A DNA stretch of 64,000 bases from Beijerinckiaceae bacterium (lineage in GTDB: Bacteria; Pseudomonadota; Alphaproteobacteria; Rhizobiales; Beijerinckiaceae): the NCBI GenBank assembly GCA_027533425.1, contig JAPZUD010000001.1:682001-746000 (forward strand). Direction: 5' to 3'. Below, in pieces: positions 1-64,000 of the stretch. Every line of letters starts with the position of its first letter. Positions within the stretch are counted from its first letter, which is position 1. The notes beneath the pieces were generated by a model. The model was not told the origin of the DNA. It saw only the letters and a list, made by a program, of their open reading frames with translations, and searched no databases. The position numbers were made by a program, and so were the translations under genes.

Positions 1-2700
1 ATCGTGGAAATGCAGCCCGGTCGTCGGCTCGTCGAGGATATAGAGCGTCCGCCCGGTCGAGCGACGCGACAATTCCTTCGAGAGCTTCACCCGCTGCGCC
101 TCGCCACCTGACAAGGTCGTGGCCTGCTGGCCCACCTTGACATAGCCGAGGCCGACGCGCGCCAGCGTCTCCATCTTCTCGCGGATCGACGGCACCGACT
201 TGAACAGGTCCGCAGCCTCCTCGACCGTCATGTCCAGGACATCGGCGATCGACTTGTCGCGGAACTTCACCTCCAGCGTCTCGCGGTCATAGCGCTTGCC
301 CTTGCAGACATCGCAGGTGACATAGACATCCGGCAGGAAATGCATCTCGATCTTGACGACGCCATCGCCCTGGCAGGCCTCGCAACGGCCGCCCTTGACG
401 TTGAAGGAGAACCGCCCGGCGGAATAGCCGCGCGCCTTCGCTTCCGGCAGGTTGGTGAACCATTCCCGGATCGGCGTGAAGGCGCCGGTATAGGTGGCAG
501 GATTCGAGCGCGGCGTCCGGCCGATCGGCGACTGGTCGATATCGATGACCTTGTCGAGCAGCTCGAGCCCCTCGATCCGGTCGAACGGGGCCGGGTGGTC
601 CATCGCCCCGTTGAGACGGCGGGCCACGGCCTTGTACAGGGTCTCGATGACGAGGGTTGATTTCCCGCCGCCTGAAACCCCGGTCACGCAGGTGAAAAGC
701 CCCAGCGGGATATCGACGTTGACCTGCTTGAGATTGTTGCCACGCGCACCGACCAGCCTGAGCATGCGGGCTTTCTGCGGCGCGCGGCGCTTGGCCGGCA
801 CCGGCACCTGCTTGCGCCCAGTCAGATAATCGCCCGTCAGCGATTTCGGATGTGCCATCACCTCGGCCGGCGTACCCTGCGCGATGATGCGCCCACCATG
901 GATGCCGGCACCCGGGCCGATATCGACGACGTAATCCGCCTCGCGGATCGCATCCTCGTCATGCTCGACCACGATCACCGAATTGCCGAGATCGCGCAGC
1001 CGCTTGAGCGTGCCGAGCAGCCGTTCGTTATCGCGCTGGTGCAAGCCGATCGACGGCTCGTCAAGCACATAGAGCACGCCGGTCAGGCCGGAGCCGATCT
1101 GCGAGGCCAGCCGGATTCGTTGGCTTTCCCCGCCCGAAAGCGAGCCGGATCCCCGCGACAGGGTGAGATAATCAAGCCCGACATCATTGAGGAAGCGCAA
1201 CCGGTCGCGGATCTCCTTGAGCACGCGGCCGGCAATCTCGTTCTGCTTCGGCGTCAGGCTGCCCGGCAGGCTCTCGTACCAGAGCCCGGCATCCCGCACG
1301 GAGAGCTGCGCGATCTCGCCAATATGCTTGCCGGCGATCTTGACCGCCAAAGCCTCGGGCTTGAGCCGGTGGCCATCGCATTCCGAGCAGGGCGTTTCGG
1401 ACATGTAGCGCTGGATTTCCTCGCGGGACCAGTCGCTCTCGGTTTCCTTGTAGCGGCGCTCGAGATTGGTGATGATTCCCTCGAACGGCTTCCTGACCTC
1501 GTAGGCACGCGTGCCGTCGCTGTAGGCGAAGCGGATCGGTTCCTCGCCGGAGCCGTACAGCATGACCAGCTTGACGCTGTCTGGCAGGTCCTTCCAGGGC
1601 TTGGTCATCGAGAAGCCGTAATGCGCCGCAAGCGCTTCCAGCGTCTGGCCGTAATAGGGCGACGAGGATTTGGCCCAGGGCGCGATGGCGCCCTTCTTCA
1701 GGCTCAGGCTCTCTTCCGGCACGATCAGCCCGGCATCGACTCGCATCTCGTGGCCGATCCCGCCGCAGGAGGGGCAGGCGCCGAACGGATTGTTGAACGA
1801 GAAGAGCCGTGGCTCGATCTCGGAAATGGTGAAGCCGGAAACCGGGCAGGCGAATTTCGACGAGAAGGTCATGCGGCGCGGCTGACCGTTCTCGTCCTTT
1901 TCATCCGCCCATTCGAGGATGGCGATGCCATCGGCCATGTCCAGCGCGGCCTCGAACCCCTCCGCCAGCCGCGACCCGATATCCGGCCGGACGACGATCC
2001 GGTCGATGACGATATCGATATCGTGCTTGAGCTTCTTGTCGAGGGCGGGCGCCTCGGCCAGTTCGTGATACTGGCCGTCGATCTTCGCGCGCTGGTAGCC
2101 GCGCTTGAGGAAATCGGCCAGCTCCTTGCGATATTCACCCTTCCGGCCGCGAATGACCGGCGCGAGCAGGTAGGCGCGCGTCTTCTCCGGCAGGGCCAGC
2201 ACCCGGTCGACCATCTGGCTGACGGTCTGGCTCTCGATCGGCAGGCCGGTAGCCGGGGAATAGGGCACGCCGACGCGCGCCCAGAGCAGGCGCATGTAAT
2301 CATAGATCTCGGTGACGGTGCCGACCGTCGAGCGCGGATTGCGCGAGGTTGTCTTCTGCTCGATCGAGATGGCTGGCGAAAGCCCGTCAATCTGATCGAC
2401 ATCGGGCTTCTGCATCATCTCGAGGAATTGCCGCGCATAGGCCGAGAGACTCTCGACATAGCGGCGCTGCCCCTCGGCATAGATCGTATCGAAAGCGAGC
2501 GACGACTTGCCGGAGCCCGACAGCCCGGTGAAGACCACCAGCTTGTCGCGTGGAATGACGAGATCGACATTCTTGAGATTGTGCTCGCGCGCCCCGCGGA
2601 TCGCGATCACGCGCTCCCCCGGAAAGCTCAGGGCAACTTCGTCGAAAAGGGCTTCGACCTGCGCCGCTTCCCGGCGGCGGGCGGATTTCGCTTGCGTCAT
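1..2700 (-). CDS. uvrA: UvrABC excinuclease subunit A (C-terminus cut off by window edge)
   Basis: DNA damage-recognition ATPase of nucleotide excision repair; it loads UvrB at lesions in the cytoplasm. About 900 residues are visible from the ATG at 2700 ([13 protein letters not shown]...), out of roughly 960 in the family; the 3' end lies beyond position 1. Seen in order: first Walker A (GLSGSGKSS), zinc-binding CPVSG/CPSCGG region, first ABC signature ([15 protein letters not shown]), Walker B ([13 protein letters not shown]), second Walker A (GVSGGGKST), second zinc module ([15 protein letters not shown]), second signature ([16 protein letters not shown]) and second Walker B ([13 protein letters not shown]). 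The duplicated ABC layout is diagnostic. A direct-repeat LexA box lies 132 bp upstream, which fits SOS induction. The identification is secure. Confidence 0.97.
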
Positions 2701-2831
2701 GACAAACCGGTTAGGGAGAGGGCTGTTCCTGCTCAAGTAAGGCGCGGGGCAGGGGGCTTCAACCGGCAATCGTCATTCCCGGCCACGCATTCCTGTAAAA
2801 CAACCCTTGCACAGGCCGGGGGATCCGTCTA

Positions 2832-2846
2832 GAACAAAAAGCGAAC
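2832..2846 (-). promoter_or_regulatory. Putative LexA (SOS) box upstream of uvrA
   Basis: On the minus strand this reads GTTC-GCTTTTT-GTTC, an exact match to the alphaproteobacterial direct-repeat LexA motif GTTC-N7-GTTC. It sits 132 bp upstream of the uvrA start. An 8-base fixed motif is expected about twice by chance in 64 kb over both strands, so the support comes mainly from its position in front of a classical SOS gene and from the presence of lexA in this window. Confidence 0.7.
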
Positions 2847-2854
2847 AAAATCAC

Positions 2855-2883
2855 GGATTGCTGACATATCCTGTCAGCAATCC
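2855..2883 (-). terminator. Intrinsic terminator of the small secreted-protein gene
   Basis: A perfect 12-bp inverted repeat (GGATTGCTGACA / TGTCAGCAATCC) with a 5-nt loop starts 12 bp beyond the stop codon of the gene ending at 2895. Read on the minus strand it is followed by a T-rich stretch (GTGATTTTGTT). It separates that gene from the uvrA promoter region. Confidence 0.75.
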
Positions 2884-2894
2884 CGCGAGACGCG

Positions 2895-3188
2895 TCAGGA
2901 GGCGCCGATCGGAGCCCAGAAACAGGCTGGCCGGCCGGGAATGGCGATCAGCTTTCCCTTGCCGTCCTCATGCCGGCAGATATGGAACCGCCCATCGGGA
3001 GAAGGTCGGGCCTCCCTGTGGCCGATGAAGGTTCCGTCAAGGAGCATCCAGCCCCCGGTGGTGGACTTCACCTGCTCCACCGCCACGGGGTAGCAATCGC
3101 GGTCGGAGCAGCATTCGTAAGGGTACCAGCTATGGGCAAGGGCGGCAGTCGGAACAAGCAACACGAGAAGAGCAGAACCAAGCTTCAT
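2895..3188 (-). CDS. Small secreted cysteine-rich protein, function unknown
   Basis: A 97-residue protein with a clear Sec signal peptide (MKLGSALLVLLVPTAALA, cleavage near residue 19), followed by a mature part starting HSWYPYECCSDRDCYPV. Paired cysteines (CC, C) near the mature N-terminus and two later ones (HICRH, PACFW) suggest a small disulfide-stabilised periplasmic or secreted protein. Proteins with this HSWYPxECCSxxDC start are familiar to me from Hyphomicrobiales genomes as conserved hypotheticals, but I know of no assigned function. It lies between uvrA and ssb, is transcribed with uvrA's orientation, and is closed by its own strong terminator, so it is a separate unit. Codon use looks like that of its neighbours. 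Coding status is likely; the role is unknown. Confidence 0.75.
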   Translation of the reverse strand: MKLGSALLVLLVPTAALAHSWYPYECCSDRDCYPVAVEQVKSTTGGWMLLDGTFIGHREARPSPDGRFHICRHEDGKGKLIAIPGRPACFWAPIGAS

Positions 3189-3294
3189 CAGAACCTCCAG
3201 GGCGCTTGACGTTCAAGACAACGGCAGGACGTGCGGCGCGCGGGGTGCACGCCGTGGAGACAGCTTCACTTCGTCTTCTGATTGTTGGGGGAGC

Positions 3295-3371
3295 CTGCCG
3301 TGAAAAAGGCAAAGCGACGGCAGCCCACCATTGGGACAGGCTATGGGACAGATGGTTAATTTTTTGTTTTC
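3295..3371 (+). ncRNA. Possible small RNA or structured leader (weak)
   Basis: The 294-bp gap between the secreted-protein gene and ssb holds two stem candidates on the plus strand: CTGCCGT (3295-3301) with ACGGCAG (3317-3323), then ACCAT (3327-3331) with ATGGT (3352-3356) followed by TAATTTTTTG. The second stem is short, but the T-run is typical of an intrinsic terminator, and no plus-strand gene lies upstream. This could be a short RNA or an early terminator in the ssb leader. Sequence alone cannot decide. Confidence 0.2.
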
Positions 3372-3482
3372 GCCCTCATGCAGGGGCGCTGTGGACAAGG
3401 ACAACGACCTTCTGTCCCCGGACGCGGCACCTCACTAAGGTGCGACGGAATTGGATGGAACGGCAGCATTCGGGAGCAGGCC

Positions 3483-3983
3483 ATGGCCGGTAGCGTGAAC
3501 AAGGTAATCCTCGTGGGGAATCTCGGGCGGGACCCGGAAACCCGCCGCCTGGCCAATGGCGACCCGGTGGTCAATCTCCGGATCGCCACCTCGGAAAGCT
3601 GGCGCGACAAGCAGTCGGGCGAGCGCCGCGAAAAAACGGAATGGCATTCCGTCGTGATCTTCAACGAGAACCTCGCCAAGGTCGCGGAGCAATATCTGCG
3701 CAAGGGCTCGAAGGTCTATGTCGAGGGCCAGCTCCAGACCCGCGAATGGCAGGACAAGGACGGCCAGAAGCGCTACTCGACCGAGATCGTCCTGCAGCGC
3801 TATCGCGGCGAATTGACCCTGCTCGACGGGCGTGAGGGCGGTGGCAGCGCCCCGCGCGAGGTCGACGATATGGGCGGCGGCTATTCCGCCCCGCGCATGG
3901 GCAGCGGTGGCGGTGGCGGTGGCGGAGCACGGCCGTCCGGAGGCGGCGGTCGGCCGGATATGGATGACGATATTCCGTTCTGA
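3483..3983 (+). CDS. ssb: Single-stranded DNA-binding protein
   Basis: A 166-residue SSB that binds single-stranded DNA as a tetramer in replication, recombination and repair. The N-terminal OB fold (residues about 3-110) starts [19 protein letters not shown] and includes the [10 protein letters not shown] and [16 protein letters not shown] segments. A Gly-rich, disordered linker (residues about 115-158) follows, and the protein ends in the conserved acidic tip MDDDIPF, which recruits partner proteins. The ATG at 3483 was chosen because it begins the canonical SSB N-terminus; open frame extends further upstream but does not match the family. uvrA and ssb neighbour each other divergently in many Alphaproteobacteria; here a small secreted-protein gene lies between them. 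I see no LexA box directly in front of ssb. Confidence 0.96.
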
Positions 3984-4034
3984 TCCGGCAGGAACCGTTC
4001 GTTCTTCCGCCGGCATGGGCCGGGAACCAAAACG

Positions 4035-4098
4035 AAACCCGCCCTGCAGGGACAGAGCGGGTTTCTGGGGCTGATCCGGCCCGCCACGGGCCGGATCA
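4035..4098. terminator. Two hairpins in the convergent ssb / sulfurtransferase gap
   Basis: Hairpin 1 pairs AAACCCGC (4035-4042) with GCGGGTTT (4057-4064); on the minus strand it is followed by CGTTTTGGTT, so it can end the sulfurtransferase transcript. Hairpin 2 is a 12-bp stem (4072-4083 with 4087-4098) around a 3-nt loop and can serve either strand. Both lie between two convergent genes, as expected of terminators. Confidence 0.6.
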
Positions 4099-4119
4099 AG
4101 ATGTCTATGGCACCCGACG

Positions 4120-5067
4120 TTACGAACCCGAGCCGGGACTTTTCTCGACCGGGCCTTTTTTCTCGAGCGAGTATTCGAGCATGGAGCCGTCATAGAGCTT
4201 CACGCCCGGCAGGTTGAGCACTTCGCTCATCACGAACCAGTCAGTCGCCGCCCAGTGGCCGGTATTGCAATAGGCGATCGCTCCGCCGGCACCGGACGAC
4301 GCGGCGCTGAATTCGCGGGCGAGCGATGCCTTGTCCTTCAGGCGGTTATCGGCGGTGAAGGCGCGGGCATGCGGAATATTGACGGCGCCGGGAATATGGC
4401 CGGCCACCGGGATGGCCTTGTGCTTTTCCTTGCCGCTGAAAAACGTCTCCGGCCGGCTGTCGACCAGCACCGTGCCGGTTTCACGCGCCTTCAGCACGTC
4501 CCCCAGCCGGGCGCGCAGGCTTTCGTCCGGGCGCGCTTCATAGATTGCGGGAACCGGCGCGGAATCACCGGTGGCCACCGGGCGGGCCTTGTCATCGGTC
4601 CAACCCCTGTAGCCGCCATCGAGAATGGCGACCGAGGCATGCCCCATGGCCTTGAACGACCAGTAGACACGCGCGGCCGCGCCGAAGCTGCTGCTGTCCG
4701 TGCCTTCATGCACGATCACCACGTCGGTTTCCGGCGCGATACCGAGATCGCCGGCCAAAGCCTCGAACTGCGCCGGCTCCGGCAGGTAGAGCGAGGTATT
4801 CTCGCGCGGCAGGCGCCAGCTGGCATGGGCGTAATCGGCATGAACGGCACCCGGCACATGGCCGGCCTGGAACAGGGCGCGACCCTTCTCGCGCGTCTCG
4901 CCGGAGCGGATATCGACGACCACGAGATTCCGGTCGCCGAGGCGGGCGGAAAGGCCACCGGCATCGATCAGGCCGCGCAACGGCGTGCCAGCCAGAGCGG
5001 CGGGCAGCGGTGCCAGCAGGGCGCCGGCAACAAGGGAGGCCAGGACGAAGCGACGATCAAGGAACAT
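4120..5067 (-). CDS. Exported thiosulfate/3-mercaptopyruvate sulfurtransferase (two-domain rhodanese)
   Basis: A 315-residue tandem rhodanese that transfers sulfane sulfur from thiosulfate or mercaptopyruvate to thiophilic acceptors. A hydrophobic N-terminus (FVLASLVAGALLAPLPAALA) indicates Sec export, so it probably acts in the periplasm, unlike the cytosolic SseA type. Domain 1 (about 32-160) contains VVDIRSGETREKGRALFQAGHVPGA-like features; domain 2 (about 185-300) carries LVDSRPE and the active-site loop CNTGHWA with the catalytic Cys. The gene is divergent from the Lrp/AsnC regulator at 5245, 177 bp away, a layout that often reflects local control, though the sequence does not prove this. 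I see no nearby sulfur-oxidation cluster that would fix the substrate. Confidence 0.88.
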   Translation of the reverse strand: MFLDRRFVLASLVAGALLAPLPAALAGTPLRGLIDAGGLSARLGDRNLVVVDIRSGETREKGRALFQAGHVPGAVHADYAHASWRLPRENTSLYLPEPAQFEALAGDLGIAPETDVVIVHEGTDSSSFGAAARVYWSFKAMGHASVAILDGGYRGWTDDKARPVATGDSAPVPAIYEARPDESLRARLGDVLKARETGTVLVDSRPETFFSGKEKHKAIPVAGHIPGAVNIPHARAFTADNRLKDKASLAREFSAASSGAGGAIAYCNTGHWAATDWFVMSEVLNLPGVKLYDGSMLEYSLEKKGPVEKSPGSGS

Positions 5068-5244
5068 GAGGCGATCCTCTCGGGGCTAGTTCTGGCAGCC
5101 CTGCATGGAGATGATTTAGAAAAATCTTCTTCCATTGACAATCACAGCATTTGATATAGGGAAATCCTTCCAAATTCGGATCGGCTTCAGGAACGGTCGA
5201 CCGCTTCGGGGCAGAAGAAGCAAAAGGGTTTCTGGAGAGGCAGA

Positions 5245-5736
5245 ATGGATTCTTTCGATCGGGCGATCCTCTCGCTGATCCAGGCAGACGGCTCGCTTCC
5301 CCTGAACGAGATCGCGTCCCGCGTCGGCCTTTCGCCGACCCCGTGCTGGAACCGCATCCGCAAGATGGAGGAGACGGGCATCATTGCCCGCCGCGTCGCC
5401 GTCCTGGATGCCGCCAAACTTGGACTCGGCGTGACCATTTTCGTCTCGATCGAGACATCGGATCACTCCGAAGGCTGGCTCGCGCGGTTTGCCGAGGCCG
5501 TGAAGGACATGCCCGAGGTGGTCGATGTCTATCGCATGTCGGGCGATGTCGACTATATGATGCGCGTGGTTGTTCCGGGCATCGATGCCTATGACGATTT
5601 CTACCGCCGCCTGATCAAGGCGGTGCCGCTCAAGAACGTGACGTCGCGCTTCGCGATGGAAAAGATCAAGGCGACCACCGCCCTGCCGCTCGAGCAATCA
5701 CCGGTCTTCAAGGCCCGGAAGAAGACACTGAAATAG
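5245..5736 (+). CDS. Lrp/AsnC-family transcriptional regulator
   Basis: A 163-residue DNA-binding regulator. The N-terminal winged helix-turn-helix (residues about 4-60) has the hallmark FDRAILSLIQADGSLPLNEIA start and GLSPTPCWNRIRKMEE recognition helix. The C-terminal RAM domain (about 65-145) contains the ESxxxDY-like DVYRMSGDVDYMMRVV segment, which binds amino-acid effectors and drives oligomerisation. It is divergent from the exported sulfurtransferase and tail-to-tail with marC, 9 bp apart. Family members may act locally or globally; a role in controlling the divergent sulfurtransferase is an inference from position only. The Thr/Pro-Cys-Trp in the recognition helix is the usual form in this subfamily. 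The effector cannot be named. Confidence 0.92.
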   Translation: MDSFDRAILSLIQADGSLPLNEIASRVGLSPTPCWNRIRKMEETGIIARRVAVLDAAKLGLGVTIFVSIETSDHSEGWLARFAEAVKDMPEVVDVYRMSGDVDYMMRVVVPGIDAYDDFYRRLIKAVPLKNVTSRFAMEKIKATTALPLEQSPVFKARKKTLK

Positions 5737-5745
5737 GACGGCCGC

Positions 5746-6378
5746 TCAGCGGACGGCCTTGATCCCGTCAATCACGAACTGCACCGCCAGCGCAGCAAGG
5801 ATCACCCCGAGCAGGCGCGTCAGCACGAGATTGCCGGTCACGCCGAGAAGCTTCGACAGCCGGTCGGCAATCAGGAACACCAGCAGGCACGAGATCGAGA
5901 CCAGCGCGATCACCGCCACCAGCGCGCCGAGCTTCATGCCGTCACCGGCAGCCGAGCCCGCAATCAGCATCGTCGCGGTGATCGTGCCCGGCCCGGCCAT
6001 CAGTGGAATGGCCAGCGGGAAAGCGGCGATGTTGCGGATATGGTCCTCGTCGATGGCGGTGCGCGCCACATTGTTCTTCCGGCGCCCGCGCAGCTCGAAG
6101 ATCATCTCGAACGCAATCCAGAACAGGAGCAACCCGCCGGCGATCCGGAAAGCCGGGAAGCCAATGCCCAGCGCGCCGAGTACCGGTTGCCCGAAAAACG
6201 CGAACCCGAGCATGATCGCTCCGGCAATCAGCGTGGCCCGGACGGCAACATTCCGCCGCTCGGCCGGTGTCAGCCCGACAGTCAGGCTGAGAAAGATCGG
6301 CGCCAGACCCGGTGGATCGACCGTGACCATCAGCGTGGTCAGGGCGGCGAGAAAATACTCGGTGACCGCTGCACTCAT
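5746..6378 (-). CDS. MarC-family integral membrane protein
   Basis: A 210-residue inner-membrane protein with about six transmembrane segments, of the MarC/UPF0056 family. Family hallmarks are the N-terminal TVDPPGLAPIFLSLT segment, the central AFPLAIPLMAGPGTITATM motif and a C-terminal helix ending in RLLGVILAALAVQFVIDGI. Members have been proposed as transporters (one related protein, SnatA, takes up amino acids), but the substrate is unknown here. I place the start at the ATG at 6378 because GGGAG lies 6 nt upstream; an ATG two codons earlier has no properly spaced ribosome site, and the longer frame adds a non-family Cys/Lys-rich stretch. It is convergent with the Lrp/AsnC gene and divergent from the DUF2306 gene. 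Confidence 0.9.
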   Translation of the reverse strand: MSAAVTEYFLAALTTLMVTVDPPGLAPIFLSLTVGLTPAERRNVAVRATLIAGAIMLGFAFFGQPVLGALGIGFPAFRIAGGLLLFWIAFEMIFELRGRRKNNVARTAIDEDHIRNIAAFPLAIPLMAGPGTITATMLIAGSAAGDGMKLGALVAVIALVSISCLLVFLIADRLSKLLGVTGNLVLTRLLGVILAALAVQFVIDGIKAVR

Positions 6379-6459
6379 TGCCATCTCCCGCCTTGCCGGC
6401 GCTGAAAATCGATGTAAACAAAACTTACATTTCACACCCGGCGATCAGGATCGCGCGCG

Positions 6460-6861
6460 ATGACCCTAGCGCCTTTTTATGCTGCACCGCTCTTTGTCAA
6501 GCTCCACATTCTGGCTGCATTGCTGGTTGTCGGGCTCACGCCATTCCAGTTCGTCGGCTTCCGCAAGGGCAGTCCAGGCCATCGCCTGACGGGACGGCTC
6601 TGGCTTCTCGCCATGATCGCCGTGGCACTCACCTCGCTGACCATCGCCTCGCGGTTCCGATTTTCGTTGGCAGGGTTCGGCCTGATCCACTTGCTCTCCC
6701 TTCTTACGCTCGCCTCCTGCTACAGCGCATGGCACGCGGCGCGCGGCCATGCGGTCGAACGCCATCGCCAGATACTGATCGGGCTGACAGCGAGCTTTTT
6801 CATGGCGGGGGCCTTCACCTTCCTCCCGGGCAGGATCATGCACCGGATCGTGGCCGGGTGA
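6460..6861 (+). CDS. DUF2306-type small membrane protein
   Basis: A 133-residue protein with four hydrophobic helices: KLHILAALLVVGLTPFQF, RLWLLAMIAVALTSLTIA, LIHLLSLLTLASCYSAW and ILIGLTASFFMAGAFTF. The pattern of His residues close to helix ends (KLHILAA, GHRLTGR, GLIHLLS, VERHRQILI) and the HRLTGRLWL segment match the DUF2306 family, which has no firm function; some members are discussed as possible haem- or metal-binding membrane proteins because of those His residues. It is divergent from marC (82 bp apart) and 132 bp upstream of gyrA. No operon partner is evident. Coding status is well supported by the organised helices. Confidence 0.75.
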   Translation: MTLAPFYAAPLFVKLHILAALLVVGLTPFQFVGFRKGSPGHRLTGRLWLLAMIAVALTSLTIASRFRFSLAGFGLIHLLSLLTLASCYSAWHAARGHAVERHRQILIGLTASFFMAGAFTFLPGRIMHRIVAG

Positions 6862-6993
6862 GGGGGACTTATCCCCATGCCGCATTCGCATCTCGCCGCG
6901 GAATCGCCTAGAAGACGGCAGACAGGCATTTGTCAGGGCGCAGCCCGGACCGACCATGCCGAAGACCCGTTTCTCTGAACTTGGGAATCATCC

Positions 6994-9741
6994 TTGTCCG
7001 ACGACCAGAACGACAAAAAGCCCGGCCTTCCCTCCGGAGACGGCTCCGATATCCGTCCGATCTCGATCACGGACGAGATGAAGCGCTCCTATCTCGATTA
7101 CGCGATGAGCGTGATCGTGAGCCGCGCGCTGCCGGATGCCCGCGACGGGCTGAAGCCCGTGCATCGCCGCATTCTCTTCTCGATGCACGAGAACGGCTAC
7201 ACGCCGGAAAAGGCCTATCGCAAATCGGCCCGCGTCGTCGGTGACGTGATCGGTAAATACCACCCCCATGGCGACCAGTCGATCTACGACGCCATGGTCC
7301 GGATGGCGCAGGATTTTTCGATGCGCCTGATGCTGATCGACGGGCAGGGCAATTTCGGCTCGGTCGACGGCGATCCGCCGGCAGCCATGCGCTACACCGA
7401 ATCGCGCCTGTCCAAGCCGGCGGTGGCGCTACTCGAGGATCTGGACGAGGATACCGTCAATTTCCAGCCGAACTATGACGGCTCGGAGCACGAGCCGACG
7501 GTTCTGCCGGCGCGCTTCCCGAACCTGCTGGTCAACGGCGCGGGCGGCATTGCCGTCGGCATGGCCACGAACATTCCGCCGCACAATCTGGGCGAGGTGA
7601 TCAACGCCGCCCTGGCCCTGATGGCCAATCCGGAACTCGAGGTCGAGGACCTGAACGAGATCGTTCCCGGCCCGGATTTCCCGACCGGCGGCTACATCCT
7701 CGGCCGCTCGGGCATCCGCTCGGCCTATCATACCGGCCGCGGCTCGGTGGTCATGCGGGCCCGCGCGACGATCGAGGAGATCCGCAAGGATCGCGAGGCG
7801 ATCATCGTCAGCGAGATCCCCTATCAGGTCAACAAGGCCACGCTGATCGAGCGGATCGCCGAGCTTGTCCGCGAAAAGAAGCTCGAGGGCATTGCCGATC
7901 TGCGCGACGAGAGCGACCGGCAGGGCATGCGTATCGTCATCGAGCTGAAGCGCGATGCGGTGGGCGATGTCGTGCTCAATCAGCTCTACCGCTACACGGC
8001 GCTGCAATCGAGCTTCGGCGTCAACATGGTGGCGCTCAATGGCGGCCGGCCGGAACTGATGAACCTGAAGGACCTGCTCTCGGCCTTCATCGCCTTCCGC
8101 GAGGAGGTGATCAGCCGCCGGACCAAGTTCCGCCTCAACAAGGCGCGGGACCGGGCCCATGTCCTGGTCGGCCTCGCCATTGCGGTTGCCAATATCGACG
8201 AGGTGATCGCGACGATCCGCACCTCGCCGGACACCCCGACGGCGCGCGAGCGGCTGATGTCGCGCGACTGGCCGGCCGAGCAGGTGGCCTCGCTGATCGC
8301 GCTGATCGACGATCCGCTCCACCGCGTCACGGAAAGCGGCACCTACCGGCTCTCCGAACGCCAGGCCAATGCGATCCTCGAATTGCGCCTCAACCGGCTC
8401 ACGGCCCTCGGGCGTGAGGAAATCGCCGGTGAACTGGAAAAGATTGCTGCTGAAATCCGCGACTTCCTCGACATTCTCTCGTCGCGGGTGCGCATCCACG
8501 GCATCATCAGCGACGAGTTGACCCAGATCCGCGATGCCTTCGCCACGCCGCGTCGCACCGAGATCACGGATTCGGACTCCGATATGGAGGACGAGGACCT
8601 CATTGCCCGCGAGGACATGGTCGTTACCTTCTCGCATTCCGGCTATATCAAGCGGGTTCCGCTCTCGACCTACCGGGCCCAGAGGCGCGGCGGCAAGGGC
8701 CGTTCCGGCATGTCGACCCGCGACGAGGATTTCGTCTCGCGGCTCTTCGTCGCCTCGACGCATACGCCGATCCTGTTCTTCTCGTCGGCCGGGCAGGTCT
8801 ACAAGGAGAAGGTCTGGCGGCTGCCGATCGCGCCGCCGAATGGCCGCGGCAAGGCGCTGATCAACATGCTGCCGCTCGACAAGGACGAGCGTATCACCAC
8901 GATCATGCCATTGCCCGAGGATGAGACCACCTGGGATGCGCTCGACGTGATGTTCGCCACCGAATCCGGCAATGTCCGCCGCAACAAGCTGTCGGATTTC
9001 ATCCAGGTCAACCGAAACGGCAAGATCGCGATGAAACTCGACGAGGGCGACAAGATCGTCGATGTCGCCACCTGCTCGGAAGCCGATGACGTGCTGCTCA
9101 CCACCGCGCTCGGCCAGTGCATCCGCTTCTCGGTCGACGAGGTCCGCGTCTTCAAGGGCCGCGATTCCACCGGCGTCCGCGGGATCAATCTCGGCAGCAA
9201 GGATCGCGTGATCTCGCTCACCATCTTGCGCCATGCCGAGGCCTCCTCGGACGAGCGCGCCGCCTATCTCAAGATGCGCCGTGCCATGAATGGCGAGGTC
9301 GGTCCGGAAGAGGGCGCCGATGGCGAGACGGAGGCCAATGCCGGCTTCGCGCTGCCGAATGATCGCTATATCGAGATGAGTGCGCAGGAACAGTTCGTGC
9401 TTACCATTTCCGAGAATGGCTATGGCAAGCGCACATCGTCTTTCGAATACCGGATCACCGGGCGCGGCGGGAAGGGCATCGTGGCCATGGCCGTCAACGA
9501 GCGGAACGGCGATCTTGTCTCGTCCTTCCCCGTCGAGGAGACGGACCAGATCATGCTGGTCACCGATGGCGGCCAGCTCATCCGCTGCCCGGTCAACGGT
9601 ATCCGCGTGGCCGGCCGCGGCACGCAGGGCGTGATCGTGTTCGACACCGCCGATGGCGAGAAGGTTGTCTCGGTCGAGCGCGTCTCCGAGCCGGAAGGCG
9701 ATGAGGGCGAGGAAGCCGAGGGCGAGACCAACGAAGGCTGA
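6994..9741 (+). CDS. gyrA: DNA gyrase subunit A
   Basis: A 915-residue catalytic subunit of type II topoisomerase; with GyrB it introduces negative supercoils. Winged-helix/tower domains cover residues about 30-520, with the active-site tyrosine in [10 protein letters not shown] (around residue 132) and the quinolone-resistance region nearby ([20 protein letters not shown]). The GyrA box QRRGGKG lies in the first blade of the C-terminal beta-pinwheel (about 530-890), which separates GyrA from ParC. The C-terminus is acidic ([15 protein letters not shown]), as in many GyrA proteins. Translation starts at a TTG codon; GGGA upstream is a reasonable ribosome site and the N-terminal [10 protein letters not shown] stretch is ordinary. 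The resistance-relevant positions read GDQSIYDA, i.e. Ser and Asp, the usual sensitive-type residues. Confidence 0.97.
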
Positions 9742-9784
9742 GGGCCCTTGCCCCGGCCACGAAATCCGATAAGCTTTTGTCATC

Positions 9785-11895
<2,111 letters not shown>

Positions 11896-11966
11896 CCGCG
11901 CCGGAGGGGCTGGCCTTTTGCCGTGAAATGCGGCAAGGGCATGCCCCACCAGTCGGGGAGACAGGA

Positions 11967-12821
11967 ATGGGACAGCCTCTGGTCCTGCGTAGCGTGGCCG
12001 CCCTGCGGGCCTGGCGGCAGCAATGCCGCCGCGCCGGCGAGACCATGGGCCTCGTGCCGACGATGGGCGCGCTGCATGTCGGCCATCTGAGCCTCGTCAA
12101 CCGCATCCGGCAGGAAGCGGACAGGGCCGTTGTGTCGATTTTCGTCAACCCGACGCAATTCGCACCAAACGAGGATTTCTCGAAATATCCGAGAACCTTC
12201 GATCGCGATCTTCAACAATTATCTGAAATAGGCGCCGATGCCGTCTTCGCGCCGACCGTGCCGGAAATGTATCCGGATGGTTTCGCCACCACGGTCACGG
12301 TGGCCGGGCCGGCCAAGGTCGGGCTGGAAGATGCCTTCCGCCCGACGCATTTCGGCGGGGTGGCGACGGTGGTGAGCAAACTGCTGCTGCAGGCCCTGCC
12401 GGAATGCGCGATTTTCGGCGAGAAGGATTACCAGCAGCTCGCGGTCATCCGGCATATGGTCCGCGATCTCGATATCCCGGTCGAGATCCTTGCCGGCCTG
12501 ACGGTGCGCGAAGCGGACGGCCTCGCCATGTCCTCGCGCAATGTCTATCTCTCGCCCGAGGAACGGGCGCTGGCGCCGAGGGTGCATGAGATCCTGCAGG
12601 GATGCGCGGAAAAGCTCCGCAAGGGCGCGGCGATCCTCTCGGCCGAGACCTGGGGCCGGACCGAACTGGCCATTGCCGGGTTCGAGGTGGATTACATCGC
12701 CATCCGCGATGCCGCGAGCCTTGCTCCGGTAGACGAAGCCCGGCCCGGACAGGCGCTGCGGATCCTCGTCGCGGCGAAACTCGGCCGGACGCGGCTTATC
12801 GACAATATCGCCGCAAACTGA
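11967..12821 (+). CDS. panC: Pantothenate synthetase
   Basis: A 284-residue cytoplasmic ligase that joins pantoate and beta-alanine with ATP in coenzyme A biosynthesis. It shows the nucleotidyltransferase signature MGALHVGHLSLV (HxGH), the substrate loop FVNPTQFAPNEDFSKYPR, the GEKDYQQLAVIRHMV segment, and MSSRNVYLSPEER, the KMSKS-like ATP loop. The start at 11967 has an excellent ribosome site (GGAGACAGGA); longer in-frame starts run back into thiC and lack one. No panB or panD is adjacent. Its position downstream of riboswitch-controlled thiC suggests co-transcription, although the 71-bp gap contains a 6-bp hairpin (11918-11936) that could reduce read-through. Ends 7 bp before the convergent PPK2 gene. 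Confidence 0.96.
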   Translation: MGQPLVLRSVAALRAWRQQCRRAGETMGLVPTMGALHVGHLSLVNRIRQEADRAVVSIFVNPTQFAPNEDFSKYPRTFDRDLQQLSEIGADAVFAPTVPEMYPDGFATTVTVAGPAKVGLEDAFRPTHFGGVATVVSKLLLQALPECAIFGEKDYQQLAVIRHMVRDLDIPVEILAGLTVREADGLAMSSRNVYLSPEERALAPRVHEILQGCAEKLRKGAAILSAETWGRTELAIAGFEVDYIAIRDAASLAPVDEARPGQALRILVAAKLGRTRLIDNIAAN

Positions 12822-12828
12822 CGCGGGA

Positions 12829-13731
12829 TCAGCTTTCGAGCAGGGCTTTCCTGGCCTCGGCGAGCTTCTTCGTCGCCTCGGCGGAGAGCGTCGGGAAGGC
12901 GAGGTCGAGGCTTTCCATCTCGGCAATGATGGCCTGCATCACGGCCAGCCGCATGAACCATTTCCGGTCGGCCGGAATGACATACCATGGCGCGTGCGGA
13001 GCGGCAGTCGCGCGGATCGCGGCATCATAAGCCGCCATGTAGGCGTCCCAATGCCCGCGCTCGGCCACGTCGCGGGCGTTGAACTTCCAGTTTTTCGCCG
13101 GGTCGTCGATCCGTTCGAGCTGGCGCTCCTTCTGCTCGTCCTTGGAGACATGCAGGAAGAACTTCATGATCCGCGTGCCGGACCGGGCCAGATGGCGCTC
13201 GTGATCGGCGATGGCCTCGAGCCGTTCTTCCCAGAATTTCTCCGAACCCGCCTTCTTCCCGAAGCCGTTTTCCGGCAGACGCTGCGCGCCGAGGAATTCC
13301 GGATGCACGCGGACGACCAGAACCTCCTCGTAATAGGAGCGGTTATGGATGCCGATCCGGCCGCGCTCGGGCAGGGCCTTGGCCGTGCGCCAGAGGAAAT
13401 CATGGTCGAGTTCCTCGGGCGAGGGCGCCTTGAAGGAATGCACCTGGCAGCCCTGCGGGTTCACGCCGCTCATCACATGCTCGATTGTCGAATCCTTGCC
13501 GGCCGCATCCATCGCCTGGAGGATCATCAGCACCGACCATTGATCGGCGGCATAGAGCAGTTCCTGCAGCTTCTTGAGCTTGACCTTGCCTTCCTCCAGC
13601 AGCGCCTTGCTTTCCTCCTTGTCGATCGCGTGCCCGCCGAGGCTGTCGCAGGCATGGTCGGCAAGCGAGAATTTCCGGCCATTCGTCACCCGGAACGGCG
13701 CAACGAACTTCGCGGCATTGTCGATCGGCAT
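12829..13731 (-). CDS. Polyphosphate kinase 2 family protein
   Basis: A 300-residue PPK2-type P-loop kinase that uses polyphosphate to phosphorylate nucleotides. Walker A is in MDAAGKDSTIEHVMSG, and the paired lid/Walker B segment is IGIHNRSYYEEVLVVRVHP; the FNARDVAERGHWDAYMAAY segment is also family-typical. The PPK2 class (NDP versus NMP kinase) cannot be set from this alone; the length and single domain fit class I or III. I chose the start at 13731 because GGGGAGG lies 5 nt upstream and the residues MPIDNAAKF begin the family N-terminus; an upstream Met would add 17 unconserved residues. It is convergent with panC and divergent from the HAD phosphatase. Acts in the cytoplasm in polyphosphate and nucleotide balance. 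Confidence 0.92.
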   Translation of the reverse strand: MPIDNAAKFVAPFRVTNGRKFSLADHACDSLGGHAIDKEESKALLEEGKVKLKKLQELLYAADQWSVLMILQAMDAAGKDSTIEHVMSGVNPQGCQVHSFKAPSPEELDHDFLWRTAKALPERGRIGIHNRSYYEEVLVVRVHPEFLGAQRLPENGFGKKAGSEKFWEERLEAIADHERHLARSGTRIMKFFLHVSKDEQKERQLERIDDPAKNWKFNARDVAERGHWDAYMAAYDAAIRATAAPHAPWYVIPADRKWFMRLAVMQAIIAEMESLDLAFPTLSAEATKKLAEARKALLES

Positions 13732-13841
13732 CGGAACCTCCCCGGTTTTCCGCAGTTCACGGGCCTTCGCGGCAAAAGGCAAGCCCGGAACGCATGGTCT
13801 TTTGACTTTGAAACCCGAGGGGAGTCGACTAAGGCACCCGC

Positions 13842-14513
13842 ATGGAACATGCGATCATCTACGATTGTGACGGCACGCTGATCGACAGCGAGCATATTGC
13901 CGGCTCGGTCTGCGCCGAGGCGCTCAGCTCGATCGGCTATCCGATCACGATGGAAGCCTTCAACAGCCGTTTCAACGGCATCCCGGTTGCCGCAACCTGG
14001 GCCATGCTCCGCGCCGAGATCGGCCGCCCGCTGCCGGAGGGGTTCAACGAGGCGATCAATGCCGAGATCTATCGCCGCATGGCGCTCGAATTGAAGCCGA
14101 TCGAGGGCGTGGCCGAGGCCATCGCCACAATCGGCGGCAACCGCGCGGTCGCCTCCTCGACCAGCCTTGAGCCACTCTGGCGCAATCTCCGCAAGACCGG
14201 CCTCGCGGATCTTTTCGAGCCGCATATCTATTCGGCCACGCAAGTGGCGCGCGGCAAGCCGGCCCCGGATGTCTTCCTCTATGCCGCGAGCCAGATCGGC
14301 GTCGATCCGCACCAGGCCGTCGTGATCGAGGATTCTGTCGCCGGGGTGATGGCCGCCCGGCGGGCCGGGATGCGGGTGATCGGCTTTTCCGGCGCCAGCA
14401 ACGGCATCGTCGACCTGCAGGACAGGCTCGCGCAGGCCGGCGCCGTGGCTGTCATTCGCCACATGTCGGGCCTGCCGGAAGCGGTGGAGGCTGTTCTGCG
14501 CATGCCGCGCTGA
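13842..14513 (+). CDS. HAD-superfamily (subfamily IA) phosphatase
   Basis: A 223-residue haloacid dehalogenase-like hydrolase of the phosphoglycolate phosphatase/beta-phosphoglucomutase group. Motif I is YDCDGTLIDSE with the nucleophilic Asp, motif II is VASSTS, motif III Lys is in ARGKPAPDVFLYAA, and motif IV is VVIEDSVAGVMAARRAGM. A helical cap (residues about 15-85) lies between motifs I and II, as in subfamily IA. The substrate cannot be named; candidates are small phosphorylated sugars or glycolate phosphate. It stands alone between the divergent PPK2 gene and coaD, 81 bp upstream of coaD in the same direction. Confidence 0.88.
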   Translation: MEHAIIYDCDGTLIDSEHIAGSVCAEALSSIGYPITMEAFNSRFNGIPVAATWAMLRAEIGRPLPEGFNEAINAEIYRRMALELKPIEGVAEAIATIGGNRAVASSTSLEPLWRNLRKTGLADLFEPHIYSATQVARGKPAPDVFLYAASQIGVDPHQAVVIEDSVAGVMAARRAGMRVIGFSGASNGIVDLQDRLAQAGAVAVIRHMSGLPEAVEAVLRMPR

Positions 14514-14594
14514 GGCCTCTGCCGCCGCGCGGTTTGGCTTGAGTTTCCCCGGATTTCCCGATAGCTGGCTTCATCGCCCCGCGGATCGCTGCCC

Positions 14595-15089
14595 ATGCCC
14601 CATATCGCCTTCTATGCCGGCTCCTTCGACCCGCCCACCAACGGGCATCTCGATGTCATCCGCCGCAGCTGTGCGATCGCGGACGAGCTGGTCATCGCCA
14701 TCGGCACGCATCCCGGCAAGGCGCCGATCTTCACGGCAGACGAGCGCATCGCGATGCTCGAGGCCGTGGCCGGACCGCTCGCCATGGGCAAGCCGCTGAC
14801 CATCACCACCTTCAACGACCTCACGGTCGATGCCGCCCGCCGCCACGGTGCCACCATGCTGATCCGCGGCCTGCGGGATGGCACCGATCTCGATTACGAG
14901 ATGCAGCTCGCCGGCATGAACGGGCAGATGGCACCGGATATCCAGACCGTTTTCTTGCCGGCCTCGCCGAATGTCCGCCCGATTACCGCCACGCTTGTCC
15001 GCCAGATCGCGGGGATGGGCGGCGATGTCAGCAGTTTTGTCCCCGAACAGGTCCGCATCGCGCTGGCGGCCAAGTTCAGCCGGCCCTGA
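14595..15089 (+). CDS. coaD: Phosphopantetheine adenylyltransferase
   Basis: A 164-residue nucleotidyltransferase of the penultimate coenzyme A step, transferring AMP from ATP to 4'-phosphopantetheine. The N-terminus carries the classical [16 protein letters not shown] with the TxGH ATP motif; [22 protein letters not shown] and the C-terminal [21 protein letters not shown] segment (in place of ISSTxVR) match the family. Length is normal (about 160). With panC at 11967 the window holds two steps of coenzyme A synthesis, separated by two unrelated genes. The same direction and short gap (36 bp) to the following cyclophilin suggest a shared transcript. Confidence 0.96.
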
Positions 15090-15125
15090 TCCGGCGCCCA
15101 TTCCCAGAAGCCCCGAGGAGATCCC

Positions 15126-15674
15126 ATGCTTCGCCGTACGCTGCTCGCCGGTCTTGCCGGCCTTGTCCCGGGCCTCGCTTTGGCGCAGGCCGGGCTCGAT
15201 CCCAACAACACGCTCGCCATCGACCTGAAGGATGGCCGCGTGCTGATCCAGCTCCGGCCCGATCTCGCGCCCAAGCATGTCGAGCGCATCAAGACCCTCG
15301 CCAAGCGCGGCTTCTATGACGGCATTGTTTTCCATCGCGTCATCGAGGGCTTCATGGCCCAGACCGGCGATCCGCGCGGCAACGGCACCGGCGGTTCCGA
15401 CCTGCCGGACCTGCCGGCGGAATTCTCGCGCGAGCCCTTCGTGCGCGGCACGCTGGGCATGGCGCGCTCGCAGAACCCCAATTCGGCCAATTCGCAGTTC
15501 TTCATCTGCTTTGCCGATGCCCAGTTCCTGAACAACCAGTACACCGTCTTCGGCAAGGTCGTTCAGGGCATGGAATTCGTCGACCGCATCAAGCGCGGCG
15601 ATCGCAACAACAACGGCGCCGTGACCAACCCGGACAAGATGGTCCGCGTGCGCCTCCTCGCCGATATCAAGTAA
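15126..15674 (+). CDS. Cyclophilin-type peptidyl-prolyl isomerase, exported
   Basis: A 182-residue prolyl cis-trans isomerase with an N-terminal signal sequence (MLRRTLLAGLAGLVPGLALA, cleavage around residue 20), so it is expected to help folding in the periplasm. The catalytic cyclophilin core covers about 28-180: GIVFHRVIEGFMAQTGDP (with the active-site Arg in FHRV), [18 protein letters not shown] and NNQYTVFGKVVQGM. The second cyclophilin gene follows 102 bp downstream and is about 70 % similar by eye, differing mainly by lacking the signal peptide; this is a tandem duplication with split location, periplasm versus cytoplasm. The start has AGGAGATCCC just upstream (GAGGAG). Confidence 0.94.
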   Translation: MLRRTLLAGLAGLVPGLALAQAGLDPNNTLAIDLKDGRVLIQLRPDLAPKHVERIKTLAKRGFYDGIVFHRVIEGFMAQTGDPRGNGTGGSDLPDLPAEFSREPFVRGTLGMARSQNPNSANSQFFICFADAQFLNNQYTVFGKVVQGMEFVDRIKRGDRNNNGAVTNPDKMVRVRLLADIK

Positions 15675-15776
15675 CGAAAAACCCTGGTTTCGGCCCCGCC
15701 GGAACCGAGGAGCGAATGCGACGCCGAGCAGGGCTGCCCCTGCAGCCCGTTGCGAGGGACAACAAAGGAAAAGACC

Positions 15777-16244
15777 ATGGCTACCGCAGAGAACACCCTG
15801 ATCCTCGACACCACCAAGGGTGTCGTCACCATCGAGCTCCGCCCGGATCTCGCCCCGAAGCATGTCGAGCGGATCAAGCTGCTGGTCCGCGAGGGCTTCT
15901 ATGATGGCGTGACCTTCCACCGCGTGATCGATGGCTTCATGGCCCAGGGCGGCTGCCCGCATGGCACCGGCACCGGGGGCTCGGACCATCCCGACCTGCC
16001 GGCCGAGTTCAATGACGAGCCGCATATCCGCGGCGTCTGCTCGATGGCCCGTGCGCGGAGCCCGAATTCGGCGAATTCGCAGTTCTTCATCTGCTTCGAC
16101 GATGCCACCTTCCTCGATGGCCAGTACACGGTCTGGGGCAAGGTCACCTCGGGCATGGAAGCGGTGGACCAGTTCGCCCGTGGCGAACCCGTCCGCAACC
16201 CGGACCGGATCAACAAGGCGACCATCGCCGCCGATCAGGCCTGA
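15777..16244 (+). CDS. Cyclophilin-type peptidyl-prolyl isomerase, cytoplasmic
   Basis: A 155-residue cyclophilin without a signal peptide. The core is complete: [52 protein letters not shown] and [16 protein letters not shown]. The N-terminal [30 protein letters not shown] parallels the upstream paralogue. I chose the ATG at 15777 because AAAGGA lies 7 nt upstream; a longer in-frame start would add nine residues without family match. It is followed after 14 bp by queA, so coaD, both cyclophilins, queA and tgt could form one transcription unit. Role: general folding helper in the cytoplasm. Confidence 0.94.
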
Positions 16245-16258
16245 AACGGGCAGGGCGC

Positions 16259-17353
16259 GTGAAGCTCTCGGATTTCGATTTCGAGCTTCCGGAAGACCGG
16301 ATCGCGCTCCACCCCGTCTCCCCGCGGGATTCCGCCCGCATGCTGGTTGTCCGCCCCGGCGGACAGCCTCCTCTGGCCGACAGCCGGTTCAGCGAGCTGC
16401 CGGAGGCGCTGGATCCGGGCGACCTGCTGGTCTTCAACAATACCCGCGTGCTTCCCACGCGCCTGCTCGGCCGGCGCATCCGCGGCGAGAACAGCGTCGC
16501 CATCGAGGCCCTGCTGGTCCGCCGCCTCGACGAGGCGAGCTGGGAAGGCTTTGCCAAGCCGGGCAAAAGGCTGGCGCCGGGGGACCGGGTGGCCTTCGGC
16601 ACCGCCAACCCGGCCTGCCAGCAGGGCAGCCTGGAGGGCGAGGTTATCGCCAAGGGCGAGGAAGGCCTTGTCACCTTCCGGTTTGACTTGTCCGGCCCGG
16701 CTCTGGACGAGGCGCTCGCTGTGGTCGGTGCCATGCCGCTGCCGCCCTATATTCTCGAGGCCCGCCGCCGCCTCGGCGACACGGCCGACGCGGATGACCG
16801 GACCGATTACCAGACCATCTTCGCCGAGCGTGACGGTGCCGTCGCCGCGCCGACAGCCTCGCTGCATTTCACGCCGTCGCTGATGGCAGGCCTCGCCGCG
16901 CGCGGGATCGAGCATTGCTTCGTCACGCTCCATGTCGGGGCCGGCACGTTCCTGCCGGTCAAGACAGAGAATCTCGACCAGCACCGCATGCATGCCGAAT
17001 GGGGCGAGATCACCCCCACCGCGCGGGACCGGATCCGCGCCGCAAAAGCCGCCGGCAAGCGCGTCGTCGCCGTGGGCACCACCGCCTGCCGGCTGCTCGA
17101 AAGCGCCGGCCGTACCGGCACGATCGAGACATGGCTCGGCGAGACGGATATCTTCATCCGGCCGGGTTTCCGTTTCCGGGTGATCGACGGGCTGATTACC
17201 AATTTCCACCTGCCGAAATCGACCCTGCTGATGCTCGTCTCCGCCTTTGCCGGCTTTGATACGATGCGCGCGGCCTATGCCCATGCCATCGCCTCGGGTT
17301 ACCGCTTCTATTCCTACGGCGACGGATCGCTGCTGTTTCCGGCCCGGACGTGA
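16259..17353 (+). CDS. queA: S-adenosylmethionine:tRNA ribosyltransferase-isomerase
   Basis: A 364-residue enzyme that builds epoxyqueuosine on tRNA by transferring and isomerising the ribosyl moiety of SAM onto preQ1-modified tRNA. Hallmarks are the N-terminal [28 protein letters not shown], the [14 protein letters not shown] segment, [26 protein letters not shown] and the [25 protein letters not shown] region; the C-terminus contains [20 protein letters not shown]. It starts at a GTG (16259) preceded by GGGCAGGGC. tgt follows 81 bp downstream, the usual pairing. With queF at 59.6-60 kb three queuosine steps are in this window. Confidence 0.96.
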
Positions 17354-17434
17354 AGCGCCGACCGGCATCACCGGGCGCGGAGGCCTGCCCCCTCCCGGTT
17401 GGCCTTGCCGCCCGCTTGGGCTAGGAAACCGGCG

Positions 17435-18577
17435 ATGAGTACCGACACACCCGATTTCCGCTTCGAGATCCATGCCCGCGACGGCAAGGCCCGGCAGGGC
17501 ACGATCACCATGCCGCGCGGGGAGATCCGCACGCCCGCCTTCATGCCTGTGGGAACCGCTGGCACGGTGAAGGGCCTCTACATGGATCAGGTCCGGGCCA
17601 CCGGCGCGGATATCATCCTCGGCAATACCTATCACCTGATGCTCCGCCCCGGCGCCGAGCGCGTCGCACGGCTGGGCGGGCTGCATACGATGACCACCTG
17701 GCACGGGCCGATCCTCACCGATTCGGGCGGCTTCCAGGTCATGTCGCTCGCGGCCCTGCGCAAGCTGACCGAAAATGGCGTGACCTTCCAGTCACATATC
17801 GACGGCTCGAAGCACGAACTCACCCCCGAACGCTCGGTCGAGATCCAGGTCCTGCTGGATTCGAACATCATCATGCAGCTGGACGAATGCATCCGCCTGC
17901 CGGCCAGCCTTGAGGAAACGCAGCGTGCGATGGAACTTTCGCTCCGCTGGGCCGAACGCTCGCGCAAGGCCTTCCGCGCCATGGTGAAGCCGGGCGAGGG
18001 CAGGGCCCTGTTCGGCATTGTGCAGGGCGGGACCGAGCCGGACTTGCGTCGCCGCAGCGCCGAAGCCCTGGCCGCGCTGGACCTGCCGGGCTATGCCGTC
18101 GGCGGGCTCGCCGTGGGCGAACCGCAGGCCGACATGCTCCGCACGATCGAGGCAACCGAGCCCTTCCTGCCGGCGGAGAAGCCGCGCTACCTGATGGGCG
18201 TCGGCACGCCGGACGACCTGATCGAGAGCATTGCCCGCGGAATCGACATGTTCGATTGCGTCATGCCCACCCGTGCCGGCCGGCATGGCACGGCCTATAC
18301 GCGCTTCGGCAAGTTCAACCTGCGCAATGCGAAATTCGCCGAGGATACGCGCCCGCTCGATGCGGAATCGCCGTGCCCGGCCACGCGCGACTATTCCCGC
18401 GCCTATCTGCACCATCTCACCAAGGCCGACGAGATGCTGGGCCAGATGCTGCTGACCTGGAACAATATCGGCTATTACCAATGGCTCATGAATGAGGCCC
18501 GCGCCGCCATCCGCGCCGGGCGCTATGCTGATTTTCTGGAGGAAACCAAGGAAGGCTGGCGCCGCGGCGAAGGGTGA
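17435..18577 (+). CDS. tgt: tRNA-guanine transglycosylase with altered zinc site
   Basis: A 380-residue enzyme that exchanges guanine-34 for preQ1 in tRNAs with GUN anticodons. The catalytic parts are intact: [18 protein letters not shown], the general acid/base Asp in [13 protein letters not shown], and the nucleophile Asp in [14 protein letters not shown]. The zinc-binding region is unusual: the family pattern Cys-x-Cys-x2-Cys with a distal His in the HN-(L)-(R)-YY helix reads here [11 protein letters not shown] and [12 protein letters not shown], so only one of four ligands remains. The start at 17435 follows the natural N-terminus; an in-frame ATG 36 bp upstream adds unconserved residues. 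It ends 6 bp from the convergent fdsA. Function is likely retained but needs attention. Confidence 0.93.
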
Positions 18578-18583
18578 GGGGCC

Positions 18584-21397
18584 CTACACCGCCCGTACCC
18601 TTGCCGCCGCGAACTTGAATTCCGGGATCTTGCCATAGGGGTCGAGCGCCGGGTTGGTGAGCCGGTTGGCCGCCGCCTCCTCGAAGGCGAAAGGCACGAA
18701 AACCATACCGGGGGCAACATCGCGGTCGGCGCGCAGCCGGGCGCGGATCGTCCCGCGCCGCGTCTCGACTTCGACAAGCCCGCCTGGCTCCAGCCCCAGC
18801 CGCGCGATCTCCTCCGGATGCAGCGCGGCGAAGCCCTCCGGCTCGATCCGGTCGAGCACGGCGGAGCGTCGCGTCATCGCGCCGGTATGCCAATGCTCCA
18901 GCAGGCGCCCGGTGGTCAGGACCAGCGGAAACTCCGCATCGGGCACCTCGTCCGGCGGCACCAGCCCGGCCGGGACGAGGCGCCCCTTGCCGCCGGCGCG
19001 CGGGAAGCCGTTGCGGAAAAGGATATCCTCGCCCGGCGCATCCGGCGCGGGAGCCGGGTAGGTGGCGGTGCCGTCCCGCTCGATCCGGCTCCAGGGCAGG
19101 CCGGACAGCGAGGCCATGTGCCGGCGCATTTCCTCGTAGATCCGCCCGATCTCCGCGCCGGTCTCCACCCCGTCCGGCTGCAGCCTCTGGCCATAATCCC
19201 AGCCGAGGCCGAGCCGGTTGGCGAGCGAGACCAGCAGGTCGATATCCTGCCGCGCCTGGCCCGGCAAGGGCAGGACCGGCCGGCCGAGCTGCACCTGCCG
19301 GTTGGTGTTGGTATAGGTGCCCAGCTTCTCCGCATGGGCGGAGGCCGGCAGCACGACATCGGCATGCCAGGCCGTTTCGGTGAGGAAAATATCCTGCACA
19401 ACGAGATGATCGAGCTTGGCCAGCGCCTCGCGGGCATGATGCTGGTCCGGATCGGACATGGCCGGGTTCTCGCCCATGATGAACATGCTGCGGATCGCGC
19501 CGGCATGGATCGCATCCATCACCTCCACGACGGTCAATCCGCGTTTTGCATCGAGCGCACGGCCCCATTCATCCTCGAACCCGGCCCGGATCGAGGCATC
19601 CTCGACCGAGCGGTAATCCGGGAAGACCATGGGAATGAGCCCGGCATCGGAGGCGCCCTGCACATTGTTCTGGCCCCGCAACGGGTGAAGGCCGGTGCCC
19701 GGGCGGCCGACCTGCCCGGTGACGAGGGCCAGCGCGATCAGGCAGCGGGCATTGTCGGTGCCATGGACATGCTGGGACACGCCCATGCCCCAGAAGATGA
19801 TCGAAGCGCGCGACGTGGCATAAAGCCGGGCGACCTCGCGCACGACTTCCGGCGCAATCCCGGAAACCGGCGCCATCGCCTCCGGCGAGAACTCGGCCAC
19901 GCGGGCCTTCAGGGCCTCGAAGCCTTCAACATTCCGGGAAATGTATGATCGATCATACAAACCTTCCGAAACAATGACATGCAGCATGGAATTCAGCAGG
20001 GCCACATCCGCACCGGGCGTGAAGCGCAGCGCATGCGTCGCATGGCGCATCAGGCCGGAGCCGCGCGGATCCATGACAACGAGCGTCTTGCCGGCCTTGG
20101 CCGCCTGTTTGAAATAGGTGGCCGCAACCGGGTGGTTCTCGGTTGGCCGGGCGCCGATCACGAGGATGCATTCGGAATCGGCCACGGCGGTGAAGGGCGC
20201 CGAGACCGCCCCGGAGCCCACGCCCTCCATCAACGCCGCCACGGAGGAGGCATGGCAGAGCCGCGTGCAATGATCGACATTGTTGGTGCCGAAGCCCTGC
20301 CGGACCAGCTTCTGGAAGAGATAGGCCTCCTCGTTCGAGCATTTCGCGCTGCCGAAGCCGGCAAAGGCCTGCCCGCCATGGCGTTCCAGCACGGCGCGGA
20401 AGCCGCCGGCTGCCCGCTCGAGCGCTTCCTCCCAGCTGGCCTCGCGGAAATGCGTGAACGGATGGGCGGGATCGACCCGATCCTCGCCGCGTTTCGGCGC
20501 ATCGCTCCGCCGGACCAGCGGCACGGTCAGCCGATGGGGATGGCGGACATAATCCTGCCCGAACCGCCCCTTCACGCAGAGCCGGTTTTCGTTGGCCGGC
20601 CCGTCGCGGCCATCCACACGCACGATCCGCTCATCCTTCACCGCGACGCGGGTCAGGCAGCCGACCCCGCAATAGGGGCAGACCGTATCAACCTCGCGAT
20701 CCGGCACGACGACGCCGCGCGTCGCCGTCGAGTCCATCAGTGATTTCTCATATAGCGCGCCGGTCGGGCAGGCCTGCACGCATTCCCCGCAGCCGACGCA
20801 GGTCGAATCCCCCATCGGATCCGCAAGATCGAAGACCGGCCGCGCCGCATGGCCGCGATAGCCCATGCCGATCACATCATTGACCTGCACCTCGCGGCAG
20901 GCCCGCTCGCAGAGCCCGCAGGCGATGCAGGCGTCGAGATTGACAGCAATCGCCGCATGCGAGGCATCATGCAGGGAAAGCCCCGCTTCCTGCGGGCTGC
21001 CATGGCCCTTGCGGCGCGGCAGGCGCCCGTCAGCCGGCCCGACAGCCGCGTGCCAGCGCCAGAACGACGCCTCCGGATCCGGCGCGGCCTCGCGCGGGGG
21101 CATATCGGCGGCGAGCAGCTCGAACACCATCCGCCGGGCCGCCTCGACGCGCTCACCGCCGGTCGTCACCACCATGCCCGGCTGCGGCGCGCGGATACAG
21201 GAAGCGGCCAGCACCCGCTCGCCCTCGATGGCGCAGAGGCAGGCACGGCAATTACCGTCCGGCCGATAGCCCGGCTGGTCGAGATGGCAGAGATGCGGGA
21301 TCGCGATGCCCTCGCGCTGCGCGACCTGCCAGATCGTCTCGCCCGGGCGGGCCTCGACCATGCGGCCATCGAGCTGGAAAAGGACAGGCGCGCTCAT
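18584..21397 (-). CDS. fdsA: NAD-dependent formate dehydrogenase, molybdo/tungstopterin alpha subunit
   Basis: A 937-residue catalytic subunit that oxidises formate to CO2 at a bis-MGD metal centre. N-terminal NuoG-like part: [2Fe-2S] cysteines 37, 50, 53 and 67; two [4Fe-4S] sets at C157/160/163/167 and C200/203/206/210. Then the bis-MGD body with its own [4Fe-4S] motif (C240, C243, C247, C274). The metal ligand is Cys381 followed by His382 (RLCHASS), where selenoenzymes have Sec. The C-terminus holds the molydopterin-dinucleotide binding fold (LTTGRLLEHWHTG). The start at 21397 overlaps the stop of the fdsB gene by 4 bp (ATGA), showing translational coupling. An upstream Met would add 60 residues of no family match. 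No fdsC or fdsD is next to it; the chaperone must be elsewhere. Confidence 0.95.
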   Translation of the reverse strand: MSAPVLFQLDGRMVEARPGETIWQVAQREGIAIPHLCHLDQPGYRPDGNCRACLCAIEGERVLAASCIRAPQPGMVVTTGGERVEAARRMVFELLAADMPPREAAPDPEASFWRWHAAVGPADGRLPRRKGHGSPQEAGLSLHDASHAAIAVNLDACIACGLCERACREVQVNDVIGMGYRGHAARPVFDLADPMGDSTCVGCGECVQACPTGALYEKSLMDSTATRGVVVPDREVDTVCPYCGVGCLTRVAVKDERIVRVDGRDGPANENRLCVKGRFGQDYVRHPHRLTVPLVRRSDAPKRGEDRVDPAHPFTHFREASWEEALERAAGGFRAVLERHGGQAFAGFGSAKCSNEEAYLFQKLVRQGFGTNNVDHCTRLCHASSVAALMEGVGSGAVSAPFTAVADSECILVIGARPTENHPVAATYFKQAAKAGKTLVVMDPRGSGLMRHATHALRFTPGADVALLNSMLHVIVSEGLYDRSYISRNVEGFEALKARVAEFSPEAMAPVSGIAPEVVREVARLYATSRASIIFWGMGVSQHVHGTDNARCLIALALVTGQVGRPGTGLHPLRGQNNVQGASDAGLIPMVFPDYRSVEDASIRAGFEDEWGRALDAKRGLTVVEVMDAIHAGAIRSMFIMGENPAMSDPDQHHAREALAKLDHLVVQDIFLTETAWHADVVLPASAHAEKLGTYTNTNRQVQLGRPVLPLPGQARQDIDLLVSLANRLGLGWDYGQRLQPDGVETGAEIGRIYEEMRRHMASLSGLPWSRIERDGTATYPAPAPDAPGEDILFRNGFPRAGGKGRLVPAGLVPPDEVPDAEFPLVLTTGRLLEHWHTGAMTRRSAVLDRIEPEGFAALHPEEIARLGLEPGGLVEVETRRGTIRARLRADRDVAPGMVFVPFAFEEAAANRLTNPALDPYGKIPEFKFAAARVRAV

Positions 21398-23076
21398 GAC
21401 AGGGCCTCCGGGAAGAAGCGCAGCAGCGACCGGACCGGGTTTGGCGCGGCCTGGCCCAGCCCGCAGATCGAGCCGTCGCGCATCACCTGATCGAGATCGG
21501 CGATCAGCGCCCGGTCCGGCGAAGGCTGGTCGAGCAGGGCGGTCATCTTCTCCGTGCCAAGCCGGCAGGGCGTGCATTGCCCGCAGCTTTCATGCGTGAA
21601 AAAGGCCAGCAGGTTCCGCGCGATCGCCTTCGGATGGTCGCGGTCGGAGAAGATGATCACGGCATGCGAGCCCACGAAGCATCCGACCTCGTCGAGCCGG
21701 CCGAAATCGAGCGGCAGGTCGCCAAGGCGGGCCGGCAGCATCCCGCCCGAGGCGCCGCCGGGCAGATAGCCCCGGAAGACATGGCCCTCTTCCATGCCGC
21801 CACAGGCCTCGATCAGCTCCAGCGCCGTGCTGCCAGCCGGCATCAGCCGCATTCCGGGCTCGCGGACGCGCCCGGAAACCGAGAAGCGCCGCAACCCCTT
21901 CGCGCCCCGCACGCCCTGTCCGGCGAACCATTCCGCGCCGCGGGCGAGAATCTCCGGCACCCAGGCGAGGGTCTCGACATTGTGGTTGAGCGTCGGCCGG
22001 CCGAACAATCCGCGTTCGGCGATGAAGGGCGGGCGATGCCGGGGCAGGCCGCGCTTGCCCTCGAGGCTCTCGATCATCGCGCTTTCCTCGCCGCAGATAT
22101 AGGCGCCTGCGCCCCGGCGGAGATGGATCGGCACGAGGCCCGGCAAACCGGACGCGGCGAGGGCGGCGATTTCCGCCGCGAGGATGGCAAGAACGGCGGG
22201 ATATTCATCCCGCATGTAGAGATAGATCGCCTCGGCCTCGACAGCCCAGGCCGCGATCAGCGCCCCCTCGAGCAAGGCATGCGGCGTGGCTTCGAGCAGG
22301 AGCCGGTCCTTGAACGTGCCAGGCTCGCCCTCGTCGCCATTGATCGTCATCAGCCGCGGGCCGGGCTGGCTGCGCACCACGGCCCATTTCCGCCCGGCCG
22401 GGAAACCCGCCCCGCCCAGCCCGCGCAAGCCGGCATCCGACAGCGTGGCGATGGCCTGATCGCGGCCGATCCGGCCGGAGAGACAGGCTTCCAGCTGGGC
22501 ATAGCGCCCGTTCGTCCGGGCAGCGGCGAAATCCTCATAGGCCGGCCGGAGCGGTTCCGGCACCGGCCCGTCCGCCAGTGCGGCGAGCGTTCCGGCATCG
22601 GCCCGGCCCACAAGGCGCCGCCCGACCAAAGCGGCCGGCGCCTCGGCACAGGCGCCGATGCAGGGCGCCGCCACAACGCGGACGCGGGCAGGGTCGACCA
22701 AACCGGCCAGCCGCGCCCGCAACGCCTCGCCACCGGCCATCATGCAGGACACGCTGTCACAGACGCGGATCGTCAGCGGGGCAGGGGCAGCCTCGCCCTC
22801 CTTCACAATGTCGAAATGGTGATAGAAGCTCGCCACCTCGAAAATCTCGGCCTCGGACAGGCGAAGCCATTCCGCCAGCGCCTTGAGATGCCGGGCATGC
22901 AGCGCGCCGAACCGGTCCTGCACGGCATGCAGCATCTCGATCAGCAGGTCGCGGCTTTTCGGCATCCCGGCCAGCAGGGCCTCGACCTCGGCGAGCGCCC
23001 CGTCATCCAGCGGGCGGCCCTTGGCCTGCAGGGCGCGACCCTGTTTCGCGAACGCCTTCACCATCGAATCCGCCAT
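21394..23076 (-). CDS. fdsB: Formate dehydrogenase NuoE-NuoF fusion (gamma-beta) subunit
   Basis: A 560-residue diaphorase subunit fusing what are separate FdsG and FdsB proteins elsewhere. Residues about 1-150 form the NuoE-like thioredoxin-fold [2Fe-2S] domain with Cys-x4-Cys (CDSVSC) and Cys-x3-Cys (APCIGAC). The remainder is NuoF-like: FMN site GLRGLGGAGFPAGRKW, INGDEGEPGTFKDR, NAD-binding GAGAYICGEESAMIESLEG, and the [4Fe-4S] ligands in SCGQCTPCRLGT plus GSICGLGQ. It passes electrons from fdsA to NAD+. The same fusion occurs in the tungsten-containing Fdh1 of Methylorubrum. The start is uncertain: 23076 (AAGGGA abuts it) or 12 bp later at 23064; both precede the conserved domain. The gene is divergent from soxB across 118 bp. 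Confidence 0.94.
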   Translation of the reverse strand: MADSMVKAFAKQGRALQAKGRPLDDGALAEVEALLAGMPKSRDLLIEMLHAVQDRFGALHARHLKALAEWLRLSEAEIFEVASFYHHFDIVKEGEAAPAPLTIRVCDSVSCMMAGGEALRARLAGLVDPARVRVVAAPCIGACAEAPAALVGRRLVGRADAGTLAALADGPVPEPLRPAYEDFAAARTNGRYAQLEACLSGRIGRDQAIATLSDAGLRGLGGAGFPAGRKWAVVRSQPGPRLMTINGDEGEPGTFKDRLLLEATPHALLEGALIAAWAVEAEAIYLYMRDEYPAVLAILAAEIAALAASGLPGLVPIHLRRGAGAYICGEESAMIESLEGKRGLPRHRPPFIAERGLFGRPTLNHNVETLAWVPEILARGAEWFAGQGVRGAKGLRRFSVSGRVREPGMRLMPAGSTALELIEACGGMEEGHVFRGYLPGGASGGMLPARLGDLPLDFGRLDEVGCFVGSHAVIIFSDRDHPKAIARNLLAFFTHESCGQCTPCRLGTEKMTALLDQPSPDRALIADLDQVMRDGSICGLGQAAPNPVRSLLRFFPEALS

Positions 23077-23194
23077 TCCCTTGTTGCCGACAGTTCTAGA
23101 GGAGCCGCGGCGGCGCGCAAGGCGCGCGGCGGCGGCGGACACGCTGGATTCTTCGGAACGGGCCGGCTAGGCATAGGCGCAGGAGACTCGGACC

Positions 23195-24445
23195 GTGAAG
23201 TTTTCGCTCTTTTCCCTTCTGCATCAGGGCCTGACCGGCAATCAGGGCTGGCAGCCGCAATGGCGCGACCCTGCGCCGAAACCCGCCTATGATGTGATCA
23301 TTGTCGGCGCGGGCGGCCATGGCCTCGCCACGGCCTATTACCTTGCGAAGGAGCACGGCATCCGCAATGTCGCGGTGCTGGAAAAAGGCTGGCTCGGCGG
23401 CGGCAATACCGGCCGCAACACCACGATCATCCGCTCGAACTATCTCTGGGAGGAGAGCGAGGCGCTCTACGAGCACAGCGTGAAGCTCTGGGAAACGCTC
23501 TCGCACGAGTTGAATTACAACGTCATGTACTCGCCGCGCGGCGTGATGATGCTCGCCCATTCCGTGCATGACGTTCAGGTCACCAAACGGCATATCCATG
23601 CCAACCGGCTGGCCGGCATCGACAATGAATGGCTGACGCCGGAACAGGCGCAGGAATTCTGCCCGATCCTCAACATCTCGCGCGAGATCCGCTTTCCCGT
23701 CCTCGGCGCGGCCCTGCAGCGCCGCGGCGGGGTGGCGCGCCATGATGCGGTGGCCTGGGGCTATGCCCGCGGCGCGGACCGGCTGGGCGTCGACATCATC
23801 CAGAATTGCGAGGTCACCGCCATCCGGCGCGATGCGTCCGGCCGCGTCACCGGGGTGGACACGACACGCGGGCCGATCTCCGCCCGCCGGATCGGTGTGG
23901 TGGCGGCCGGGCATACCTCGGTTATCATGGGCATGGCCGGCCTCCGCATGCCGCTGGAGAGCTTTCCGCTTCAGGCGCTGGTTTCCGAGCCGGTCAAGCC
24001 CGTCATGCCCTGCGTCGTGATGTCGAACACGATCCATGCCTATATGTCGCAATCGGACAAGGGCGAGCTGGTGATCGGCGCCGGCACCGACCAGTACACC
24101 TCCTATTCCCAGACCGGCGGGCTCCATATCAGCCAGCACACGCTGGATGCGATCTGCGAATTGTTCCCCATGACGCGGCGTCTGCGCATGCTGCGCAACT
24201 GGGGCGGGATCGTCGATGTCACGCCCGATCGCTCGCCGATCATCGGCCGCACGCCGGTTCCCGGCCTTTATGTCAATTGCGGCTGGGGGACGGGCGGGTT
24301 CAAGGCGACGCCGGGTTCCGGCCATGTCTTCGCCGCGACCCTCGCGCGCGAGGAACCGCACCCGATTGCGGCGCCTTTCACGCTGGAACGCTTCACCACC
24401 GGCCGCCTGATCGACGAGGCGGCGGCGGCGGCCGTCGCGCATTGA
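23195..24445 (+). CDS. soxB: Sarcosine oxidase subunit beta
   Basis: A 416-residue flavoprotein of heterotetrameric sarcosine oxidase, which demethylates sarcosine to glycine and delivers the one-carbon unit to tetrahydrofolate. The Rossmann dinucleotide motif is [17 protein letters not shown] (residues about 34-50), followed by [19 protein letters not shown]. The His in [19 protein letters not shown] corresponds to the covalent FMN attachment region. The C-terminus carries [16 protein letters not shown] and [16 protein letters not shown]. Translation starts at GTG 23195 with AGGAGA 8 nt upstream. It heads soxBDAG-folD and is divergent from the formate dehydrogenase genes. The close relatives of the dimethylglycine oxidase group were considered, but subunit order BDAG fixes the assignment. 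Confidence 0.95.
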
Positions 24446-24455
24446 GGAGAGCGCC

Positions 24456-24773
24456 ATGCTGCTGATCCGCTGCCCGTATTGCGGGATGGACCGCCCCGAG
24501 ATCGAGTTCCGTCATGCCGGCGCCGCGCATATCACGCGGCCGGGCCCGCCTGACCGCGTGAGCGACGAGGAATGGGCCGCCTTCCTCTATCTGCGCGACA
24601 ATCCGAAAGGCCGCGTGGCCGAGCGCTGGCGCCATGTCCATGGCTGCGGCCGCTTCTTCAACGCCGTGCGCGATACGGTGACCGACGTTTTCGTCGCGAC
24701 CTACAAGGCCGGTGAGGCGAGGCCGCCGGAAACCGGCCCCGGCGAGAGCCAGCCGATGGAGGCCCGGCCATGA
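24456..24773 (+). CDS. soxD: Sarcosine oxidase subunit delta
   Basis: A 105-residue zinc-binding small subunit of heterotetrameric sarcosine oxidase. It starts LLIRCPYCGMDRPEIEFRH, with the Cys-x2-Cys pair, and provides the remaining ligands in WRHVHGCGRFFNAVRDT (His-x3-Cys). Length and the internal WAAFLYLRDNPKG segment are typical. It lies 10 bp after soxB and overlaps the start of soxA by 4 bp (ATGA at 24770), which couples their translation and supports fixed subunit stoichiometry. The C-terminal tail after residue 85 is longer and more proline-rich than the minimal form and is probably disordered. Confidence 0.93.
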   Translation: MLLIRCPYCGMDRPEIEFRHAGAAHITRPGPPDRVSDEEWAAFLYLRDNPKGRVAERWRHVHGCGRFFNAVRDTVTDVFVATYKAGEARPPETGPGESQPMEARP

Positions 24774-27697
24774 CCGGGTTCCGCATGGCCGCCGGTGGCC
24801 GGATCGACCGGTCGAAACCGCTGCGCTTCACCTTTGACGGCCGGCAGATGCATGGCCATGCCGGCGATACGCTGGCCTCGGCCCTGCTGGCCAATGGCAT
24901 CCATCTCGTCGGCCGCTCGTTCAAATATCACCGCCCGCGCGGGATCGTTTCCGCCGGCGCGGAGGAGCCGAACGCCCTCGTCACGATCGATCGCGGCGGC
25001 GGGCGCGAGACGCCGAACCTGCGCGCCACGCAGGTCGAGCTTTATGAAGGCCTTGTCGCCCGGAGCCAGAACCGCTTTCCCGGCCTGCGCTTCGATATCG
25101 GCGGCATCAACAACGCCTTTTCGCGCTTTCTCGGCGCCGGCTTCTACTACAAGACCTTCATGGGCCCGCGCTTCGCGGGCGGCGCGAAACTCTGGGCCCG
25201 GCTCTTCGAACCGGCGATCCGCCGGGCGGCCGGGCTCGGCAAGGCGCCTGCCGGGCCGGACCCGGATCGCTATTCGAACCGCTTCGCCCATTGCGAGGTG
25301 CTGGTCATCGGCGGCGGCGAGGCCGGGTTGGCCGAGGCGCTGCGCCGCTCGGAGGACCCGGCCTGCCGCGTCATCCTCTGCGACGAGCAGGCCGAATTCG
25401 GCGGCTGGATGCTGGTCGAGGCGCCGGAACGTGCCGACGAGATGGTCGAGGCCCTGAGCGCCCGCCCGAACGTGACGATGCTCCGCCGCAGCCAGGCCTT
25501 CGGGGCCTATGCGCAGAATTTCGTGGCCATCGCCGAGCAACTCTCGGATGCCCAGGCCCTGCCGGATCCGGATCGGCCGCGCGAACGGCTGTGGCAGGTC
25601 CGGGCGGGCGAGGTCGTGCTGGCCAGCGGGGCCATCGAGCGGCCGCTGGTCTTCCCGGACAATGACCGGCCGGGCATCCTGCTTGCCGGCGCCGCCGAAA
25701 CCTACCTCCGCCGCTATGGCGTGCTGCCCGGGCGGAAGATTGTCGTTCTCGCCGCCTGCGACACGGCCTATGGCGCCGCCTTCGCGCTGCAGGATGCCGG
25801 GGCGGAGATCGTTGCCATCGCCGAGACGCGGGCCGCGCCCGGCGCCGGCGAGATCGCGGCCCGCGCCCTGGCGCGCGGCATTCCTGTCCTGCCCGGCACG
25901 ACCATCCTCGGCACGACCGGGCATCTCCGCGTCTCGGGCGTGCAGCTCGGGCGGATCCGCCCGGACGGGACGGCCGAGCCCTCCGGCGGCTTCACCGCCG
26001 ATACAATCCTGATGTCGGGCGGCTGGACGCCGTCGATCCATCTCTTCTCGCAGACGAAGGGCAAGCTGCGCTGGGAAGAGGGGCTCGGCGCCTATGTGCC
26101 GGCCGCACCGGCGCCGGGCCAGACGATCCGCGTCATCGGCGCCGCATCGGGCGAGATGCCGGCCGGAATGCGCTCGCCCTCGATCGGCGCGCTGCCGGTC
26201 GCCGGATCGCCTGACCGGGTGAAGGCCTTTGTCGATTTCCAGAACGATGTCACCGCCCGCGATCTCCGCCTCGCCACCCGCGAGGGCTTCCGCTCGATCG
26301 AGCATGTGAAGCGCTACACCACGACCGGCATGGCCACCGACCAGGGCAAGACCTCCAATCTCAACACCCTCGGCATTGTCGCGGCGGAAACCGGCCGCGC
26401 CGTGCCGGAAATCGGCCTCACCACCTTCCGCGCGCCCTATACGCCCGTCACGTTCGGCCTCTTCGCCGGTCAGGCGCGGGGTGACCTGTTCGAGCCCGTC
26501 CGCCGCACACCGATGCATGACTGGGCCGAGCGGAACGGCGCCGTCTTCGAGGATGTCGGCAGCTGGAAGCGCGCGCATTATTTCCTGCCGCGCCGGCCGG
26601 TCGATCCGGCTGCTGCCGGGCATGGCGCGATGCATGACGCGGTCAAGGCCGAATGCCGTCGCGTGCGCGAGGCGGTCGGCCTGTTCGATGCCTCGACCCT
26701 CGGGAAAATCGAGCTGGTCGGACCGGATGCGGCCGAATTCCTCGAGCGCGCCTATGTGAACCCGGTCCGGAGCCTCGGGATCGGGCGCTGCCGCTATGCA
26801 TTGCTGCTCAACGAGGCCGGCTTCATCATCGATGACGGCATCATTGCCCGTCTGGCGGAGGACCGGTTCCACCTGACCACGACAACCGGCGGGGCCGCCC
26901 GCGTGTTCGGGATGTTCGAGGATTACCTCCAGACCGAATGGCCGGACCTGAAGGTCTGGCAGACCTCTGTCACCGAGCATTGGGCGGTCATCGCCGTCCA
27001 GGGACCGCGAGCACGCGAGATCATCGCCGATCTCGTCGAGGGAATCGACCTCTCGAACGCGGCCTTCCCGCATATGGCGGTCCGGGAGGGGCGCATCGCC
27101 GGCCTGCCATGCCGGCTGTTCCGGGTCAGCTTTACGGGGGAGCTCGGCTACGAGATCAATATCCCGGCAGGCCTGGCGCTGCCGCTCTGGGAGCAACTGG
27201 CCGAACGCGCCGCTGAATTCGGCGGCGGCCCCTATGGCACCGAGGCCATGCATGTGCTCCGCGCCGAGAAGGGCTATATCATCGTCGGGCAGGATACGGA
27301 TGGCACGATGACACCGGAGGATATGGGTCTCGGCTGGGCCATCGGGAAAAAGAAGCCGGATTTCATCGGCAAACGTGGCCTGATGCGGCCGGACCTGACC
27401 GCTTCGGGCCGCAAGCAACTCGTCGGCCTTGTGGCGGAGGATCCGGCACGGGTACTGGAGGAGGGGGCCCAGATCGTCGCGGATTCGCTCGCCCCGGCCG
27501 GAACCCATGCCCTCGGCCATGTCACCTCGGCCTATTTCAGCGCCTCGCTCGGCCAGGGCATCGCCTTGGCCGTGGTCGAGGATGGCCGCAACCGGATCGG
27601 CCAGACGCTCCATATCCCGATGGAGCGCGAGACGATTGCCGTCCGCGTCGTGGCACCACTCTTCCTCGATCCGGAAGGAGGGCGCCTCCATGGCTGA
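24770..27697 (+). CDS. soxA: Sarcosine oxidase subunit alpha
   Basis: A 975-residue large subunit that binds NAD+ and contains the tetrahydrofolate-dependent domain of heterotetrameric sarcosine oxidase. The N-terminal ferredoxin-like part has FTFDGRQMHGHAGDTLASALLANG; then a dinucleotide-binding domain with VLVIGGGEAGLAEALRR (residues about 178-194). The mid region has the CDTAYGAAFALQDAG and TADTILMSGGWTPSIHLF segments. From about residue 600 to the end lies a GcvT-like aminomethyltransferase domain (DASTLGKIELVGPDAAEFLERAY, FTGELGYEINIP, KGYIIVGQDTDGTMTPEDMG). Size matches the family (about 960-1000). It overlaps soxD by 4 bp and soxG by 8 bp, so the cluster is tightly coupled. Confidence 0.95.
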   Translation: MTGFRMAAGGRIDRSKPLRFTFDGRQMHGHAGDTLASALLANGIHLVGRSFKYHRPRGIVSAGAEEPNALVTIDRGGGRETPNLRATQVELYEGLVARSQNRFPGLRFDIGGINNAFSRFLGAGFYYKTFMGPRFAGGAKLWARLFEPAIRRAAGLGKAPAGPDPDRYSNRFAHCEVLVIGGGEAGLAEALRRSEDPACRVILCDEQAEFGGWMLVEAPERADEMVEALSARPNVTMLRRSQAFGAYAQNFVAIAEQLSDAQALPDPDRPRERLWQVRAGEVVLASGAIERPLVFPDNDRPGILLAGAAETYLRRYGVLPGRKIVVLAACDTAYGAAFALQDAGAEIVAIAETRAAPGAGEIAARALARGIPVLPGTTILGTTGHLRVSGVQLGRIRPDGTAEPSGGFTADTILMSGGWTPSIHLFSQTKGKLRWEEGLGAYVPAAPAPGQTIRVIGAASGEMPAGMRSPSIGALPVAGSPDRVKAFVDFQNDVTARDLRLATREGFRSIEHVKRYTTTGMATDQGKTSNLNTLGIVAAETGRAVPEIGLTTFRAPYTPVTFGLFAGQARGDLFEPVRRTPMHDWAERNGAVFEDVGSWKRAHYFLPRRPVDPAAAGHGAMHDAVKAECRRVREAVGLFDASTLGKIELVGPDAAEFLERAYVNPVRSLGIGRCRYALLLNEAGFIIDDGIIARLAEDRFHLTTTTGGAARVFGMFEDYLQTEWPDLKVWQTSVTEHWAVIAVQGPRAREIIADLVEGIDLSNAAFPHMAVREGRIAGLPCRLFRVSFTGELGYEINIPAGLALPLWEQLAERAAEFGGGPYGTEAMHVLRAEKGYIIVGQDTDGTMTPEDMGLGWAIGKKKPDFIGKRGLMRPDLTASGRKQLVGLVAEDPARVLEEGAQIVADSLAPAGTHALGHVTSAYFSASLGQGIALAVVEDGRNRIGQTLHIPMERETIAVRVVAPLFLDPEGGRLHG

Positions 27698-28235
27698 GGG
27701 ATTTGCCGATACGCCGCGTTTCCGCCTGATCGACGCCCCGCCGCTGGCGCGCTTCGTGCTGCGCGCCCCGGAGGCCGCGCGGAAGGCCGCCGGCAAGGCC
27801 TATGGCCTTGCCTTGCCCGAAATGCTGAACCGCGGGGCCAGCATCGGCGAGCGCGGCAAGCCCGGCGCCCGTGTGGCGCTGCATCTCGGCCCGGACGAAT
27901 GGTGGCTCATCGTGCCCGAGGCGGAAGGGCCGGAGGTTTTCGGCGCGCTTGAAAAGGCGCTGGCGGCCCATCCGCACAGCCTTGTCGAGATCTCGCACCG
28001 GCAGGTCGGCTACGTGCTGGAGGGAGAGGGCGCGGCGTCCCTGCTCAATGCCGGCTGCCCGCTCGACCTGTCGGAAACGGCCTTCCCGCCGGGCATGGCC
28101 ACGCGGAGCCTGTTCCACCGCGTCGGACTGATGATCTGGCGGATGGCGCCAGCCACGTTCCGCCTCGAGATCGACCGCAGCCTCGCCCCCTATTTCGTCG
28201 CATCGCTGGCGGAATCGGCCCGGGATCACAACTGA
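27690..28235 (+). CDS. soxG: Sarcosine oxidase subunit gamma
   Basis: A 181-residue small subunit of heterotetrameric sarcosine oxidase. It begins [26 protein letters not shown] and has the family body [45 protein letters not shown] and [28 protein letters not shown], a short GcvT/YgfZ-like fold. The ATG at 27690 has GGAGGGCGCC just upstream and overlaps the end of soxA by 8 bp. The longer open frame upstream lies inside soxA and is not coding. Completes the soxBDAG set; folD follows after 95 bp in the same direction. Confidence 0.94.
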
Positions 28236-28330
28236 TCGTCACGTCTTTGGCCCGGGCCGGGTTCCAACAACGCGACTCGCCGCGTATAGAGGCGCCAACG
28301 CGCAGAGGCGACCGGGTCGGAGGGCAGGGC

Positions 28331-29200
28331 ATGGCAGCAGCATTGATCGATGGCAAAACGATCGCCGCATCCCTGCGCCAGAGCCTCGGCCTCCGGGTCG
28401 CGGGCTGGACCGGCAAGGGCCACCGGGCACCCGGCCTTGCCGTGGTTCTCGTGGGCGAGGATCCGGCCAGCCAGGTCTATGTCGCCTCCAAGGCCCGCCA
28501 GACGGTCGAGATCGGAATGCTCTCCTTCGAGCACAAGCTGCCGGCCACGACCTCGGAAGCCGCCCTGCTGGACCTGATCGCCCGGCTCAATGCCGATCCG
28601 GCGGTCGATGGCATTCTCGTGCAATTGCCGCTGCCGGCCGGGATCAATCCCGAACGCGTGATCGAGGCGATCGACCCGGCCAAGGATGTCGATGGCTTCC
28701 ACCCGGTCAATGTCGGGCGGCTCAGTATCGGCAGCCGCGCCTTCATTCCTTGCACGCCGCGCGGCTCGCTGCATCTGATCCACAGCGTCCGGAAGGATCT
28801 GGCCGGCCTCCATGCGGTCGTGGTCGGACGGTCGAACATTGTCGGCAAGCCGATGGCAGCCCTTCTGCTCGCCCAGAGCTGCACGGTGACCATTGCCCAC
28901 TCGCGGACGCGCGATCTCGAAGGCCTCTGCCGGTCGGCGGATATCCTTGTCGCGGCTGTCGGACGCCCGAAAATGCTGGACGCGCGTTATGTGAAGCCGG
29001 GCGCAATCGTGATCGATGTCGGCATCAACCGCATCACGGACACGGAAACCGGCAAATCCCGGCTGGTCGGCGACATGGATTTCGCCTCGGCGCGCGAGGT
29101 GGCCGGCGCCATCACGCCCGTTCCCGGCGGCGTCGGCCCGATGACCATCGCCTGCCTTCTCGAAAACACGCTCGATTCCTACGAATCGCGGATCGGCTGA
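28331..29200 (+). CDS. folD: Bifunctional methylenetetrahydrofolate dehydrogenase / cyclohydrolase
   Basis: A 289-residue enzyme that converts 5,10-methylene-THF to 10-formyl-THF with NADP+. Motifs: the catalytic Lys in [14 protein letters not shown], the [15 protein letters not shown] substrate segment, [31 protein letters not shown] for the cofactor, and [16 protein letters not shown] near the end. The start at 28331 has GGGCAGGGC before it and gives the family length; upstream in-frame DNA is intergenic. Position behind soxBDAG fits use of the methylene-THF made by sarcosine oxidase, and the product formyl-THF could feed formate to the adjacent dehydrogenase. Its last 22 bp overlap a convergent DUF1289 gene. 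Confidence 0.96.
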
Positions 29201-29400
29201 TCCGGCCCGGCCGGCATCTCGCCCGTCAGCCGCGCCAGCCGGCGCGGCAATTCCGCCATCAGCGCCAGCCGCTGGCCGGTGCTCATGAAGATCCAGTCGC
29301 CGATTTCGTCACCCGTCCGGCCGCAGCCGATGCACCAGCCGGTTGCGGCGTCGAGCTGGCAGATCCGGATGCAGGGGCTCGGGGGCGGGGCGGGGGGCAT
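29179..29400 (-). CDS. DUF1289 family protein
   Basis: A 73-residue protein of the small DUF1289 family (Fe-S-type cysteine arrangement, function not established). It shows the hallmark [20 protein letters not shown] followed by [22 protein letters not shown]: four Cys (C-x3-C and WC-x2-C), then the RTxxEIxxW motif. The start at 29400 gives the usual short N-terminus [10 protein letters not shown]; the frame is open further upstream, but that DNA belongs to the duplicated tRNA 3' end. Its 3' end overlaps folD by 22 bp in convergent direction. It lies immediately downstream of the tRNA-Lys fragment repeat. Confidence 0.85.
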
Positions 29401-29430
29401 GCGGAGAACCAGCCTTGTTGGCGACAATCC

Positions 29431-29469
29431 GCCGACACATCCTTGGTGAGCTCGGTGGGATTCGAACCC
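29431..29469. repeat. Duplicated 3' end of tRNA-Lys (direct repeat copy 1)
   Basis: A 39-bp segment repeats at 29539-29577 with one mismatch (position 29443 t versus 29551 c). It contains the tRNA-Lys 3' portion from within the T-arm to the CCA end plus 13 bp of downstream flank. The break falls in the T stem/loop, the usual core of tyrosine-integrase attachment sites. Only 69 bp separate the copies, so this is at most a relic. Confidence 0.85.
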
Positions 29470-29480
29470 GGATTCGTTCT

Positions 29481-29516
29481 GGCTGGCATTCCGGGCAAAG
29501 CCCGACCATGCCAGCC
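29481..29516. other. Hairpin between the two tRNA 3'-end copies
   Basis: An outer stem GGCTGGCAT (29481-29489) with ATGCCAGCC (29508-29516) encloses an inner stem CGGGC (29492-29496) with GCCCG (29500-29504). It lies downstream of tRNA-Lys in the tRNA's direction. No T-run follows on either strand, so it may be a processing or Rho-blocking structure rather than an intrinsic terminator. Confidence 0.5.
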
Positions 29517-29538
29517 GGATCAAGTCGTGGGTTCGCTA

Positions 29539-29577
29539 GCCGACACATCCCTGGTGAGCTCGGTGGGATTCGAACCC
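29539..29577. repeat. Direct repeat copy 2, 3' end of the intact tRNA-Lys
   Basis: This is the second copy of the 39-bp repeat, in which the segment belongs to the complete tRNA-Lys gene and its first downstream bases. The spacing between copy starts is 108 bp. Confidence 0.85.
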
Positions 29578-29627
29578 ACGACCCCATGATTAAAAGTCAC
29601 GTGCTCTACCGACTGAGCTACGAGCTC
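29552..29627 (-). tRNA. tRNA-Lys (anticodon UUU)
   Basis: On the minus strand the 76-nt gene runs from GAGCTCG (acceptor 5' arm) through D arm GCTCAGTCGGTAGAGC, anticodon loop CTTTTAA (anticodon TTT), T arm with GGGTTCGAATCCC, to acceptor 3' arm CGAGCTC, discriminator A and an encoded CCA (29554-29552). All four stems close. The 3' end is duplicated just downstream. Confidence 0.97.
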
Positions 29628-29741
29628 TCACCGTGGATGGAGCGCGCCTGATAGAGGCTCCCGCTCGCGGGGTCAATGCGTCAGAGTGCGGGCGGGTGAT
29701 TTTCCGGTGCGAGCCGGCAAAGGCAGCCCCGCAAAAGCAAA

Positions 29742-29762
29742 GGGCCGGGATGAACCCGGCCC
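29742..29762 (-). terminator. Intrinsic terminator of the BON-LysM gene
   Basis: The 8-bp GC stem GGGCCGGG (29742-29749) / CCCGGCCC (29755-29762) with a 5-nt loop is followed on the minus strand by TTTGCTTTTGC. It lies 22 bp beyond the stop codon of the gene ending at 29784. Confidence 0.8.
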
Positions 29763-29783
29763 CGTGTGGAAGCGGTAAAAGCC

Positions 29784-30230
29784 TCAGGCCAGCGGCGGAA
29801 TGCGCAGGATCTGGCCCGGATAGATCTTGTCCGGATGAGTCAACATCGGCTTGTTGGCCTCGAAGATCACGTCGTATTTCGCGCCCTTGCCCTTGCCGTA
29901 ATGCGTTTCGGCGATCTTCCAGAGCGTGTCGCCCTTCTTGACTTCATACATCGTGGCCGCCGGAACTTCCTCGCTGACGATCAGCTTGGACTCCACTTCC
30001 GAAACGCCGAGTGTATTGCCGAGGGCGAGAATGATCTTCTCGGCTTCTTCCGTGTTGGTCGTCGAGCCGCCAACGGTCACCTTGTTGCCGGAAACCTGGA
30101 TATCCAGCCCGTTGACATTGAGGCCATGCTTGGAGACCTCCTTGGCCAGGGTGTCAGCCGGCGCCGCCTGCGCCTCGCTGGCGCCAAAGACCTTCTCGCC
30201 GACCGACTTGATGAATTTGAACAGTCCCAT
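29784..30230 (-). CDS. BON and LysM domain protein (Kbp/YgaU-like)
   Basis: A 148-residue protein matching the Kbp (YgaU) architecture: N-terminal amphipathic MGLFKFIKSVGEKVFG, a BON domain (about 25-88, LAKEVSKHGLNVNGLDIQVSGNKVTVGG-like), and a C-terminal LysM domain (about 94-146, YEVKKGDTLWKIAETHYG ... IYPGQILRIPPL). In Escherichia coli the homologue binds potassium and is cytoplasmic; LysM domains otherwise bind peptidoglycan. There is no signal peptide here, which agrees with the Kbp type. Single gene with its own terminator. The 235-bp gap before glmU on the other side holds small hairpins but no gene. Confidence 0.92.
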   Translation of the reverse strand: MGLFKFIKSVGEKVFGASEAQAAPADTLAKEVSKHGLNVNGLDIQVSGNKVTVGGSTTNTEEAEKIILALGNTLGVSEVESKLIVSEEVPAATMYEVKKGDTLWKIAETHYGKGKGAKYDVIFEANKPMLTHPDKIYPGQILRIPPLA

Positions 30231-30307
30231 CTTCTACTCCCCTAGGCTTGTCCTGTATCGACAGGCACTAACCTAGCCGCAACCCGGAGCGCGAAACAAG
30301 GTCTACA

Positions 30308-30335
30308 TGCACAGGCGCAATCGGCTGCCTGTGCA
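30308..30335. repeat. 9-bp inverted repeat in the LysM-glmU gap
   Basis: TGCACAGGC (30308-30316) pairs with GCCTGTGCA (30327-30335) around a 10-nt spacer, between the divergent BON-LysM and glmU genes. It is a good operator-like or hairpin structure, with no identified binding protein. Confidence 0.35.
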
Positions 30336-30465
30336 CCGCCCGCCCGTCGCCGCTCCGGCCGCCTCTGGCTCTCGGCCAGGGGGCCGGCATTGCCGCTTTG
30401 AAAACGGCGGTTGATGCACCTGTAAGGATTTTCGTCTAGATCGCTGGCAAACGAGGGAGTCTTCC

Positions 30466-31854
30466 ATGACGTCTGCCGCTTCTTATCTCGCGATCATCCT
30501 CGCTGCCGGCGAGGGCACGAGGATGAAATCAACGCGGCCCAAGGTGCTGCACGAAGTGGCCGGCCTCAGCCTTGTGGGCCATGCCATCCGCAGCGCACAG
30601 GCCGCCGGGATGAGCCATCTGGCGGTGGTGATCGGGCCGGACCGGCCGGATGTCGGACGCGAAATCGGCCGTCTCGCGCCGGAAGCCACCGTGCTCGTAC
30701 AGCGCGAACGCCGCGGCACGGCGCATGCCGTCCTGCAGGCGGAGGCGCTGATCGCCGGTGGCCATGCGGCCGTGCTGGTGCAGTTCGGCGATACGCCGCT
30801 CATCCGCCCGGAAACCCTCCGCGCGCTGGCGGAAGCGGTGACCGCTGGCGGGAACGCGCTGGCCGTCCTCGGCTTCGAGGCAAAGGACCCGACCGGTTAT
30901 GGCCGCCTGCTGACGGGCGAAGACGGCGTGGAAGCCATCCGCGAGCACAAGGATGCCACCGAGGAGCAGCGCCGCATCACCCTGTGCAATGGCGGTCTGA
31001 TGGCCTTGCGCGGCGATATCGCCCTGACGCTGCTGAAATCCGTGAAGGCCGAGAATGCCCAGAACGAATACTATCTTCCCGATTGCGTCGGGCTGGCGCG
31101 GGCAGCCGGCGAGCGCGTTGCCCTCGTCGAGGTGGCCGAGGAAGAGGCCCTGGGGGTGAACGACCGCGTCCAGCTGGCCGCCTGCGAACGCGTGATCCAG
31201 CAGCGCCTGCGCGACCATCATCTGCGCAACGGCGTGACCATGATCGCGCCCGAAACCGTGTTCCTGTCGCTTGATACGGAACTTGGCCGCGATGTGCTGG
31301 TTGAGCCGAATGTCGTGTTCGGCCCCGGCGTTACGGTGGGTGAGGGGGCGGTGATCCATGCCTTCAGCCATCTCGAAGGGGCCAGCATCGGTGCGAAGGC
31401 AACCATCGGCCCCTATGCGCGGCTGCGCCCGGGCAGCCGGATCGGCGCGAAGGCGAAAATCGGGAATTTCGTGGAGATCAAGAATGCCGAACTCGGCGAG
31501 GGCGCCAAGGCCAGCCATCTGACCTATCTCGGCGATGCCCGAATCGGTGCCGAGACGAATATCGGCGCCGGCACCATCACCTGCAATTACGATGGCTTCC
31601 TCAAATTCGAGACCGTGATCGGCGCCCATGCCTTTATCGGCTCGAATTCAGCCCTTGTCGCTCCGGTAACAATCGGGGACGGCGCTTTTGTCGGCTCCGG
31701 CTCGGTAATTACCGAAAACGTACCCGCCAATGCGCTGGCGCTGGCCCGCGGCCGCCAGGCGGTGAAGGCGGGGTGGGCCGACGCCTTCCGCGCCCGGCCG
31801 GAAAATGTCGAGAAAGCCCGCAAGGACGCCGCGAAAAAGGGCGGCGGTGCCTGA
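30466..31854 (+). CDS. glmU: Bifunctional UDP-N-acetylglucosamine pyrophosphorylase / glucosamine-1-phosphate acetyltransferase
   Basis: A 462-residue enzyme that makes UDP-GlcNAc for peptidoglycan and lipid A. The N-terminal nucleotidyltransferase domain (about 1-230) has LAAGEGTRMKSTRPKVLHEVAG and the VLVQFGDTPLIRPETL metal site. The C-terminal left-handed beta-helix (about 255-430) carries the hexapeptide pattern (EIKNAELGEGAKASHLTYLGDARIG, NIGAGTITCNYDG) and acetyl-CoA contacts; the end is Lys-rich. glmS follows 124 bp downstream in the same direction; the intermediate step enzyme glmM is not in the window. The ATG at 30466 has GAGGGAG upstream. Confidence 0.97.
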   Translation: MTSAASYLAIILAAGEGTRMKSTRPKVLHEVAGLSLVGHAIRSAQAAGMSHLAVVIGPDRPDVGREIGRLAPEATVLVQRERRGTAHAVLQAEALIAGGHAAVLVQFGDTPLIRPETLRALAEAVTAGGNALAVLGFEAKDPTGYGRLLTGEDGVEAIREHKDATEEQRRITLCNGGLMALRGDIALTLLKSVKAENAQNEYYLPDCVGLARAAGERVALVEVAEEEALGVNDRVQLAACERVIQQRLRDHHLRNGVTMIAPETVFLSLDTELGRDVLVEPNVVFGPGVTVGEGAVIHAFSHLEGASIGAKATIGPYARLRPGSRIGAKAKIGNFVEIKNAELGEGAKASHLTYLGDARIGAETNIGAGTITCNYDGFLKFETVIGAHAFIGSNSALVAPVTIGDGAFVGSGSVITENVPANALALARGRQAVKAGWADAFRARPENVEKARKDAAKKGGGA

Positions 31855-31978
31855 CGCGACGCGCTTCGGCATGCGGCTTGCGCAGAAACCGGTCACAAAC
31901 GGTTTCGCAAGTTGATTTGTGCCAAAAGAACGCGGCTGGCATCCATCCGGCAACAGGAATCGGAACAGGAAGAACGAA

Positions 31979-33805
31979 ATGTGTGGCATTGTCGGAATTC
32001 TGGGACAGGAACCGGTGGCCTTCCAGCTGGTCGATGCCCTGAAGCGGCTCGAATATCGCGGCTATGATTCGGCCGGGATCGCCACGATCGAAGGCGGGCA
32101 GATCGTCCGCACCCGCGCCGAGGGCAAGCTCCGCAATCTGGAGGCCAAGCTGCGCGAGGCGCCGCAGCAGGGCCTCGTCGGCATCGGCCATACCCGCTGG
32201 GCCACCCATGGCCGCCCGACGGAGAACAATGCCCATCCGCACGCGACCGGCCATCTCGCTGTCGTCCATAACGGCATCATCGAGAATTTCCGCGAATTGC
32301 GTGAGGAGCTGATCGCTTCAGGCGCGGAATTCGTCACCCAGACCGATACGGAAGTCGTCGCGCATCTCGTTACCCGTTTCATGAAGCAGGGCCAGTCCCC
32401 GCGTGAGGCTGTCGCCTCCGCGCTGCCGCTGCTGCACGGCGCCTTCGCGCTCGGCTTTCTCTTTACCGGCGAGGACAACCTGCTGATCGGCGCCCGCCGC
32501 GGCGCGCCGCTCGCTATCGGCTATGGCCAGGGCGAGATGTATCTCGGCTCCGATGCGCTGGCGCTGGCGCCCTTCACTGACACGCTGTCCTATCTCGACG
32601 AGGGCGACTGGGTGGTGCTGACCCGCGAGGGCGCGCAGGTCTACGACGAGGCCAACCGCCCCGTGAAGCGCAAGATCCAGAAGAGCCAGGCCGGCGCCTT
32701 CCTGGTCGACAAGGGCAACCATCGCCATTTCATGCTCAAGGAAATCTACGAGCAGCCGGAAGTCGTGGGCCGCACGCTCGCGCATTATGTCGACATGAGC
32801 GCCGCCAGTGTGAAGCTGCCTTTCGACCTGCCTTTTGACTGGGCGAAAATCGGCCGGCTCTCCATCTCGGCCTGCGGCACCGCCTATCTCGCCGGGCATA
32901 TCGCGAAATACTGGTTCGAGCGTATCGCCCGCCTGCCGGTCGAGCTCGATATCGCCTCCGAATTCCGCTATCGCGACGCTCCGATGACGCCGGGTGACGT
33001 GATGATTGTCATCTCGCAATCCGGCGAGACCGCCGATACGCTGGCCACGCTCCGCTATGCGAAGGGCTGCGGCAACAAGATCCTCTCCATCGTCAATGTC
33101 CCCACCTCGACCATTGCCCGCGAGAGCGATGTCGTCGCGCCGACTTTGGCCGGGCCGGAAATCGGCGTGGCCTCGACCAAGGCCTTCACCTGCCAGCTCA
33201 CCGTGCTGGCCAGCCTCGCCATCGCGGCGGGCCGCGCGCGCGGCGCCATCGATGCGAAGCGCGAGGCCGAACTCGTCAACCAGCTGATCGCCCTGCCGGG
33301 CCTGATCGCCGAGGCCCTGCGCCACGAGGAGCCGATCGAGCATCTCGCCCGCGACCTCGCCAAGGCCACGGACGTCCTCTATCTCGGCCGCGGCACCTCC
33401 TTCCCGCTGGCCCTGGAAGGCGCGCTGAAACTCAAGGAAATCAGCTATATCCATGCCGAGGGCTATGCGGCCGGCGAGCTGAAGCATGGCCCCATCGCCC
33501 TGATCGACGAGATCCTGCCGGTGATCGTCATCGCCCCGCAGGACCATTGGTTCGAGAAAACCGTTTCGAACATCCAGGAAGTCGCGGCGCGCGGCGGCGA
33601 GATCGTGCTGATCGGCCCGAAAGGCGTCGGCGAGGCCGCTTCCATCCGCACCATGGCCGAGATCGAGATGGCGCCGATGGCGCCGGATTTCGCCGCCATC
33701 GCCTATGCGGTGCCGGTGCAGCTCATCGCCTACCACACCGCCGTGGTCATGGGGAAAGATGTCGACCAGCCGCGGAATCTGGCCAAAAGCGTCACGGTGG
33801 AGTGA
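31979..33805 (+). CDS. glmS: Glutamine-fructose-6-phosphate aminotransferase (isomerising)
   Basis: A 608-residue enzyme making glucosamine-6-phosphate from fructose-6-phosphate and glutamine, the entry to amino-sugar synthesis. The N-terminal glutaminase must begin with Cys after Met removal: MCGIVGILG, which fixes the start at 31979. It continues with HTRWATHGRPTENNAHPH. Two SIS isomerase domains follow (about 285-430 and 455-600): SACGTAYLAGHIAKYW, VMIVISQSGETADTLATLRYAK, ASTKAFTCQ and the C-terminal PRNLAKSVTVE. No ribozyme or riboswitch is visible in the 124-bp glmU-glmS gap. A hairpin shared with the convergent gene lies at 33849. Confidence 0.97.
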   Translation: MCGIVGILGQEPVAFQLVDALKRLEYRGYDSAGIATIEGGQIVRTRAEGKLRNLEAKLREAPQQGLVGIGHTRWATHGRPTENNAHPHATGHLAVVHNGIIENFRELREELIASGAEFVTQTDTEVVAHLVTRFMKQGQSPREAVASALPLLHGAFALGFLFTGEDNLLIGARRGAPLAIGYGQGEMYLGSDALALAPFTDTLSYLDEGDWVVLTREGAQVYDEANRPVKRKIQKSQAGAFLVDKGNHRHFMLKEIYEQPEVVGRTLAHYVDMSAASVKLPFDLPFDWAKIGRLSISACGTAYLAGHIAKYWFERIARLPVELDIASEFRYRDAPMTPGDVMIVISQSGETADTLATLRYAKGCGNKILSIVNVPTSTIARESDVVAPTLAGPEIGVASTKAFTCQLTVLASLAIAAGRARGAIDAKREAELVNQLIALPGLIAEALRHEEPIEHLARDLAKATDVLYLGRGTSFPLALEGALKLKEISYIHAEGYAAGELKHGPIALIDEILPVIVIAPQDHWFEKTVSNIQEVAARGGEIVLIGPKGVGEAASIRTMAEIEMAPMAPDFAAIAYAVPVQLIAYHTAVVMGKDVDQPRNLAKSVTVE

Positions 33806-33848
33806 GGGGTGACCGCGTCAGGGTCTGCGCGAAATGCATCCCGGAAAC

Positions 33849-33875
33849 TGAGCTGCCCTTGAAGAGGCAAGCTCA
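33849..33875. terminator. Hairpin between glmS and the convergent beta-barrel gene
   Basis: TGAGCTGCC (33849-33857) pairs with GGCAAGCTCA (33866-33875) with a single bulged A. There is no strong T-run on either strand, so this may be a weak or Rho-assisted terminator for both convergent genes. Confidence 0.35.
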
Positions 33876-33879
33876 ATCA

Positions 33880-34608
33880 TCACCGGGTAGGAGCGAGCAT
33901 GACGTTCAAGCGCACCGAGACCGCATGAAGGCCTGAATCGAGATCGATCCACTCCCTCTGATTGTTCCTCGTCACGCCCTTGAGCGCACGCGTCCCGAAA
34001 TGGGTGTAGCTGTATTCCATCCCGATGCGGATGCGTTCGGTCAGCGCATAGTCCATGCCGCCCCCCAACACGACGCCGGAAAGCCATTCGCGCCGGTACA
34101 GCCGCGTGTTGAGGATCGTACTGTCGGCCTTGAACTTGAATTGGGCTCCGCCGTAACCGACGCGGATGTACGGAAAATAGCGTCCTGCATCATAGCCAAC
34201 CTTGACGCCTGCATCGATGCGATTGGACGTCATCGCCTTGAAGCGATCCGATGCTGGATAGAACGGACTCGTCCGCGCCTCCGTGAGACGACCGAGAGAT
34301 CCGGCAAACTCGAAACCGCCGACAAACCCTGCCGCAAGCGGATGCAGATAGCCGGCCTGGATGCCGCCCACGATACCGGCATTGTTCAACCGGAAGCTGT
34401 CATTCGCCCGAACGCTCCACCAGTTGGCAGTACGGTCGGTCAACGTATTCGATTGCGTGCCCAATCCGACATGAGTGCCGATGTAGAACCCTGACCAAGC
34501 GGGCCGGTGCGCAGCTGTCGACTGTGCGTTGACATTGCAGATTCCGGCAACAGCAGCAACAACGAGAGTACAAATACTCTGCATACTGAAAACCTTTTGC
34601 CGAGCCAT
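33880..34608 (-). CDS. Outer-membrane beta-barrel protein (porin-like, Omp25/31 type)
   Basis: A protein of about 242 residues with a signal peptide (MQSICTLVVAAVAGICNVNAQ) and a mature part that starts WSGFYIGTHVGLGTQ, the pattern of the eight-stranded outer-membrane barrels common in Hyphomicrobiales. Alternating strands follow (GIVGGIQAGYLHPLAAGFVGGFEF, DAGVKVGYDAGRYFPYIRVGYGGAQFKF, GVVLGGGMDYALTERIRIGMEYSYTHF). The last residues LNVMLAPTR lack the usual terminal Phe. The start is either 34608 or 34584 (MQSICT, with AAAGG upstream); both leave the signal peptide intact. Base composition is visibly less GC-rich than the neighbours, so it may be acquired or under different codon pressure. 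Confidence 0.8.
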   Translation of the reverse strand: MARQKVFSMQSICTLVVAAVAGICNVNAQSTAAHRPAWSGFYIGTHVGLGTQSNTLTDRTANWWSVRANDSFRLNNAGIVGGIQAGYLHPLAAGFVGGFEFAGSLGRLTEARTSPFYPASDRFKAMTSNRIDAGVKVGYDAGRYFPYIRVGYGGAQFKFKADSTILNTRLYRREWLSGVVLGGGMDYALTERIRIGMEYSYTHFGTRALKGVTRNNQREWIDLDSGLHAVSVRLNVMLAPTR

Positions 34609-34710
34609 TTTCTCGTCGCAACCGATACAGAAAAACCGTGTGCGACGTTTGACGCCAACTGCTTTATTGTCAACTGCCGAACAGCAAGAAGCGCGCAGCA
34701 AGAACAAGAA

Positions 34711-34728
34711 AGGCGCCTCGCGGCGCCT
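34711..34728 (-). terminator. Distal intrinsic terminator downstream of gltA
   Basis: AGGCGCC (34711-34717) and GGCGCCT (34722-34728) form a 7-bp GC stem with loop TCGC; on the minus strand TTTCTTGTTCTT follows. Located about 130 bp after the gltA stop, before the barrel gene's upstream region. Confidence 0.6.
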
Positions 34729-34821
34729 CTTTGCTCAACACTGATGTATTCGCGCGATACTGTCGGGATGCGCTGACCCTGCCGAAGCCCGAACGGGCGC
34801 CCGAGCGTATGCGAGGGAACC

Positions 34822-34840
34822 TGCGCGGCAACGCCGCGCA
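34822..34840 (-). terminator. Hairpin directly after gltA
   Basis: TGCGCGGC (34822-34829) pairs with GCCGCGCA (34833-34840) around a 3-nt loop, 17 bp past the gltA stop. Only a short T-pair follows (GGTTCCC), so it probably acts with the distal terminator at 34711. Confidence 0.5.
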
Positions 34841-34857
34841 AGCCCCAGATCCAACCC

Positions 34858-36150
34858 TTACCGCCGCTGCGCCATCGGCACGTAATCGCGGGCCGGCTCG
34901 CCGGTATAGAGCTGGCGCGGACGGCCGATACGCTGGCTCGGATCCTCGATCATTTCCTTCCACTGCGCGATCCAGCCGACGGTGCGGGCCAGCGCGAACA
35001 GCACGGTGAACATGTCGGTCGGGAAGCCCATCGCCTTCAGCGTGATGCCCGAATAGAAGTCGATGTTCGGGTACAGCTTCTTCTCGATGAAATAGCTGTC
35101 CGACAGCGCGATGCGCTCGAGTTCCACGGCCACGTCGAGCAGCGGATCATCCTTGATGCCGAGTTCGTTCAGCACCTCATGGCAGGTCTTCTGCATGATC
35201 TTGGCGCGTGGATCGTAGTTCTTGTAGACGCGATGGCCGAAGCCCATCAGGCGGAACGGATCGTTCTTGTCCTTCGCCTTGGCGATGTATTTCGGAATAT
35301 TGTCGACCGACCCGATCTCCTGCAGCATCTGCAGGGCGGCCTCGTTCGCGCCGCCATGGGCCGGACCCCAGAGGCAGGCAATGCCAGCAGCGATACAGGC
35401 GAACGGGTTGGCGCCCGACGAGCCGGCCAGACGGACGGTCGAGGTCGAGGCATTCTGCTCGTGATCGGCATGGAGGATGAAGATCCGGTCGAGCGCACGG
35501 CTCAGCACCGGGTTGACCTTGTATTCCTCGCACGGCACCGCAAAGCACATGCGGAGGAAGTTCGAGGTATAGTCGAGATCGTTCTTCGGATACACGAAGG
35601 GCTGGCCGATCGAGTATTTGAACGCCATCGAGGCCAGGGTCGGCATCTTGGCGATCATGCGCATCGAGGCGACCATCCGCTGGTACGGATCCGAAATATC
35701 GGTCGAGTCGTGATAGAAGGCCGAGAGCGCGCCGACCGAGGCCACCATGACCGCCATCGGGTGGGCGTCACGGCGGAAGCCCTGGAAGAAGCGCATCATC
35801 TGCTCATGCACCATCGTGTGGCGCGTGACGCGATAATCGAAATCCGACTTCTGGGTCGGCGTCGGCAGCTCGCCGTACAGCAGCAGGTAGCAGGTCTCGA
35901 GGAAGTCGCCATGCTCGGCGAGCTGTTCGATCGGGTAGCCGCGATAGAGCAGCACGCCCTCGTCACCGTCGATATAGGTGATCTTCGATTCGCAGGAGGC
36001 GGTGGAGGTGAAGCCCGGATCATAGGTGAACATGCCGGTCTGGCCGTAGAGCTTGCCGATATCGACAACGGCCGGCCCGATCGCCCCTTCTTTCACCGGA
36101 AGATCGACGACCTGGTCGCCCACTTTCAGCGTTGTCATATGCGCGGTCAT
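34858..36150 (-). CDS. gltA: Citrate synthase (type II)
   Basis: A 430-residue enzyme condensing oxaloacetate and acetyl-CoA at the entry of the TCA cycle. It has the catalytic His in [20 protein letters not shown], the second His in [15 protein letters not shown] and the Asp region around [13 protein letters not shown]; the N-terminal [20 protein letters not shown] segment marks the Gram-negative hexameric type. The start at 36150 is chosen because GAGGAG lies 6 nt upstream and [13 protein letters not shown] is the family N-terminus. It is followed on the same strand, upstream, by gltX (196 bp away). Cytoplasmic; no local regulator is evident. Confidence 0.97.
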
Positions 36151-36346
36151 GGCAAACTCCTCATAGCGCTTGGGTGCGCCTGGCCCCCCGCCAGCTGCAC
36201 CGGCACGGCGCCGCGTGTTGCAGTGCCGCATGGTCAAGCGTTTCCGTAGCTTAACATCCGTTCAGGTTCAAGTTGGGCTTCCGGCCAATATGACCGGCTG
36301 CCGAACAAGGGCCCGAAGCGCAGATTCCGGAAAACCGTCGGTTTTC

Positions 36347-37777
36347 CTAGGCTTGGTCGCGGATCCGGGCGAGGCTTTCCTCCCGGCCGATCACGGCAAA
36401 AACGTCAAAAATTCCCGGCGATGTTGAACGCCCGGTCAAGGCCGCACGCAAGGGTTGAGCCAGCATGCCCAGCTTCTGGCCCGTGGCCTCGGATTCCGCG
36501 CGCACAGCCGCTTCCAGCGTGGCCGCATCCCATTGCGTTACCGCCTCGAGCCGGGGGAGGAGGGCTTTCAGCACCGCGCGGCCGCCCTTGTCGAGAATGT
36601 CGCGGGCCTTGTCATCCAGCGCCAGCGGCCGGGCGGCATAGAGGAACTTCGCCCCGTCGATCAGCTCGACCAGCGTTTTCGCACGCTCCTTCAGGCCCGG
36701 CATGGCCTCGAGCCATTTCGCACGCAGCCCGCCATCAAGCCGCGCCGCGATCTCCGCGCCGCCCTCGATATGCGGGAGCACCTGCTCGATCGCTGCCATC
36801 AGCTCGGCATCCGGCGTATGGCGCATGTAATGGCCGTTGATATTTTCCAGCTTGGCGAAATCGAAGCGCGCGGGCGACCGGCCGACATTCTTCAGGTCGA
36901 AGGCCGCGATCATCTCCTCGGTCGAGAAGATTTCCTGGTCGCCGAAGCTCCAGCCCAGCCGGACGAGATAGTTGCGGAGCGCCGCCGGCAGGTAGCCAAG
37001 GGCCCGATAGGCATCGACACCCAGCGCGCCATGACGCTTGGAGAGTTTCGCGCCATCCGCCCCGTGGATCAGCGGGATATGCGCCATGGCCGGCACTTTC
37101 CAGCCATTCGCCTCGTAGATCTGCGTCTGCCGGGCGGCATTGGTCAGGTGGTCATCGCCGCGGATGATATGCGTGACGGCCATGTCATGGTCATCCACCA
37201 CCACCGCCAGCATATAGGTCGGCGTGCCATCCGAGCGCAGCAGCACGAGATCGTCGAGATTCTCGTTCGCCCAGGTCACGCGGCCCTGGACGAGATCCTC
37301 GACCACCGTCTCGCCGGTCTGTGGCGCCTTGAGCCGGATCACCGGCTTGAGGCCCCGCGCGGCGGCTTCCTGCCGGTCGGTCTCGCTGCGGTCGCGCCAG
37401 CGGCCGTCATAGCGCATCGGCTTGCCCTGCGCCTTGGCCTCCTCGCGCATCGCCTCGAGCTCTTCCGGCGTCGCATAGCAATGATAGGCCTTGCCCTTGG
37501 CCAGCATATCCTCGGCCACCTCGCGATGGCGGGCGGCGCGGGCGAACTGGTAGACCACATCACCATCCCAGGTCAGGCCCAGCCAGTGCAGCCCGTCGAG
37601 GATCGCGTCGATCGCCTCCTTTGTGGAACGGGCGCGGTCGGTATCCTCGATCCGGAGCAGCATCTTGCCCCCGAGCTTCTTCGCCAGCAGCCAGTTGAAC
37701 AACGCCGTGCGTCCGCCGCCGATATGCAGGAAGCCGGTCGGCGAGGGGGCAAAGCGGGTGACGATCGGATCGGGCAT
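36347..37777 (-). CDS. gltX: Glutamyl-tRNA synthetase
   Basis: A 476-residue class I aminoacyl-tRNA synthetase that charges tRNA-Glu. HIGH motif: [27 protein letters not shown] motif: KLSKRHG; the [20 protein letters not shown] segment is typical. The C-terminal anticodon-binding part is complete. Many Alphaproteobacteria carry two GltX-type enzymes, one misacylating tRNA-Gln; which this is cannot be decided from sequence reading. The start is set at 37777 ([13 protein letters not shown]); alternatives 37789 and 37810 lie upstream, and none has a strong ribosome site. Divergent from comEC. Confidence 0.95.
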
Positions 37778-37863
37778 GCGGGGAACCATCAATCGGGGGG
37801 CAGTCACCATTGCGGTGGCCGGAACGGGGCTCTAGCATGGGGGCAAGCTGGACGGAAAGCCCC

Positions 37864-37941
37864 ATGCCGCCGCCAAACCACAAGAAGCCGCCCAACGGCT
37901 CGCTGAACGCCGTCGGAACACCGCCGGAGCAGGGTCGATGA
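37864..37941 (+). CDS. Possible 25-residue leader peptide overlapping the comEC start
   Basis: An ATG at 37864 opens a 25-codon frame (MPPPNHKKPPNGSLNAVG...) that ends in TGA overlapping the comEC ATG by 4 bp (ATGA at 37938). A reasonable ribosome site (GGACGGAAAG) lies 4 nt upstream. The composition is Pro/Lys/Asn-rich and resembles no known protein. It could be a translationally coupled leader or a chance frame. Confidence 0.25.
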   Translation: MPPPNHKKPPNGSLNAVGTPPEQGR

Positions 37942-40211
37942 AACCCCGTGCCGCCGCCCGGCCGGCCATGCTGCCTGTTGGGCCACACCCGTTGGCGATG
38001 CCCGTATGGACGCGCCTTCCGGTCATCCTCTCGAACTGCCTCGCTCGGGAAGCCAGCCGGCGGACCGGCTTTCTCTGGTTTCCGGTCGCCTATGGCGCGG
38101 GGATTCTTGCCTATTTCAGCCTGCCGTCCGAACCCTCTCTCTGGGCAGCGCCGATCCTCGCCATCCTGCTGGCCGCGCTGGCGGGCCTTGTCAGAGGCGG
38201 GCGGCGCGGGTTCGCCCTGCTGGCGCTGATGGCCTGCCTCGGCATGATTGCGGGCAGCCTTCGCACCGCCCTCGTCGCCGCGCCCGTGGCCGGGCGGACG
38301 CTCATGGCGGAGGTGCAGGGTCATATCGAGACGATCGAATTCACGCCGCATCGCAGCCGCATCCTGCTGCGTGTCCACAGGGTGGAAGGCCTGGCGCCGG
38401 CGGAGACACCCTATCGTGTGAAGATCGGCCTGCCGGGCCAGCTGGCCTTGCCAACCGGCTCTGCCGTAACGCTCCGGGCCAGCCTCGCCCCGCCTGCCGG
38501 AGCGGCACTGCCGGGCGGGTTCGATTTCCGCCGCGAGGCCTTTTTCCGCGGCGTCGGCGCGATCGGCTACGCCATCGGGCCGGTGCGCCCATGGGCCGAA
38601 GCGCCGCCGCCGCCCGCCATGCTGGCCCGGCTGGCGCAGCTTGACGAGGCCCGCAACCTGCTCACGCGGCGGATCGCAGGGATCATCGAGGGGCCAGCCG
38701 GCGCAGTCGCCGCCGCTCTGGTCACCGGCAAGCGCGGCCTCATCCCGGACGAGGCCAATGACGCCCTCCGGCTGTCCGGCCTCTACCATATCGTCTCGAT
38801 TTCCGGCCTCCATATGGTGCTCGCCGCCGGCGTGCTGTTCTGGTCGATCCGGGCCGGGCTCGCCCTCTCGACACGGCTCGCCCTGCGCTGGCCGATTCGG
38901 AAGATGGCAGCCTTGGGCGCTATGCTGGGTGCCACGGCCTATTGCCTCTTTGCCGGCTCGGAAGTGGCGACAATCCGCTCGCTCGTCATGACATTGGTCA
39001 TGCTGGGCGCGATCCTGCTCGACCGTCCGGCCCTCGCGATGCGCAATCTCGCGCTTTCGGCCCTGCTGGTGCTGACCTTCCAGCCCGAAGCCCTGCTCGG
39101 GCCCTCCTTCCAGATGTCCTATGCCGCCGTCGCCGCACTGATCGCCGCGCAGGGGCTCTGGCGGCCGGCCAGACCGGAGCCGGACGGAACGCAAAGCCGG
39201 ATCGGGACCTGGACCCGCCGGATCCTCGCCGCCTTTGCCGGCATCATCGTCACCACACTCGTAGCCAGCCTGGCGACAGCGCCCTTCGCCGCCTATCACT
39301 TCTACCGGGTCAATCCGTTCGGGCTGATCGGCAACGCCCTCGGCATTCCGCTGGTCTCCCTGGTTGTCATGCCGGCCGCAGTGGCCGGGAGCCTGCTCTA
39401 TCCGTTCGGGCTCGACGAGCCGGTCTGGCGGCTGATGGGCCATGGCATCCGGGGAGTCATGGCCGTGGCGGAATGGGTTTCCGGGTTCGACAAGGCCAGC
39501 CTTCCGGCACCCCTGATCCGCCATTCACAATTCGGGGCGCTGGTGCTGGCCATGGCCTTGCTGATCCTGCCGGTCAGCCGCTTGCGGGCACTGGCGATCG
39601 CGCCCTTCGCGCTGTGGCTGGTTTCGCTGGCCATGCCCGCCCGGCCGGATCTGATCGTGCACGAGAATGGCCGGATCCTGCTCGCCCGCGGGGAGGGCGG
39701 AGCCTATCGTGTTCTCGCTTTCGGGCCCTCGCCGGATTTTGTGCTCGGCCAATGGCTGCCGGCTCTGGGCGATCCACGCCTGCCCAAGGCGCCCGATCTG
39801 AAAGATGGCGTGCGCTGCGACAGGCTCGGCTGCACCCTGCGCCTCGCGGATGGCCGCTGGCTGGCTTTCCCGCAGCGACCGGAAGCCCTGCGCGAGGATT
39901 GCGCCCGCGCCGATATCCTCGTCACGCCACTCGAAAACCGGATCTGCCCTCCGGATCGTGTGCCCGTGGATGCCCGGACGCTCCGACAGCAGGGCACGCT
40001 CTGGCTCTGGGCCAAGGCCGAGGGTGGGTGGCGGATCGAAGGCACGCGTGCGGCGCGGCATCATCGCCCGTGGCAGCTTCTGCCAGCGGACCCGAAACCT
40101 GTGGCGGAAAAGGGGAAGGGTGACCCCGCACCGGAAGGGCCGGGCGAGGACAGGCAGGGTGGCGAGACCGCCCCGCTTGATCCGGGGATCAGTAGCGGCG
40201 AACCAGGCTGA
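37938..40211 (+). CDS. comEC: ComEC/Rec2-family DNA-uptake membrane protein
   Basis: A 757-residue polytopic inner-membrane protein of the ComEC family, the channel for single-stranded DNA in transformation. N-terminal DUF4131-like region (about 30-230) with several hydrophobic helices; central competence domain (about 260-520) with [35 protein letters not shown] and [23 protein letters not shown] hallmarks. The C-terminal part (about 560-757) corresponds to the shortened, non-metallo-beta-lactamase tail typical of alphaproteobacterial forms; I see no intact HxHxDH motif. It overlaps lexA in the convergent direction by 23 bp and starts with an ATGA overlap to a small leader frame. Competence has not been shown for most such species. 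Confidence 0.93.
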
Positions 40212-40893
40212 CCAGCTTGCCCTGCACGCGCACCCGGTCCGGCCCGAAAATCCGCGTCTCGTAATTGGGATTGGCCGCCTCGAGCGCAATGGAAGCCCCC
40301 TTGCGGCGCAGGCGCTTCAGCGTGGCTTCCTCGTCATCGATCAGGGCCACCACGATATCGCCGGTATCGGCTGTATCCTGCTTCCGGATGATCACGAGAT
40401 CACCGTCGAAAATGCCGGCCTCGATCATCGAATCCCCGCGCACCTCGAGCCCGTAATGCTCGCCATGGCTGAGGAAATCGGGCGAGACATCCACCGTGTG
40501 GCTGCGGCTCTGGATGGCGGAAATCGGGGTGCCCGCAGCGATCCGGCCCATGACGGGGATGGCGACGGCACGGCTGGGCTCGACCGGTTCCGGCGCGGCG
40601 GCGGACGGGCGCACCTTGCCGAGATGGCCCTCGATCACGCTGGGCGAGAAGCGCTGCCGGCCCGGCCTCGGCACATAGGCATCCGGCAGGCGGATCACCT
40701 CCAGCGCCCGCGCCCGGTTGGGCAGGCGGCGGATGAAGCCACGTTCCTCCAGCGCGAGGATCAGCCGGTGGATCCCCGATTTCGAGCGCAGGTCGAGCGC
40801 TTCCTTCATCTCGTCGAAGGAGGGCGGAACCCCGTTCTCCGTCAGCCGCTCATGGATGAACCGCAACAGCTCGATCTGCTTCTTGGTGAGCAT
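40189..40893 (-). CDS. lexA: LexA repressor
   Basis: A 234-residue SOS repressor. The N-terminal winged helix covers residues about 1-70 ([33 protein letters not shown]), longer in its linker than the E. coli protein, as is usual in Alphaproteobacteria. The self-cleavage site is the Ala-Gly bond in [12 protein letters not shown]; the catalytic dyad is Ser in [15 protein letters not shown] and Lys in [14 protein letters not shown]. The start at 40893 has GGGAG upstream. Its promoter region holds three in-phase GTTC half-sites, indicating autoregulation, and an insertion sequence sits immediately beyond them. Pre-insertion, moeA would have ended only about 86 bp upstream, so lexA was the last gene of the trp/mo operon with its own promoter. 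Confidence 0.97.
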
Positions 40894-40930
40894 GGCACCC
40901 AACTCCCGGGAATCACCCAAAACAAAGACA

Positions 40931-40971
40931 GAACATCGATATCATGTTCGGCCGTTGTTCCGCAACTGTTC
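40931..40971. promoter_or_regulatory. LexA operator cluster in front of lexA
   Basis: Three GTTC half-sites lie at 40946-40949, 40957-40960 and 40968-40971, each 11 bp apart, giving two overlapping GTTC-N7-GTTC boxes. A further GAAC at 40931 makes an inverted arrangement with the first (GAACAT ... ATGTTC). The cluster overlaps the likely lexA promoter, as expected for autorepression. The last half-site is part of the insertion element's target duplication. Confidence 0.85.
40938..40965 (-). promoter_or_regulatory. Candidate lexA promoter
   Basis: On the minus strand TTGCGG (40965-40960) and GATATC (40943-40938) are spaced by 16 bp, resembling -35 and -10 elements, 45 bp upstream of the lexA ATG. 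LexA boxes overlap both. The element insertion boundary lies 10 bp upstream of the -35, so the core promoter appears intact. Confidence 0.45.
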
Positions 40972-40975
40972 GTCG
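40968..40975. repeat. Target-site duplication, left copy
   Basis: GTTCGTCG flanks the insertion element on the left and recurs exactly at 42689-42696 on the right. An 8-bp duplication is the norm for IS1595-family insertions. Confidence 0.9.
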
Positions 40976-40998
40976 CGGATATATCCCCTTTGAACATG
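40976..40998. repeat. Left terminal inverted repeat of the IS
   Basis: Matches the right end (42666-42688, inverted) at 20 of 23 positions; mismatches at the 5th, 15th and 18th base are all transitions. Abuts the target duplication directly. Confidence 0.9.
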
Positions 40999-41025
40999 GA
41001 AAAGAATCATGATAGCTCGTAAGCG

Positions 41026-41709
41026 ATGCAGGCAAAAAATCCAAATTGGCTTTCTCGAATTCTCCGCATTGAGCCAGGCATTTCCCTTGGCCAATGGTTT
41101 TGGGACCGGTTGTCCTCTTTGTGGCCACTCATCGTCGCCGCTGTTGGTGGTGGCGGCATGACTATTTCAGCAGCGTTCACAACATGGCTCGATAAGTGGG
41201 GCTATTTCGGCCTCACTGCAGTTGGCGTCATATCTGCGCTGGTGATTTTGCTCGCTGTAAGCGTAGTGAGAATTCTGGCATCGATCGCGAGAGAAAATAA
41301 TGCAAAATCAAGATATCTAGAAGCATCAGGAAGCTTATCGAAAGCCGCAAACCCTATGCTTGATGTTTTTAGAGATCAAATAATTGACATAAATGATCTA
41401 TTTATTCCATATCAAATGGTTCTTTCAAGGAAGAATTTTAGAAATTGCCACATCAAAGGCCCCGGAGTTATATTTACCGTCAGTCATGTTTCATTTACTG
41501 GTCCACATTTTAAGCAGTGTAATTTTATAGTTGTTAATTCGGAAAAAGATTTCGCATTGCGTGGAGTGGTTGCGTTTGAACATAGTCAATTTGACCAATG
41601 TCAATTCATAGACATCACTTTTGTCATTGATCAGACACTGGCAAAAGAATTAAGCGCCTCGATGCCTCACGCAAAATTCCTTGGGTTTGAGTTTGATGGC
41701 CACGCATAA
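41026..41709 (+). CDS. IS passenger: two-helix membrane protein with F-x-x-C repeats, function unknown
   Basis: A 227-residue protein that I do not recognise. Residues about 31-53 and 59-85 form two transmembrane helices joined by a short loop; a polar helix (85-125) follows. The C-terminal part is beta-rich and contains three spaced units of the form F-(R/K/D)-(N/Q)-C-x-(I/F) at residues 138, 162 and 189 (NFRNCHI, HFKQCNF, QFDQCQF), reminiscent of pentapeptide-repeat or right-handed beta-helix folds. Base composition is far more AT-rich than the chromosome (codons such as AAA, ATA, TTT are frequent), a sign of foreign origin. It starts 50 bp inside the left end of the element and ends 2 bp from the convergent transposase stop. 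It has no role in transposition that I can infer. Confidence 0.8.
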   Translation: MQAKNPNWLSRILRIEPGISLGQWFWDRLSSLWPLIVAAVGGGGMTISAAFTTWLDKWGYFGLTAVGVISALVILLAVSVVRILASIARENNAKSRYLEASGSLSKAANPMLDVFRDQIIDINDLFIPYQMVLSRKNFRNCHIKGPGVIFTVSHVSFTGPHFKQCNFIVVNSEKDFALRGVVAFEHSQFDQCQFIDITFVIDQTLAKELSASMPHAKFLGFEFDGHA

Positions 41710-41711
41710 AG

Positions 41712-42638
41712 TCATATGCCTGCGATTTGACCAGCTCTTGGCCGCGATGGCTCAAGGCGAAGCGCCTTCGGGAATGAAACCAACAAAGCCTGAAACATCA
41801 GCCAAGGCGCGTGCCGAAGGTTATGGCGATACTCGAACTCCCAAAGATACTTCTGCAGGTGCTTCCGAGAAACCCAAACGTAAGTCCCCTGAATCCCCCG
41901 CTTGAGGTTCGCCCAGAAGGCTTCAATATTGTTGGTGTGCGCGTCGCCGCGCTTCCATTCCTTCTTGCGGTGATTGATCGAGGCGTGATCGTATCCACCA
42001 CGAGCGGGTAGTGCCTTATACAGAGGCGCTTCATCAGTGTAGACGGTTGAGCCTTCCTTCACCCACTTGCGAACCTGCGGGATGACAGTGCGGCTATTCC
42101 TATCCGGGATGAAGCGGGTGACGATATCGCCGTCGCGCTCAATCATGCCGAGAACAACGGCCTTGTCGTCTTCGCCGCGCTTGTCCTTGCCGCCAATAAA
42201 GGCTTCGTCAATTTCAACTGCTGGATCATGCGCGCCCGTTCCACCAAGGGGGCGGTCACCATCGACAGAACCCATGTACTTGCGGATTTCGTGGCACATG
42301 CGCCAAGCGGTCTTGTATGTCACGCCGATCTGGCGCTGCACTTCCTTTGCGGCCACGCCGTTGCGGGAAGCGCAAAACAGGAACATGACGTAGAACCAAT
42401 CACGAAGTGATGTTCTAGTCTTCTCAAAAGGCGTCCCAGCGGTTGGATAGACCTGATGACCACAATGTTCGCATTCATAGCAACGACGAGATTTAACGCG
42501 ATGGTAATTAGCCTCGCGTTGGCATCCATAACACACGAAGCGCTTGCCATAGCGTGTGCGCATCAGGTGCTCTAGACACACTTCATCGTTCGGAAACGCG
42601 TCAAGAAACTGTCGGACTGTCGGCGATTTCGTGCTCAT
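41712..42638 (-). CDS. IS1595-family transposase
   Basis: A 308-residue transposase with the family's two parts: an N-terminal zinc ribbon (Cys36, Cys39, Cys56, Cys59 in FVCYGCQREAN ... CYECEHCGHQVYPTAGTPFEKT) and an ISXO2-type DDE catalytic core with VEIDEAFIGGKDKRG, TVYTDEAPLYKAL and HTNNIEAFWANLKRGIQGTY (third acidic or Asn position). The frame is complete and uninterrupted. The start at 42638 (MSTKSPTVRQF) gives the family N-terminus; a longer frame of ten residues lacks support. It lies 28 bp from the right inverted repeat, so its promoter is partly in that end. Same strand as moeA and lexA. Confidence 0.94.
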   Translation of the reverse strand: MSTKSPTVRQFLDAFPNDEVCLEHLMRTRYGKRFVCYGCQREANYHRVKSRRCYECEHCGHQVYPTAGTPFEKTRTSLRDWFYVMFLFCASRNGVAAKEVQRQIGVTYKTAWRMCHEIRKYMGSVDGDRPLGGTGAHDPAVEIDEAFIGGKDKRGEDDKAVVLGMIERDGDIVTRFIPDRNSRTVIPQVRKWVKEGSTVYTDEAPLYKALPARGGYDHASINHRKKEWKRGDAHTNNIEAFWANLKRGIQGTYVWVSRKHLQKYLWEFEYRHNLRHAPWLMFQALLVSFPKALRLEPSRPRAGQIAGI

Positions 42639-42665
42639 GCAAATCTTATCGCATATTTTTACTAA

Positions 42666-42688
42666 CATGTCCAGAGGGGATATGTCCG
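42666..42688. repeat. Right terminal inverted repeat of the IS
   Basis: Inverted counterpart of 40976-40998; see there. It ends directly at the right copy of the 8-bp duplication. Confidence 0.9.
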
Positions 42689-42696
42689 GTTCGTCG
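42689..42696. repeat. Target-site duplication, right copy
   Basis: GTTCGTCG, identical to 40968-40975; starts 4 bp beyond the moeA stop codon boundary at 42701. Confidence 0.9.
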
Positions 42697-42700
42697 GAAT

Positions 42701-43921
42701 TCAGCCGAGCCGCAGCACACGCGCAGGGTCGCCCGGCTGGCCCGCAGGCGCATGCGGCGGGCGGATCAGCAGCCCATCGGCCCGCGCCAGCACCGAAAGG
42801 AAGGAAGAATCCTGCCCTCCTGCCGGCCTGGCAACCCAGATCCCGTGGGGATCGCGGTCCAGCATGACGCGCTGGTAATCCTGCCGCTCGTCATTGGCCG
42901 GAAACGCTGCACCGAGAATCGCCGCCTCGCTGCGGTCCTGTCCGGCCTGCGCATCACCCTGCATGGCGGCGATCAGCGGCAGCAGGAACAGCCGCGTGCA
43001 GACAAGGGCCGAGACCGGGTTGCCCGGCAGGCCGAGCAACAGCATGGGCCCGAGCCGGCCGAAATTCAGCGGCTTTCCCGGCCGCATCGCGATCTTGTAA
43101 AAGGCGAGTTCGGCCCCGCGCGCCGCCGCGACCGGCCGGACGAGATCATGTTTGCCGACCGAGGCACCACCGATCGTCACGAGGCAATCCACCGCCTCGG
43201 CCAGCGCGCGGTCAATCGCGGCATTGAGCGCCTCGGGCGAATCCGGCGCGATGCCGAGATCGACGATCTCCACTTCCATCGGACGCATCATCGCCATGGC
43301 CGCAAAGGCATTGGTTGCGACGATCTGGTGCGGGGCCCTCGGGGCGCCGGGCAGAACCAGCTCGTCACCGGTGGCCAGCACGCCGATCCGCGGCCGGGCA
43401 AAAACGGGAATCTCCGCGTGGTTCATCGCTCCGGCCAGCGCAATATGGCCGGGGGTGAGCCGGGTTCCGGCAGAAAGCAAGGTCTGCCCCTCGTGGAAAT
43501 CGCAGCCGGCAGGGCGGACATGCCGGCCCGCCTGCGCGGCGACCGCGAGATGCAGATCCTCGCCCTCGGTCGTGGCATTTTCCTGCATGACAACGCTATC
43601 CGCCCCGGCAGGCAGGATCGCGCCCGTATAGATCCGGATCGCCTCGCCCGGACCGATCGTGCCGGGAAACGGGTGGCCAGCCGCACTCTCGCCGATGATC
43701 CGGACAACCGCACCCGCCGCGGCCCCATCGGCGGCGCGGAGCGCAAAACCGTCCATCGCCGACATGGCCGCCGGGGGTTGCGTGCGCAACGCGGTGAGAT
43801 TCGCCGCGAGAACACGGCCGCTGGCCTGCTGGACAGGCACCGATTCCTGCCGGCGGGGATGGGCAGCGCCGGCAGCAACAAGCAGGGCCAGCGCATCCTC
43901 AACCGGCAGCAGCCCGGCCAT
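42701..43921 (-). CDS. moeA: Molybdopterin molybdenumtransferase
   Basis: A 406-residue enzyme that inserts molybdate into adenylylated molybdopterin. Typical features: MSAMDGFALRAAD (domain III entry), IRIYTGAILPAGADSVVMQE, GVLATGDELVLPG, the MoCF-like TIGGASVGKHDLVRPV and MRPGKPLNFGRLG with LLGLPGNPVSALVC. C-terminal domain IV follows to the end (DGLLIRPPHAPAGQPGDPARVLRLG). One base separates it from moaC. Molybdenum cofactor is needed by the formate dehydrogenase in this window. The IS insertion lies 12 bp past its stop codon, cutting its read-through to lexA. Confidence 0.96.
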   Translation of the reverse strand: MAGLLPVEDALALLVAAGAAHPRRQESVPVQQASGRVLAANLTALRTQPPAAMSAMDGFALRAADGAAAGAVVRIIGESAAGHPFPGTIGPGEAIRIYTGAILPAGADSVVMQENATTEGEDLHLAVAAQAGRHVRPAGCDFHEGQTLLSAGTRLTPGHIALAGAMNHAEIPVFARPRIGVLATGDELVLPGAPRAPHQIVATNAFAAMAMMRPMEVEIVDLGIAPDSPEALNAAIDRALAEAVDCLVTIGGASVGKHDLVRPVAAARGAELAFYKIAMRPGKPLNFGRLGPMLLLGLPGNPVSALVCTRLFLLPLIAAMQGDAQAGQDRSEAAILGAAFPANDERQDYQRVMLDRDPHGIWVARPAGGQDSSFLSVLARADGLLIRPPHAPAGQPGDPARVLRLG

Positions 43922-43922
43922 C

Positions 43923-44411
43923 TCAGCCCTCCGCGCGCCAGTCGCCGGATTTGCCGCCGGTTTTCTCCAGCAGCCGGATCCCGCCGATCACCATCCCCCG
44001 GTCCACGGCTTTCGCCATGTCATAGACCGTGAGGCAGGCGACACTGACCGCCGTCAGCGCCTCCATCTCCACGCCGGTCTGGCCGGAAACCCGGGCGCGG
44101 GCGGAAATCCGCAGGCCTGGCAGCGCCTCGTCCGGCTCGAGATCGACGGCGACTTTCGTCAGCAGGAGCGGGTGGCAGAGCGGAATGAGCTCATGCGTGC
44201 GCTTCGCCGCCATGATGCCGGCCAGCCGCGCCACGGCGATGACATCGCCTTTCTTGGACAGCCCGTCGCGGATCAGCGCCAATGTCGCCGGCGCCATCAC
44301 GACATGGCCTTCGGCCAGGGCCTCGCGCGTCGTGACCGCCTTCTCGCCGACATCGACCATATGCGCGGCGCCGCTGGCATCGAGATGGGTCAGCCGGCCG
44401 GCCTCGCTCAT
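43923..44411 (-). CDS. moaC: Cyclic pyranopterin monophosphate synthase
   Basis: A 162-residue enzyme of the first molybdenum-cofactor step, working with MoaA on GTP. It contains [29 protein letters not shown], the catalytic-site [45 protein letters not shown] and the C-terminal [16 protein letters not shown], all hallmarks. The start at 44411 overlaps the trpC stop by 4 bp (44408-44411). Upstream in-frame sequence belongs to trpC. It sits in the run trpD-trpC-moaC-moeA, a combination conserved in Alphaproteobacteria. Confidence 0.97.
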
Positions 44412-45220
44412 GCCGCCGCTCCGGCCGCCGGCAGGCCGAGCAGCGCCCGGGTGGCCGTGGCCACATCCGCCTGCCGCATCAGGCTTTCTCCGACAAGGAA
44501 CGTGCCGATCCGGCTCCTGGCCAGCCGCTGGCAATCCTCAAGCGTGAAGATGCCGCTCTCGCCGATGATGATCCGGTCATCCGGAATGCGCGGCGCAAGC
44601 CGCTCGCTGGTGGCGAGCGACACCTCGAAACTGCGCAGATCGCGGTTGTTGATGCCCACCAGCCGCGAGGGCAGGGCCAAGGCACGGTCAAGTTCGGCCT
44701 CGTCATGCACCTCGACCAGCGCATCCATGCCGAGGCCCTGCGCCGTCGCCACGAGATCACGGGCGGCCACATCATCCACCGAGGCCATGATGACGAGGAT
44801 GCAATCCGCCCCCATCGCCCGCGCCTCGTAGACCTGATAGGGCTCGAACAGGAAATCCTTGCGGATCACCGGTAGTGAACAGGCAGCACGGGCCGCGACG
44901 AGGAATTCCGGCGCGCCCTGGAAATAGGGGCGGTCCGTCAGGATCGACAGGCAGGTCGCACCGCCTTCGGCATAGGCCCGGGCGAGAGCCGGCGGATCAA
45001 AATCCGCCCGGATCAACCCCTTGGACGGGCTCGCCTTCTTGATCTCCGCGATCAGCGCGAAGCGGCCCGCCGCGAGATGCGCCTCGATCGCCGCCTGGAA
45101 GCCGCGCACCGGCGGGCCGGCTTCGGCCCGGCGGCGCATCTCGGCTTCCGGCAAGGCACGCTTCGCTGCGGCGATTTCCTCGCGCTTGGTCGCCTCGATC
45201 TGGCGCAGGATATCGCTCAT
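44408..45220 (-). CDS. trpC: Indole-3-glycerol phosphate synthase
   Basis: A 270-residue TIM-barrel enzyme of tryptophan synthesis, ring-closing CdRP to indoleglycerol phosphate. Motifs: [13 protein letters not shown] (catalytic Lys and Glu region), [67 protein letters not shown] and [11 protein letters not shown]. Normal length. It overlaps trpD by 4 bp and moaC by 4 bp, so the three are translationally coupled. The remaining trp genes trpA, trpB and trpF are not in the window. Confidence 0.97.
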
Positions 45221-46239
45221 GCCACCCCCGCATTCGAGGTCTCGACCACGCGGGCGAGCAAGGCCGCGACGCGGCCCTCGTCCAAAGCGGCGGCCCCCAT
45301 GGCCACGCCATCCTTCAGGCTCGACGCCTTGTCAGCAATGACAAGGGCCGCAGCGGCATTGAACAACGCGATATCCCGATAGGCGTTCTTCTCGCCCGCG
45401 AGCACAGCGCGCAGGGCCGCCGCATTCTGCCCCGGCTCGCCGCCCTTCAGCGCGGCCGGATCAGCCACAGGAAGCCCGGCATCGGCGGGGCTGATCTCGA
45501 ACCGGCGCAAGGCACCGTCCTTCAGTTCTACCACATGGGTCGGCCCCGTCGTGGTGATCTCGTCCAGCCCGTCCGATCCATGCATCACCCAGGCGCGCTC
45601 GGTACCGAGATCGCGCAGCGTCTCGGCGATCGGCTCGAGCCAGGATTTCGCGAAAACGCCGAGCAGCAGCCGCTTCACATGGGCCGGGTTCGACAGGGGC
45701 CCCAACAGGTTGAAGATCGTCCGCGTACCGAGTTCCGAGCGCACCGGCGCGACATGGCGCATGGCCGGGTGATGGGCGGGGGCGACCATGAAGGCATAGC
45801 CGGCCTTCTGGAGGCACTGCGTGATCTCGGCCGGCGTCAGGCCGATCTTGACGCCCAGAGCCTGCAGCACATCCGCCGCGCCGGAGCTGGAAGAGGCCGC
45901 CCGGTTGCCATGCTTGGCCACGGGCACGCCGCAGCTCGCCACGATCAGGCTGGCCAGGGTCGAGACATTCCAGGAGCCCGAGGCGTCACCGCCCGTGCCG
46001 ACGACATCCATCGCGCCGGCAACCGGCGGCACGGCCAGCATCTTGCCGCGCATCGCCCGGACGGCGCCGAACAATTCGTCCACCGTCTCGCCGCGCACGC
46101 GCAGGGCCATCAGGAAGCCGGCATTCTGGGCTGGGGTGGTCTCGCCCGAGAGGATCTGCCCGAAGGCCATCTCGGCTTCCGCGCGGGTCAGGGGCAGGCC
46201 GGCCGCGACCTTGGCGATCAATGGTTTGAAGGCGTCCAT
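45217..46239 (-). CDS. trpD: Anthranilate phosphoribosyltransferase
   Basis: A 340-residue enzyme that joins anthranilate and PRPP. Characteristic segments: [18 protein letters not shown] (PRPP loop), [60 protein letters not shown] and the acidic [12 protein letters not shown]-like [13 protein letters not shown]. Length normal. It is separated from trpG by 139 bp, which contains an 8-bp GC stem (46293-46300 with 46309-46316) but no evident gene. Coupled to trpC by a 4-bp overlap. Confidence 0.97.
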
Positions 46240-46378
46240 ACGGTACTCGTGGTGATGGCTTCACTCTTGGTGGCTAGGCTCGTCGCGACAGGCGCCCGGC
46301 AGGCACCGGCCGGGCGTTTCCGCCTTCCGGAATACGGGCTGGCGCCCGCGAAGACAAGGCGCCATCCGGGCGAGATGC

Positions 46379-46975
46379 TTACGCCGCCCGGGTGCAGGCA
46401 TGGAATTCGCGCGCGAGGGTCAGGAAGTTCCGGCAGATCTGCGCGCCCTGTTCGGTGGCGATGCTTTCCGGGTGGAACTGCACGCCATAGATCGGCATCG
46501 CCCGGTGCTGCAGCGCCATGACCAGCCCGTCCTCGCTCCGTGCGGTAGCGACCAGAGCCTCGGGCAGGCTCGCCGCCTCGACAACCAGCGAATGATAGCG
46601 CGTGACCGAAACCGGACCGTTGATGCCCCGGAACAGACCCTTGCCGTCATGCGTGATGCGCGAGATCTTGCCATGCATCGGCTGGTTGCGGATCACCTTG
46701 CCGCCGAAAGCCTGCCCGATCGCCTGATGGCCGAGGCAGATGCCGAAGAGCGGCACCTTGCCGGCGGCTAGCCGGATCGTGTCGAGCGAGATGCCGGCCT
46801 CGTTCGGCGTACAAGGCCCGGGCGAGATCACCAGGGCATCCGGCTTGCGCGCAAGCAGCTCCTCGGCCGAAAGCGCATCATTCCGCCAGACCTCGACCTT
46901 CGCGCCTTCCGCCCCGAGGGCATGGACGACGTTGAAGGTGAAGCTGTCGTAATTGTCGATCAATGCGATGCGCAT
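46379..46975 (-). CDS. trpG: Anthranilate synthase component II (glutamine amidotransferase)
   Basis: A 198-residue class I amidotransferase that supplies ammonia to TrpE. The catalytic triad is visible: Cys in LFGICLGHQAIGQAFGG, His and Glu in VQFHPESIATEQG; the N-terminus LIDNYDSFTFNVVHALG and LVISPGPCTPNEAGI are typical. In many Hyphomicrobiales TrpE and TrpG are fused; here they are separate genes 78 bp apart. It may also serve aminodeoxychorismate synthesis, as such subunits can be shared. Confidence 0.96.
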   Translation of the reverse strand: MRIALIDNYDSFTFNVVHALGAEGAKVEVWRNDALSAEELLARKPDALVISPGPCTPNEAGISLDTIRLAAGKVPLFGICLGHQAIGQAFGGKVIRNQPMHGKISRITHDGKGLFRGINGPVSVTRYHSLVVEAASLPEALVATARSEDGLVMALQHRAMPIYGVQFHPESIATEQGAQICRNFLTLAREFHACTRAA

Positions 46976-47053
46976 GGATGGCTCCGGAAAACCTCTCGGG
47001 CGGCCAGTTCAGCCGCAAGCCGGCGGCAAGGTCAAGGGCAGGGCGCGCGCCAC

Positions 47054-48565
47054 TTACTGCCCCCGCTTGCCGCGGCTGGCGAAGCGCACCGCATCCTCGG
47101 CCGCGCGGAACAGCGCCTTCGCCTTGTTCTCGCATTCCGCCTGTTCGGAAGCGGGCACGGAATCATGGACGATGCCGGCCCCCGCCTGGACATGCATCAC
47201 CCCGTCCTTGACGAGGGCGGTGCGCAGCACGATGCAGGTATCCATCGCGCCATCGGCGCCGAAATAGCCAATCGCGCCGGCATAGGCGCCGCGCTTGTCC
47301 TTTTCGAGCTCGTCGATGATCTGCATGGCGCGGATCTTCGGCGCGCCGGAAACCGTGCCGGCCGGGAAGCCGGCGGCCAGCGCCTCGATCAGGTCATGGC
47401 GCGGGTCAAGCCGCCCCTCGACATGGCTGACGATATGCATCACCTGGCTGTAGCGCTCGATGAAGAAGCTGTCCGTCACGCTGACCGAGCCGATCTCGGC
47501 AACGCGGCCGACATCGTTGCGGCCAAGATCAAGCAGCATCAGATGCTCGGCACGCTCCTTCGGATCGGCGAGCAGGTCCTGCTCCAGCGCCCGGTCCTCG
47601 GCGAGGGTGGCGCCGCGCTTGCGCGTGCCGGCAATCGGCCGGATCGTCACCTTGCCCTCGACCACCTTGACGAGGATTTCCGGGCTCGAACAGACGATCT
47701 GGAAGTCGTTGAAATCGAGATAGCAGAGATAGGGCGAGGGGTTGACGCGGCGCAGCGAGCGATACAGCGCGAAGGCCGGCAGGTCGAACGGTGTCGAGAA
47801 ACGCTGGCTCAGCACGACCTGGAAAATGTCGCCGGCCAGAATGTATTCCTTGGCCGCCGCGACCATCGCCTCATATTCGGCCGGGCTGGTATTGGACCGC
47901 GCTTCCGGCAGGCGGGCGAGGGCATCCTCGTCAGCCAGTTCCTGCACGAGCGGGGCTTCCAGCGCGCCGATCGCGGCCTGAAGGCGCTCGACCGCCGCCT
48001 CATAGGCGGCACGGGCCGGGCGAGCGGCCGCCGGGAAAACCGGCGTGATCACAACGATCTCGTCCTTCACTGCATCGAAGACGAGCACGAGCGTGGGGCG
48101 GATCATCAGCGCATCCGGCACACCGATCGGATCAGCCTTGGCCGGGCCGAGCCGCTCCATCTGGCGGACCATGTCATAGCCGAGAAAGCCGAACACGCCG
48201 CTTGCCATCGGAGGCAAATCGTCGAGATGCGGAATGCGGCTTTCGGCAATCAGCGCCCGCAGGGCGTCGAGCGGCGCGCCGGGGCAGGGCTCGAACGGCC
48301 CGCCATGGCGGCTCGCTTCGGTCTCGCCGTTCCGGCAGCGCCAGGTCAGGTCCGGCTTGAGCCCGATGATGGAATAGCGACCGCGGACGGCGCCGCCTTC
48401 CACCGATTCGAGCAGGAAGCTCGGCGTCTCACCGGCCAGCGCCCGCATCTTCAGATAGGCCGAAACCGGTGTCTCGAGGTCGGCCACGAGGCGCGTGGCA
48501 AGGCATTGCGCCTCGCCCGCCCGGTAGCGCGCCTCGAACGCGGCGAAAGCAGGCTCGATCGACAT
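47054..48565 (-). CDS. trpE: Anthranilate synthase component I
   Basis: A 503-residue chorismate-utilising enzyme that makes anthranilate. N-terminal feedback region includes SFLLESVEGGAVRGRYSIIG (the ESV motif for tryptophan binding). The catalytic half contains GDIFQVVLSQRFSTPF, NPSPYLCYLDF, IRPIAGTRKRGATLAEDRALEQDLLADPKERAEHLMLLDLGRNDVGRV and PAGTVSGAPKIRAMQIIDELE. It starts 1 bp after the stop of ppiD, so it is transcribed from the ppiD side. I find no Trp-rich leader peptide before it, so classical attenuation is not apparent. Confidence 0.97.
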   Translation of the reverse strand: MSIEPAFAAFEARYRAGEAQCLATRLVADLETPVSAYLKMRALAGETPSFLLESVEGGAVRGRYSIIGLKPDLTWRCRNGETEASRHGGPFEPCPGAPLDALRALIAESRIPHLDDLPPMASGVFGFLGYDMVRQMERLGPAKADPIGVPDALMIRPTLVLVFDAVKDEIVVITPVFPAAARPARAAYEAAVERLQAAIGALEAPLVQELADEDALARLPEARSNTSPAEYEAMVAAAKEYILAGDIFQVVLSQRFSTPFDLPAFALYRSLRRVNPSPYLCYLDFNDFQIVCSSPEILVKVVEGKVTIRPIAGTRKRGATLAEDRALEQDLLADPKERAEHLMLLDLGRNDVGRVAEIGSVSVTDSFFIERYSQVMHIVSHVEGRLDPRHDLIEALAAGFPAGTVSGAPKIRAMQIIDELEKDKRGAYAGAIGYFGADGAMDTCIVLRTALVKDGVMHVQAGAGIVHDSVPASEQAECENKAKALFRAAEDAVRFASRGKRGQ

Positions 48566-48566
48566 G

Positions 48567-50489
48567 TCAGTTCGTCTGGCCGAGGGCCTGGTTGAGAACC
48601 GTCTGGTTGATCGACACCCCGACGGATTTGCGCAAGGCGGCGATATACTGCGCCATCAGGTCCTCGGCCATGCCGGTGCTGATCTGCCGATCGAGGCCAG
48701 AAGCCACATCCTGCGCCGGATCATGCGCCAGCAGGGTCGCATCGACCGGAACGATCAGCGCCCGGCTGGTACCATCGCCCGCCAGCGCGCTGACCGGCTT
48801 GCCGACCGGGCCGGCAAAGGCGCGTTCGACGCCGGCAGCGCCGAGGGTTGCCTCGCGCGCATTGCGCCGGATAGCGGCGAAGCGCTGCACCGGCAGCCCG
48901 AGTTCCTGGCTGATGGCGGAGAGGGTGACGCCATCCTCCACCCGCTTGACAAGGCCGGTCATGAATTCGGCCAGCGCCTTGTCGCGACGGTCGGCCAGAA
49001 GGCGCGTGCGGACCTGATCCTTCACTTCGTCGAAGGTCTTGTCGCGCGCCGGCTCGACTGCATTCACCTCGTACCAGGTGTAGCCGCCATCACGCCCCTG
49101 CAGCGGTTCGTTGTCGAGCCCGATATCGGAAGCGAAAACGGCGTTGATGGTCTCGGTGCCGCCGGGAACCATGACACGATTGCCGTTGCCGTCATTGCCC
49201 TGCCGGTCGAGCGCGGCCAGCGTCACCAGCCGCGCGCTGGCCGCCTGTGCTGCCTCGGCAAGGCTCTTGCCCGCGATGCGCTGGTCTTCGATCTTGCGGA
49301 ACAGGCCATCGACCTGCGCCTTGATCGTGGGATCGCTCTGGAGCTTGTCCATCCGGGCATCGCCCTCGATCTGGCCGCGTACGGCCTCGAACGGCGTCAC
49401 ACGGGCGGGTTCAACCTTGAGCACGCGCACCAGCACGAAACCGAACGGATCCTTTACCGGAGCGCTGATCTGGCCCTCGGCGGTCTTGAAAACCGCATCG
49501 CGGAGGGCGGCATCGGTCAATTCGGCCGAAGTCTTGAGGCCGAGATCGACATCGGCCTCGGTGAGCTTGCGTTCGGCCAGCAAGGCCTCGAAGGTCAGGC
49601 CACCGGCCAGCTTGGCCGCCGCGGCTTTGGCCTCGTCCTCGCTGTCGAACAGCACACGCTGTGCCTGCCGGCGCTCGGGCGAACCGAACCGGCCCGCAAG
49701 GACCTGCCGGTCATAATAGGCGCGGAGATCGGCTTCCGTAATGACAAGGCTGGCCGCGAAATCCGCCGGCTGCACCTGGATGATCGAGACCTTGCGCGTC
49801 TCGACCGTGCGGAACTCGGCCTTGCGCTCCTCGAAAAATGCCTTGAGGGCCGCCTCGTCGGGCTCGGCCGCAGCCGGAACCTTGTCGACCGGCACGAGGA
49901 TCACATCGAGATTGCGCTCTTCGTTGCGGAACTGGTGTACGGCCTTGCCGAGGGCCTGCGTACCGGCCATGCCGCCGGCCAGACCGTTGAAGATCTGCTG
50001 GCGCAGCAAAAGGTCCGTCTGGCGCTGCACGAAGGCCTGCTCGCTGAGCCCGGCCTGGGAGAGCGCGTCGGCGAGGCGGGCGCGATCGAAAATTCCGCCG
50101 GTCTTGAATTCCGGCGCCTCGGTGATCGAACGCATCACGGTCAGCTGGTCGACGGCCAGGCCGAGCTTTCGGGCTTGCTCGGTCAACGCCAGTTCGTCGA
50201 TCTGCCGGTTGAGCAGCCCGCGATCGAGCCCGAAGGCGCGCGCCTCCTCCGACGTGACCACCCGCCGCACCTGCCGCTGGATGCGCTGGAGCTCTGTATT
50301 ATAGGCCGCGCGGAACTCATCGGCGCTGATCGTGGACGAGCCCACCTTCGCGACCGTCCGGTTCACCCCGCCACGGAAAATGTCGCCGATGCCCCAGATG
50401 GCAAAGGAAACGATCAGGAACCCCATGATCACGGTCAGCACGAGGCGGCCGAGCCATTTGGAGGAGGCGGAGCGGATCGCAGTCAGCAT
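48567..50489 (-). CDS. ppiD: SurA_N/parvulin-type peptidyl-prolyl isomerase (PpiD-like)
   Basis: A 640-residue membrane-anchored periplasmic folding factor. One transmembrane helix near the N-terminus (LVLTVIMGFLIVSFAIWGIGDIF), then a SurA_N-like helical region (about 40-220: VGSSTISADEFRAAYNTELQRIQRQV, LLNRQIDELALTEQARKLGL), a PPIC/parvulin domain (about 250-355: AQRVLFDSEDEAKAAAAKLAGG, PFGFVLVRVLKVEPA) and a C-terminal region (about 360-640) like that of PpiD. It heads the minus-strand run ppiD-trpE-trpG-trpD-trpC-moaC-moeA-(lexA). Divergent from tpiA across 158 bp. Confidence 0.94.
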   Translation of the reverse strand: MLTAIRSASSKWLGRLVLTVIMGFLIVSFAIWGIGDIFRGGVNRTVAKVGSSTISADEFRAAYNTELQRIQRQVRRVVTSEEARAFGLDRGLLNRQIDELALTEQARKLGLAVDQLTVMRSITEAPEFKTGGIFDRARLADALSQAGLSEQAFVQRQTDLLLRQQIFNGLAGGMAGTQALGKAVHQFRNEERNLDVILVPVDKVPAAAEPDEAALKAFFEERKAEFRTVETRKVSIIQVQPADFAASLVITEADLRAYYDRQVLAGRFGSPERRQAQRVLFDSEDEAKAAAAKLAGGLTFEALLAERKLTEADVDLGLKTSAELTDAALRDAVFKTAEGQISAPVKDPFGFVLVRVLKVEPARVTPFEAVRGQIEGDARMDKLQSDPTIKAQVDGLFRKIEDQRIAGKSLAEAAQAASARLVTLAALDRQGNDGNGNRVMVPGGTETINAVFASDIGLDNEPLQGRDGGYTWYEVNAVEPARDKTFDEVKDQVRTRLLADRRDKALAEFMTGLVKRVEDGVTLSAISQELGLPVQRFAAIRRNAREATLGAAGVERAFAGPVGKPVSALAGDGTSRALIVPVDATLLAHDPAQDVASGLDRQISTGMAEDLMAQYIAALRKSVGVSINQTVLNQALGQTN

Positions 50490-50647
50490 GGGCGGTCAAT
50501 CGTCCGTGTTGCGGGGCGGGAAACGGGGCCGGACCATAGGGGCGGCCTCTCCCCTTGGCAAGCACGGGAACACGGCGAAAGCCGGGCAATTGCGCAGGAA
50601 ACCGGCCCATGATAGGCCGCCGCGGAACTGAAGCAGGGAGCAGATGC

Positions 50648-51397
50648 ATGCGAAAGCCGCTGGTGGCCGGAAACTGGAAGATGAACGGGACGCGCGCGAG
50701 CCTCGCCGAGATCGGCGAAATGGCGAAGGCCTGTGACGCCACCCTCCGTGCAAAGGTGGACGTGATGGTCTGCCCGCCGGCGACGCTCCTTTTCCCGGCC
50801 GCCGCCCTGGCCCTCGGCTCGGGCATCGCCATCGGCGCGCAGGATTGCAGCCCGCTCGGGGAGGGCGCCCATACAGGCGATCTCTCCGCCGGAATGCTGT
50901 TTGATTCCGGAGCAAAGGGCGTGATTGTCGGCCATTCGGAGCGCCGCGCCGACCATGGCGAGAAGGATGCCGGTATCGCGGCCAAGGCGTCGGCAGTGCT
51001 GGCGCAGGGTATGATGCCGATCATCTGCGTCGGCGAGACCCGCGCCGAGCGCGAGGCCGGCAAGGCCCTCGCCATCGTGGCGCGGCAGGTTCGCGGCTCG
51101 GTCCCGAAAAACGCGCCGGCCGGTGGCTTCGTCGTCGCTTACGAGCCGGTCTGGGCCATCGGCACGGGCCTGACTCCGACCTTGCAGGACATTGCCGACA
51201 TGCATGCCGAGATCCGGCGGACGCTGGCCCGCATGCTCGGCAAGCCTGCCGCGCAGGCGACACGCATTCTCTACGGTGGTTCGGTGAAGCCGGCCAATGC
51301 CGCCGAAATCCTCAACCTCGCCGATGTCGATGGCGCACTGGTTGGGGGCGCCAGCCTGAAGGCGACGGACTTCCTCGCCATCATCCGCGCAGCCTGA
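50648..51397 (+). CDS. tpiA: Triosephosphate isomerase
   Basis: A 249-residue glycolytic/gluconeogenic enzyme interconverting DHAP and GAP. Active-site elements: Asn-x-Lys in [12 protein letters not shown], electrophilic His in [15 protein letters not shown], catalytic Glu in [11 protein letters not shown] and the phosphate loop [11 protein letters not shown] with [16 protein letters not shown]. Start at 50648 with GGGAG upstream; earlier in-frame ATGs are inside the intergenic region and add no family sequence. It heads the plus-strand run with secG and pyrG. Confidence 0.97.
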
Positions 51398-51509
51398 AGC
51401 AGGTTTCGACGGGGCAGGGGTTGGAATTTCGCTTCCCCTGCCGCCATATTGCCGCTAACAGACAGCGCAAATCGCATTCGCGGGGGGCAACCCCGCCCGA
51501 GCAGGCTCC

Positions 51510-51890
51510 ATGGAAACCGTACTGATCGTCATCCACCTCCTGATCGTCATCGCCCTGTGCGGCGTGGTGCTGCTGCAGCGCTCCGAAGGCGGCGGCCTCG
51601 GCATGGGCTCGAGCCCCTCGGCCTTCATGAGCGGGCGCGGCCAGGCCAATCTGCTGACGCGGATCACCGCCATTCTCGGCACGGCGTTTTTCATCACCTC
51701 GATGGCCCTGGCTGTGATGGCCGCCCGGGGGCGGGCGCCAGCCTCGCCGCTCGACAATATCGCCCCGCCGCCGCCGACCACCCAGGGCGGAACCGTTCCC
51801 GCGGCGCCGCAGGGCGCGCCGAACGTGCTCGACCAGCTCCGTCAGATGCAGGGCGGCCAGAACCAGCAACCGGGCCAGCCGCGTCCGTAA
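51510..51890 (+). CDS. secG: Preprotein translocase subunit SecG
   Basis: A 126-residue small subunit of the SecYEG channel. Two transmembrane helices: LIVIHLLIVIALCGVVLLQ and ITAILGTAFFITSMALAVMAA, with the conserved LLQRSEGGGLGMGSSPSAFMSGRGQANLLTR loop between them. The C-terminal third (PASPLDNIAPPPPTTQGG ... QQPGQPRP) is Pro/Gln-rich, long and presumably cytoplasmic, as in other Alphaproteobacteria. The start (51510) lies 112 bp after tpiA, with GAGCAGGCTCC before it. Strong terminator-like hairpins follow before pyrG. Confidence 0.93.
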   Translation: METVLIVIHLLIVIALCGVVLLQRSEGGGLGMGSSPSAFMSGRGQANLLTRITAILGTAFFITSMALAVMAARGRAPASPLDNIAPPPPTTQGGTVPAAPQGAPNVLDQLRQMQGGQNQQPGQPRP

Positions 51891-51917
51891 GGGGCTCCTC
51901 GACAGACGGGCCGCGGA

Positions 51918-51992
51918 AAGGCGCCATCCGGCTCAGGGGGCGCCTTCTGTTTTTGAAGGCGCCATTTTTCTTGGGATGGCGCTTTTTTCTTT
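51918..51992 (+). terminator. Tandem intrinsic terminators, possibly an attenuator before pyrG
   Basis: Terminator 1: AAGGCGCC (51918-51925) with GGCGCCTT (51939-51946), followed by CTGTTTTT. Terminator 2: GCGCCAT (51959-51965) with ATGGCGC (51976-51982), followed by TTTTTTCTTT. A third, mutually exclusive helix is possible: GGCGCCTTC (51939-51947) with GAAGGCGCC (51955-51963), 9 bp with a 7-nt loop, which would break both terminators. pyrG starts at 52030. Confidence 0.75.
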
Positions 51993-52017
51993 GCGCGAAT
52001 CGCGCCCCACAAGGTAA

Positions 52018-53658
<1,641 letters not shown>

Positions 53659-53771
53659 GGATTTCCCCAGCGCTGTGCGCTGCCGCACCCGGCGGAGGCG
53701 CGTCTCGTGCTTTCCTTGGACCCGCGCCTGAGTCATGGTGACATGAGGCATCGCGATCGGGGGGCACTCGC

Positions 53772-54194
53772 ATGATTCAGGCAGGTTCGGGTATCGTGGC
53801 TTCGGCTTTGGGGATTCCCTTCTTCATTCTCTACATCGCAGTCGGCGCGGCGATGCTGGCCCTGTTCGTACTGGTCTATTCGCGGTTCACCGCCCATGAT
53901 GAAATCGCCCTGATCCGCGAAGGCAACTGGACAGCCTCGATTGCCCTTTCGGGTAGCCTGATCGGCTTCACGATTCCGCTCGCCAAGGCCATCTCGCAGG
54001 CCGGCAACATCGCCGACATGCTGCTCTGGGGCTTTGCGGCCTTCGTGGTCCAGCTCGCGGCATATTTCGTGGTCCGGTGGATGGTTCCGGGCCTTTCGGA
54101 GAAAATCGAAGCCAACATGGCCTCTGCCGGCACGCTGCTGGCCGGCTGTTCGATCGCCTGCGGGTTGATCAATGCCGCGGCCATGACGATGTAG
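53772..54194 (+). CDS. DUF350 (YjfL-type) membrane protein
   Basis: A 140-residue inner-membrane protein with four hydrophobic helices (ASALGIPFFILYIAVGAAMLALFVLVY, ASIALSGSLIGFTIPLAKA, MLLWGFAAFVVQLAAYFVV, LLAGCSIACGLINAAAMTM) matching DUF350. The segment ALIREGNWTASIALSGSLIGFTIPLA is typical. In enterobacteria the homologue YjfL lies with YjfM (DUF1190) and YjfC (glutathionylspermidine-synthase-like), and that same trio is found here in the same order with 10-bp and 1-bp gaps. Function unknown; an envelope role is inferred from the module only. Confidence 0.85.
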   Translation: MIQAGSGIVASALGIPFFILYIAVGAAMLALFVLVYSRFTAHDEIALIREGNWTASIALSGSLIGFTIPLAKAISQAGNIADMLLWGFAAFVVQLAAYFVVRWMVPGLSEKIEANMASAGTLLAGCSIACGLINAAAMTM

Positions 54195-54204
54195 GGCCCG
54201 GGCC

Positions 54205-54981
54205 ATGAAGCGATCCCATGCGATTTTCATCGGCGCGACAGGGCTCATCTTTGCCGGCGCCTATATCGGACAGGTCGGCAAGACCCGCCTCGAGGATGCT
54301 CCCGCTGCCGAAGCCGCCGCCGAGGCCCGGCTCTACAGCTCGCTCGAGGAATGCATGAAGGCCCATCAGGGCTGGGGGGCACCGCTGCCCCAATCGGGCA
54401 CGCCGGCGCCGCTCTCGCCCGGGCAGGCCCAGTGCCAGCGCGATTTTGCCGATGCCAACGCGACCCATGTGCAGGCCGCGCCGAAATTCAACAACCAGTC
54501 TGAATGCGAAGCGCAATACGGGGCCCAGCAGTGCAGGCCGGCCACGTTCAACGGCAGCTCTGTTTTCGTGCCGGCCATGCTCGGCTTCATGGTCGCCAAT
54601 GCGCTCAACGGCCAGCGCAACGCGCAGGCATTGCTCCCGCCGATGCGGAACGGCACGGCCTGCCCGCCCGGCCAGACGCCGGAGACCATGCCCGGCTGCA
54701 CCGCCCCGCCGCGCTCGGGCAGCGGCACAAGCGGGTCCGGCGGCGGCTGGCGTTCCTATTCCACATCGAGCGGCCACACGGTCAGCCGGGACACGTCGAA
54801 AGCCGCGTCGAGCGCGGTCACGGTGCCGGCCGGCGCAACGGGGGCACCGGTGGCGCGCAGCTCGGTCGGCGCGATTGCAGCGCGGCCGTCTTCCTATTCG
54901 CGCGCAAGCACCAGCAGCTCGACCACGTCGCGGAGCGGCTTCGGCTCGACCGGCCGCTCGATTTCCAGCTCGAGCTCCTGA
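54205..54981 (+). CDS. DUF1190 (YgiB/YjfM-type) envelope protein
   Basis: A 258-residue protein of the DUF1190 family. It begins MKRSHAIFIGATGLIFAGAYIG, an N-terminal membrane anchor or signal sequence without an obvious lipobox, so it is probably anchored facing the periplasm. Family features include paired-Cys periodic segments: SLEECMKAHQGW, AQCQRDFADAN, SECEAQYGAQQCRP and FVPAMLGFMVANAL. The C-terminal 110 residues are low-complexity, rich in Ser, Thr, Gly and Arg, and likely disordered. The stop at 54981 is 1 bp before the ATG of the synthetase-like gene, a strong coupling. A shorter relative occurs at 57101. Confidence 0.85.
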   Translation: MKRSHAIFIGATGLIFAGAYIGQVGKTRLEDAPAAEAAAEARLYSSLEECMKAHQGWGAPLPQSGTPAPLSPGQAQCQRDFADANATHVQAAPKFNNQSECEAQYGAQQCRPATFNGSSVFVPAMLGFMVANALNGQRNAQALLPPMRNGTACPPGQTPETMPGCTAPPRSGSGTSGSGGGWRSYSTSSGHTVSRDTSKAASSAVTVPAGATGAPVARSSVGAIAARPSSYSRASTSSSTTSRSGFGSTGRSISSSSS

Positions 54982-54982
54982 C

Positions 54983-56146
54983 ATGCGACGCCTTGAGATG
55001 CCCGAGCGCCCGGACTGGCGCAGCAAGGCGGAGCAGGTCGGCTTCTCGTTCCACAGCGCCGATGACCGGCCTTACTGGGACGAGACCGGTGCCTTCGGCT
55101 TCACCCTCGAGGAAATCGAGGAACAGATCGAGGCGCCTTCCGCCGAACTGGAGGAAATGGCGCTCGAATTTGTCGGCAAGGCCTGCCGTGACGAGGCCAT
55201 CCTGACGCGGCTGGCCATTCCGCGTGCCTTCTGGGGCGAGATCTGGGAAAGCTGGCAGCGCGGCGACCGCAACCTCTATGGCCGGTTCGATTTCGCCTAT
55301 GACGGGCAGGGCCCGGCCAAGCTGCTGGAATATAACGCTGATACACCGACGGCCCTGCTGGAGACCGGCGTGTTCCAATGGCTCTGGCTGGAGGAGATGA
55401 TCGGCAAGGGCACACTGCCGCGCGGCTCCGATCAGTATAACTCGGTCCATGACAAGCTGATCGCCGCCTTCCGCAACCTGCGCAATGGCCGCGCCTATCG
55501 CCTGCACCTGACCTGCCTCGATGACAGCGACGAGGACCGCGCCACAGTGGCCTATCTCGAGGAATGTGCGCAGCAGGCGGGGCTCTCGACGCAATTCCTC
55601 TTCGTCAACGAGATCGGGCTCACCAAGGCCGGAAAATTCGTCGATCTCGACGAGGCCCCGATCGAGGTGCTGTTCAAGCTTTATCCGTGGGAATGGATGA
55701 TGCGAGAGGAATTCGGCAAGGCCATTCCCGGCTGCGGCACGCAATTCCTCGAGCCGATCTGGAAAGCGCTGCTCTCGAACAAGGGCCTGCTGCCCTATCT
55801 CTGGCAGATGGCACCGGGCCATCCGAACCTCGTCCCGGCCTATTTCCCCGACGAGCCGGCGCCCGATCTCGGGCCGTCCTATGTCGAAAAGCCGCTTTTC
55901 TCACGCGAGGGGGCGAATATCCGCCTGTTCGAGCGGGGCCGCGCGCTCAGCGGCAACGAGGGGCCCTATGGCGAGGAAGGCTTCATCCGCCAGCAGCGCA
56001 TTCCGATTCCGGATTTCGGCCATGGCCATGTCGTGCTCGGCGCATGGATGGTCGCGAGCGAACCGGCGGGCATGCTTGTCCGCGAGGACAAATCCCCGAT
56101 CACCGGCAATCTCGCCCGGTTCATCCCGCATTTCATCGAGCCGTAA
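54983..56146 (+). CDS. Glutathionylspermidine synthase-like ATP-grasp protein (YjfC/YgiC type)
   Basis: A 387-residue protein of the glutathionylspermidine synthase preATP-grasp/ATP-grasp family. It shows RFDFAYDGQGPAKLLEYNADTPTALLE, the LYPWEWMMREEFGK segment, EPIWKALLSNKGLLPYLW, the KPLFSREGANIRL lysine loop and the C-terminal VASEPAGMLVREDKSPITGN, all in the YjfC-like group. The N-terminal amidase domain of true Gsp synthetase/amidase is absent, so only ligase activity is expected and the real substrate in this group is not established. It starts 1 bp after DUF1190 with no separate ribosome site, and is the third gene of the YjfLMC-like module. Confidence 0.88.
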   Translation: MRRLEMPERPDWRSKAEQVGFSFHSADDRPYWDETGAFGFTLEEIEEQIEAPSAELEEMALEFVGKACRDEAILTRLAIPRAFWGEIWESWQRGDRNLYGRFDFAYDGQGPAKLLEYNADTPTALLETGVFQWLWLEEMIGKGTLPRGSDQYNSVHDKLIAAFRNLRNGRAYRLHLTCLDDSDEDRATVAYLEECAQQAGLSTQFLFVNEIGLTKAGKFVDLDEAPIEVLFKLYPWEWMMREEFGKAIPGCGTQFLEPIWKALLSNKGLLPYLWQMAPGHPNLVPAYFPDEPAPDLGPSYVEKPLFSREGANIRLFERGRALSGNEGPYGEEGFIRQQRIPIPDFGHGHVVLGAWMVASEPAGMLVREDKSPITGNLARFIPHFIEP

Positions 56147-56225
56147 GCGAAGGGGTGACGCTGGCAGCCGCCGGTGCTAGACCCCGGGATCCATTCGTCG
56201 CTCCGAAAACCCGTTTGGATTATTG

Positions 56226-57104
56226 ATGTCTCGCCCTCTCGATCATTTTGTCATCGGCGTGCAGGATCTTGCCGCCGCCTCTTCCCGTTTCGCGGCGATG
56301 GGCTTCACCGTCGGCACTCGGAACCGGCATGCCTGGGGCACGGAAAACCACATCATCCAGCTGGCTGATCACACCTTCTTCGAGCTGATCACTGTGGCTT
56401 CGCCGGAACTGGTGCCTGCCCATGCCGGCCGCGCCTTTTCCTTCGGCGCTTTCGTGCGCGACAGGCTCGCCGAAGCAACCGGCCTGTCGATGCTCGTGCT
56501 GAAGTCCGACGATGCCGTGGCCGATGCCGCGCGCTGGGCGGCGGAAGGCATCGGCGATTTCGAGCCCTTCCGTTTCGGCCGCAAGGGCCGCCGGCCGGAT
56601 GGCAGCGAAGTGGATGTCTCCTTCACGCTCGCTTTTGCGGCGGACCCGGCCTTGCCGAAATGCGGCTTCTTTGCCTGCCAGCAGCACGCACCGGACATGT
56701 TCTGGTCGGCGGCGATGCAGAACCATCGGAACGGCGCGACCGGCATCGCCCGGGTGACCCTCGTCGCCGAGAACCCCTCGGACCATCATATCTTCCTCGC
56801 CGGCTTCGTCGGCGAACGGCGCATGCGCTCGACCTCGTTCGGCATCGAGATCGAGGCCGGCCACGGGCTGATCGACATCGTCTCACCGGAAGGGTTTGCC
56901 TTCCGCTATGGCGAACCCGCGCCGGCCAGCGAGACGCCGGTCTTCGCCGGAATCGAGATCGGCTGCGCGCGCCTGTCCACGGTCGAAGCCGAACTGGACG
57001 CCGCCGGCGAAACCGTGATCCGCCATGGCGGCGGGCTGACGCTGCCGCGCAGGCTCGACCTCGCCACGACGCTCCGCTTCGTCGAAAGCGGCCCCCGCAC
57101 ATGA
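56226..57104 (+). CDS. Glyoxalase-like (VOC fold, Glyoxalase_3 type) protein
   Basis: A 292-residue protein with the vicinal-oxygen-chelate fold in a tandem arrangement: N-terminal half starts LDHFVIGVQDLAAASSRFAAMGFTVGTRNRHAWGTENHIIQL with the metal-binding His and later Glu, and the C-terminal half has IEIGCARLSTVEAELDAAG. This matches Glyoxalase_3-type domains of unknown substrate. It starts at the ATG at 56226; a TTG 3 bp upstream is an alternative. The next gene overlaps it by 4 bp (ATGA at 57101). Enzymatic role cannot be specified; it is not the lactoylglutathione lyase of the usual kind. Confidence 0.8.
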   Translation: MSRPLDHFVIGVQDLAAASSRFAAMGFTVGTRNRHAWGTENHIIQLADHTFFELITVASPELVPAHAGRAFSFGAFVRDRLAEATGLSMLVLKSDDAVADAARWAAEGIGDFEPFRFGRKGRRPDGSEVDVSFTLAFAADPALPKCGFFACQQHAPDMFWSAAMQNHRNGATGIARVTLVAENPSDHHIFLAGFVGERRMRSTSFGIEIEAGHGLIDIVSPEGFAFRYGEPAPASETPVFAGIEIGCARLSTVEAELDAAGETVIRHGGGLTLPRRLDLATTLRFVESGPRT

Positions 57105-57463
57105 AGGTGATTGTCTTCGCGCTGATCCTCGGCATTGCCGGTGCCATGGCCTGGTTCGCCTTCCGCGGCGAATGCCCGGACGGGCAGGTCTTTGCCAGCG
57201 AACAGGCCTGCCTTGCCTCCGGCCAGCTTCCAGCGGCCCTGTGCCGGCAGGGTTTCGCCGAGGCGCAGCGCGCCGCGCGGGAGGATCAGGCGCCGTTCGC
57301 CACGCAGGATGATTGCCTGCGGCAGTTTCCGCGCTGCCAGCCGCATGGGGCGGTGGTCAGCGGCTTCGTGCCGGTGCCGCGCGGCGCCTGCATCGTCGCG
57401 ACCGGCAAGAGCCGGCCGGTCTACCAGCGGATCGGATCCGGCAGCGAACCGCGCGGTTCGTGA
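57101..57463 (+). CDS. Short DUF1190-like membrane-anchored protein
   Basis: A 120-residue protein starting with a hydrophobic anchor [21 protein letters not shown], then [35 protein letters not shown] and [26 protein letters not shown]. The pattern C-x3-F-x2-C-x-P ... FVP and the SEQACxxxxx...CRxxFAEA segment match the DUF1190 protein at 54205 by eye, so it is a shorter paralogue without the C-terminal low-complexity tail. It overlaps the VOC gene by 4 bp and precedes kdsA by 17 bp. Identity by visual comparison only. Confidence 0.6.
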
Positions 57464-57480
57464 CAGTGAGGAGTGACAGG

Positions 57481-58302
57481 ATGAGCGACGTTCAGGTCGG
57501 CAACGTGATCTTCGGCAATGCGCGGCCCTTCGTGCTGATTGCCGGGCCGTGCCAGATGGAAAGCCGCGCCCATGCCCTCGACATGGCCGGCTCGCTCAAG
57601 GAGATCTGCGCCCGGCTCGACATCGGGCTGGTCTACAAATCCTCCTTCGACAAGGCCAACCGTACCAGCGGCAAGGCCGCGCGTGGCATCGGGCTCGACA
57701 AGGCCCTGGAGGTCTTTTCCGAGATCCGCCGGGAATTCGGCTTGCCGGTGATCACCGATGTGCACGAGCCATGGCATTGCGCCGAAGCGGCGAAGGCGGT
57801 GGACATGCTGCAGATTCCCGCCTTCCTCTGCCGCCAGACCGACCTGCTCGTGGCAGCAGCCGAAACCGGGCTCGCGATCAACGTGAAGAAGGGCCAGTTC
57901 CTCGCGCCCTGGGACATGAAAAACGTCATCCAGAAGATCCGTGATGCCGGCAATGACCGCGCCATGGCGTGCGACCGGGGCACCTCCTTCGGCTACAACA
58001 CGTTGGTGAGTGATTTCCGCGGCCTGCCGATCATGGCCGAGCAATGCCGCTGCCCGATCATCTTCGACGCCACCCATTCCGTGCAGCAGCCGGGCGGGCA
58101 GGGCGGTTCCTCCGGCGGCCAGCGCGAATTCGTGCCGGTGCTGGCCCGCGCGGCCGTGGCGGTCGGGGTGGCCGGCCTCTTCATCGAGACGCATCAGGAC
58201 CCGGACGGCGCGCCCTCGGACGGGCCCAACATGGTCCCGCTGGCCGACATGCCCGCCTTGCTGGAGCGGCTCAAGGCGTTCGACAGCCTCGCCAAGGCCT
58301 GA
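57481..58302 (+). CDS. kdsA: 3-deoxy-8-phosphooctulonate synthase
   Basis: A 273-residue enzyme that condenses PEP with arabinose-5-phosphate to form KDO-8-phosphate for lipopolysaccharide. Body motifs: [102 protein letters not shown] and [32 protein letters not shown]. Cys24 in AGPC corresponds to the metal-ligand Cys of metal-dependent (class II) forms, where E. coli has Asn. Start at 57481, preceded by GAGGAGTGACAGG. Confidence 0.97.
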
Positions 58303-58316
58303 CAGGGGAGACGGAT

Positions 58317-58865
58317 ATGCCAGTCATTCTCGCGATTCTCGGTGCGCTCTTTTCCGGCTTCATGATGTGGATGATCTGGGGCAACGGCATGCAGGTGCTC
58401 AATGCCTGGATCGATGCCCGTTCCGCCCGCGCCAAGGAGAAGCGCGACGCGCAGGCCATCGCCGATGCCCGCGAGCGGGCTGCGCGGGCGCCCCTGCGTG
58501 CCATCCAGGACCCGCGCGAGGCCGCGCTCGTCCTCCTGTCGAAACTGGCCATGCTGCGCGGCGAGATCACCGCCGAGCAGAATGTCCTGCTGAGCCGCTT
58601 CGTCACCGAGCGCTTCGGATTCGAGGGCAAGCCCGAGCATCATACGACGCTGGCCGCCTTTGCCGCCCGCGGCGCCGGCGAGGCGGATTCCGTCGTGGCC
58701 GACCTGACACCGATCCTGCATGTGGCGCTGGAAACCGAGGCGCTGGATGATCTCTTCCGCATGATGCAGGAAGTCGCGGCCCTGCATGGCGGGCCGACCG
58801 AAGCGCAGGAGCGCATGATCGAGCGGACGAAATCGCGCCTGAACTACCGCGAGCCCGAGGCCTGA
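58317..58865 (+). CDS. Single-span membrane protein with TerB-like region, hypothetical
   Basis: A 182-residue protein with one N-terminal transmembrane helix (VILAILGALFSGFMMWMIWGNGM, residues about 3-25), a charged linker (ARSARAKEKRDAQAIADARERAARAPL), and a helical domain (about 60-175) reading IQDPREAALVLLSKLAMLRGEITAEQNVLLSRFVTERF ... ALDDLFRMMQEVAALHGGPTEAQERMIERTKSRL, similar to TerB-like acidic helical bundles that follow DnaJ-type or tellurite-resistance proteins. No exact family can be named. It starts 14 bp after kdsA with GGGGAG upstream, so it is probably co-transcribed. Confidence 0.7.
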   Translation: MPVILAILGALFSGFMMWMIWGNGMQVLNAWIDARSARAKEKRDAQAIADARERAARAPLRAIQDPREAALVLLSKLAMLRGEITAEQNVLLSRFVTERFGFEGKPEHHTTLAAFAARGAGEADSVVADLTPILHVALETEALDDLFRMMQEVAALHGGPTEAQERMIERTKSRLNYREPEA

Positions 58866-58874
58866 GCCTTCGTG

Positions 58875-59450
58875 TCAGGCCGAGGCTGACGCCGCCTGGA
58901 CTTCGGGAAGCAGCCGCGCGGCAACGATATCGGGCGTCAGCGCGCCGTTGATCTTGTGCTGGAACACCCCGTCCTGCCGGAACACGTAGGTCGAGGGCAC
59001 GCCGCGTTGCTTGAAGGCGCGGAGATAAAGCCGCCTGTGGTCGATCGAGAGGCGCTGGAACGGGTTGCCATGGCCGCGGAGATATTCGGCGACCTTGTCC
59101 TCGGTATCATCGGCCACGATCCCGAACAGGCGGATGCCCGGCCGCGCGGCGAGGGCCATCAGCTCGCCGTGCTCCGACCGGCAATAGGGGCACCAGGACG
59201 CCCAGATATTGACGAGCGTGACCCCTTCGAAAAAAGCCTGCCGCTGGATCGGAGCCGCCGGCATGCCCCGGAACTCGACACCGGAAACGGGGGCAAGGTC
59301 GCCTTCATCCGGGAGAACGGGCGTCAGCAGGTCGATCCGGCCGGTCTGGGCGGCAAACCCGACCACCCCGATTGCGGGAACGGACAGGAAGGCGGCGCCA
59401 ACGACGAAGCGACGATCCATCAGGCCCTTGCCTTGCATTTTCTGAGTCAT
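58875..59450 (-). CDS. Thioredoxin-fold thiol:disulfide protein (DsbE/CcmG-like), exported
   Basis: A 191-residue protein with a hydrophobic N-terminal anchor (FVVGAAFLSVPAIGVVGFAAQTG, residues about 15-37) and a thioredoxin fold. The active site is WCPYC (residues 86-90) and the cis-Pro follows in GVPSTYVF; the loop NPFQRLSIDHRRLYLRAF is typical of CcmG/DsbE. It most likely reduces periplasmic disulfides, for example in cytochrome c maturation, but no ccm genes are nearby. The start at 59450 has AGGGGA upstream; a shorter Met at 59420 lacks it. It is convergent with the TerB-like gene and lies beside queF. Confidence 0.88.
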   Translation of the reverse strand: MTQKMQGKGLMDRRFVVGAAFLSVPAIGVVGFAAQTGRIDLLTPVLPDEGDLAPVSGVEFRGMPAAPIQRQAFFEGVTLVNIWASWCPYCRSEHGELMALAARPGIRLFGIVADDTEDKVAEYLRGHGNPFQRLSIDHRRLYLRAFKQRGVPSTYVFRQDGVFQHKINGALTPDIVAARLLPEVQAASASA

Positions 59451-59568
59451 GTCTATCCCCTGTTCCGCGCATCCCTGCCATATCGCGCTTGGGGAAGGGT
59501 AAATCCCGGTCCGGAATGTGCCGGACCGGTTGACGAATCCTTGCCTGGATCCGGTGTCCGGCCCGGCT

Positions 59569-61493
<1,925 letters not shown>

Positions 61494-61530
61494 CGGGAGG
61501 CGGAGCGGAACCGGGGCGGGAGAGCCGGAC

Positions 61531-62427
61531 ATGACCCTCTCCCGGCGCAGCCTCGCCATCCTCGCCATGCTCGGTGCCGTGACGATCTACGGCACCAATT
61601 TCGCGATCTCGCGCCACGGCATCCAGAACGGGATGACGCCGAATGACATGACATTCGTGCGCTTCCTGGTGGCTGCGATCCTGCTGCTGCCGCTCTTCCT
61701 TCGCGCCGGGCTGCGCGACTGCGCCGGCATTGGCTGGGGCAGGGGCCTTGTCCTGACCGTGATGAGCGGCCTGCCGATGACGCTGATGATGATGCAGGGC
61801 CTTGCCTGGTCGCCCGCCGCCCATGGCGCGGCGATCGGCCCCGGCACTGTCACCGTGATCGGGGCGATCGGCGGCTGGCTGATGTTCGGTAACAAGCCGG
61901 GCTGGACCGTGATCCTCGGCATCGGAATCGTCGTGGCAGGCCTCGCGATGATCGGCCTCGCCGCCAGCACCTCCGGCTCACGCAATGTGCTGCTCGGCGA
62001 TCTCTGCTTCTTCGGGGTCGGGCTGATCTGGGGCGGCTACCCGCTGATGCTGCAGCTCTGGAAGGTCGATCCGTTGCGCGCCACTGCCGTGCTTTCGGTG
62101 CTGTCGGCTCTGGCCTTCTCGCCCTGGTACCTGCTCGCCGGCTCCGGCAATCTCCTCAACGTGAACCCCTGGGTCGTGGCATTCCATGCCTTCAACCAGG
62201 GGGTTCTCAACGTGGTGCTGGGCCTCTGGCTCTGGGGCTTTGCCGTGCGGGAGGTGGGCGCTGCGCTGTCGGGCCGGTTCCCGCCACTCATCCCCGTCAT
62301 CGGCACCGTGTCGGCCATCCCCCTGCTGGGCGAGATTCCCGGCCTGCTGCAATGGGTCGGCATCGCGCTGATCGTCGGTGGCCTCATGGTCACGACCATC
62401 CGCACGGGGCAGGGCCGGACAGCCTGA
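61531..62427 (+). CDS. DMT-superfamily (EamA) transporter
   Basis: A 298-residue inner-membrane protein with about ten helices in two EamA repeats (about 10-140 and 150-290), including LAILAMLGAVTIYGTNFAISRHG, FVRFLVAAILLLPLFLRAG, PMTLMMMQGLAWSPAAHGAAIGPGTVTVIGAIGGWLMFG and LLQWVGIALIVGGLMVTTI. Substrates of the family range from amino acids to metabolites and cannot be inferred here. It lies between eno and ftsB; 40 bp separate it from ftsB. Likely co-transcribed with eno but not functionally linked. Confidence 0.87.
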   Translation: MTLSRRSLAILAMLGAVTIYGTNFAISRHGIQNGMTPNDMTFVRFLVAAILLLPLFLRAGLRDCAGIGWGRGLVLTVMSGLPMTLMMMQGLAWSPAAHGAAIGPGTVTVIGAIGGWLMFGNKPGWTVILGIGIVVAGLAMIGLAASTSGSRNVLLGDLCFFGVGLIWGGYPLMLQLWKVDPLRATAVLSVLSALAFSPWYLLAGSGNLLNVNPWVVAFHAFNQGVLNVVLGLWLWGFAVREVGAALSGRFPPLIPVIGTVSAIPLLGEIPGLLQWVGIALIVGGLMVTTIRTGQGRTA

Positions 62428-62467
62428 CCGCTACTGCTCCTTAACCACTGCATGCGATTGTCCGGGC

Positions 62468-62782
62468 ATGATCATCCGCACCCGCCGCCGTCGCATCGGT
62501 TTCCTGCTGGCCTTCCACGCCATCGCCTGGAGCGCGAGTGCCTATTTCGCGCATTCCGCCTATACGGGGGATCGCGGGCTGCTTGCCAAGCAGCAGGCCA
62601 AGGAATTGACGGCCGAAGTCGTCCGGAAGATCGGCGATGCGAAGGCCGAGCGCCAGGCCTGGGAACGCCGCGTTTCGCAGCTTTCCGGCAAGGAAATCGA
62701 CCGCGACCTGCTCGATGAGCGTCAGCGTCTGATGCTGAATTCCGCCCACCGGAACGACGTGATCATCCTGCTCGATCCCTGA
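62468..62782 (+). CDS. FtsB/DivIC-family septum formation initiator
   Basis: A 104-residue protein with one N-terminal transmembrane helix (RIGFLLAFHAIAWSASAYFA) followed by a coiled-coil (LAKQQAKELTAEVVRKIGDAKAERQAWERRVSQLSGKEI) and the C-terminal LDERQRLMLNSAHRNDVIILLD, the arrangement of FtsB/DivIC proteins of the division site. In Alphaproteobacteria this gene lies between eno and pdhA, as it does here. The start at 62468 gives CCGGGC upstream and a family-length protein; a longer frame overlaps the transporter. Confidence 0.85.
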   Translation: MIIRTRRRRIGFLLAFHAIAWSASAYFAHSAYTGDRGLLAKQQAKELTAEVVRKIGDAKAERQAWERRVSQLSGKEIDRDLLDERQRLMLNSAHRNDVIILLDP

Positions 62783-62818
62783 TCCCGACTGCGCCCGGCA
62801 GCCCTGCGCTTTCCGCAG

Positions 62819-62846
62819 AACTGGCACAAAAAGTCGCAGTTTTTTG
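62819..62846 (+). terminator. Weak intrinsic terminator after ftsB
   Basis: AACTG (62819-62823) and CAGTT (62837-62841) form a short stem followed by a run of T (62840-62845) and GTTG. The stem is only 5 bp, so efficiency is doubtful. The rest of the 241-bp gap to pdhA shows no gene. Confidence 0.35.
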
Positions 62847-63023
62847 TTGCTGCAGCGCAGCATGAGCCAGCAAATCAGCCACGCCATGCGTTTTTCGCAG
62901 AAACCCATTGTCCGGCGGACAGGTTTTTTGCCTCTGGCGTTTGTGGCAAAAGACGGTAAGCCTAAAGGCGAATAAGACGCCGACGGCGCGATTTGGGTTG
63001 AAACGAACACGTGGGGAGAGGTC

Positions 63024-64000
63024 ATGGCGACCAGTGCGGCCAAGGCAAGCAGCGGTGGTGTATCGCGCGGCAAGACGAGCGCGGCAGCGGCGAAAGCAGA
63101 AAAACCGGCCAAATCTGCCACCGGCAAGGTGAATGGCGCCGCGAAGGCCGCCGGGCCGAAGCCCTTCTCCCGTGAGGAAGATCTTGTCGCCTATCGCGAG
63201 ATGCTCCTGATCCGCCGCTTCGAGGAAAAGGCCGGCCAGCTCTATGGCATGGGCCTGATCGGCGGCTTCTGCCACCTCTATATCGGCCAGGAAGCGGTCG
63301 TCGTTGGCATGCAGATGGCCACCAAGACCGGCGACCAGGTGATCACCGGCTACCGGGATCATGGCCATATGCTGGCCTGCGGCATGGATGCGAACGGCGT
63401 CATGGCCGAGTTGACCGGCCGGCGCGGCGGCTATTCGCGCGGCAAGGGCGGCTCGATGCACATGTTCAGCCGCGAGAAGCATTTCTACGGCGGCCACGGC
63501 ATTGTCGGCGCGCAGGTCGCCCTCGGCACCGGCCTCGGCTTCGCCAACTGGTACCGCAATAACGGCTCGGTCAGCCTCGCCTATTTCGGCGATGGCGCCG
63601 CCAACCAGGGCCAGGTCTACGAGAGCTTCAACATGGCGGAGCTCTGGAGCCTGCCGGTGGTCTACATCATCGAGAACAACCGCTATGCCATGGGCACCGC
63701 AGTGAGCCGCGCCTCGGCCCAGACCGATTTCTCCAAGCGCGGCGTCTCGTTCAACATCCCCGGCGAGCAGGTCGACGGCATGGATGTGCAGGCGGTCCGC
63801 GAGGCTGGCCTGCGCGCCATCGAGCATGCCCGCGCCGGCAAGGGCCCCTATATCCTCGAAATGCAGACCTACCGCTATCGCGGCCATTCCATGTCCGATC
63901 CGGCGAAATATCGCTCGAAGGACGAGGTCGAGAAGATGCGCTCCGAGCGCGACCCGATCGAGCAGGTGCGCGAGCGGCTTCTCGGCAAGCACAAGATCGC
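63024..64000 (+). CDS. pdhA: Pyruvate dehydrogenase E1 component subunit alpha (C-terminus cut off)
   Basis: The first 325 residues of the ThDP-dependent E1-alpha of the pyruvate dehydrogenase complex, which decarboxylates pyruvate and reductively acetylates lipoyl-E2. The body is typical: YREMLLIRRFEEKAGQLYGMGLIGGFCHLYIGQEAVVVG, TGYRDHGHMLACGMD, GGSMHMF, the thiamine motif SLAYFGDGAANQGQVYESFNMAELW, and the phospho-loop-like YRGHSMSDPAKYR. An Ala/Lys/Ser-rich extension of about 45 residues precedes it, longer than in most relatives. Start at 63024 with GGGGAGAGG upstream. The gene runs past position 64000. Confidence 0.96.
   Translation, partial: MATSAAKASSGGVSRGKTSAAAAKAEKPAKSATGKVNGAAKAAGPKPFSREEDLVAYREMLLIRRFEEKAGQLYGMGLIGGFCHLYIGQEAVVVGMQMATKTGDQVITGYRDHGHMLACGMDANGVMAELTGRRGGYSRGKGGSMHMFSREKHFYGGHGIVGAQVALGTGLGFANWYRNNGSVSLAYFGDGAANQGQVYESFNMAELWSLPVVYIIENNRYAMGTAVSRASAQTDFSKRGVSFNIPGEQVDGMDVQAVREAGLRAIEHARAGKGPYILEMQTYRYRGHSMSDPAKYRSKDEVEKMRSERDPIEQVRERLLGKHKI

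Follow-up and report, generated by a model that had tools for sequence, protein, structure and literature searches.

An IS1595-family transposon with a passenger gene at the lexA promoter of a Beijerinckiaceae bacterium and the probable preference of its lineage for LexA boxes

The element between lexA and moeA

Within the window, that is, the whole stretch of 64,000 nucleotides analysed here, a transposon of 1,713 bp (40976..42688, no strand assigned) is placed between lexA and moeA. It is bounded by 23-bp terminal inverted repeats at the cargo end (40976..40998, + strand) and the transposase end (42666..42688, − strand), which are identical at 20 of 23 positions with all three mismatches being transitions, and it is flanked by two identical copies of the 8-bp target-site duplication GTTCGTCG (40968..40975 and 42689..42696, no strand assigned). 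A first-pass annotation made from the sequence alone had placed both ends to the base and had described the imperfect repeats and the perfect duplication, and all of this was verified. The transposase gene (41712..42668, − strand, 318 aa, identified by profile matches) and the passenger gene (41026..41709, + strand, 227 aa, drawn from the ORF list, an alignment, a profile and a low-confidence structure model) lie tail to tail. The second gene is thus convergent, and it is also AT-rich as had been claimed, with a GC content of 0.39-0.44 in windows over the passenger versus 0.65-0.73 in the surrounding host DNA.

The description of the transposase as a full IS1595 enzyme holds as well, since it matches PF12762 (E 1e-37), PF12760 (E 6.5e-8) and NF033547 (E 3e-60; 203.8 bits, cut-off 75), and its ISXO2-like DDE domain and N-terminal zinc ribbon score 130 bits (cut-off 27) and 32.9 bits (cut-off 25.4), respectively. 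The IS1595 family generates target duplications of 8 bp, and both this duplication size and the imperfect inverted repeats are found in the element and likewise in its relatives. These findings support its assignment as an IS1595-family transposon carrying a passenger gene; it is present as a single copy in its own 3.75-Mb genome. It shares transposase domains, the 8-bp duplication, ends of 20-odd bp and the possession of passenger genes with the IS1595 passenger transposons, which we take to be the ISNwi1-like subgroup. A relative of the transposase (L046) was found in Nitrobacter winogradskyi, which fits the ISNwi1 name alone.

What the first-pass annotation missed was the target: the insertion lies at a LexA-type box in the promoter of lexA. 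The lexA gene was taken as the longest listed ORF (40189..40920, − strand; TIGR00498, E 5e-51; the scanned stretch begins at 40890), and the opposite flank is occupied by moeA/glp (42701..43921, − strand; ORF list and profile). The promoter of lexA holds two overlapping LexA-type boxes. The first, GAACAACGGCCGAAC (40946..40960, − strand), has the form GAAC-N7-GAAC and lies 7 bp from the duplication, at the preferred spacing described below; the second, GAACAGTTGCGGAAC (40957..40971, − strand), overlaps the first and extends into the duplication. The alphaproteobacterial LexA consensus is the direct repeat GTTC-N7-GTTC in the accessible parts of two reports (PMC3323433; PMC8565304), and GAACAACGGCCGAAC is its reverse complement; judged by its letters and its place upstream of an SOS gene, it would be an alphaproteobacterial LexA box. 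The pattern GAACAN6GAACA occurs at just 8 sites in the genome, 2 of which form the double box here, and the backward-read pattern occurs at 2. Another of the eight is a further exact LexA-type box, GAACAAAAAGCGAAC, at positions 2832-2846 (+ strand) of the window.

The orthologous empty site that the annotation had proposed to look for exists: locus L126 reads ...CCGCAACT-GTTCGTCG-GAATTC..., with exactly one GTTCGTCG at the join, and this is the pre-insertion sequence. We searched 17 congeneric genomes, that of the element among them, for lexA and obtained the locus in 15. The element was present in 2 (its own genome and G004), and 12 had a continuous lexA-moeA stretch without it; L138 shows no element in the lexA stretch read, which ends before moeA. 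Related elements in G004 and G045 and a remnant in G056 also lie between lexA and moeA, and another in G051 lies at a pcrA/uvrD-like gene. The G056 remnant comes from another family, is decayed, and retains a relative of the passenger.

The passenger gene and the exchangeable cargo slot

The passenger encodes hydrophobic helices near the N-terminus followed by a C-terminal domain, and it is predicted to be a membrane protein with a knotted-solenoid-like domain. A profile built from four sequences matched the C-terminal domain to the 3_1-knotted solenoids 9rds, 9qix and 9soj at E values of 7e-8 to 3e-7, while a single-sequence search against the same solenoids gave E values of only 0.06-0.17. 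The structure model of the passenger is poor (pLDDT 60.5), and the fold search with this low-confidence model returned nothing at E≤0.001 and did not recover 9rds, 9qix or 9soj. The relatives found are distant, at 20%-25% identity (20%-23% in the alignment), and come from three other elements or remnants (L003, L052, L087). A direct passenger search found no relatives in genome contigs, viral contigs or plasmids, and among 61 genomes there was one distant relative.

No PADLOC anti-phage model matched the passenger at E≤0.05. The match to the Hailong effector HalA (NF051894) fell far below the model's cut-off (E 0.012, 14.8 bits vs. 250), and HalA ranked third in the Foldseek search with the passenger model (E 0.37). 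Compared with Hailong, the present element has no second gene besides the transposase and the passenger, and the C-terminus of the passenger matches HalA weakly. Most likely the passenger is a solenoid effector or sensor anchored in the membrane; that it acts in defence is conceivable and, in our judgement, rather unlikely.

The two genes had been regarded as one mobile unit. This stands as far as the element carries the passenger, and it falls as far as a fixed pair is meant, for the relatives show an exchangeable cargo slot. In the element of the congener G004, at the same locus, the transposase is 92% identical and the cargo gene is different. Cargo space is nearly universal in the group: 88 of the 89 elements counted have 450 bp or more in addition to the transposase, in 84 of 89 this additional part is lower in GC than the flanking DNA, and a convergent ORF of at least 90 aa is present in 86. 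The sole counted element with less than 450 bp beyond the transposase, L171 (1,195 bp in total), does not lie at a box.

A membrane helix was predicted in the first 200 aa of 51 of the 82 longest convergent ORFs (150-400 aa), compared with 31 of 144 flanking ORFs; the cargo ORFs were chosen mechanically, and a wrong frame was sometimes picked. Domain scans covered ten cargo proteins each, most of them without a match above curated cut-off. Among the siblings, L043 carries an IrrE-type peptidase, with related ORFs in L050, L170 and L213, and the L227 cargo matches DUF7946/7947. In the PADLOC scan of nine siblings, the cargo of L034 and L110 matched the candidate defence family PDC-S42 and that of L043 matched capP-like models; in NCBIfam, the L034 protein exceeded the cut-off of the family named LAPAL-motif putative phage structural protein.

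LexA-type boxes beside relatives of the element

Relatives of the transposase were gathered and their ends were set by terminal repeat and duplication; boxes played no part in this step and were sought afterwards. The loci of G004, G045, G056 and G051 had been noticed before the relatives were collected. The first set comprised 123 loci, of which 8 were duplicates; of the 115 distinct loci, 59 were end-mapped (48 by a strict and 11 by a relaxed rule), and the 56 without mapped ends were excluded from every count. At L040, L041 and L046 the two duplication copies share only 5, 4 and 6 of their 8 bases, respectively. Of the 59 end-mapped elements, 31 have an exact box no more than 40 bp from the duplication, compared with 6 of 2,644 windows of the same size from the same loci (Fisher p 5e-50). 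The count is 28 of 48 under the strict end rule alone, and 28 of 55 after removal of the four resolved elements that had prompted the idea.

We distinguish class A, in which the half-sites read GAAC away from the duplication, from class B, in which the box has the opposite orientation. The spacing is narrow: 28 of the 31 box-adjacent elements show either a class A gap of 6-8 bp or a class B gap of 4-5 bp (binomial probability about 1e-25 assuming uniform placement, with the gap cells chosen post hoc), the exceptions being L023, L064 and L067. There are 14 class A sites not at recA, six of them at lexA, which were picked for having a box. Their eight half-site bases are informative, as selected on, and the base after either half-site, which was not selected on, is an A at 12 of the 14 sites; of the seven spacer bases, those past the first carry little information. 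On the letters at these positions, this pattern would be the one expected for a LexA operator and not for a −35 element. One site, GAACATATTGCGAAC, had been considered imuA-like and was rejected, the gene being recA.

Further samples delimit the preference. Two families were sampled, with a match at E≤1e-110 in 10 of 297 genomes of one and 13 of 296 of the other, and with one copy in each of the 23. Together with 8 loci from other searches, 31 loci were fetched, of which 18 were duplicates, 5 remained unresolved and 8 were new and resolved. Among these 8 new elements, an exact box with a gap of 6-7 bp was found in 5 and a one-mismatch box with a gap of 6 bp in 1, compared with 5 of 368 control windows; recA starts within 500 bp for four of the six box or near-box elements. 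Seven elements were inspected by hand, and L214, L219, L221 and L231 joined the 91. Each of these four has a box or near-box beside recA or lexA, a selection that favours the box reading; left out were L238, with two ends and no box, and L215 and L235, each with one unclear end.

A class-wide sample of 385 genomes yielded 20 new resolved elements. None of the 20 has an exact box (1 of 977 control windows does), and 3 of the 20 have a box with one mismatch at the class A gap of 6 bp, two of them at recA. The box rule, extended class-wide, failed outside the clade. Of 80 loci from viral contigs, 33 were resolved, with a box in 0 of 33 (controls 3 of 1,480). The viral-contig element L239 is not at a box, though its transposase is 91% identical to that of the box-targeting L045. 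In a sample of the phylum, 15 of 16 matched genomes belonged to the same class. Separately, the location of L239 inside a viral contig raises the possibility of carriage by phage.

The clades were delineated on a quick maximum likelihood tree of 97 transposases, computed with no bootstrap and with an outgroup that is not monophyletic; the labels core (48), sphingomonad (20) and sister (18) were coined in this analysis. A branch with SH-aLRT support of 96 joins 68 rows, which split into the sphingomonad group of 20 (support 100) and the core of 48, and a box is found in 44 of these 68, either exact or with one mismatch at a preferred gap. In the core clade, 42 of 48 elements (38 of 44 without the four added by hand) lie at a box, at a one-mismatch box with preferred gap, or at a recA promoter: 31 have an exact box, 8 a one-mismatch box, and 3 (L041, L051, L078) are at a recA promoter with no box by our rules. 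The other 6 (L038, L048, L113, L169, L171, L230) are elsewhere, away from box and recA/lexA. The start of recA lies within 500 bp in 26 core elements and that of lexA in 6 more; L216, where recA lies on the side of the box and lexA is matched more weakly on the other, is counted under recA (otherwise the tally is 25 and 7).

An exact box within 40 bp was found in 5 of 20 elements of the sphingomonad group and, with the same processing, a box in 1 of 18 of the sister clade, and the LexA-box pattern is absent in distant lineages. On chromosomes, one clade shows a strong preference for boxes; it is a trait of that lineage and not an absolute one, because the class-wide, viral and sphingomonad samples, together with the six core elements, depart from it.

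Other targets were seen in the sphingomonad group, where L071 and L083 have the target repeat CCTGA[ACTTGTTT]CAGG and L069 and L072 a similar one; all four sit in the middle of this palindrome, and the duplications of L071 and L083 are identical in different genomes. L062, L070, L073 and L092 share an identical insertion position, TTTTTCCTAGACAAG[TAGGATTT or TAGGAAAT], in front of one type of gene, which looks like a LexA-like peptidase-repressor. L070 and L092 have an additional LexA-type box on the other side, with a gap of 6 bp. A conserved ORF of about 60-70 aa behind the transposase gene was observed in L056, L119, L176, L179, L188, L189, L191, L193, L194, L217 and L236. It falls into two BLAST clusters, with longer frames in L193 and L194, and is present in many sister-clade and few core-clade elements; maybe it encodes an accessory transposition protein.

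Target choice in the lineage

The family membership of the element is ordinary, and its target choice is out of the ordinary. Very probably it is a copy of an alphaproteobacterial IS1595 lineage that prefers LexA (SOS) boxes of the host chromosome as its target. Insertion would generate the 8-bp duplication at a gap of 6-8 bp from a GAAC-N7-GAAC box, with the box lying between the duplication and the gene behind it; in a minority class the gap would be 4-5 bp and the box oppositely oriented. The box would be left intact, so that lexA or recA would keep its operator, making the site a safe haven, and we infer that the promoter still works after insertion. The slot adjoining the transposase would hold one or a few exchangeable cargo genes, mostly AT-richer and often predicted membrane proteins, which may serve the host or the element, for instance in defence.

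The transposition complex may recognise LexA bound to the box and not the bare DNA motif. Such recruitment is attractive because the site pattern fits a LexA operator rather than a −35 element. It is a tentative proposal, to which we give slightly less than even credence, that LexA on its operator is the targeting factor and that the element is a cargo platform docked at recA or lexA, whose docking point is reused and whose mobility or expression may follow the state of DNA damage in the host.

The alternative that fares best is that the transposase, without LexA, reads a DNA motif common to its own ends and the target. By eye, GAACATG-like motifs are found in many ends, at a distance from the tip similar to that from the box to the far edge of the duplication. 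However, ends resembled their own target no better than the targets of other elements (6.74/10 vs. 6.73/10, all lineages pooled), and we regard this explanation as improbable. A shade less probable still is that the transposase reads a sigma-70 promoter at a fixed distance upstream of the −35 element, with the LexA box incidental. There is precedent in TnGBS, ISLre2 and ISKra4, which insert 15-17 bp upstream of −35 according to the accessible text of PMC3942029, and several recA promoters have, on reading by eye, a −35-like TTGCGA inside the box. Yet the spacer at the 14 class A sites not at recA is little informative while the A after the half-sites is kept, and class B insertions lie on the opposite side of the box.

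Survivorship, by which insertion would be random and only harmless intergenic copies beside conserved genes such as recA and lexA would be kept and sampled, accommodates the facts that the box and the gene are unharmed by insertion and that the elements known from sequencing are a selected set. A fixed spacing is not among its predictions, however, and it is contradicted by the gaps seen in 28 of 31 elements, by the near absence of boxes in the identically processed sister clade, and by the use of the same 8 bp in opposite orientations in Brevundimonas (L075 and L077); we consider it very unlikely. The same genes in many species, and the decayed lexA-moeA remnant of G056 with its passenger relative, might suggest a single ancient insertion beside recA or lexA that was passed on by vertical descent while its cargo was swapped in place, but this is scarcely credible given duplications that are mostly perfect yet differ between species, congeners that are empty, the use of several loci, and both orientations among class A elements (28 with the box at the cargo end, 11 with it at the transposase end).

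In L043, L047, L170, L213, L216 (1 bp off) and L231, the flank of the duplication farther from the box abuts an older terminal repeat; these six are every element scoring at least 9 there, against a background of 7 of 5,244 windows. This arrangement is explained by repeated insertion at one docking point, with the newest copy next to the box.

A conserved, host-sparing target site, similar to that of the present lineage, is used by Tn7 (attTn7) and by the res hunters Tn402/Tn5053, which differ in requiring several transposition proteins. Among the matches listed in our literature search, in which subscription journals are thinly covered, there was no published report of LexA-box targeting by an IS1595 element. 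According to the accessible text of PMC10132070, the dif-site hunters of the ISAjo2 group (IS1202 family) likewise keep a constant spacing, 5 bp, between the insertion and a site bound by a host protein, and contact between transposase and XerC is given as one possibility. They differ in belonging to another IS family, in inserting in one orientation, in having a 5-bp duplication, and in targeting a recombinase site and not a repressor operator; cargo goes unmentioned in that portion of the article, unlike in the present lineage. TnGBS, ISLre2 and ISKra4 also employ a DDE transposase and insert upstream of a regulatory DNA signal at a constant spacing, but the signal is a sigma-A promoter and the transposases are Mutator-like (PMC3942029, accessible text). 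A link between SOS and insertion sequences is shared with ISCR, in which, as far as the available part of PMC13393415 goes, the SOS response raises transposase expression and so acts on transposase regulation, not on target choice.

Few cases are known in which a simple insertion sequence hunts sites at a fixed distance. In the present lineage, dozens of natural insertions lie beside one well-characterised operator, and therefore the choice between reading of DNA and reading of a bound host protein is directly testable. The recA and lexA promoters would be docking sites for diverse, unstudied cargo, some of it related to candidate defence families, and for annotators the SOS promoters of alphaproteobacteria are insertion hot spots for this IS1595 lineage.

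A separate observation concerns the recA spot itself. AGGCCAC/AGGACCA motifs are found within about 100 bp of L037, L039, L040, L041, L068 and L109, on the side away from the box, next to recA in several Hyphomicrobiales. No second transposase was obvious by eye among the ORFs of at least 200 aa in L068 and L039. The motifs look like the multi-repeat end of another, IS21-like insertion sequence, and possibly a second type of element uses the same recA spot.
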